This document shows, one piece after another, positions 1 to 35,297 of a stretch of DNA of 35,297 nt (within the stretch, counting starts at the first letter, position 1; each line of letters opens with the position of its first letter). A model generated the notes under the pieces. The model made no database searches, was not told the DNA's origin, and saw only the letters and a program-made list of their open reading frames with translations. The DNA is taken from the NCBI GenBank assembly GCA_947259335.1, contig CAMYMQ010000139.1, positions 1 to 35,297 of the forward strand, in the 5' to 3' direction. This DNA comes from an uncultured Alphaproteobacteria bacterium. GTDB taxonomy: Bacteria > Pseudomonadota > Alphaproteobacteria > Bin65. Both the position numbers and the translations under genes were made by a program.

Positions 1-90
1 CACCGCTGCCCGCACGATATCGACGCGCAATGGTCGCCGGCGCCGGAAGGCGCCGACGCCCCGGCCGACATCGCCGCGGCGGCCCGCTGA
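1..90 (+). CDS. 3' end of a CDS entering from upstream; possibly the alpha subunit of a ring-hydroxylating dioxygenase
   Basis: Frame 1 is open from base 1 to TGA 88-90 (HRCPHDIDAQWSPAPEGADAPADIAAAAR*). The stop overlaps the next start (TGATG). Product inferred only from the downstream neighbour. Confidence 0.45.
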   Translation, partial: HRCPHDIDAQWSPAPEGADAPADIAAAAR

Positions 91-548
91 TGTCGGACAG
101 CGACAAGCGGGAGCGGCTGCGCAGCCTCGTCGCCCGCTCGGGCCGGCTGCTCGACGACGGCGCCTTCGACGCCTATGTCGGCCTCTATGCCGGGGACGGC
201 CGCTACTCGATGACGGCGAAGGCGCCCGAACTGCCCCAGCCGATGACCTGGATGGCCTTGAGCCGGGATGAGCTGGGCAGCCTGTTCGAGTCGCTTCCCA
301 GCCACGAATGGGACCTGGGCGAAAGGCTGCACCTGATCTCGGTCGACGAGATCGAGCTCGGCGATGTCGCGACCGTCCAGTCGACCTTCTGCGTGGTGCG
401 GATCGACGCGGGCGGACGCCAGGAGCTCTATGCCAGCGGCCGCTACACCGACCGCTGGCGGATGGAGGGCTCCGACTGGCGGCTGGCCGAGCGCGAGGCG
501 CGGATCGCCAACCGGCTGTGGACCGCCCCCAGCCCGATCCCGCTGTGA
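90..548 (+). CDS. Aromatic-ring-hydroxylating dioxygenase beta-subunit / NTF2-like (SnoaL-type) protein
   Basis: MSDSDKRERLRSLVARSGRLLDDGAFDAYVGLYAGDGRYSMTAKAPE...YTDRWRMEGSDWRLAEREARI is typical of the small subunit fold. The ATG at 90 overlaps the upstream stop and is preferred to the ORF-track start at 30. Confidence 0.7.
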   Translation: MSDSDKRERLRSLVARSGRLLDDGAFDAYVGLYAGDGRYSMTAKAPELPQPMTWMALSRDELGSLFESLPSHEWDLGERLHLISVDEIELGDVATVQSTFCVVRIDAGGRQELYASGRYTDRWRMEGSDWRLAEREARIANRLWTAPSPIPL

Positions 549-571
549 CCGCCGGAGTCTTTCGGAAAATG

Positions 572-600
572 TGATCCGGTAGCGGCATCCCGCCGTACAG
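572..600 (+). promoter_or_regulatory. Candidate sigma-E (ECF11/RpoE-type) promoter, TGATCC-N18-TACAG
   Basis: TGATCC at 572-577, 18-nt spacer, TA at 596-597, directly upstream of the ECF sigma gene. Matches the R. sphaeroides RpoE-type -35 TGATCC with an 18-nt spacer. The same architecture recurs at 6801-6773 on the minus strand. Confidence 0.75.
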
Positions 601-609
601 GCCCTGTAG

Positions 610-1287
610 ATGCAAATCGAGGGCCGAATGTTCGAGAGCTTGTCGGGAACGCCGGGTCCGATGGATGATGTCGCGCCTTTCAGCTTCAACGGGCGCGTCA
701 TGCAGGATCGGCCGTCACCCCAGGAAACCGCCGCGCAGGCCGCCCACCAGCTGACGGTGTGGATGCACGCCGTCGCGCGCGACCGGGACCGGGCGGCCTT
801 TGCCGGGCTGTTCACCCATTTCGCGCCCCGGCTGAAGGCCTTCATGCGCCGCGGCGGCGCCTCGGACGACCTGGCCGAGGATATCGTCCAGGAGGCGATG
901 GTCCAGGTCTGGCGCAAGGCGCATCTGTTCGATCCCGACCGCGCGGCGGTGTCGACCTGGGTGTTCAAGATCGCCCGGAACAAGCGGATCGACAGGCTCC
1001 GGGCCGAGAACCGCCCGTCGATCGACGAGGACAATTATCGAGCGGACCAGCCCGAGGATCCGGGCCCGCTGGAGGAAGCCGCCTCGGAACAGGCCGCCGT
1101 AACCATGCGCGATCTGGTCTCGGCGCTGCCGCGCGAGCAGATGCAGGTGATCGAGAAGGCCTTTTTCGAGGACAAGCCCCATTCGGAGATCGCCGAGGAA
1201 CTCGATCTCCCGCTCGGCACGGTCAAGTCGCGGATCCGCCGCGCCCTTGCCCGATTGAAGAGCGACCTTCCGGACGACGAGTTTTGA
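610..1287 (+). CDS. rpoE: ECF sigma-70 family RNA polymerase sigma factor (RpoE/ECF11-like)
   Basis: Region 2 (FAPRLKAFMRRGGASDDLAEDIVQEAMVQVWRKAHLFDPDRAAVSTWVFKIARNKRIDRLR) and region 4 (LPREQMQVIEKAFFEDKPHSEIAEELDLPLGTVKSRIRRALARLK); followed by a ChrR-type gene. The start may be downstream (e.g. 661, MDDVAPF) because the predicted promoter ends at 600. Confidence 0.92.
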   Translation: MQIEGRMFESLSGTPGPMDDVAPFSFNGRVMQDRPSPQETAAQAAHQLTVWMHAVARDRDRAAFAGLFTHFAPRLKAFMRRGGASDDLAEDIVQEAMVQVWRKAHLFDPDRAAVSTWVFKIARNKRIDRLRAENRPSIDEDNYRADQPEDPGPLEEAASEQAAVTMRDLVSALPREQMQVIEKAFFEDKPHSEIAEELDLPLGTVKSRIRRALARLKSDLPDDEF

Positions 1288-1289
1288 CG

Positions 1290-1943
1290 ATGCACCAGCC
1301 CAACGACGAATTTCTCCTGGACTATGCCTCGGGCGCCCTGCCCGAGCCTGTCGCTCTCGCGGTCGCGACCCACGCCGCCCTGTGCGCCGACAGCCGCAGG
1401 CGGATCGAGACGATGGAGGCGGTCGGCGGCAGCCTGCTCGACGGGATCGAGCCGGAGCCGATGGGCGATCTCGCCCTGGACCGCGCCCTGGCCGCGATCG
1501 AGGTGCCCGAGCGGGACGAGGCGGCGAGAGCTCCAGTCTCCTTCGACGCGGAGACGATGGCCGCTGTCCCGGCGCCGCTGCGCCGCCATATCGGCCGCAA
1601 TCTGTCCGACATCCAGTGGCGCAGGCTCGGCCGTGCGGTCGAATCCGCCGTGGTACCCAGCCGCGTGGAGGGTTTCGAGATCCGGCTCCTGCGCATCCGG
1701 GCCGGGCAGCCCGTGCCGACCCATACCCATCGCGGCCTGGAGATCACGGTCACCCTGCGGGGCGGCTACAACGACGGGTTCGCCGACTACGCCCGCGGCG
1801 ACTTCCAGCTCGCCGATCCGTCGCTGGAGCACCGGCCGTGGGCCGACGATGACGAGGACTGCCTGTGCCTGGCCGTGCTGGCCGCGCCGATCCGGCTGAC
1901 CGGAGTCGTCGGGCGGCTGATCGACCCGTTCGTGCGGCTCTAG
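1290..1943 (+). CDS. chrR: ChrR-family anti-sigma factor with C-terminal cupin domain
   Basis: MHQPNDEFLLDYASGALPEPVALAVATHAALCADSRRRIETMEAVGGSLLD anti-sigma domain; cupin metal site HTHRGLE...LEH. ATG 3 nt after the sigma stop; in the frame of ORF 759..1943. Confidence 0.9.
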   Translation: MHQPNDEFLLDYASGALPEPVALAVATHAALCADSRRRIETMEAVGGSLLDGIEPEPMGDLALDRALAAIEVPERDEAARAPVSFDAETMAAVPAPLRRHIGRNLSDIQWRRLGRAVESAVVPSRVEGFEIRLLRIRAGQPVPTHTHRGLEITVTLRGGYNDGFADYARGDFQLADPSLEHRPWADDDEDCLCLAVLAAPIRLTGVVGRLIDPFVRL

Positions 1944-1962
1944 GCGCCCGGAACGGGCGACC

Positions 1963-2736
1963 ATGTCCCTCGTCTGGATCACCGGCGCCAGTTCGGGCAT
2001 CGGCCGCGGGCTGGCCGGACGCCTGGCGCGTAACGGGCACACCGTCGCCGTCAGCGCCCGCCGCGCGGACGCGCTCGAGGCGCTGAAATCCGACTGCGCC
2101 GGCGCCGCCGGCGGGATCGTCCCGCTGCCCCTCGACGTGACCGACCGGACGGAGCTGGCAAGCCAGGCCCGGCACCTGTTCGACGAAACCGGGATCCCCG
2201 ACACGGTGATCCTGAACGCCGGCACCTACAAGCCGGTGACGGCGGACGATTTCGACGCGCGGGCCTTCGCCCTTCAGGTTAACGTCAACCTCCTGGGCGC
2301 GGTCAACGTGCTGGAAGCAATCCTGCCGCCGATGCGCGAGCGCGGCAGCGGCCGCATCGTCTTCGTCGCGTCCGTCGCGGGCTATCGCGGCCTGCCGACC
2401 TCGGCCGCCTACGGCGCGACCAAGGCGGCGCTCATCAATCTGGCCGAGGCACTCAGGGTCGAACTCGCGCCCCACGGCGTGATCGTTCAGGTGGTCAATC
2501 CGGGTTTCGTCGACACCCCGCTGACCCGCAAGAACACCTTCAAGATGCCGTTCCTGATGTCGCAGGAGGCCGCCGTCGACCGGATGGCCCGCGCGCTCGA
2601 AACCGACAGGTTCGAAGTGACCTTCCCCAAGCGCTTCACCTGGGCGCTCAAGCTGCTTCGATGCCTGCCCTACGCGCTCTATTTCCCGATCGTCCGCCGG
2701 TTCACCGGCTTCGACAAGCCTCAGGGGCGCCGATAG
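1963..2736 (+). CDS. Short-chain dehydrogenase/reductase (SDR)
   Basis: N-terminal TGxxxGIG (WITGASSGIGRGLAGRLA), NAG motif (ILNAGTYKP), YxxxK (YGATKAALINLAEALRVEL). Confidence 0.93.
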   Translation: MSLVWITGASSGIGRGLAGRLARNGHTVAVSARRADALEALKSDCAGAAGGIVPLPLDVTDRTELASQARHLFDETGIPDTVILNAGTYKPVTADDFDARAFALQVNVNLLGAVNVLEAILPPMRERGSGRIVFVASVAGYRGLPTSAAYGATKAALINLAEALRVELAPHGVIVQVVNPGFVDTPLTRKNTFKMPFLMSQEAAVDRMARALETDRFEVTFPKRFTWALKLLRCLPYALYFPIVRRFTGFDKPQGRR

Positions 2737-3239
2737 GTCGCCACCAGGCGTCCGACCGTCACCCCCCACTTCCTCGCCACCGCGACATTGAGCACCGACG
2801 TGCCCGTGTCATCGGCGTGCATGCGGTCGTCGAATGCGAGCACGAGCGACCGGCCGCCGACCGGCACCTTGATCCTGTAGGCCCATTTCACGCCGTTTTC
2901 GATGGCCTCTCCGGTGGCGACGCCGACGACGTCATCGACCTGTGCCCGATAGCGCTGTCCGCCGAGCGGGTGGACCCGCCAGCGGCGTTCCTGGACCTGG
3001 CCGTTGTCCAGCCGCAGCACCTCGTCCATCACGAAGACTTCGTCGAGCCAATGGCCCGTCATATCGATGTCGAAACGGCTGCGGACCTTTCGAAAGCGGT
3101 CCTCGAAGTAGCCCCAGCCCTTCACCGGTCCCTCGAAGAAACGCTCGAACACGAAGCTCTCGCCGTCGTCCGCGACAGCCGGCGCATCAACGGCATCCGG
3201 CAGGACCGGTTCTTCGGAATGAGGGGCCATAGTCTCCAT
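2721..3239 (-). CDS. DUF3833-like protein
   Basis: METMAPHSEEPVLPD...FFEGPVKGWGYFEDRFRKVRSRFDIDMTGHWLDEVFVMDEVLRLDNGQVQERRWRVHPLGGQRYRAQVDDVVGVATGEAIENGVKWAYRI. The ORF-track start at 3443 overlaps the CFA gene; start at 3239 preferred. Confidence 0.78.
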   Translation of the reverse strand: METMAPHSEEPVLPDAVDAPAVADDGESFVFERFFEGPVKGWGYFEDRFRKVRSRFDIDMTGHWLDEVFVMDEVLRLDNGQVQERRWRVHPLGGQRYRAQVDDVVGVATGEAIENGVKWAYRIKVPVGGRSLVLAFDDRMHADDTGTSVLNVAVARKWGVTVGRLVATYRRP

Positions 3240-3264
3240 TTCACTGCTCTCCAATCGTCCGGTG

Positions 3265-4491
3265 CTAGGCCGGACGGGCCAGCACAATCTGCCGGACATC
3301 GATGTTGCCTGCCCGGAACCCGCCCTCGCAGTAGCCGAGGTAGAGCAGCCACAGCCGCCGGAACCGCTCGTCGAACCCCAGTTCGCAGATCTTCGGCCAG
3401 GCCGCCTTGAAACGATCGCGCCACTCCGCCAGCGTCCGCGCATAGTGCGGGCCGAAACTGTCTTCGGAAGCCCAGGTCAGACCGGCGTCGGCGGCATGCT
3501 CGCGAAGCGCGGACTGCGACGGCAGGAGCCCGCCCGGGAAGATGTGCCGCTGGATGAAATCGACAGAGCGGCGGTAACGGTCGAACAGGCGGTCGTGGAT
3601 CGTGATCGCCTGGAGGCCCGCCCGCCCGCCGGGCACCAGCAACTCGTTGAGCCGGCCGAAGAAGACCGGCCAGTATTTCTCGCCCACCGCCTCGATCATC
3701 TCGACCGACACGATGTGATCGAACTGCCCCGTGACCTCCCGGTAGTCGCGCAGCTCGACAGTCACCCGGTCGCCTAATCCGTCGCGCTGGACCGCAGCAG
3801 CGGCGAAGTCCCGCTGGGCCGGCGACACGGTGATCGCGGTAGCGGAGACGCCCCGCTCCCGGGCGGCCAGGCGGGACAGGTTGCCCCAGCCGCAACCGAT
3901 CTCCAGCAGATGATCGCCCTGACGAACCCCGACCCCGTCCAGCAGCCGACGACACTTGGTGAGCTGGGCGGTCTCGAGAGTCTCGCCGGGTTCGCTGAAA
4001 TAGGCGGACGAGTAGCTCATGGTCCGGTCCAGCCACAGGCCATAGAAGGCATTGCCGAGATCGTAGTGCGCGACAATGTTGCGGTGACTGCCGTCGACCG
4101 TGTTTTCATTGCGCCGGTGCGCGAGGAGGTCGCCGACCTTGCGCGGCACCCACGCGCCCCGGCCCGGCCGGCGCAGCATCATGTTGCACGCGGCCAGTTC
4201 GACCGCCGTCGGCAGGTCGGGGCTGTCCCAGTCGCCCTCGATGAAGGCCTCGGCGAAGCCCAACGCCCCGCCGGTGACCAGCCGCCTCACCCCCCGCCAC
4301 TTCAGCAGTCGGACCGTAGCATCCGGTCCCGTCTGTCCGCTGTCGATGCGGCAAACGGCTCCTCCGGGCCAGACGATCGTCAGCCGGCCTACCTTGAGCC
4401 GGTTGGACAGCCACCGCTCGACCCACCGGCTAACGGTCGGATGACTGGCATGGGAAGGCTCGGTTCGGGGCATGGTCGTCATCGAAGACAT
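3265..4491 (-). CDS. Cyclopropane-fatty-acyl-phospholipid synthase family SAM methyltransferase
   Basis: NIVAHYDLGNAFYGLWLDRTMSYSSAYF, LLEIGCGWGNLSRLAARERGVSATAITVSPAQ, FDHIVSVEMIEAVGEKYWPVFF, HIFPGGLLPS: CFA synthase family signatures. Confidence 0.94.
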   Translation of the reverse strand: MSSMTTMPRTEPSHASHPTVSRWVERWLSNRLKVGRLTIVWPGGAVCRIDSGQTGPDATVRLLKWRGVRRLVTGGALGFAEAFIEGDWDSPDLPTAVELAACNMMLRRPGRGAWVPRKVGDLLAHRRNENTVDGSHRNIVAHYDLGNAFYGLWLDRTMSYSSAYFSEPGETLETAQLTKCRRLLDGVGVRQGDHLLEIGCGWGNLSRLAARERGVSATAITVSPAQRDFAAAAVQRDGLGDRVTVELRDYREVTGQFDHIVSVEMIEAVGEKYWPVFFGRLNELLVPGGRAGLQAITIHDRLFDRYRRSVDFIQRHIFPGGLLPSQSALREHAADAGLTWASEDSFGPHYARTLAEWRDRFKAAWPKICELGFDERFRRLWLLYLGYCEGGFRAGNIDVRQIVLARPA

Positions 4492-4506
4492 GGTCGCGAA
4501 GCCGCC

Positions 4507-5373
4507 CTATCCCGCGTCGCGCAGATTGCCGCGGACCGAAGTCCGGCCGGCTCGACTCGGTGCCAGAAACGGCACGCCCTTCAGCCACAGCCGAAGTGCT
4601 TGCCAGTGAATAGCGCCGAATATGCGATAGGTCATCATCGGGTAGCGGACCAGCGCCCCGAGCAACGCCCGATCGGTCAACGGCACCGCCCGCCCGGAGA
4701 AGCCGGCCCGAAAGAAAACACCCTCTTCGTCGCTCTCCTCGATCAGCAGCGCCGCCGCGGCGCCGGGGTCGCGGAGCCGAAAGCGGTAGCGCCCGGCCAT
4801 GCCGATGAAGGGCGAGACGAAGAAGCCCTTGGCGCAGTCCTGGTCGATCGCCTCCCCGGTCTCTTCGTCACCGGCCTCTTCGTCACCGGTCTCTTCGTCA
4901 CCGGTCTCTTCGTCACCGGTCTCCCCGACCGGCGCCGCCGCCCGGTCGACCGGAAGCACGTAGGCGTGACGGCCGCCGACGGTATTGTGCACTTCGTAGA
5001 CGATGGCCTTGAGGCGCCCTCCCTCGCCGGCCTCGTGGCAGTAGAAGACACTGAGCGGATTGAAGACGTAACCGAACAGGCGCGGATAGCAGAGCACGCT
5101 GATGCGGATCGCTTCCGTGTCGAGCCCCGCGCCGGCCAGTTCGCTCACCACCCAGGCTCGGGTCGTCGCCCCCTCCGGTCCGTGATCGCGCTGCCGGAAA
5201 GAGAACAGGCCTGGCCGGTCGACCGAGAACAGCCGCAATCGGCGACCCAGGGACGGCAGGTCGTCCAGGTCGAGCAGCAGCATGAACACGCGATAGGAGA
5301 AGCGGTGGCGGACCGGCCGGGTCCGGCTGTGAACCACGCGTCCGTGATAGAGACGGGATCTCGGCGGCGTCAT
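4507..5373 (-). CDS. DUF1365 family protein
   Basis: SRLYHGRVVHSRTRPVRHRFSYRVFMLLLDLDDLPSL...RLFGYVFNPLSVFYCHEAGEGGRLKAIVYEVHNTVGGRHAYVLP; neighbour of amine oxidase and CFA genes as in known DUF1365 loci. Confidence 0.92.
   Translation of the reverse strand: MTPPRSRLYHGRVVHSRTRPVRHRFSYRVFMLLLDLDDLPSLGRRLRLFSVDRPGLFSFRQRDHGPEGATTRAWVVSELAGAGLDTEAIRISVLCYPRLFGYVFNPLSVFYCHEAGEGGRLKAIVYEVHNTVGGRHAYVLPVDRAAAPVGETGDEETGDEETGDEEAGDEETGEAIDQDCAKGFFVSPFIGMAGRYRFRLRDPGAAAALLIEESDEEGVFFRAGFSGRAVPLTDRALLGALVRYPMMTYRIFGAIHWQALRLWLKGVPFLAPSRAGRTSVRGNLRDAG
4858..4924. repeat. In-frame 15-bp tandem repeat (GGTCTCTTCGTCACC, 4 full units plus a partial) within the DUF1365 gene
   Basis: Units 4858-4872, 4873-4887 (one C/T change), 4888-4902, 4903-4917, partial from 4918. 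Encodes (DE)ETG/EAG repeats: GETGDEETGDEETGDEEAGDEETGE. Confidence 0.95.
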
Positions 5374-6746
5374 CAGGCCGCCATCCGGTCGGCATCGGCC
5401 GTCTGACCCGTCAGGGCTTCGCCGGCGTCCAGCCAGGGTGCCCGGACGCCCAGCGCCGCCGCCGCCAGCATACCCGATGTCAACGCATCCTCATGGAAGC
5501 CGAAGCCGAAATAGCTGCCGCAGAACCAGGTCCGGCTGACGCCCTGGATTGTCTCAAGACGCTTCTGCGCGGCGACGGCCCGGCCGTCGAACTGGGGATG
5601 GTCGTATTCGAACATCCGGTGGACCCGCTCCGGCTCGCGCAGGGGATTGAGGGACAGAAACAGCGGCGAAACGTCGTGTAAATTCTGCAGCCGGTTCATC
5701 CAGTAGGTCACCGACGTCGGGCTGAGCAGGTCCGCGTCGGTCTGCGCGATGTAGTTCCAGCTCGCCCAGGCCCGGGCGCGGCGCGGCATCAGGCGGGCGT
5801 CCTCGTGCAGGACTGCAACGTTCCTGGCATAGGTGAAGGAGCCGAGGGTGGTCCGTTCCCCCGCCGACGGATCGTCCAGCAGCTTCAGCGCCTGATCCGC
5901 GTGCGCGGCGATCACGACGTCGTCGTAATCGTGGGTCTCGCCGCCGGCGCGCAGCCGCACGCTTCCGTTGCGCCGGGCGACCTTCTCGACCGGCACGCCG
6001 AGCCGGATCGAATTTTCGAGCCGGGCGGCCATGCGCTCCACGTAGCGGCGGCTGCCCCCGGAGACCGTCCGCCACTGGGGCCGGCCCCTGATCTGCAGAA
6101 GACCGTGGTTGGCGAAGAACTGAATGAAGCTGCGGGCCGGGAATTCGAGCATGCCTTCGGCCGGACCCGACCAGATGGCGGCCGCCATCGGCAGAAGATG
6201 GGCGCGGATAAAGGCTTCGCCGTATCCGCCCTCCCTGAGGAGATCGCCCAGTGTCACACCGTCCATCAGGCGAGTGGTGTCCGGATCGGAATAGTCCGAG
6301 AAGAAGCGCTGGATGTCGTAGAGCATCCGCCAGAAGGCCGGCCGCCACAGGTTCGACGGCTGGGCGAGCAGCCCCCGGCCGCGGGCCGCGCCGGCGTATT
6401 CGAACCGACCGTTACCGACGGAGACCGAGAAGGACATTTCGCTGGGCCCTGACGCGACGCCCAGGTGTGCCAGAAGCGCCGTCAGGTTCGGATAGTTGCG
6501 GTCGTTGAAGACGATGAAGCCGGTATCGACGGCGGCCGGACCCCGCGCCGTCTCGACATCGACGGTGTTGCTGTGACCCCCGAGACGCGGCGCGGCTTCC
6601 CACAGGGTCACGTCGTGGCGTGTGGCAAGCAGCCATGCGGCGGTCAGGCCGGCAACGCCCGATCCGACCACGGCAATCCTGCGCCGTGCCGGCGCGCCCG
6701 ATTCAATCCGCGCGACCCGCAGATCCCGAACTTCAGCGACTGCCAT
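5373..6746 (-). CDS. FAD-dependent amine oxidase-like protein (COG2907-type)
   Basis: N-terminal dinucleotide-binding motif RRIAVVGSGVAGLTAAWLLATRHDVTLWEAAPRLGGHSNTV; C-terminal TWFCGSYFGFGFHEDALTSGMLAA. Stop overlaps the DUF1365 start (TGATG, minus strand 5375-5371). Confidence 0.93.
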   Translation of the reverse strand: MAVAEVRDLRVARIESGAPARRRIAVVGSGVAGLTAAWLLATRHDVTLWEAAPRLGGHSNTVDVETARGPAAVDTGFIVFNDRNYPNLTALLAHLGVASGPSEMSFSVSVGNGRFEYAGAARGRGLLAQPSNLWRPAFWRMLYDIQRFFSDYSDPDTTRLMDGVTLGDLLREGGYGEAFIRAHLLPMAAAIWSGPAEGMLEFPARSFIQFFANHGLLQIRGRPQWRTVSGGSRRYVERMAARLENSIRLGVPVEKVARRNGSVRLRAGGETHDYDDVVIAAHADQALKLLDDPSAGERTTLGSFTYARNVAVLHEDARLMPRRARAWASWNYIAQTDADLLSPTSVTYWMNRLQNLHDVSPLFLSLNPLREPERVHRMFEYDHPQFDGRAVAAQKRLETIQGVSRTWFCGSYFGFGFHEDALTSGMLAAAALGVRAPWLDAGEALTGQTADADRMAA

Positions 6747-6772
6747 CGACTATCCTCTCGCTCATCCCGTTC

Positions 6773-6801
6773 CAGTACGAAAGGGATCGGCGGATGGATC
6801 A
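6773..6801 (-). promoter_or_regulatory. Candidate sigma-E promoter for the amine oxidase-DUF1365-CFA-DUF3833 operon, TGATCC-N18-TACTG
   Basis: Minus strand TGATCC (6801-6796), 18-nt ATCCGCCGATCCCTTTCG, TACTG (6777-6773); ATG at 6746 lies ~20 nt past the expected start site and is preceded by GAGAGGA. Confidence 0.75.
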
Positions 6802-6872
6802 ATACGGCGGGCGGAAAACGAACGGATCGGAACGACGGGTTCGAAAGACGGACGGACGATCCGGGACGCCGT

Positions 6873-7640
6873 CTAGATGGCGAGATACTCGTGGCGCAGA
6901 TCGCTGTTGTCGAGCACTTCGCGGGCGCTGCCGTCGAAGACGATCTGGCCCATGTCCAGGATCACCGCCCGGGTGGCAAGTTCAAGCGCCGCGATCGCGT
7001 TCTGCTCGACGATGATCGTGGTGATGCCCAGTTCCTTGACGCTGAGCAGGATCCGCTCGATTTCCCGGACGATCGTCGGCGCCAGGCCTTCATAGGGCTC
7101 GTCGAGCAGCAGGAGCTTCACGTCCCGCGCAAGCGCCCGGGCCACGGCGAGCATCTGCTGTTCGCCGCCCGACAGCGTCACGCCCTCCTGCTTCCGGCGC
7201 TCGGCAAGACGCGGGAAATGGTCGTAGATCCGCTCGAGCGGCCAGCCGATCGGCTTGGTCACCTGGGCGAGGGTCAGATTCTCTTCCACGGTCAGGCCGG
7301 CAATGATCCGCCGGTCCTCGGGCACGAGCTGGATACCGGCCTGCGCGGCCTCGAAGGAGGCCATCGAATGGACGGCCTGGCCGTTCAGCCAGATCTCGCC
7401 CGACTGGAGCGCCGGCTGATCGGTTCGCGCGATGGTACGCAGGGTCGATGTCTTGCCGGCCCCGTTGCGGCCGAGCAGCGCCAGGATCTCGCTTTCGGCG
7501 ACGTCGAAGGAAATCCCCTGAACGATGTAGGACTGGCCGTAGTAGGCGTGGATATCGCGGACGCCGAAATAGGCCGTATCGGCGCGGGGCTCCTGCGCGG
7601 CGTCAAGCGCGGTCATGTCGGGCGGTGTCATGACGTTCAT
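6873..7640 (-). CDS. livF: Branched-chain amino acid-type ABC transporter ATP-binding protein (LivF-like)
   Basis: LLGRNGAGKTSTLRTI, LSGGEQQMLAVARAL, LLLLDEPYEGLAP; ATG at 7640 overlaps the livG stop (TGATG); the ORF-track start 7643 is a TTG. Confidence 0.92.
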   Translation of the reverse strand: MNVMTPPDMTALDAAQEPRADTAYFGVRDIHAYYGQSYIVQGISFDVAESEILALLGRNGAGKTSTLRTIARTDQPALQSGEIWLNGQAVHSMASFEAAQAGIQLVPEDRRIIAGLTVEENLTLAQVTKPIGWPLERIYDHFPRLAERRKQEGVTLSGGEQQMLAVARALARDVKLLLLDEPYEGLAPTIVREIERILLSVKELGITTIIVEQNAIAALELATRAVILDMGQIVFDGSAREVLDNSDLRHEYLAI

Positions 7641-8401
7641 CAATGGGTCCCTCCAAGATAGGCTTCCTGGACTTTCGGATTTCCTTTGATCTCATCGGGC
7701 GACCCCTCGGCGATAACCGTGCCCTGCGCCAACACGCTGATTCGGTGGGCGAGGGAAAACACGACATGCATATCATGCTCGATCACGATCTTGGTAATGC
7801 CCCGCTCGCCGATCTTCTTGAGCAGGTCGATCGTGTTGTTGGTGTCGGCGCGCGACATGCCCGCGGTCGGCTCGTCGAGCAGCAGCAGCCGGGGATCCTG
7901 GACCAGGCACATCGCCAGTTCCAGCCGCCGCTTGTCGCCGCGCGACAGCGTGCCGGCGATCGCATTCCTGGAGTCGGCGAGGCCGACATCCTCGAGCACA
8001 TGCTCCGCATGGTCGCGCACGTCGGTCTGCTTGCTCAGGCTCGGCAGGGCGTTGAGCTTGAACGCCCCGTCGCGGCGCGCGAAAGCCGGGATCATCACGT
8101 TGTCGACCAGCGTCAGGTCCTCGAAGATTTCCGGCGTCTGGAAGACCCGCGCCACGCCGGCCTGGTTGATCCGGTGCGGCGGCAGGCCGAGCAGCGGCTG
8201 GTCGCCGAACATGACGGTGCCCGTGTCCGGCTTCAGCCGGCCGACGAAGCAGTTGAGCAGCGTCGACTTGCCCGCCCCGTTGGGGCCGATGATCGCGTGG
8301 ACGGCGCCGGCGGTAACCTCGAGATTGACCTGATCGAGCGCCATCAGGCCGCCGAAGCTCTTGCTGACATCCTTGACGCTCAGGTTCGCCATCGCGTCCA
8401 C
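7640..8401 (-). CDS. livG: Branched-chain amino acid-type ABC transporter ATP-binding protein (LivG-like)
   Basis: IIGPNGAGKSTLLNCFVGRLKPDTGTV, LSRGDKRRLELAMCLVQDPRLLLLDEPTAGMS. Confidence 0.92.
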   Translation of the reverse strand: MDAMANLSVKDVSKSFGGLMALDQVNLEVTAGAVHAIIGPNGAGKSTLLNCFVGRLKPDTGTVMFGDQPLLGLPPHRINQAGVARVFQTPEIFEDLTLVDNVMIPAFARRDGAFKLNALPSLSKQTDVRDHAEHVLEDVGLADSRNAIAGTLSRGDKRRLELAMCLVQDPRLLLLDEPTAGMSRADTNNTIDLLKKIGERGITKIVIEHDMHVVFSLAHRISVLAQGTVIAEGSPDEIKGNPKVQEAYLGGTH

Positions 8402-8402
8402 C

Positions 8403-9557
8403 TTATTCCGCCGCTTGCGGCTGGGCGGCCGGCGACGCCGCCTTCCGCCGGTCCGGCCCGTTGCCGCCGGAGGTGAACAGCCGGCCGAGGCGCCGGAAGC
8501 CTTCCATCAGGCCGCCGGGCAGGAAGATCACGATCAGCATGAACACGACGCCCAGGGTCAGGTGCCAGCCCTCGCCGACGAACGGGCTGATCACGCCGAC
8601 GACGATGTCCTGGAGCCATTCCGGCAGGAACGAGAAGGCCTGGTTGAGGGCCTGCTGGTTGAAGGCCGAGAATATGTTCTCAAAATACTTGATGATGCCC
8701 GCGCCCAGAAACGGTCCGACCAGCGTGCCGGCGCCGCCCAGGATGGTCATGAGCACGACCTCGCCCGACGCCGTCCATTGCATCCGCTCGGCGCCGGCGA
8801 GGGGGTCGGTCGCCGCCAGCAGCGCCCCCGCCAGACCGGCATACATGCCCGAGATGACGAAGGCGGCGAGCGCGTAGGGCCGGGTGTTGAAGCCGGTGTA
8901 GGACATGCGGTTCTGGTTCGACTTGATTGCCTTGAGCATCATGCCGAAGGGCGACCGCATGATCCGCATGGCAAAGAAGAAGCCGATGATCAGCATCGCC
9001 GCGCAGAAATAGAAGCCGGAATAGCCGCTCATGCTGATGCCGAAGAGGTCGGTCACCAGGACGCCTTTCGCATCGACCCCCAGCATGCCGTCGATGACCC
9101 GCGGATCGGCGCGCAGCACGCGCAGGCCGGTCTCGCCGTTGGTGATCGGGGTGAGCACCGAATAGGCGAGGTTATAGGACATCTGGGCGAAGGCCAGGGT
9201 CAGGATCGAGAAGTAGATGCCCGACCGGCGCAGGCAGATGAAGCCGATGACCGCGGCGAACAGGCCCGCGACGACGATGCTGAGCATCACCGCCGGAATG
9301 ACGTTCAGCGACAGAAGCTTGAACGACCAGACCGCCGCGTAGGACCCAACCCCCAGGAAGGCGGCATGGCCGAACGAGAGATATCCGGTCAGCCCGAACA
9401 GGATGTTGAAGCCGATCGCGAAGATGCCGTAGATCGCGAACCGCTGGAGCAGATCCGGGTAGCCCGCTCCCAGCGGCTGGAGCCAGATCGGCATGGCCAG
9501 GACGACCACCGCGAAGATGGCGAGCACGACCAGGTCGTTGCGGAGGAATTTCGCCAT
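8403..9557 (-). CDS. livM: Branched-chain amino acid-type ABC transporter permease (LivM-like)
   Basis: Polytopic; [41 protein letters not shown] typical of LivM. Confidence 0.93.
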
Positions 9558-9559
9558 GA

Positions 9560-10576
9560 TCAGGTCTCCATCACGCCCTTGCGGCCGAGCAGGCCACGCG
9601 GGCGAACCAGCAGGATGATCACGGCGACCAGATAGATGATGATCTGGTCGATCCCCGGGAAGATCGATTTAACCTCGTTCATCGAGGCGAAGGACTGGAG
9701 GATGCCCAGCAGGAAGCCGGCCGCGACCGCGCCGGGCAGCGATCCCATGCCGCCGACGACGACCACCACGAAGGACAGAACCAGGAATTCCATGCCCATG
9801 TGATAGTCCGGCGGCAGGATCGGCGTGTACATCACGCCGGCAAGCCCGGCCACGACGGCGGCGAGGGCGAAGACGATGGTGAACCGCTTCTGGATGTTGA
9901 TGCCGAGCAGGCCCACCGTCTCGCGATCCTGCATGCCGGCGCGCACGACCATCCCCCAGGTGGTGAACCGCAGAAAGGAAAACACCGCGGCGAGGACGCT
10001 GAGCGAGAAGAGCAGATAGATCAGGCGCCACCAGGGATAGACGACGAACTGGCCGAGCCCCAGCCACTCGCCGATATTGGCGCTGCCGGAGACGAACTGC
10101 GGCGCGGGCGTCGGGATCGGGTTGGCGCCGAAGATCGCCTTGATGATTTCCTGCAGCACGATGGCGAGACCGAAGGTGACCAGGATCTGCTCCGCGTGCG
10201 GCCGCTTGTAGAAATGGCGGACCAGCCCCCGCTCCATCGCAAGCCCGATGAGGATCATCACCGGGATCGAGATCAGGATCGCCAGCGGCACGGCGAAGTC
10301 GATGATCGTCAGGCCGGTCTGGCCGAACCATTTTTCGAGATAGAAGACTTCCTTGGTGACCGGGAAGCCCAGGTCGCTCGGAACCTTGGTGACCTCCGCC
10401 AGGGTCAGCAGCTTCTTGAAGCTGACCGCGCAGAAGGCGCCCAGCATGAACAGCGCGCCATGCGCGAAATTCACGACGCCGAGCGTTCCGAAGATGAGCG
10501 TCAGCCCCAGGGCGATCAGCGCATAGGCGCCGCCCTTGTCGAGCCCGTTCAGAATCTGAAGGACGATGGCGTCCAC
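9560..10576 (-). CDS. livH: Branched-chain amino acid-type ABC transporter permease (LivH-like)
   Basis: [62 protein letters not shown]. Confidence 0.93.
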
Positions 10577-10618
10577 GGGTCTTGTGTCCTCCCCCCATCC
10601 GCTCCCCCTCCCCAGGAA

Positions 10619-10661
10619 GAGCAGAAAAGCGGGAGCCGACCGTCAGTCCGGCCGGCTCCCG
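10619..10661 (-). terminator. Intercistronic hairpin (attenuator or partial terminator) between binding-protein and livH genes
   Basis: Perfect 9-bp stem CGGGAGCCG (10630-10638) / CGGCTCCCG (10653-10661); on the minus strand followed by CTTTTCTG. Confidence 0.7.
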
Positions 10662-10674
10662 TCACCCAGTGTGA

Positions 10675-12018
10675 CTAGACCTTATACGGGCCGAGCTCGC
10701 CGCCAAAGATCTTCGGGTCGTACTCGACCTCGGACCGCGGCACTTCCTTGACGACCTCGAGAAGGTCGAACTTGCTGGTCGGCTTCTCGTTGCCTTTCAC
10801 GACCAGGACGCTCTTGAAGCACTGGTGATCGGCGGCGCGATACTCGGTCGGGCCATTGCCCATGCCGTCGAACTTGAAGCCTTCGAGCGCCTTGATGACT
10901 TCCGGAGGGTAGAAGGTGCCGGCCATCTCGCAGGCGTTGGCGTAAAGCAGCGTCTGCACGTAACAGGTATGAGCGGCCTGCGACGGCGGGAAGCCGTACT
11001 CCTGGCCGAAGGACTTCACGAAAGCCTTGGAGCCTTCGTCCTTGAGCGACCAGTTCCAGTTGGTCGTGCCAAGGATGCCCTTGATGTTCTTGCCCGCGCC
11101 CTGAGCCATCAGACGCGAATAGAGCGGCACGACGATCTCGAAGCTCTTGCCGTTGACCTGCTTGTCGCGCAGGCCGAACTGAACCGCCTGGGTCAAGGAA
11201 TTGACCATGTCCTTGCCGTAGTGGTTCAGGATCAGCACGTCGGCGCCGGAATTGAGAACCGGCGTGATGTACTGCGAGAAGTCGCCGGCGCCCAGCGGCG
11301 TGCGCACCGCCTTGACCGTCTTCCAGCCGAGCGCCTCGGTCGAGTTCTTGATCGACTCCTCCTGGGTCCAGCCCCAGGTGTAGTCGGCCGTGAGGTGATA
11401 GGCCTTGCGCTCGCCGCCCATGGTTTCCTTCAACACCGGCGCGAGCGCCTTGCCCGACATGTAGGCGTTGAAGAAGTGGCGGAAACCGTACCGGCGCTTG
11501 TCCTTGCCGGTGGTGTCGTTCGAATGGGTCAGGCCGCACATGAAGATGACGCCCATCTCCTGGGCCAGCGACTGGACCGCGATGGCGACGCCCGACGACG
11601 AGCCGCCGGAGAACATGATGACGCCGTCCTTCTCGATCATCCGCTTGGCCGAGGCCCGCGCGGCGTCCGATTTGGTCTGCGTATCGCCCGTCACATACTC
11701 GACCTTCTTGCCGAGCACGCCGTTGCCCTTGAGCGACTTCGGCTTCATCGTCGTCAGCAGGCCGCCGTCACCCTCGCCGTTGAGGTGCTTGACCGCCAGC
11801 TTGTAGGCGCGCAGCTCGTCGGCGCCCTCGTCTGCATACGCACCGGTCTGCGGCACGTTGAAGCCCAGCTTGATCGATTTCGCATTGCCGGGATCGTTCC
11901 GGAACTTCTCCGCCCAGGCCCGCCGGGAGAACACCAGAGGCGCCGTGCCGATCGCCGCGGCGGCAGCGCCGCCCTTCATCAGACCCCGACGGCTGACGCC
12001 GTCTTTGATACCGCTCAT
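10675..12018 (-). CDS. Periplasmic substrate-binding protein of Liv-type ABC transporter, Tat-type signal
   Basis: SRRGLMKGGAAAAAIGTAPLVFSRRAWA twin-arginine signal; KSIKLGFNVPQTGAYADEGADELRAYKLAVKHLN and downstream type I periplasmic-binding fold features. Confidence 0.9.
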   Translation of the reverse strand: MSGIKDGVSRRGLMKGGAAAAAIGTAPLVFSRRAWAEKFRNDPGNAKSIKLGFNVPQTGAYADEGADELRAYKLAVKHLNGEGDGGLLTTMKPKSLKGNGVLGKKVEYVTGDTQTKSDAARASAKRMIEKDGVIMFSGGSSSGVAIAVQSLAQEMGVIFMCGLTHSNDTTGKDKRRYGFRHFFNAYMSGKALAPVLKETMGGERKAYHLTADYTWGWTQEESIKNSTEALGWKTVKAVRTPLGAGDFSQYITPVLNSGADVLILNHYGKDMVNSLTQAVQFGLRDKQVNGKSFEIVVPLYSRLMAQGAGKNIKGILGTTNWNWSLKDEGSKAFVKSFGQEYGFPPSQAAHTCYVQTLLYANACEMAGTFYPPEVIKALEGFKFDGMGNGPTEYRAADHQCFKSVLVVKGNEKPTSKFDLLEVVKEVPRSEVEYDPKIFGGELGPYKV

Positions 12019-12136
12019 GATCTTTTTCCTCCCTCGTCGGAATTTTCATGTCGCATGCACCCCCGCGGCACTGACCGCCTGACGCACTGCGCTTCGAGCT
12101 CGACAACCGTAAATGAATTTTGAGAATGAGCGCAAT

Positions 12137-12177
12137 AAGTACTTGTATAAAAAGCATTTATTTGTAAATTTATAAGT
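12137..12177. promoter_or_regulatory. AT-rich divergent promoter/operator region
   Basis: Between divergent 12018(-) and 12247(+) genes. Palindrome AAGTACTT (12137-12144) and inverted half-sites ACTTgtATAAA (12141-12151) / TTTATAAGT (12169-12177) in an otherwise GC-rich window. Confidence 0.4.
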
Positions 12178-12246
12178 CGATATTTTTTCGGCGAGTAAAT
12201 TTCTCACGGCGCGGCGCATTGTCGCCGACCGACAAGCGGGGTTTTG

Positions 12247-13827
12247 ATGGTACACGCACCGATCGGCTTCAAGATCCGAACGCGCCGCAAGGAACTCGGC
12301 TTTACGCAGGCCGCGCTGGCCAAGCAGGCCGGCATCTCGGCGTCGTATCTGAACCTGATCGAGGCGGACAAGCGGTCGGTCGGCGGGGGCCTGCTCCAAA
12401 CCATCGCCGGGCTCCTCGACGTCGAGTCGGACACGCTCACCGGACGGGCCGAGCGGCGCCTCATCGACAGCCTGCGCGAGGTCGCCGCGGAACCGATACT
12501 TCAACACTTGCGGCTGGATCCCGACGCGGCGATCGATCTGGTCGGCCGCCATCCCGAATGGGCCCGCGCGCTGCTCGCCCTTCATCGCGCCTTCCGCGAC
12601 AGTGTCCACACCACGGCGGCCCTGTCCGACCGGCTCAACCGCGATCCCTTCCTCGGCGAGACGGTCCACAAGATCCTGACCCACATCACGGCGATCCGCT
12701 CGGCCTCCGAAATCCTGGACGAAGGCGACACCCTCGCGCCGGAACAGCAACAGCGCTTCCACGGGATCATCTCGGGCGAGAGCGGCAAGCTCTCCGAGAC
12801 CGCCCAGGCGCTCGCCGCCTATTTCGACAGGGCCAATACGGAGACCCGGGCCCTGACGCCGACCGACGAGGTCGACGACTTCCTGATCGAGAGCGGCAAT
12901 CACTTTCCCCGGCTCGAGGACGCCGCCGACCGGTTGCGGCGGCAGCTCGACAAATACGGCGGCCTGAACCCGCAATCCTGCGCGGACTATCTGAAGGCGG
13001 AGCACGGGGTCACGACCCGCAGCGTTCTCCCCGCGCAAGCCGAGCTCGCACGATACCGCAACCAGAGCTGGTTCGACGCGGAGTCCCGGACGCTGTCCTT
13101 CCTCGAAAACATCAGCATGTCGACCCGGCGTTTCCAGATCGTCCGGCTCGCCGCCAGCTTCGCGCTGGAAGAGGCGATCGGCGCCGAGACCGAGACCGCG
13201 CAGCTGGTGTCCTCCGAGGCGCAGCTGCTCGCCAGGCGGGCGCTGAGCTCCTATTGCGCCAGCGCCGTCATTTTTCCCTATGACACCTTCCTCGAGACCG
13301 CCGTCGCCCTGCGCTACGATACCGACATCCTGCGCCAGCGGTTCGACGCCAGCTTCGAACAGGTCTGTCACCGCCTCGCGACACTGCGCCGGCCGGGCGG
13401 CGAGGGCCTGCCCTTCGCCTTCATGCGGGCCGATCCGGCCGGATACATCACCAAGCGCTACCCCCTGCCCCAGCTCGCCCTGCCGGCGCACGGCCACGGC
13501 TGCCCGCTATGGGCGATCTACCAGTCCTTCCAGACGCCGAACCGGATCATCCGGCAGCTCGCCGAGTTTCCCGACGGCAGCCGCTATATCCTGATCGCCC
13601 GGGCGGAAACCAAGCGGCCGGGCGCCTTTCACGAGCCGCCGGTCCAGCGGTCGGTGATGCTCGCCTTCGACGCGCTGCACGCCGACAGCACTGTCTACGG
13701 CGACGGCCTCGACGTCCGTGCGGCCACGCTCGCGACCCCGGTCGGCCCCGCCTGCCGGCTGTGCGTACGCACCCGTTGTCAGCACCGCAGTGACGAGCCG
13801 ATCGTCGAAAGTCTTGGCAAAAGATAA
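12247..13827 (+). CDS. XRE-family regulator with degenerate IrrE-like segment and ScfR/DUF2083-like C-terminus, plus internal HisKA-like segment
   Basis: N-terminal HTH (IGFKIRTRRKELGFTQAALAKQAGISASYLNLIEADKRSVGGGLLQTIAGLLDV); C-terminal GEGLPFAFMRADPAGYITKRYP...HGCPLWAIYQSFQTPNRIIRQLAEFPDGSRYILIARAE...CRLCVRTRCQHRSDEPI typical of short-chain acyl-CoA regulators (RamB/ScfR type). ATG 12247 preferred over TTG 12244. Confidence 0.88.
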   Translation: MVHAPIGFKIRTRRKELGFTQAALAKQAGISASYLNLIEADKRSVGGGLLQTIAGLLDVESDTLTGRAERRLIDSLREVAAEPILQHLRLDPDAAIDLVGRHPEWARALLALHRAFRDSVHTTAALSDRLNRDPFLGETVHKILTHITAIRSASEILDEGDTLAPEQQQRFHGIISGESGKLSETAQALAAYFDRANTETRALTPTDEVDDFLIESGNHFPRLEDAADRLRRQLDKYGGLNPQSCADYLKAEHGVTTRSVLPAQAELARYRNQSWFDAESRTLSFLENISMSTRRFQIVRLAASFALEEAIGAETETAQLVSSEAQLLARRALSSYCASAVIFPYDTFLETAVALRYDTDILRQRFDASFEQVCHRLATLRRPGGEGLPFAFMRADPAGYITKRYPLPQLALPAHGHGCPLWAIYQSFQTPNRIIRQLAEFPDGSRYILIARAETKRPGAFHEPPVQRSVMLAFDALHADSTVYGDGLDVRAATLATPVGPACRLCVRTRCQHRSDEPIVESLGKR

Positions 13828-13917
13828 AAAATAGACGTTATCGTGGCGCTGCCACCGATGATTGCCGTGGCGCGCGGCCCTGCCTGGGAGAAGGGGGGCG
13901 AAAGGGGAGTAGCGGAC

Positions 13918-14289
13918 GTGTCTGCGCGCATCTTGATCGCCGAGGACGAACCGCACATCGTCGAGTCGCTGAGCTTCATCCTGACGCAGGCGGGCTGCAC
14001 GGTGTCGGTCGTGTATGACGGCGCCGCCGCCATCGAGGCGATGCAGGCGCGGCCCCTGCCCGACGTGCTCATCCTCGACGTGATGCTGCCGAAGCGGAAC
14101 GGCTTCGAGGTGCTCAAGTGGGTCAAGTCCGAACCCGGCCTGAAGGATGTCCCCGTCATGGTGCTCACCGCCAAGGGACAGCAACAGGACCGAGAGACGG
14201 CCGAAGGCTTGGGCGTGGACGCCTTCATCACCAAGCCGTTCGCCAACCGCGACATCGTCGCCTGCGTCAAACGCCTGGCCGACGCGTGA
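13918..14289 (+). CDS. Single-domain response regulator (REC only)
   Basis: ARILIAEDEPHIVESLSF, LPDVLILDVMLPKRNGFEVL, VPVMVLTAKG, DAFITKPF: acidic pair, phospho-Asp, Thr and Lys all present. Likely GTG start at 13918; no output domain. Confidence 0.9.
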   Translation: MSARILIAEDEPHIVESLSFILTQAGCTVSVVYDGAAAIEAMQARPLPDVLILDVMLPKRNGFEVLKWVKSEPGLKDVPVMVLTAKGQQQDRETAEGLGVDAFITKPFANRDIVACVKRLADA

Positions 14290-14305
14290 ATGGGGGGCGC
14301 GGCTC

Positions 14306-14554
14306 ATGCCCAACCGACAACGCACCCGCGACGCCGCCCTTGTCCTGCCGATCCTCGGCGCCTTTCTGCTGATCTCGCCCGCGGCGTCGGTGTTCAATTC
14401 GACATCGACCGTGTTGGGCCTGCCGGTCGTCGTGCTCTACGTCTTCGGCGTCTGGCTCGGACTGATCCTGGCGGCGCTCGGCCTGGCGCGGCGGCTGGCG
14501 GCGGACGACGACCGCCCCCTGGTGGCCGAACCGCTTGACGAGACCGACGACTGA
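14306..14554 (+). CDS. Small two-helix membrane protein preceding the symporter-kinase
   Basis: MPNRQRTRDAALVLPILGAFLLISPAASVFNSTSTVLGLPVVVLYVFGVWLGLILAALGLARRLAADD: two hydrophobic helices; stop overlaps next start (TGATG 14552-14556), implying translational coupling. Confidence 0.75.
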   Translation: MPNRQRTRDAALVLPILGAFLLISPAASVFNSTSTVLGLPVVVLYVFGVWLGLILAALGLARRLAADDDRPLVAEPLDETDD

Positions 14555-17274
14555 TGTTGTCGACCAACGTCGTCCTGGTCACCTCGCTGGTCTATGTCGC
14601 GCTGCTGTTCCTGATCGCCTTCGTGAGCGATGCCCGCGCCCGGCGCGGCAGGGCCGGCTTCACCGCCTCGCCCATCGTCTACACGCTCTCGATCTCCGTC
14701 TACTGCACGTCGTGGACCTTCTACGGTGCGGTCGGCTCGGCGGCGCGCAACGGCCTCGAGTTCGCCACCATCTACCTCGGGCCGACATTGGTCTTTGTCG
14801 GCTGGTGGTTCCTGCTGCGCAAGCTGGTGCGCATCGGCCGGGTCCACCGGATCACGTCGATCGCCGACCTGATTTCGTCCCGCTACGGCAAGAGCACCAC
14901 GCTCGGCGTGCTGGTCACGATCATCGCGCTGGTCAGCACCACGCCCTACTTCGCCCTCCAGTTGAAGGCGGTAACCACCAGCTTCGAGGTGGTAAGCCGG
15001 GCGGCGGGCGTGACGTCGTCGGTCGACTTCGACACCGACACCGCATTTTGGGTCGCGGCGGCGATGGCCCTTTTCACGATCCTGTTCGGCACCCGCAACA
15101 TCGACGCCAACGAACGCAACCACGGTGTCGTCGCCGCCATCGCCTTCGAGGCGCTGGTCAAGCTGATCGCCCTGATCGCGGTCGGCCTGTTCGTCGTCTT
15201 TGGCGTCGGTGACGGGCTGCCCGACCTCTTCTCCCGGGCGACGACCCAGGAGGTCCTGAAGGTCGAGGACACGTTCGGGCCGCGCTGGATCGCGCTCACC
15301 GTCCTGTCGGCCTGCGCCATCTTCTGCCTGCCCCGCCAGTTCCAGATCACGGTCGTGGAAAATTCCGACGAACGGCACCTGCGGACCGCATCCTGGATGT
15401 TCCCGCTCTACCTTTTCCTGATCAGCCTGTTCATCCTCCCGATCGCGATCGGTGGGCTGGCCGCACTGCCGGCGGGGTCGAACCCCGACATGTTCGTGCT
15501 AACCCTCCCGATGGCGCACGGACAGGACGGGCTGGCGCTGTTCGCCTTCATCGGCGGCTTTTCGTCGGCCACGTCGATGGTGATCGTCGCGACCATCGCC
15601 CTGTCGATCATGGTCTCCAACCATATCGTGATGCCGATCTCGCTCCGCCTGCCCCGGGCCCGGCGCAGCGAAGGGGGCGACGTCAAGAAGCTGCTGCTCG
15701 TCAGCCGGCGCATCAGCATCGCCGTGACGCTGCTTCTCGGTTACCTCTATTTCCGTCTCAGCTCGAAGTCGGAAGCGCTCGCGTCTATCGGGCTGATCGC
15801 CTTTTCCGGCGTCGCCCAGTTCGTGCCCTCGATCCTGGGCGGCCTCTATTGGCGGCAGGCAACCGCCCGCGGGGCGATCGTCGGCATGACGGCGGGCTCG
15901 GCGGTGTGGGCCTATACCCTGGTCGTGCCGAGCTTCGCCGGGAGTACCGGCGCGCTGGCCGATTTCGTCGCCAACGGCCCCTGGGGCATCGTGCTGTTGC
16001 GGCCCCAGGCCTTGTTTGGTCTCGATGGATACGATCCGCTCGTCCATTCGCTCTTCTGGAGCCTCACCGTCAACACGGCGCTCTTCATTCTCGTGTCGCT
16101 GAGCCGGGATGCGCGGCCGCTCGAAAGGTTGCAGGGGGCCCTGTTCGTCGATGTCTTCCGCTACCCGGTCGGCAACGAATCCCGGGCCCTGCCCCGCTCG
16201 GCCCGGATCGATGACCTCTATGTCCTCGCCCGGCGGATCATGGGCGAGGCCGAAGCCCGACGCCTGTTCGACGATTTCGCCCGCCAGCAGGGCATGAGCG
16301 CCGGACCACCCCGCCCGGACGCGGACTTCATCGTGCGGCTGGAGCGCGAACTGGCAGGAAGCATCGGCGCGGCGACCGCGCACGCCATGGTCTCCCAGGT
16401 CGCGACCGGCGAGACCATCAGTCTCGACGAGGTCATCAAGATCGTCGACGAAACCCAGCAGGTGATCGAACACAGCCACCAGCTCGAGCAAAAATCCAAG
16501 GAATTGCAGATCACCGCCGCGCAACTGCGCGAAGCGAACGAACGGCTCAAGCAGCTTGATGCGCAGAAGAACGACTTCCTGAGCCAGGTCAGCCACGAAG
16601 TACGCACACCGATGACCTCGATCCGGTCCTTCGCGGAGATCCTTCTGGAGACGCCGGACCTGAAGAGCGAACAGGCGCGCCGGTTCCTGACCATTGTCCA
16701 GGAAGAGAGCCTGCGCCTGACCCGCCTGCTCGACGAGATCCTGGACCTCAGCCACCTCGAAAGCGGCCAGTTGAAGATCGAGATGGTGCCGATCGACGCC
16801 GAAACGGCCCTGGACCGCGCCCTGGAAACCTGCAGGGGCATGGCCAACCGGGTCAAGGTCGACCTGCTCGACGGGAAACGCGAGTCCACCGCGATCGTCA
16901 ACGCCGATTCCGACCGGCTGCGTCAGGTCTTCATCAACCTGCTGACCAACGCGATCAAGTACAACACCAACGACCGGCCGACGGTCTCCGTCCGCACCAG
17001 GATCGAGAACGGCCGCTACAACGCCTTCATCGAGGACAATGGCCCGGGCATCGACGCACAGGATACCGAAACGATCTTCTCCAAATTCTCCCGCGGATGG
17101 GAGCGAACCGCGCGCCGGGCCGGCGGCGCGGGCCTCGGCCTCGCCATCAGTCGCCAGATCATCCGCAACCTCAACGGCGAGCTCGAACTCGTCCAGACAG
17201 GGGATGGCGGAGCCTGTTTCCGGGTCTCCCTGCCGCTGGCCTCGCCAGCCGCCCGCGTCGGACCCGGCACCTAG
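14554..17274 (+). CDS. Sodium:solute symporter-histidine kinase fusion (CbrA/CrbS-type sensor kinase)
   Basis: SSS-type N-terminal half (YTLSISVYCTSWTFYGAVGSAARNG...); HisKA FLSQVSHEVRTPMTSIRSFAEIL; N box DRLRQVFINLLTNAIKYN; IEDNGPGID; GAGLGLAISRQIIRNLNG. Confidence 0.94.
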   Translation: MLSTNVVLVTSLVYVALLFLIAFVSDARARRGRAGFTASPIVYTLSISVYCTSWTFYGAVGSAARNGLEFATIYLGPTLVFVGWWFLLRKLVRIGRVHRITSIADLISSRYGKSTTLGVLVTIIALVSTTPYFALQLKAVTTSFEVVSRAAGVTSSVDFDTDTAFWVAAAMALFTILFGTRNIDANERNHGVVAAIAFEALVKLIALIAVGLFVVFGVGDGLPDLFSRATTQEVLKVEDTFGPRWIALTVLSACAIFCLPRQFQITVVENSDERHLRTASWMFPLYLFLISLFILPIAIGGLAALPAGSNPDMFVLTLPMAHGQDGLALFAFIGGFSSATSMVIVATIALSIMVSNHIVMPISLRLPRARRSEGGDVKKLLLVSRRISIAVTLLLGYLYFRLSSKSEALASIGLIAFSGVAQFVPSILGGLYWRQATARGAIVGMTAGSAVWAYTLVVPSFAGSTGALADFVANGPWGIVLLRPQALFGLDGYDPLVHSLFWSLTVNTALFILVSLSRDARPLERLQGALFVDVFRYPVGNESRALPRSARIDDLYVLARRIMGEAEARRLFDDFARQQGMSAGPPRPDADFIVRLERELAGSIGAATAHAMVSQVATGETISLDEVIKIVDETQQVIEHSHQLEQKSKELQITAAQLREANERLKQLDAQKNDFLSQVSHEVRTPMTSIRSFAEILLETPDLKSEQARRFLTIVQEESLRLTRLLDEILDLSHLESGQLKIEMVPIDAETALDRALETCRGMANRVKVDLLDGKRESTAIVNADSDRLRQVFINLLTNAIKYNTNDRPTVSVRTRIENGRYNAFIEDNGPGIDAQDTETIFSKFSRGWERTARRAGGAGLGLAISRQIIRNLNGELELVQTGDGGACFRVSLPLASPAARVGPGT

Positions 17275-17418
17275 GCCGATCCGGCCTGACGTGTCACCGC
17301 CGCGAGTCGAAGGCCCTTGCGGTAAGTCAGACGAACCACCACATCGATGTTATGTGAATAAATGCCTGATCGAGCCCGCAAAGTCGCTGCACCCGGGAGG
17401 AACAGCGCCGCACTGGAA

Positions 17419-17445
17419 GATAACCGATGATAACCGATGATAACC
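17419..17445. repeat. Tandem 10-bp repeat GATAACC(GAT) x2.7
   Basis: GATAACCGATGATAACCGATGATAACC followed by TTTTTTC; period 10 bp; intergenic between the kinase and a TetR gene. Confidence 0.9.
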
Positions 17446-17613
17446 TTTTTTCACCGGCCTGCGGTCCGGGACAAAGCGTCTTTCCCGGTCGACACGAAGC
17501 GAGCCGATCCTGGACGTCTTTGACCTTGAGGGGGCGCGGTGCGACGGTGGACCTCCGTGTCTCCGGATCGAACACCCCAGGCGAACCGGCCGCGCGGATT
17601 TGAACTGAGAGGA

Positions 17614-18249
17614 ATGGTCATGGACCTGGAGACAGTCTCCCCGAAAGCCGAGGCGAACAAACGCGGCCGGTCGAGGACAAAACGACGGCTGATCGTCTCC
17701 GGCGCGGCGAAGGTTTTTCTGGCCGACGGATTCGGCGGCGCGACCATGGACGCGGTCGCCCTCGCCGCCGGCGTTTCGAAAATGACCGTCTATCGCTATT
17801 TCAGGAGCAAGGAGGAACTCTTTGCCGGTGTCATCGGCGACCAATGCGACCGGATCGTCGACGACGAAGTCTCGGCAAGCATGGCCGAACTTCCCCCCAA
17901 GGCCGCCCTCGAGCTGTTCGGGCGCCGGATGATCGAGATCGTGTTCGCTCCCGAGACGCTCAAGCTCCATCGGATCGTCATCGCCGAGGCACACCGGTTC
18001 CCCGATCTTGGCAAACTGTTCTACGAGAGCGGTCCGCAGGCCAACGTCGAGCTCCTCGCCCGCTACTTTCGCGCCCATCGGCGCGCTCCCGGCCTGCGGG
18101 TCGGGGACCCCCGCAGGTCCGCCGAAGAGTTCATGAGCATCCTTCGGGGCTACGAGCACATGCGCGCCCTGCTGGGGTACGAAGAGGGTTTGACGCCGGA
18201 GATGATAACGGCGTGCGTCGACCGGGCGATGAAACACGTCCTGGCCTGA
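17614..18249 (+). CDS. TetR/AcrR-family regulator
   Basis: RRLIVSGAAKVFLADGFGGATMDAVALAAGVSKMTVYRYFRSKEELFAGVI HTH; start 17614 or 17620 (GAGAGGA upstream). Confidence 0.9.
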   Translation: MVMDLETVSPKAEANKRGRSRTKRRLIVSGAAKVFLADGFGGATMDAVALAAGVSKMTVYRYFRSKEELFAGVIGDQCDRIVDDEVSASMAELPPKAALELFGRRMIEIVFAPETLKLHRIVIAEAHRFPDLGKLFYESGPQANVELLARYFRAHRRAPGLRVGDPRRSAEEFMSILRGYEHMRALLGYEEGLTPEMITACVDRAMKHVLA

Positions 18250-18339
18250 CCCGCCGCGCGGCCGGCCCCGGTGGAGCCTTGCGCCGAACCGTCCGCACCG
18301 CCGTTAACCTAGGTTCGTGAAGACAAGGTCCGGACTTGG

Positions 18340-18351
18340 TACCCATGGGTA
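18340..18351. promoter_or_regulatory. Perfect palindrome TACCCATGGGTA upstream of small anti-sigma-like gene
   Basis: 12-bp perfect palindrome; another perfect palindrome AACCTAGGTT lies at 18306-18315. Confidence 0.4.
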
Positions 18352-18390
18352 TCGTCGCCGACGAAAGGCGGGCGAGAGATTCATACCATC

Positions 18391-18588
18391 GTGGGAAACA
18401 TGACCGATGAGATCAGTGATCGAACTCTTCAGTCATACATCAGTGGCCGACTGCCAAAGGAAGCGGTGAAGGAAATCGAACACAAGCTGGAAACTGATGC
18501 CGATTTGAGAGCTCGACTCCACAATTTGTACCTGCAGCAGCGCTTGCTGAAAAAGGTGTTCGGAAACCGCGGCGGGTTCGACCGCTAG
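18391..18588 (+). CDS. Small (65 aa) anti-sigma-domain-like protein
   Basis: MTDEISDRTLQSYISGRLPKEAVKEIEHKLETDADLRARLHNLYLQQRLLKKVFG resembles the N-terminal L.aYvdGeL...e...iE..L..D..L..rv anti-sigma fold, but ends there and has no His/Cys ligands. The given start may be a non-ATG codon; ATG alternative is MTDEIS at 18400. Confidence 0.6.
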   Translation: MGNMTDEISDRTLQSYISGRLPKEAVKEIEHKLETDADLRARLHNLYLQQRLLKKVFGNRGGFDR

Positions 18589-18630
18589 CCGGCGTTCGAG
18601 AATTCCGCCGTCCGGCACGGCCGATCGATG

Positions 18631-19113
18631 TCAGGCAGCCTCGTCGCCGAGGCCGGCGCCAACGGTCCGGATGCTGGATTCGAGGGTCAGCAGGCTCTGA
18701 AAACACTCGTAGACGGCGTCGCGCAGGCTCGCCACTTCCTTCGCGGTGAGGTCGCTTTCCTTGGCGAGCGCGATACTGCTCTCCCGGAAGACGGTCCCGA
18801 CCCGATCCGCGACGTCGGCGAGAAACTCGATCATGTCGTCGCGGGATGCGTCGGGAACTTCGCAGATGAAGACCTTCTTCAGCCGGGCCAGTTCCCGGGA
18901 AACAGGCATGTCGTTCAGGGTCGCTTCCAGATCGGCGACGACATCGATCGGCATGAAGACGCTCGCCTGCGGATCGTAATAGGACGCCAGCGTAGACTTC
19001 GACACCCGCGTCTTCTGCGCCGCACGCTCGAGGCCGCCGGCGCTCAGGATCAACTCACGCGTCGCCCGGCACAGCGCGTCGTAGACACGATCGTCTTGCG
19101 GTCGCTTGCCCAT
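18631..19113 (-). CDS. Putative HTH DNA-binding protein, phage CII/Cp76-like
   Basis: AGGLERAAQKTRVSKSTLASYYDPQASVFMPIDVVADLEATLNDMPVSRELA: HTH followed by 'fmp.DvvadLE' as in Cp76/CII-like regulators. Confidence 0.55.
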   Translation of the reverse strand: MGKRPQDDRVYDALCRATRELILSAGGLERAAQKTRVSKSTLASYYDPQASVFMPIDVVADLEATLNDMPVSRELARLKKVFICEVPDASRDDMIEFLADVADRVGTVFRESSIALAKESDLTAKEVASLRDAVYECFQSLLTLESSIRTVGAGLGDEAA

Positions 19114-19246
19114 AGTTCACCATGCCCTGGAAGTTGATGACAGAAGCGGTACCCGTGCGGCGTCGGGTCGGGACAGCGCCCGCGCGATTCGCCGCCCTTG
19201 GCGAAAGGTCATGCAGCCGGTCCGGGCCGCATCGATCCTGCGGGAG

Positions 19247-19792
19247 TCACGCCGCGGCCTTGGCCTGGCGCGTCAGCGCGTAGACGACATCGTGGCACCG
19301 CAGCACCTGGCGGAAGGCGGAACGGATCGCCTCTTCGGCATCCAGCGGCATCTTCGTGCGGAGCGCGCCCAGGAAATTTCGACGCACGCGGTCTTCGGCG
19401 CTTTCGAGGGCGATGAGCGCGACGACGGGATCCTTGCCGCTGGTCGCGATCCGCACGCGATTGAACCAGTGATGAACCGCGCCCGCCAGTGTGCCCCGGC
19501 CATCGGCCGCGGCTTCCTGCCGTCGCAGGAACCGCGCCAACGTGTCCCGGGTGCGGGCGCGCAGGGCCGATACCTGGACGAGTTGCTGACGCACCGCAGA
19601 ATCGTCGACGAGATCTATCGCATCATCCAGCGCATCGAGACTGTCGACGCAGACGGAGACAAGCAGCCGCACATTGTCCCGAGCGGACTGTGCCAGTCCT
19701 TCGTCGGCCGGAGACGTGAGTGGCACGAGGGCGCCCGAGTTCCCGCCGTCCGGCGGGGCCACTGTCGGTGAATCGAGGGTCTGATGGAGCAT
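19247..19792 (-). CDS. DUF2383 / PA2169-like four-helix-bundle protein
   Basis: DSLDALDDAIDLVDDSAVRQQLVQVSALRARTRDTLARFL...ALIALESAEDRVRRNFLGALRTKMPLDAEEAIRSAFRQVLRCHDVVYAL. Confidence 0.6.
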   Translation of the reverse strand: MLHQTLDSPTVAPPDGGNSGALVPLTSPADEGLAQSARDNVRLLVSVCVDSLDALDDAIDLVDDSAVRQQLVQVSALRARTRDTLARFLRRQEAAADGRGTLAGAVHHWFNRVRIATSGKDPVVALIALESAEDRVRRNFLGALRTKMPLDAEEAIRSAFRQVLRCHDVVYALTRQAKAAA

Positions 19793-19819
19793 CGGAATTC
19801 TCGCTCGTCCTGGAGGGGC

Positions 19820-19847
19820 GCGGCGCGCGGAAACACCCGCGCGCCGC
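19820..19847. terminator. Intercistronic GC hairpin between crp/fnr-type gene and DUF2383-like gene
   Basis: Perfect 11-bp stem GCGGCGCGCGG (19820-19830) / CCGCGCGCCGC (19837-19847), 6-nt loop AAACAC; no strong U tract. Confidence 0.5.
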
Positions 19848-19855
19848 AGACGAAG

Positions 19856-20614
19856 TCAGTGGACCATGCTTCCGGAAGGACCTTCCGGCAGCAAGTAGCA
19901 CGCATCGAACTCGGCCAGCTCGCACAGGCCGTCCTCGTCGAGCACCCGGATCTCGCGCACCGTCGGGAAGTCGATCAGATTGCGCTCGCGCAGCTTGCGA
20001 AGGGTCCGGTTCACATGGACGATCGACAGGCCCAGCGCGTCGGCGATGATCTCCTGCGTCACCATCCACGGCATGCGGAGCTCCTTGGTGAGGCCGCGTT
20101 CGCGCAGACGAATGCGAAGTTCGAGAATGAAATGAGCCATGCGTTCGACCGCGCTGCGGCGTCCCACGCTGACGAGCCGCGCCCGCAAGAGGGCATGCTC
20201 CTGGGCAGACCGCCGGGTCAGGAGGGTCTGGAATTCGGGGCTCGTCGCCCGCATCCGGTCGATCCGGTTGACGGGGATCTTCACGACGCTCAGGTCGGTG
20301 ATCGCGACGACCGAATGGCTGGCCAGTCCGGAGACCAGGTTGCCCAGGCCGACGACGTCGCCGGGAAGCAGGATGTTCTGAACCTGGCACCGGCCATCGG
20401 GAAGGAGCGTCGATTCCATCGCCCAGCCGGAGCGCAGGACGTAGATCGCGTCGATCTCGTCATATTCCTCGACGAGACTGGCGCCGGCGGCGCAGGAAAT
20501 CGAAACCACACCCGGCTCGGTCGCGGAGATCGAATCGACCAACGCACAGGTCTGTTCCGCCTGGCTCGACGCCGCAGTCGTGGCAATCTTGAGATTGTCG
20601 TTGTGGATCTGCAT
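19856..20614 (-). CDS. Crp/Fnr-family transcriptional regulator
   Basis: cNMP-like domain (AIYVLRSGWAMESTLLPDGRCQVQNILLPGDVVGLGNLVSG) and HTH_Crp (RMPWMVTQEIIADALGLSIVHVNRTLRKLRERNLIDF). Confidence 0.92.
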   Translation of the reverse strand: MQIHNDNLKIATTAASSQAEQTCALVDSISATEPGVVSISCAAGASLVEEYDEIDAIYVLRSGWAMESTLLPDGRCQVQNILLPGDVVGLGNLVSGLASHSVVAITDLSVVKIPVNRIDRMRATSPEFQTLLTRRSAQEHALLRARLVSVGRRSAVERMAHFILELRIRLRERGLTKELRMPWMVTQEIIADALGLSIVHVNRTLRKLRERNLIDFPTVREIRVLDEDGLCELAEFDACYLLPEGPSGSMVH

Positions 20615-20653
20615 GTGTCGGTTCCTTTGTGTATGGGTCTCGCTCGGCCGTCC

Positions 20654-20902
20654 CTATTGGTAGGTCGGCTCGTGGTCAGCGAAGGGGCCCGCCGCCCGGA
20701 AAAGGGAGGAAGGCTCGAGTTCAGGGCGCGGGCTGATCTCCGATTCGACGAGTTCGAGACGCCGTTTCACGAGCGCGCCCACCTGCTGCGCCATCAAAGG
20801 ATGGTCTTTCAGGTAGTCGAAGACTGCCGAAGCGGTCTCGACGCTGGCCTTGCCGTTTACGAAGTCCCAAACGTCGCTTTCGGTGATGAAGGTTACGATC
20901 AT
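20654..20902 (-). CDS. Small (82 aa) anti-sigma-like protein
   Basis: MIVTFITESDVWDFVNGKASVETASAVFDYLKDHPLMAQQVGALVKRRLELVESE: same spacing pattern as the 18391 product; 40 bp upstream of, and co-directional with, the Crp/Fnr gene. Confidence 0.6.
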   Translation of the reverse strand: MIVTFITESDVWDFVNGKASVETASAVFDYLKDHPLMAQQVGALVKRRLELVESEISPRPELEPSSLFRAAGPFADHEPTYQ

Positions 20903-21056
20903 GGCTTGCTCGCGCTTTGTGTTTGTGTGGTCGCGATCCTGCCAGCCCAGAAAAAGTATTCAAGAAATATCGTCCAATATAAACACACCATTATCTAACC
21001 AGCGGCAGGTGTGATCTGTGACAATGCGGTTCATGTTTTGACAATAGGGATGTTTG

Positions 21057-21072
21057 ATTTGATGTTTCAAAT
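21057..21072. promoter_or_regulatory. Inverted repeat ATTTGA-N4-TCAAAT
   Basis: ATTTGATGTTTCAAAT, perfect 6-bp arms with 4-nt spacer in the divergent intergenic region of the Crp/Fnr operon. Confidence 0.5.
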
Positions 21073-21143
21073 TGAATGGATAGCTTTATTTGAGGAATGA
21101 CATGCAAGTGATGGATTGAACCTATCTGCGGCAACCGCGTGAA

Positions 21144-21160
21144 ATGAGTAAGTTACTCAT
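21144..21160. promoter_or_regulatory. Inverted repeat ATGAGTAA-G-TTACTCAT
   Basis: Perfect 8-bp arms around a single G. Confidence 0.55.
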
Positions 21161-21399
21161 CGGCGTCCCGCCGCGGTCGTCGCGGCGAGCCTCGGCATCT
21201 GGCCGTTCGCTGCGCGCCGCACCGACCGCGATGCGCAGGCGTTGGGCAGCCCGGTCCGGAAGGTGCAGTGAAATTTCCGGATGAAACGCGCGTGCCATCG
21301 GGCTATGGGTAACCAGGCCAATGGCGTGTGCAAGTGGATCTGGCAGACGCGGAATGCGTGCCGCGAGTCGGCGGTGAGGTTGGGAAAAGGAGCGACGTC

Positions 21400-21648
21400 T
21401 TGGCAGGTCCACAATCTTCAAAGCGCCCGCCCAAACGCAACGAGCGCCTTCAGGTCATGCTCAGCGACGTGGAGCTGAAGATCATCGACGCCTGGCGGTT
21501 CGAGAATATGATGCCCAGCCGGGCGGCCACGATCCGCGCCCTCATTCGGCTGGGCCTTGAAGCCAACGGCGTCGACGTGACCGACATTCTCAAGGATGCC
21601 GAGAAGCTCTCCGACATCCCCAAATCCGACGATGTCGGCATCGTCTGA
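21400..21648 (+). CDS. Ribbon-helix-helix-like DNA-binding protein, copy 1
   Basis: RPPKRNERLQVMLSDVELKIIDAWRFENMMPSRAATIRALIRLGLEANGVDVTDILKDAEKLSDIPKSDDVGIV; likely TTG start at 21400 preceded by AAAAGGAG; the ORF-track start (21328) is a GTG. Confidence 0.72.
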   Translation: MAGPQSSKRPPKRNERLQVMLSDVELKIIDAWRFENMMPSRAATIRALIRLGLEANGVDVTDILKDAEKLSDIPKSDDVGIV

Positions 21649-21695
21649 GGCCGAAAGCCCCCCGCTCAGCACCAGGGCAAAGCCGTCGCATTTGG

Positions 21696-21938
21696 TCAGT
21701 CGGCCTTGATCAGCCACCGATAGACTCCCACGAGATTGATCAGGGTCAGAACCATGTTCTGAACGGCGAGCTTCCACTCGCCGTCAAACGCCCCGACGGT
21801 TACCCAAGAAACGCTGCAGACGGTGAAGATCACGAAGCCGAGTCCGGTCGCGCGATTCGTCAGCCGCATCGCGACCAGAATCGCGGCCACGATGCCGGTA
21901 ACACTGGCAACCCAGCGCAATAGTTCCACAACGTCCAT
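21696..21938 (-). CDS. Small (~80 aa) three-helix membrane protein of unknown function
   Basis: MDVVELLRWVASVTGIVAAILVAMRLTNRATGLGFVIFTVCSVSWVTVGAFDGEWKLAVQNMVLTLINLVGVYRWLIKAD. Confidence 0.65.
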   Translation of the reverse strand: MDVVELLRWVASVTGIVAAILVAMRLTNRATGLGFVIFTVCSVSWVTVGAFDGEWKLAVQNMVLTLINLVGVYRWLIKAD

Positions 21939-22155
21939 CGGAGTCCTCGCGGTGCTTGTGCCAGGCACCGCCCGTGCCGGCGGGCTGCGTTCCTAAGACC
22001 TTCGATCGGGAGGCTAGTCGATGCTCCCAGGCCAGCTACAGCCTATGTGAACCGGTTCCCCACGGCCCTTTCGAACCGGTGCAACGCAGGATAAGGCGGC
22101 GCCGGCATTCGGCCCCTAGCGTCGCGGTCGAGTTGAACAACTGAGGGACTTCGAC

Positions 22156-22584
22156 ATGGATATCTTCGACAAGATTCTGGCGGATCACGGAAAGATCCGC
22201 GGCCTTATCGATGGCCTTGAAGCCGCCGGCGACGACGAACGTTGCGAGGCCTACACCGCGCTCAAGGATTTCCTGCTTTGCCATCACGACGCCGAGCAGG
22301 AGACGTTCTTTGCTGAACTCGTTCAGCATGCGGCGGCCCGCGACGACGCGATGCACATGATCGAGGAACACGGCGAGCACAAGAAGATCATCGAACAGAT
22401 GGACGCCATCGATCCGCGGGCCGACCGCTGGGAAGACAAGTTCGCCGAGCTCAAGGACGACGTGCTCCATCATATCGACGAGGAGGAAGAAGACGTCTTC
22501 GCGGTAGCGCGGCAGGTTCTTCCGAAGAGCGTCGCCGAAGATCTCGGCGTGCGCATGGGCCGGATCGAAGGCGGCCCCGGCTGA
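22156..22584 (+). CDS. Hemerythrin HHE-domain protein
   Basis: DKILADHGKIRGLIDGLE...LKDFLLCHHDAEQETFFAEL...MIEEHGEHKKIIEQM...LHHIDEEEEDVFAVARQVL: conserved H/E ligands. Confidence 0.92.
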   Translation: MDIFDKILADHGKIRGLIDGLEAAGDDERCEAYTALKDFLLCHHDAEQETFFAELVQHAAARDDAMHMIEEHGEHKKIIEQMDAIDPRADRWEDKFAELKDDVLHHIDEEEEDVFAVARQVLPKSVAEDLGVRMGRIEGGPG

Positions 22585-22752
22585 GCGTCGCATCGGCGGA
22601 CCCGTGCCGGGCGGATGCGAGGTCCCCCGGGGCTCATGCCCGGTGCCTTTAACCCACGATGTGGCCGAGGCCCCGCCACCGGGTTGAGATGGCCCGGCCT
22701 ACAAGGCGCCACACCGTAGCAGCCGCAAACTGTCGGCTACCACGAAGGAGGA

Positions 22753-22914
22753 ATGATCATGTTGGGTTGGATACTTGTCATCGTCCTGATCGTGATCCTG
22801 ATCGGAGCCGTCCCTGCGTGGCCGCACAGCCGGAGCTGGGGCTATGCCCCGAGCGGCCTGCTCGGCACGGTACTGATCGTCGTCCTGATCCTCCTCCTTC
22901 TGGGCGCAGTGTAG
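22753..22914 (+). CDS. DUF3309-like small membrane protein (not in the supplied ORF track)
   Basis: ATG 22753 to TAG 22912-22914 with GAAGGAGG upstream: MIMLGWILVIVLIVILIGAVPAWPHSRSWGYAPSGLLGTVLIVVLILLLLGAV. Confidence 0.85.
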   Translation: MIMLGWILVIVLIVILIGAVPAWPHSRSWGYAPSGLLGTVLIVVLILLLLGAV

Positions 22915-22971
22915 CGACGCCTGCGGAAGGGCGGCCCGAAAGCGGATCTCAACATCTGAAAGGAATTCACA

Positions 22972-23172
22972 ATGGCCAACTGGGAACAGATATCCGGCTC
23001 CTGGAAGGAGTTCAAAGGATCGGTACAGCAGCGCTGGGGTGAGCTGACCGGCGACGAGGTCGACGAGATCAACGGCGATCGCGAACGCCTGGAAGGCAAG
23101 CTTGAGCAGAAGTATGGCAAGGCGAAAGAGGACATCCGCCGCGACATCGACGACTGGCTCAATCGCCTCTGA
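22972..23172 (+). CDS. CsbD-family stress protein
   Basis: MANWEQISGSWKEFKGSVQQRWGELTGDEVDEINGDRERLEGKLEQKYGKAKEDIRRDIDDWLNRL. Confidence 0.95.
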   Translation: MANWEQISGSWKEFKGSVQQRWGELTGDEVDEINGDRERLEGKLEQKYGKAKEDIRRDIDDWLNRL

Positions 23173-23196
23173 TCCAGCCTCGCCGTCCTGCGTCGC

Positions 23197-23225
23197 ACGA
23201 CCCGGCCCAACCGCGGCCGGGTCGT
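23197..23225 (+). terminator. Hairpin downstream of CsbD gene
   Basis: Perfect 11-bp stem ACGACCCGGCC (23197-23207) / GGCCGGGTCGT (23215-23225), 7-nt loop. Confidence 0.6.
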
Positions 23226-23352
23226 TGCATTGAGGGGTGCCCAGCCGGCCATCCCTCGGTTCGGCGAGCAATGGCCAAGTCTGTCGGGAGGGTCCGCAGG
23301 GCCGCGCGGCGGCCTGCAAGTTGGACTCGAAGGCTTTTCCGTATATATAAAA

Positions 23353-23369
23353 GGTTGGGCATGCCAACC
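23353..23369. promoter_or_regulatory. Near-palindrome GGTTGGgCATGCCAACC next to TATATATAA
   Basis: GTATATATAA AAGGTTGGGC ATGCCAACC; arms GGTTGG/CCAACC. Confidence 0.4.
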
Positions 23370-23558
23370 TCCCGGCAACCTGATGGGGCTCTCATCGATT
23401 GAACCTGCAGTGCATCGGCGGCAGTGGAATTCCGGCAAATCTTTCCGAGTGCATCTTGGCCGCCAGCCGCCCATCATCTGCAGGTACCAATGGCCCCTCG
23501 TGCCCACGCTCCGCTTGCCGGGGCGCTCTTGCACCGGGAAATCGAAAGAAAAACGTTT

Positions 23559-23819
23559 ATGCCCAATAGTGGCTCGAAAAATAGCCCGAAACGCAACGAG
23601 CGCCTTCAGGTAATGCTGAGTGACATCGAACTGAAAATTATCGACGCCTGGCGGTTCGACGCGATGATGCCATCGCGTGCGGCGGCCATCCGTGCCCTTA
23701 TCCGAAAGGGACTGGAAACCAGCGGCATGGACATGTCCGCCATCATCAATGCGGCGGACGAAATCGGCGAGATTCCACGGTCCGATCATATCGGCATCGT
23801 CGACATGAACAAGGCCTGA
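23559..23819 (+). CDS. Ribbon-helix-helix-like DNA-binding protein, copy 2 (paralogue of 21400-21648)
   Basis: MPNSGSKNSPKRNERLQVMLSDIELKIIDAWRFDAMMPSRAAAIRALIRKGLETSGMDMSAIINAADEIGEIPRSDHIGIVDMNKA. Confidence 0.8.
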   Translation: MPNSGSKNSPKRNERLQVMLSDIELKIIDAWRFDAMMPSRAAAIRALIRKGLETSGMDMSAIINAADEIGEIPRSDHIGIVDMNKA

Positions 23820-23918
23820 CACCCGGCGAACCGCGGCATTCATCTCCTGGACCGAACATATCGTTTTGGCCGCCGATAACCCGGCACCATTCCACCTGCG
23901 CCGTCCCTGAAGGGAAAA

Positions 23919-23948
23919 CGCCGTCCTCCCGGCGACGGGAGGACGGCG
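23919..23948. terminator. Bidirectional hairpin between convergent genes
   Basis: Perfect 12-bp stem CGCCGTCCTCCC (23919-23930) / GGGAGGACGGCG (23937-23948), loop GGCGAC; lies between stops of 23819(+) and 24002(-). Confidence 0.75.
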
Positions 23949-24001
23949 CTATCGCTTTCGGAGAGGGAGGGCCGACAATCGGCGCCAGCCCCCTTGCAGC
24001 G

Positions 24002-24196
24002 TCAAGCCTTCTTGGGATCGCCGGCTCGGCCGATCTTTTCGGCCTTCTTGAGGCTATCGGCCTCCTCGCCCTCGACCGCGGCCTTTGCCTTCTCCGCAGC
24101 CTTGTCGACCTTTCCGCTCTCGATGAAGTCGCGCGTATCCTTGCGATAGTCGCGATCGGCGCTCCTGTTGCCTTCGCCTTCGTTCCTTGACGTCAT
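24002..24196 (-). CDS. Small hydrophilic charged protein (64 aa), stress-type
   Basis: MTSRNEGEGNRSADRDYRKDTRDFIESGKVDKAAEKAKAAVEGEEADSLKKAEKIGRAGDPKKA; complete ORF with upstream GGAGACCGG. Confidence 0.7.
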   Translation of the reverse strand: MTSRNEGEGNRSADRDYRKDTRDFIESGKVDKAAEKAKAAVEGEEADSLKKAEKIGRAGDPKKA

Positions 24197-24302
24197 TTCC
24201 GGTCTCCTTCTGGCTAGCTTTCTTCTACGGCGGCTCCCCGCCCGGCAAGCCGGGTGGATGAAGAGGCCGTATGTCGGGACTTCGCGCTCCGAGGGTCCGC
24301 GC

Positions 24303-24476
24303 CTAGACGGGACGCCGTCCGCGGACGAGGTAGAACACCAACGAAATCACGAACAGAACCAGGAAGATGAAGAACAGAATCTTGGCGACTCCCGCGGCCG
24401 CTGCCGCGACGCCGGTGAACCCAAAGACCGCCGCCACAACGGCGACCAGCAGGAAAATCAGAACCCAGCCGAGCAT
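24303..24476 (-). CDS. DUF1328-like small membrane protein
   Basis: [57 protein letters not shown]; internal start at 24476 preferred over 24563. Confidence 0.93.
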
Positions 24477-24642
24477 GGTTCGCTCCTCAGTGCATTTCGG
24501 TTGAGGGCACGATTGGCCCCTGTCGATGGAGGCATTGTGGGGCGATCCCGGACGGGTCGACATATCCGAGGTTAATCGCGCCCGTTTCGGCCCCGAGCGC
24601 GGCGTTGCGGCAGGCGGCAGCAGGCGGCGCCTTGGCCAGGAA

Positions 24643-25770
24643 CTATCTGGCGTCGGCCATCAGCGTGCGCGGGCCGGACGTCCGGGTTGTGGCAAAGGCC
24701 GGCCTCACCTCTTCGGCGAAACGGGTCAACCAGCGATGCCGGGTCTGTTTCGGAATGCCGGGCGTGTTGGTCGTGACGACGAACTTGTTAAACCCGACGT
24801 CGATATAGCCCTGGAGCTTCTTGGCCACCGTTTCCGGCGAGCCGAACAGCTGCATCCGGATGAAATCGTCGAGATTCTCGGGCTTGGAGAGACGCTCCCG
24901 ATCCGCGTGCATCCGGTGAAGATCGAAACTCTCGACATGCTCGTACCGGGCGAGATCGGCCGCATAGTGTTCGACCTGGGCCTGGAAGAATTGCGGCATG
25001 AGCTCGCGTGCCTGCCGGTCGGCCTCCTCGTCGGTATCCTCCACGATGATATGGGCCTGAAGCAGCTTCACGCCGCTGGACGGCCGGCCCATCGCCGAAG
25101 TCGTGCGCACCCACGCCTCCAGCACCTGCCGGTGCATGTCCATCGGCCGGATGGCGTTGCAGAACATCGGCAGGCCCAGCCGGGCCATGATCTCCGCCGT
25201 TCCGGGACTGCTGATCGCGCCGTAGAGGTTGATCTTTCCGCGATCCGGCTTGGGCCGCAGTTCGGTCGGATGCGGAACCTGATAGTAGTCGCCGCTATAA
25301 CTGAACGGGCCGCCCGACAAGGCGCCCAGGACAATCTCCACCACTTCCTCGAACCGTCCGCGCGACTCGTCGAGATCCATTCCGAAGGCATCGTATTCCA
25401 TCGGCGCCGAGCCGCGTCCCAGACCCAGATGGATCGAGCTCCGCGTCAGCAGGCTCAGCATCGATATCTCTTCGGCGAGGCGAAGCGGCTGATACCATGG
25501 CGCCACCAGGACCATCGAACCAAGTTCGAGATGGGGCCAAAGCGCCGCCACGTGCGACAGCAACATCAGGGGGCTGGGCGTGGGGTAATAGTTCGAAAAA
25601 TGATGTTCCAGGGCCCACACGCCGTCGTAGCCGAGATCGGACGCGACGCCGGCATCCTCGATGCAGCACCGGTACAGTTCCGCGTCGCTCGTGCCCGGCG
25701 CGTCCACGGCGCCGATGCAAATTCCGAAGCTGAGGTCGCCTTGCACGCCGTGATCCCCGGCCGTGATCAA
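24643..25770 (-). CDS. LLM-class (luciferase-like) flavin-dependent oxidoreductase
   Basis: [81 protein letters not shown]. Start at 25770 is TTG; GTG at 25746 also possible. Confidence 0.92.
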
Positions 25771-25799
25771 AAGAAGTACTTTGTTTCGCCCAAAGCTTG

Positions 25800-25815
25800 T
25801 GGAACAGTCGTTCCA
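25800..25815. promoter_or_regulatory. Candidate TetR operator TGGAAC-AGTC-GTTCCA
   Basis: Perfect 6-bp arms, 4-nt spacer, between divergent LLM and TetR genes. Confidence 0.7.
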
Positions 25816-25838
25816 GAGTCAAGCTGGTATCATCGGGT

Positions 25839-26519
25839 ATGACCGCCACCGTCGAGAAAACGCTCGCTGAGAAGCCGGACAAGAGCCGGAGCGCCGAAAC
25901 CACGGACCGCATCCTGGAAGCCGCCGCGAGGCTCTTTGCCGAGCACGGCTACAATGGCGTTTCCATTCGGATGATCGTTCGTGAGGCCGGGATTCACATA
26001 TCCTCTCTCTATCATCGCTACACCTCCAAGGCTGATCTCCTGGAGGCGGTGTTTCGGTGGTATCTGGAACCGATGCGTCGCGAGCGAGAGGCCCTGTTCG
26101 CGGAGTATCTGGCCCGGACGGGCGACGGTGGCGCACATGATCCGAAGAAGCTCCTGGCAATCATGTTCGGGCCGGCGATGCGCCTTTCGCAGACGTCCGA
26201 CACCGGCCCGCTCGTCTCACGCCTGGCGGGCTTCTTCGGAACCGACCCCTCCCCCGACGTGCAATCGGTGATCGCGCGAATCTACAACGAGGAAATGAAG
26301 TCCTTCATGGAGCTGCTCCGACGCTCGGCGCCGTCCCTGTCCGACGCCGCCTTCTTCTGGGCCGCCTGCGCCGTTTACGGGACACTGATCTATGTCCAGA
26401 GCGACCTTCATCGCGTGCGGGATGTCTTGCAGCCGCACTCCGCAGCCCCGGACGGCGATGCGCTGGGCCTGGTCGCCGACTTTCTGGCGGGCGGCATGAA
26501 GGCCCTCGATGGAAAGTAG
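25839..26519 (+). CDS. TetR/AcrR-family regulator
   Basis: TTDRILEAAARLFAEHGYNGVSIRMIVREAGIHISSLYHRYTSKADLLEAVF. Confidence 0.93.
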   Translation: MTATVEKTLAEKPDKSRSAETTDRILEAAARLFAEHGYNGVSIRMIVREAGIHISSLYHRYTSKADLLEAVFRWYLEPMRREREALFAEYLARTGDGGAHDPKKLLAIMFGPAMRLSQTSDTGPLVSRLAGFFGTDPSPDVQSVIARIYNEEMKSFMELLRRSAPSLSDAAFFWAACAVYGTLIYVQSDLHRVRDVLQPHSAAPDGDALGLVADFLAGGMKALDGK

Positions 26520-26663
26520 CGGCGGTTCCGGGGTCCGGGCCATCGACACCCGCAGGGCGCGGGCCGTGCCGATGCGGACGGCGCTTCGACAACGCCCGTT
26601 GCCGGGGCCGCGTCCGGTTCACTAAAGTCCAACACCACTCCGACAAACGATCCGTGCGAGCGA

Positions 26664-27362
26664 ATGGCCGACATCGACGCCTTTGAAGACCATTGCTGGA
26701 AAGACCTTATTCCGGCGGAGACTCTCGAAATCTACAAGCACTACCGGCGTGACACCCTCGTCGGCGACGCGCCCGCCGTCCTGGCAATCGATCTCTACGC
26801 GATGGCTTACGACGGCGGCCCCGGTCCGATCGAAGAGGTGACGCGCGACCATCCCAGCGCCTGCGGACAATACGCCTGGGACGCGATCGAGCCGACACAG
26901 CGGCTGCTGGCGGCCGCCCGCGCCGCCGGGCTACCCGTGATCTATACGACCAACGAAACCCGTGCCCATACGGTTCCCGAGAAGGCGCCCGCGACGCTGC
27001 GGCGCGACACGACGATCACGGAAGAAGCGTTCCGGATCTACCACGCGTTCGAGCCGGCGCCCGCGGACCTGATCGTCTACAAGCTGAGAGCCAGCGCCTT
27101 TTTCGGGACAGCGCTGACCACCCACCTCACGCAGCTCGGGGTGCGGTCGCTTATCGTCTGCGGCGAGAGCACGTCGGGTTGCGTGCGCGCATCGGTGGTC
27201 GATGCCTTCTCTCACGGCTTCCACGTTTCGCTGGCGGAAGAGGCCTGCTTCGACCGGAGCCTCGTCTCGCACAAGGTCAACCTGTTCGACATGCATCACA
27301 AATATGCGGACGTCATGAGCGTCGACACGATCGTCGCGAAACTCGGCGACCGGACCGGCTGA
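26664..27362 (+). CDS. Isochorismatase-family cysteine hydrolase (N-carbamoylsarcosine amidase-like)
   Basis: Catalytic-type D (LAIDLYAMAY), K (IVYKLRASAFFGT), C (VCGESTSGCVRASVVDAF). Confidence 0.9.
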   Translation: MADIDAFEDHCWKDLIPAETLEIYKHYRRDTLVGDAPAVLAIDLYAMAYDGGPGPIEEVTRDHPSACGQYAWDAIEPTQRLLAAARAAGLPVIYTTNETRAHTVPEKAPATLRRDTTITEEAFRIYHAFEPAPADLIVYKLRASAFFGTALTTHLTQLGVRSLIVCGESTSGCVRASVVDAFSHGFHVSLAEEACFDRSLVSHKVNLFDMHHKYADVMSVDTIVAKLGDRTG

Positions 27363-27366
27363 GGGT

Positions 27367-28212
27367 TCAGGCGGCCGCGCGGGCGGCGATCGGCCGCTCC
27401 CCCTTGACCGTCATCCGACGCAGGAAACGGCGCTCGGAGGGATCAAAATTGGTCCGGGCGTGCAAGGTGCAGCGGTTGTCCCACATGACGAGATCGCCGG
27501 GCCGCCAGACATGCTCGTAGACGAACTCGGGCCGTTCCTGGACGGCATAGAGTTCATCGAGGATCGCCTGGCTTTCCTCTGCGTCGATCCCAACAAGATG
27601 ATCGCTCATCAGGCGGTTGACGAAGAGGGACGGCTTGCCGGTCTCGGGATGGCGCACGACCGCAGGGTGGGTGAATTGCGGCGCGTCAGGAGAGATCGGA
27701 CCCGCCCGCTTGGCGGCGGCGTTGTTGTAGTCATAAAGGAAGAAGCAATCGAGGTTCTCCAGCCTGCGCTGCAGCGCCGGCGGCAAGGCCTCGAACGCCA
27801 GATAAGTATTTGAAAAGAGCGTGTTGCCCCCGCGCGACGGTACTTCGATGGCGTAAAGCAGCGTCGCCTTGGATGGCGCCTCGTAATAGCACTGGTCGGC
27901 GTGGAACTGGAGTTCCCCCTCGGGAAGCTCGCCCTTGCGGCCTTCCACCGTAACGTTGCCGATGATCATCACATGCTCGTTGGGCTTTCGCTCTCCGGGA
28001 CGCGACCGGACCTCCTGAAGCTCGCCGAAAAAGGACGCGAACCGCTCCTGAGCGGCCTCGTCCAGTGTCTGGCCCCGGATCACGATGACGAGATGATCGA
28101 GCCACGCCCGGTGAATCTGTTCGAGCGTCCGCAAATCCGTCGGCTGGCTCAGATCCACGCCACCGATCTCTGCGCCGAGCGCCGGCGACAAGGGGGTTAC
28201 GGTAATTGCCAT
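27367..28212 (-). CDS. TauD/TfdA-family Fe(II)/2-oxoglutarate dioxygenase
   Basis: HxD (LQFHADQCYY), distal His and Arg (RCTLHARTNFDPSERRFLRR), GGNTLFSNTYLAFEALP. Confidence 0.94.
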   Translation of the reverse strand: MAITVTPLSPALGAEIGGVDLSQPTDLRTLEQIHRAWLDHLVIVIRGQTLDEAAQERFASFFGELQEVRSRPGERKPNEHVMIIGNVTVEGRKGELPEGELQFHADQCYYEAPSKATLLYAIEVPSRGGNTLFSNTYLAFEALPPALQRRLENLDCFFLYDYNNAAAKRAGPISPDAPQFTHPAVVRHPETGKPSLFVNRLMSDHLVGIDAEESQAILDELYAVQERPEFVYEHVWRPGDLVMWDNRCTLHARTNFDPSERRFLRRMTVKGERPIAARAAA

Positions 28213-28243
28213 ATGTCCTCCTGAACGACTTTGGGGCGCAGGA

Positions 28244-28963
28244 TCAGTCCTCGGCGCTGTTTCGGCTGTCGAGGTAGTCGACGAGGAAGTTCGCCGTGTA
28301 CTCGCAATGGAGCCGGCTGACGGCGCCAGCCCGTTCGATGTCGCCGTCGTGGAATGCCCCGAAGATGTCGCGATGCTGCTTGCGCGCCTCCTCGACCTGC
28401 TCGGGGCTTGTAATCAGCATGCGGATATAGGGGGCGACCGCATCGCGAAGCTTCGAGACGACGCCGCAGACATGAGTGCGGCCGCTGGAGTCGAACAGCC
28501 GTGCATGGAACAGGCGGTTGCATTCGCTCCACCGCGTCAACTGCTCCTGATCGACGAGTTCGATGCCTTCCATCTCCACAAGATGGCGTTCAACCGCCTC
28601 GATATCCGCAGGGGTTCGCGATTGGGTCGCCAGGCGCGCGGCATACTCCTCGACATTCATCCGCAGCTCGAAAATCTCGCGGATCTCGTCGCGATTGAGC
28701 GACGTGACGATATAGCCGCGGCGGGGCCGGAGCGTCACCAGGCCCTCCGCCGTCAAGCGGTTGAGCGCCTCGCGGATCGGCAGCCGGCTCACGCCGACCG
28801 TGCGCGCCAGATCCTCCTGGCGCAGAGACTGGCCGGCGCGCAATTCACCCCGAATGAGCAATTGCCGGATCTGGTTGTAGGCGAATTCCTGGGCGCTGAT
28901 CAGCTCCGTGACCGCGCCCTGTTTCGACACGGCGCGACTGCCGATTGCGGGCTCTTGCTTCAT
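28244..28963 (-). CDS. GntR-family (FCD subfamily) regulator
   Basis: FAYNQIRQLLIRGELRAGQSLRQEDLARTVGVSRLPIREALNRLTAEGLVTLRPRRGYIV wHTH; helical FCD C-terminus. Confidence 0.94.
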   Translation of the reverse strand: MKQEPAIGSRAVSKQGAVTELISAQEFAYNQIRQLLIRGELRAGQSLRQEDLARTVGVSRLPIREALNRLTAEGLVTLRPRRGYIVTSLNRDEIREIFELRMNVEEYAARLATQSRTPADIEAVERHLVEMEGIELVDQEQLTRWSECNRLFHARLFDSSGRTHVCGVVSKLRDAVAPYIRMLITSPEQVEEARKQHRDIFGAFHDGDIERAGAVSRLHCEYTANFLVDYLDSRNSAED

Positions 28964-28982
28964 GCGAGCATCGTCTCTAGCA

Positions 28983-28999
28983 TGGATATTGTATCCAAT
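28983..28999. promoter_or_regulatory. Candidate GntR operator TGGATA-TTG-TATCCA(AT)
   Basis: Perfect inverted repeat TGGATA/TATCCA (28983-28997) overlapping ATTG-TATC-CAAT (28988-28999), just upstream of the GntR gene. Confidence 0.6.
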
Positions 29000-29192
29000 T
29001 TATCATCCAGGTGGTGAGTAGGCAAAGACTGCTGTTGGAAATTCGGCACGGGGTTCGCGTCGACGCCGAACGAGTACGACGCCCGACGGCAGCAACAAAG
29101 GAAAAGACGCGAATTGGGAGAATTCCCGAGCCTCGATGTGGACCTTGCGTTCGCGACCGGTCGCAGACGGGCGTTAACTCGGAGGAGGTAGA

Positions 29193-30206
29193 ATGCGCAA
29201 ATCCCATAAATATGCTCTTGCCGTCGTCGGCTGCCTGGCCTTCGCGCCCGGCGCCCAGGCCGATTTCAACGACAAGAAGCCGATCAGCATCACCGCGACC
29301 GGCATCTCCACCCGCAGCATCTTTAAGGCGATCATGGAGGTCATGCACGGCCTCTACCGTCAGGATTATCCGGGCACCGCGGCGACGCTCAAGCCGAGCA
29401 CGGTCGCCGGCGGTCTGCTGGCGCTGGCCGACAAGAAGGCGGACATCGCCATGGCCGTGCCGCCGGTCGAGCTGCGCAACGGCATCAACGGCGACGCGCC
29501 GTTTCCGAAGTCGATCAAGGGCAAGGTTTTCCACGCCTTCACCATTATGGACAACCTCGACTTCTTCTTCATCGCCCAGAAGGACTGGGCCGAGAAGAAC
29601 GGCATCAAGACGATCGCCGACATCGGCAAGAAGAAACCCAAGATGACCCTCGGGCTCAGCCGCCGCGGCACCTATTACTCCAACACCGCCGCCGAGCAGG
29701 TCTTCGGCGCCAACGGCTTCAAGATCGCCGACGTGAAGAAATGGGGAGGCGACGTCGCCTACTCAAACACGCGGAACGGTCTCAAGGACATGACCGACGG
29801 CAAGATCGACTTCATGTTCCAGGGCACCATCCAGCCGGATCCGCGTATCAAGCGCCTCGCGCAGGCCCGCGGCATCGTCTGGATTTCGGCGAACGCCGCG
29901 ACGCTCCAGAAGGTCTCCAAGGAACTCGGCTTCCACGCCGTGACCATGAAGAACGGGACCTATCCCTTCATGACCCAGCCGGAGCCGACGATGCGGGTGG
30001 ACATCTACACGATGGCCGGCGCGCATGTTCCGGCCGAGACGGTCTACAAGATGGTCAAGGCGATCGGCGAGAATGTCGACAAGATCCGGGCGGTCCATGC
30101 GGCGTTCCGGGGCTTTTCGCTGAAGCAGATGGCCCAGAAGTCCGCGCTGGTCGACTACCACCCGGGCGCGGCCCGCTACTATCGCGAAAAAGGCCTGATC
30201 AAGTAA
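29193..30206 (+). CDS. TAXI-family TRAP transporter substrate-binding protein
   Basis: Signal peptide (MRKSHKYALAVVGCLAFAPGAQA); SITATGISTRSIFKAIMEVMHGLYRQDYPGT...; GLSRRGTYYSNTAAEQVF; upstream GGAGGTAGA. Confidence 0.85.
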   Translation: MRKSHKYALAVVGCLAFAPGAQADFNDKKPISITATGISTRSIFKAIMEVMHGLYRQDYPGTAATLKPSTVAGGLLALADKKADIAMAVPPVELRNGINGDAPFPKSIKGKVFHAFTIMDNLDFFFIAQKDWAEKNGIKTIADIGKKKPKMTLGLSRRGTYYSNTAAEQVFGANGFKIADVKKWGGDVAYSNTRNGLKDMTDGKIDFMFQGTIQPDPRIKRLAQARGIVWISANAATLQKVSKELGFHAVTMKNGTYPFMTQPEPTMRVDIYTMAGAHVPAETVYKMVKAIGENVDKIRAVHAAFRGFSLKQMAQKSALVDYHPGAARYYREKGLIK

Positions 30207-30223
30207 CGCCCGCCAAGCAATGG

Positions 30224-30257
30224 GGTGGCGCCGTCTGAGGGCGGCGCCACCTTCTTT
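30224..30257 (+). terminator. Intercistronic intrinsic terminator/attenuator between TAXI binding protein and permease
   Basis: Perfect 10-bp stem GGTGGCGCCG (30224-30233) / CGGCGCCACC (30242-30251), loop TCTGAGGG, followed by TTCTTT. Confidence 0.8.
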
Positions 30258-30334
30258 GGCCCGCGCGGCCAGCCGCCGCCGTCTCCCGCGTCGACGGCAT
30301 TGCCGCTCCACCGAATCGAGGGAAATCTGACAGC

Positions 30335-32281
30335 GTGCGCGCCGCACTCGCCCGCCTATTCTATGCCACAGGAGAAGGCAACCGCCTGACGCCGGGCGGC
30401 GCCGTCGACCTTGTCCTCAAGGCCGCGGCGGTCGCCCTGTCGATCTACATCGGCTGGTACGCCTTCTATGGGGTCACCAACGAGCACCTGCACGGCGCGG
30501 TGTTCCTGCTGGTGATGCTGCCGGTCATCTTCCTGACCACGACCGTGTCGCGGGCGGTCCACCGGATCACCCTCCTCGACTACGCGCTCGCCGCCGCCTC
30601 GGTCGCCGTGTGTGTCTACTACATCGCCAACGACAGCTTCTACCGGACGCTGATCGAGGGGGTGACGCCGATCCCCGAGCGCGAGATCGTCGTCGGCATC
30701 GTGACCCTCCTGCTCTCGATCGAAGCCTGCCGCCGCTCGGTCGGCTGGGGGCTGACGAGCGTGCTCCTGATCCTGCTGGCCTATGTCTTCTTCGGCCATT
30801 TCCTTTCCGGCGAGCTGCATCACGACCCGATCCGGATCGACTATTTCGTGCAGCTTCAGACGGTTCTCAGCGTCGACGGCATCTTCGGCACGCCGCTCGA
30901 GGTCGCCGCGACCTATGCCTTCCTCTTTGTGCTCTTCGGCAGCTTCTATCAGCGGGCCGGGGGCGGCGTGTTCTTCTTCGAGCTCGCGACCGCGCTGTGC
31001 GGCCGCGCCGTCGGCGGCCCCGCGAAAGCCTGCGTCGTTTCAAGCGCGCTCTACGGCTCGATCTCCGGCAGCCCGACCGCCGACGTGGTCACGACCGGTC
31101 CGATCACCATCCCGCTGATGACACGCACCGGGATCAGCGCCAAACGCGCGGCGGCAATCGAGGCGGCGGCGTCGAGCGGCGGCGCCCTGCTGCCGCCGGT
31201 CATGGGCACCGTGGCCTTCCTGATGGTGGGCTTCACCGGGATCGCCTACGAGGCGATCGTCAAGGCCGGCGCCCTTGTGGCCATCCTCTACTATTTCGGC
31301 GTCTTCATGGCGGTCCACGCCGAGGCCAAGCGCGGTGGACAGGGGCAGATCGAAGAAAGCCAACTCGTCGGCCTCGTCGCCGCGTTGCGCCGGGGCTGGC
31401 GCCAGATGCTGCCGATCGTCGCCCTGCTCTACTTCCTGGTCGAGGGCTACACCCCGACCTACGTCGCCGCGGGGTCGACCCTGTTCGTGGTCATCCTGAG
31501 CTGGCTGAACAAGGAGGCCGACTTCCGCATCGGCCCGCGCGCCTTTGTCGAGGCCTGTATGGAAACGGTCACCCGCATGTCGGCCCTGACCGGCGCGGTG
31601 CTCGCCGCGGGCGCAATCATCGGCGCTGTCGAAATGACCGGCATGCCCGGCAAGTTCACGCTCATGGTCAACTTCGTGTCGGCCGGGAACATCGTCCTGG
31701 TCCTGGCCGCGACCGCCTTCGTCGTCATCTTGCTGGGCATGGGAACGCCGGCGACGTCGTCCTACATCATGGGGGTCGCCCTGCTGGCGCCGGTGCTGAT
31801 GGTCAACTTCAAGGTGCCGCTGCTGCAGACCCACATGTTCCTGCTCTACTACTCCTGCATGTCCGCGATCACCCCGCCGCTCGCGACAGCCTGCTTCGCC
31901 GCGGCCGCCATCGCGCGGGTCAATCCGATTTCGATCGCGATGTATGCGGTGAAGGTCGGTTTCGCAGGCTTCGTCCTGCCCTTCTTCTTCGTCTTCAACC
32001 CGGGCCTGCTGCTGGTCGGCTCCGCGATGGACATTGCCGTCGCGATTGTCGCGGCCATCAGCCTGGTCCTTGCCGCCCTGACGGGCATCCTCGGCTGGAT
32101 CGGCGGCATTCGCCTGATCCTGCCGGTCCGGCTCGCCTATGTCGCCATGGCGGCCGGCCTGATCTATCCGCTTCCGTGGCTGCAACTCGTCCTCGCAGCC
32201 ATCGTCGCCGGCAGCTACATCGTCGTTTCCCGGTCGCCTCAGATCGGCCGCGCCTTGAGGTTGAGCCGCCATGACGCGTGA
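30335..32281 (+). CDS. TRAP transporter fused (4TM/12TM) permease
   Basis: Polytopic; VSSALYGSISGSPTADVVTTGPITIPLMTRTGISAKRAAAIEAAASSGGALLPPVMGTVAFLM is the TAXI-TRAP DctM signature. GTG start. Confidence 0.95.
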   Translation: MRAALARLFYATGEGNRLTPGGAVDLVLKAAAVALSIYIGWYAFYGVTNEHLHGAVFLLVMLPVIFLTTTVSRAVHRITLLDYALAAASVAVCVYYIANDSFYRTLIEGVTPIPEREIVVGIVTLLLSIEACRRSVGWGLTSVLLILLAYVFFGHFLSGELHHDPIRIDYFVQLQTVLSVDGIFGTPLEVAATYAFLFVLFGSFYQRAGGGVFFFELATALCGRAVGGPAKACVVSSALYGSISGSPTADVVTTGPITIPLMTRTGISAKRAAAIEAAASSGGALLPPVMGTVAFLMVGFTGIAYEAIVKAGALVAILYYFGVFMAVHAEAKRGGQGQIEESQLVGLVAALRRGWRQMLPIVALLYFLVEGYTPTYVAAGSTLFVVILSWLNKEADFRIGPRAFVEACMETVTRMSALTGAVLAAGAIIGAVEMTGMPGKFTLMVNFVSAGNIVLVLAATAFVVILLGMGTPATSSYIMGVALLAPVLMVNFKVPLLQTHMFLLYYSCMSAITPPLATACFAAAAIARVNPISIAMYAVKVGFAGFVLPFFFVFNPGLLLVGSAMDIAVAIVAAISLVLAALTGILGWIGGIRLILPVRLAYVAMAAGLIYPLPWLQLVLAAIVAGSYIVVSRSPQIGRALRLSRHDA

Positions 32282-33902
32282 GGCCGAATTCGATTACGTG
32301 ATCGTGGGCGCCGGCTCGGCGGGCTGCGTGCTGGCCGGGCGGCTGACCGAAGACCCCGACGTCAGGGTCCTGCTGATCGAAGCCGGAGGCTGGGACCGCC
32401 ACCCGTTCATCCGGATTCCCCTGGGCGTCGGCCGAATCTGGCCGATGCGGCGCTTCGATTGGGGCTATCACACCGAACCCGAGCCGAACGTGGGCAACGT
32501 CCGGATCGAGACCGCCCGCGGCAAGGTCGTCGGCGGTTCCCACTCCATCAATGTCATGGGTTACGTGCGCGGCAACGCCCTGGACTATGACGGCTGGGCG
32601 GCGACGGGCCTGCCGGGCTGGTCCTATGCGGATGTGCTGCCCTACTTCAAGCGGTCGGAGCGGTGGCAGGGCGGCGATACCGCCCACCGCGGCGGCCAGG
32701 GGCCGATGCACGTCCGCGAGACCCTCGACCGCGACCCCCTCTACAAGGGCTATATCGACGCCGGGGTCGCCGCCGGCCATCCCTACACCGAGGACTATAA
32801 CGGTGCTCAGCAGCACGGCTTCGGCTGGTGCCAGTGGACCATCCGGCACGGCCGCCGATGCAGCACCGCCGCGGCTTTCCTGCGTCCGGCGCTGAAGCGG
32901 CCCAATCTCACCGTGACCGTCAATTCCCATGCCTTGAGGGTGCGGATAGAGGGCGGACGGGCGACCGGCGTCGACTACCTGAAGGATGGCCAGACCCTCA
33001 CCGCGCGCGCCGACCGCGAGGTGCTGCTTGCGGGCGGCACCATCAACTCGCCCCAACTCCTGATGCTGTCCGGGATCGGACCGGCCGACCATCTTCGCGA
33101 GTCGGGCGTCGACCCGGTCGCCGACCTGAAAGGCGTCGGCCAGAACCTCCAGGACCACTATTCCACCGTGCTGACCCATGCACGACGCGAGCCGGGCCCC
33201 TTCCTGAAGCTGACCCGCGCCGACCGGCTGACCGCCCGGATCGCGCAGGCCTACCTGTTCGGGACCGGCCCGGCGACCGACGTTCCCAGCGGCTTCATGG
33301 CGTTTGTGAAGACCGATCCGGCGCTTGCCGCGCCGGACATCCAGTTCCTGTTCCGGTCCGCCCCGCCCGCCGCAGGGCCGTGGTTCCCGGGCATAAAGAA
33401 GGCCTGGGCCGACGGCTTCGCCTGCCGGCCGATCCTGCTCCAGCCGGAGAGCCGAGGGCAGATCCGCCTGAGCTCGTCCGACCCGCTGGCGCCGGCGCGC
33501 ATCCACCAGAATTTTCTGTCGACCGACAAGGACCTCCACACCCTGCGCGCGGGCTTCCGCCTGCTGCGCGATGTCGCCAATCAGGCCCCGATGGATCCGT
33601 TCCGAGCCCGGGAAGTGGCGCCGGGACCGGACGTCAAAACCGACGCCGAGATCGACGCCTATATCCGGGCGACGCCGGCGACCGCCCATCACCCTGCAGG
33701 CACCTGCAAGATGGGCGTCGATGAGGATGCCGTCGTCGATGGGGAACTGAAGGTGCGCGGCATCGAGGGCCTGCGAGTCGCCGACGCCTCGGTGATGCCG
33801 AGGATCGCCCGCGGCAACATCAATGCCGCCGTTATCATGATCGCCGAGAAGGCCGCCGACCTGATCCGCGGCAGGGCGGCCCCGCCGCCGGAGCACCCAT
33901 GA
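32271..33902 (+). CDS. GMC-family (choline dehydrogenase-like) oxidoreductase
   Basis: FDYVIVGAGSAGCVLAGRLTEDPDVRVLLIEAG; GKVVGGSHSINVMGYVRGN; LLAGGTINSPQLLMLSGIGPADHL; ATAHHPAGTCKMG. Overlaps the TRAP permease stop by 11 bp. Confidence 0.96.
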   Translation: MTREAEFDYVIVGAGSAGCVLAGRLTEDPDVRVLLIEAGGWDRHPFIRIPLGVGRIWPMRRFDWGYHTEPEPNVGNVRIETARGKVVGGSHSINVMGYVRGNALDYDGWAATGLPGWSYADVLPYFKRSERWQGGDTAHRGGQGPMHVRETLDRDPLYKGYIDAGVAAGHPYTEDYNGAQQHGFGWCQWTIRHGRRCSTAAAFLRPALKRPNLTVTVNSHALRVRIEGGRATGVDYLKDGQTLTARADREVLLAGGTINSPQLLMLSGIGPADHLRESGVDPVADLKGVGQNLQDHYSTVLTHARREPGPFLKLTRADRLTARIAQAYLFGTGPATDVPSGFMAFVKTDPALAAPDIQFLFRSAPPAAGPWFPGIKKAWADGFACRPILLQPESRGQIRLSSSDPLAPARIHQNFLSTDKDLHTLRAGFRLLRDVANQAPMDPFRAREVAPGPDVKTDAEIDAYIRATPATAHHPAGTCKMGVDEDAVVDGELKVRGIEGLRVADASVMPRIARGNINAAVIMIAEKAADLIRGRAAPPPEHP

Positions 33903-34007
33903 GAAAGCGAATAGACCGACCAACCGAGAGGACGCGGCGCAACACGCCGCGAGACTGCCGATGACACACACCAAGGGCCACGCGAAGGCTCGCAGAGGAG
34001 TCCGGGC

Positions 34008-34556
34008 ATGAACGAGACCGGCCAGAAATCGACCCAACCTGCCGGCGACGCGCGCGCAGCCGTCGCGTCGGGGATCGTCAGCCAGTTCAGCGCGGCCGGC
34101 GTCGGTCTCGTCGGCAGCCTGCCCGACAACTGGATCGCCCAGGTGATCGACGCCTGCAACGAAACGCCGGACCTGCGCCACGTGCCGGTCAACCGCGAGG
34201 AATCGGCGGTCGGCCTCTGCTCGGGCGCCTTCTTCGGCGGCACCCGGTCGCTCGCCCTGATGGGCGCATCGGGCGTGATGACGATCATCTATGCGGTCAC
34301 CAAGATCAGTTACACCTACGAGGTGCCGTTGCCGATCGTGGCCACCCTGCGCGGCGCACCGGGCGACGGGCACAAGCACCATGTCTCGAACGGGCTGTAT
34401 CTGCTGCCCGTCCTCGACGCCATCGACATGACCTATGTCATCGTCGACCGCGCCGAGAAACTCGGCGAGATCGCCACCGCGATCGAGCACTCCTATCTGA
34501 TTTCCCGGCCGGTCTGCATCCTGCTGACGCGCGGCCTGCTGCGCGGGGAGGCATAG
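34008..34556 (+). CDS. TPP-dependent decarboxylase, pyrimidine-binding subunit (sulfopyruvate decarboxylase alpha-like)
   Basis: GVGLVGSLPDNWIAQVIDACNETPDLRHVPVNREESAVGLCSGAFFGGTRSLALMGASGVMTIIYAVTKISYTYEVPLPIVATLRG. Confidence 0.85.
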   Translation: MNETGQKSTQPAGDARAAVASGIVSQFSAAGVGLVGSLPDNWIAQVIDACNETPDLRHVPVNREESAVGLCSGAFFGGTRSLALMGASGVMTIIYAVTKISYTYEVPLPIVATLRGAPGDGHKHHVSNGLYLLPVLDAIDMTYVIVDRAEKLGEIATAIEHSYLISRPVCILLTRGLLRGEA

Positions 34557-34558
34557 AG

Positions 34559-35176
34559 ATGGCGATCCCCTTCCGAACCTGTTTCGAATATCTCGCGGAT
34601 CGCTGGACCGACGAGCTCGTGGTCACGTCGGCCGGCAATACCGGCCAGATGTGGTGGGACGTGACCAAGAACGCCGAGCAGGTCTTCTATCTCGACGCGT
34701 CGATGAGTCTGTCCACCCTGTTCGCCTCGGGCATCGCCATGGGCATTCCCGAACGCCAGGTCTGGGCCTTCATGGGCGACGGCGCGTTCTGCATGAACCC
34801 GGGGATGCTGATGGTCGAGCGCGACCTCAACCTGCCCAACCTGACCCACTTTCTGGTCTCGAACAGGGTCTATGGCGCGACCTCCAACGCGCCCCTGCCC
34901 AACCAGGTCGAGAACGACTATGGCGCGGTCGCGCGCTCGATGGGCCTGTCGCGGGTGTTCACCTTCACGAGCCTCGACGAGCTCGATTCTGGGTTCGACG
35001 CGGTCTCGCGGCCTAACAAGGACGGGCACACCTTCGTCGTGCTCGAGGTCGAGCCGATCACGGGGCCCGATGCAAAGCTGGAAGTCATGCCGATCGACGG
35101 CCCGGAAATGAAGTTCCGGTTCGGTCGCTACGTCGAACGGACCACGGGAAAGAAGATCTTCAGCGACCAGATTTAA
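34559..35176 (+). CDS. TPP-dependent decarboxylase, diphosphate-binding subunit (sulfopyruvate decarboxylase beta-like)
   Basis: TPP motif GDGAFCMNPGMLMVERDLNLPNLTHFLVSN; follows the alpha-like subunit with a 2-bp gap. Confidence 0.87.
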   Translation: MAIPFRTCFEYLADRWTDELVVTSAGNTGQMWWDVTKNAEQVFYLDASMSLSTLFASGIAMGIPERQVWAFMGDGAFCMNPGMLMVERDLNLPNLTHFLVSNRVYGATSNAPLPNQVENDYGAVARSMGLSRVFTFTSLDELDSGFDAVSRPNKDGHTFVVLEVEPITGPDAKLEVMPIDGPEMKFRFGRYVERTTGKKIFSDQI

Positions 35177-35199
35177 CGGCTTCAAAAGGGAGAAGTGAG

Positions 35200-35297
35200 A
35201 TGAGGACATCAACACGCACAACCGGGGTGCGCCAGCTGGTCGGCGCCGGCCTCGCCGCCGCCGCCCTGGCCCTCGCCCCTGCGGCGCATGCGCAGGA
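35200..35297 (+). CDS. 5' end of a CDS with a Sec signal peptide (probable periplasmic protein), truncated by window end
   Basis: MRTSTRTTGVRQLVGAGLAAAALALAPAAHAQ..., with AAAAGGGAGAAG upstream; runs off the window. Confidence 0.75.
   Translation, partial: MRTSTRTTGVRQLVGAGLAAAALALAPAAHAQ

Follow-up and report, generated by a model that had tools for sequence, protein, structure and literature searches.

An ScfR-family transcription factor of alphaproteobacteria carries a DHp-type segment akin to that of its linked symporter-histidine kinase

In one clade of ScfR-family transcription factors, the linker between the helix-turn-helix (HTH) domain and the ScfR core is occupied by a DHp-type segment that shares common descent with the DHp of a symporter-histidine kinase, is confined in the sampled alphaproteobacteria to genomes that also carry this kinase, retains the phospho-acceptor His in nearly all kinase-linked copies, and evolves in step with the DHp of the linked kinase. 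A response regulator consisting of a REC domain only is encoded between the two genes, and the three proteins probably form a unit in which the symporter-kinase and the lone REC act on the ScfR factor through its acquired DHp. The arrangement was analysed in a window of 35,297 nucleotides (the whole stretch of DNA, contig CAMYMQ010000139.1 of an uncultured Alphaproteobacteria bacterium, assembly GCA_947259335.1) and in homologous loci, in which ScfR homologues with an additional stretch of about 65 residues separating HTH from core (form A, 52 loci) were compared with those lacking it (form B, 32 loci).

The locus and its ScfR factor

The genes and sites of the window on which the analysis centres are the following.

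12247..13827, plus strand: XRE-DHp-ScfR transcription factor, 526 aa (open reading frame and translation; Pfam HTH_3 and ScfRs; NCBIfam RamB)
12274..12435, plus strand: HTH_3 DNA-binding domain of the factor (PF01381, 46.4 bits)
12649..12828, plus strand: DHp/HisKA-like insert (BLASTP, Pfam, shuffles, profile; predicted helices 134-159 and 165-196)
12667..12669, plus strand: His141 codon, equivalent of the phospho-acceptor His (alignment; kept in 61/62 kinase-linked homologues)
12823..13809, plus strand: ScfR core, residues 193-521, a PrpR-like acyl-CoA-binding/[4Fe4S] region (RamB match, Foldseek, cysteines)
13843..14289, plus strand: single-domain response regulator, REC only, start codon uncertain (Response_reg E=8e-27)
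14077-14079, plus strand: acceptor Asp codon of the REC gene
14306..14554, plus strand: small membrane ORF, 82 aa, start inferred, no Pfam family
14554..17274, plus strand: symporter (SSS/SLC5-like)-histidine kinase, 906 aa (HisKA and HATPase_c)
16594-16596, plus strand: His681 codon of the symporter-kinase gene

The C-terminal domain of the factor is assigned to ScfRs (PF09856, E=4.5e-44) by Pfam, which also reports an IrrE-like region beside HTH_3, ScfRs and a weak HisKA match, and the NCBIfam RamB model matches residues 193-521 at a score below the RamB cut-off. The full-length predicted model matches PrpR (6cyy) in Foldseek with E=1.6e-24, and the cysteines equivalent to those of the cluster, C419, C503, C506 and C511, with the C-X2-C-X4-C spacing of PrpR, are kept in 73/75 insert-bearing homologues. 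By these matches the regulator is an ScfR family member of PrpR/RamB-like type which, by analogy, probably senses acetyl-CoA-like metabolites. It has in common with PrpR, RamB and PccR the HTH, the DIII/GAF-like acyl-CoA and [4Fe4S] core with equivalent cysteines, and TTTGCAAA-like boxes upstream. The linker DII of PrpR, residues 81-152, is invisible in the PrpR crystal structure (PMC6765138), and it is at the place of DII that the present factor differs, its linker being occupied by the DHp domain.

The lone response regulator contains no detectable HTH and thus is not a LuxR-family regulator of the CrbS/CrbR type; the active-site residues are intact in 66/66 loci with a REC, while at one further locus (L061) factor and kinase are present and no REC was detected nearby. 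The small membrane ORF between the REC and kinase genes was absent from the first-pass annotation. The N-terminal part of the symporter-kinase matches PDB entry 10ed, 'histidine kinase', with E=9e-72.

A DHp-type segment in the linker

The first-pass annotation had picked out a segment of the factor at residues ~136-195, aligned without gaps to the HisKA region of the kinase with about 21/57 identities and with the phospho-acceptor His at codon 12667-12669, in a protein without HATPase domain and with a REC-only response regulator encoded between factor and kinase. These observations proved sound. The segment 12649-12828 is in frame and comprises residues 135-194 when counted from the ATG at 12247, BLASTP aligns residues 131-183 of the factor with 671-723 of the linked kinase, gapless, with 21/53 identical (E=3e-7), the codon named is that of His141, and Pfam identifies the REC-only regulator and finds no HATPase domain in the factor, which does not qualify as a histidine kinase.

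Several lines identify the segment. The local alignment of factor and kinase scores 89, whereas 2000 shuffles average 24 (SD 4.6) and reach 45 at most. Pfam HisKA matches residues 135-183 with E=0.0064 for the full protein and 0.00098 for the segment, below the gathering cut-off in this single protein, while HisKA is recognised at E<=1 in 36/43 of the homologous segments, the best at 4.8e-11. The profile of the insert family matches HK853 DHp structures over the whole DHp with E about 2e-6. Single-chain AlphaFold2 prediction yields the DHp-like hairpin that had been sought, two helices with the His in helix 1 (segment pLDDT 81), and a Foldseek search with the segment model returns HK853-RR468 complexes as best matches with probability 1.0, although E is only about 0.1, the fold being short and helical. 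Chance similarity is ruled out by shuffles, profile, fold and phylogeny, and the insert is a true DHp-type segment by profile, fold and phylogeny. It does not follow the canonical H-E-x-R-T-P box, which is found in 42/42 tabulated kinases; the factor of the window reads H-K-I-L-T-H. Matches of the segment profile to Protein A were set aside, since they arose by summing over repeats that singly reach i-Evalues no better than about 10.

Origin and distribution of the insert

The kinship proposed with the neighbouring kinase holds at the level of the lineage. When a family profile built without the window sequence was run against 30 HisKA domains of the window's genome, the linked kinase scored 62.6 bits and the next domain 25.7; a generic HisKA likeness unrelated to the neighbour is thereby ruled out, no other domain coming close to the linked kinase. 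The 75 inserts cluster on a single branch (SH-aLRT 100) of a tree of 170 short DHp sequences; this branch joins the DHps of this kinase family rather than the remaining HisKA domains of the genome, its finer placement being unsure because the alignment has only 67 columns. When the insert is left out of the tree building, the insert-bearing ScfR cores are likewise set apart from the others by a single branch (support 93). On the evidence of these trees the insert form is one clade in alphaproteobacteria, and the simplest reading is a single capture of the DHp, with an ancestor of this kinase lineage as the source.

Occurrence of the insert is strictly tied to the kinase. Within the fetched stretches the kinase was found at 42/52 form A loci vs 0/32 form B loci. 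A whole-genome search of 15 genomes behind form A loci (ten loci without local kinase, three later such loci, one with a distant kinase, and the REC-less locus) found it in 15/15. In a sample of 388 alphaproteobacterial genomes (kinase called when full-length with a family score above 750 bits; Fisher test) the kinase was present in 64, and 53 of these 64 carry the insert form, leaving 11 kinase-carrying genomes without it. Every insert-bearing genome (53/53) has the kinase, and the insert is missing from all 324 genomes lacking the kinase; equal occurrence of the insert in kinase-free genomes, which would have spoken against a link to the kinase, was thus cleanly contradicted. One of the loci, L023, is that of Thalassobaculum litoreum, an alphaproteobacterium amenable to laboratory work.

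In a phylum-wide sample, the strongest matches outside the class sat in frames of kinase length, and no XRE factor of the form A kind was present in the 14 out-of-class loci fetched. Kinases of this family do occur at these loci (L184-L192, L195, L197-L200), often with a lone REC nearby.

Retention of His141 and its surroundings

HisKA proteins need the acidic residue at H+1 for kinase activity and Thr/Asn at H+4 for phosphatase activity (PMC3510030). Among the kinase-linked copies of the insert, the His is kept in 61/62, T/S/N(+4) in 62/62 and I(+15) in 62/62, as against R(+3) in 2/62, Pro(+5) in 0/62 and Glu at H+1 in 20/62, the last mostly in one family. R(+10), S(+11) and I(+15) are conserved in the insert and common to the kinase. 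This pattern fits a DHp that would still meet a REC at the His while no longer needing a catalytic domain. It also bears on the notion that the DHp drains REC~P as a phosphate sink or phosphatase, tuning the kinase pathway with phosphorylation having no effect on DNA binding. Thr/Ser/Asn at H+4 in all linked copies would suit such a role, given the requirement for Thr/Asn there in HisKA proteins (PMC3510030); however, the locus gives no evidence of a separate output for the lone REC, and a sink would hardly be expected on a DNA-binding protein that senses metabolites; this role is very improbable.

The His is absent in 8/75 copies, replaced by F, Y or Q with the DHp domain retained. Five of these come from one family, with the kinase about 9-11 kb away, a sixth copy sits close to these in the DHp tree, and the remaining two belong to a different genus and have the kinase on a separate contig; by parsimony the loss represents two changes, and the genomes of both lineages still have the kinase. 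These natural His-less variants are at loci L050, L052, L053, L055, L102, L106, L117 and L118. The conservation expected of the His in linked copies was borne out, the residue being kept in 61/61 operon-linked copies vs 6/14 others, a split in which the copy 11 kb from its kinase was counted as not linked. The corresponding Fisher value (61/0 vs 6/8, p=2e-7) is not a clean test, because it counts related genomes, and an independent-pairs test of His loss against linkage has only 2 informative pairs.

Persistence of the domain with F, Y or Q for His in two lineages is what would be expected if the DHp were a platform for REC or REC~P without phosphotransfer, the REC being a co-regulator and the His serving for binding only, and conservation of the residues that the insert has in common with the kinase at +10, +11 and +15 would agree. 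Against this, linked copies have held on to the His despite change at the nearby Arg(+3) and Pro(+5), which points to a chemical role of the His; docking of this kind has a minor though appreciable likelihood.

Matched evolution of insert and kinase

With row and column means removed and one copy per family (22-24 families), the insert shows excess similarity to its own linked-kinase DHp at matching positions, with a residual of 7.6-8.3 and p of at most 0.005 in a first run and 0.002 in a second (residual 7.9-8.3). Segments evolving independently since the capture would be expected to show no such preference for their own partner over other kinases. Alignment shifts of 1-12 positions give residuals of at most about 3 in size; the DHp segments of factor and kinase thus evolve in a position-matched manner, and compositional convergence was rejected as the cause, the shifted alignments being without comparable signal. 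The matching could be explained by a shared partner (the REC), by direct pairing of kinase and factor, or by sequence exchange or gene conversion.

In direct pairing the DHps of factor and kinase would form a mixed bundle, by which the factor would be held at the membrane or phosphorylated without the REC. The DHp is a dimerisation domain, and the inserts stem from the kinase lineage and have tracked the linked kinase in their evolution; yet the kinase-invariant H-box residues Arg+3 and Pro+5 are lost in the factor, and a REC with intact active site is conserved in the loci, so that direct pairing appears rather improbable.

A possible route for the signal

ChpT and Spo0B carry a His-bearing DHp without kinase function and act as partners of REC proteins. 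The factor shares such a DHp with them, but whereas ChpT and Spo0B are separate proteins that hand phosphate to a REC output, here the DHp lies inside a DNA-binding protein. In the three-protein unit favoured here, the signal of the kinase would reach the factor via the lone REC as go-between. The REC would dock on the factor's DHp as on that of the kinase, and REC~P would most likely exchange phosphate with His141, in an Asp-to-His step like that onto ChpT or Spo0B; alternatively, docking itself rather than transfer might join the symporter-kinase signal to acyl-CoA sensing. Phosphorylation of His141 may act jointly with bound acyl-CoA to change how the factor oligomerises or binds DNA. It is tentatively proposed that the relay ends on a His inside the transcription factor, REC~P passing phosphate to the captured DHp, so that kinase and acyl-CoA/[4Fe4S] signals would be integrated in one DNA-binding protein. 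On the comparative sequence data, the relay, docking without transfer and direct pairing may each be accommodated and are not separated.

Candidate targets and operator boxes

Upstream of the factor gene lies a divergent ABC operon of five genes (window 6873-12018, minus strand: substrate-binding protein, two permeases, two ATPases), separated from it by a region with a candidate operator.

12161..12168, plus strand: TTTGTAAA, candidate ScfR-type operator in the divergent promoter region (box search)
10675..12018, minus strand: ABC transporter substrate-binding protein, divergent, likely target (Peripla_BP_6 E=4e-72)
9560..10576, minus strand: ABC permease (BPD_transp_2, Pfam family; in 46/52 form A loci)
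8403..9557, minus strand: ABC permease (BPD_transp_2, Pfam family)
7640..8401, minus strand: ABC ATPase (LivG-like, family match)
6873..7643, minus strand: ABC ATPase (LivF-like, family match)

The substrate-binding protein family is found at 47/52 form A loci vs 0/32 form B loci; the divergent transporter is a conserved companion of insert-bearing regulators and is missing near those without insert. TTTGYAAA occurs upstream of 40/52 form A and 19/32 form B regulator genes, against 2.5 and 1.0 in shuffles; within the single window, TTTGCAAA has 4 matches against 4 expected. The boxes resemble the PrpR/RamB sites TTTGC(A/G)AA (PMC6765138). The output of the system would be the divergent ABC transporter and the factor's own operon, controlled through the candidate TTTGYAAA boxes. 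An acetyl-CoA synthetase family is encoded near 7 form A and 4 form B loci, a hint of acetate metabolism, one such gene (L117, 14592-16523) lying near a His-less insert-bearing locus. A DctM-type TRAP transporter component is encoded elsewhere in the window (30335-32281, plus strand).

Relation to known systems and significance

CrbS/CrbR, RpuS/RpuR and other SLC5/STAC systems have the symporter-fused histidine kinase in common with the locus. In those described in two papers the kinase is paired with LuxR-family regulators (PMC9100948, PMC7918813), CrbR and RpuR being LuxR-family response regulators and two Sinorhizobium fredii kinases being hybrids (PMC9100948). Here, in contrast to CrbS/CrbR and RpuS/RpuR, the REC is lone and the presumed output is an ScfR factor with a DHp of its own. 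In the ScfR network of Paracoccus denitrificans, one gene, Pden_1785 or Pden_2985, is described as clustering with a two-component system; the kinship with the present factor is that of the ScfR network, and the comparison covers the neighbourhood as given in that description, which mentions no DHp segment (PMC10370305). No DHp-bearing ScfR or XRE factor was found in a literature search of partial coverage; the domains and the signalling logic are known, and what appears new within that coverage is their combination.

The retention of the arrangement by many alphaproteobacteria suggests that the kinase signal is passed to the factor via a go-between REC. A lone REC would thereby gain an output route, since a copy of the domain on which it would dock in the kinase is also present in the DNA-binding partner. 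The proposal lends itself to direct testing through the conserved His, the natural variants without His and the paralogues without insert. If it is true, a phospho-signal and direct metabolite sensing would be coupled in one protein in many alphaproteobacterial families.
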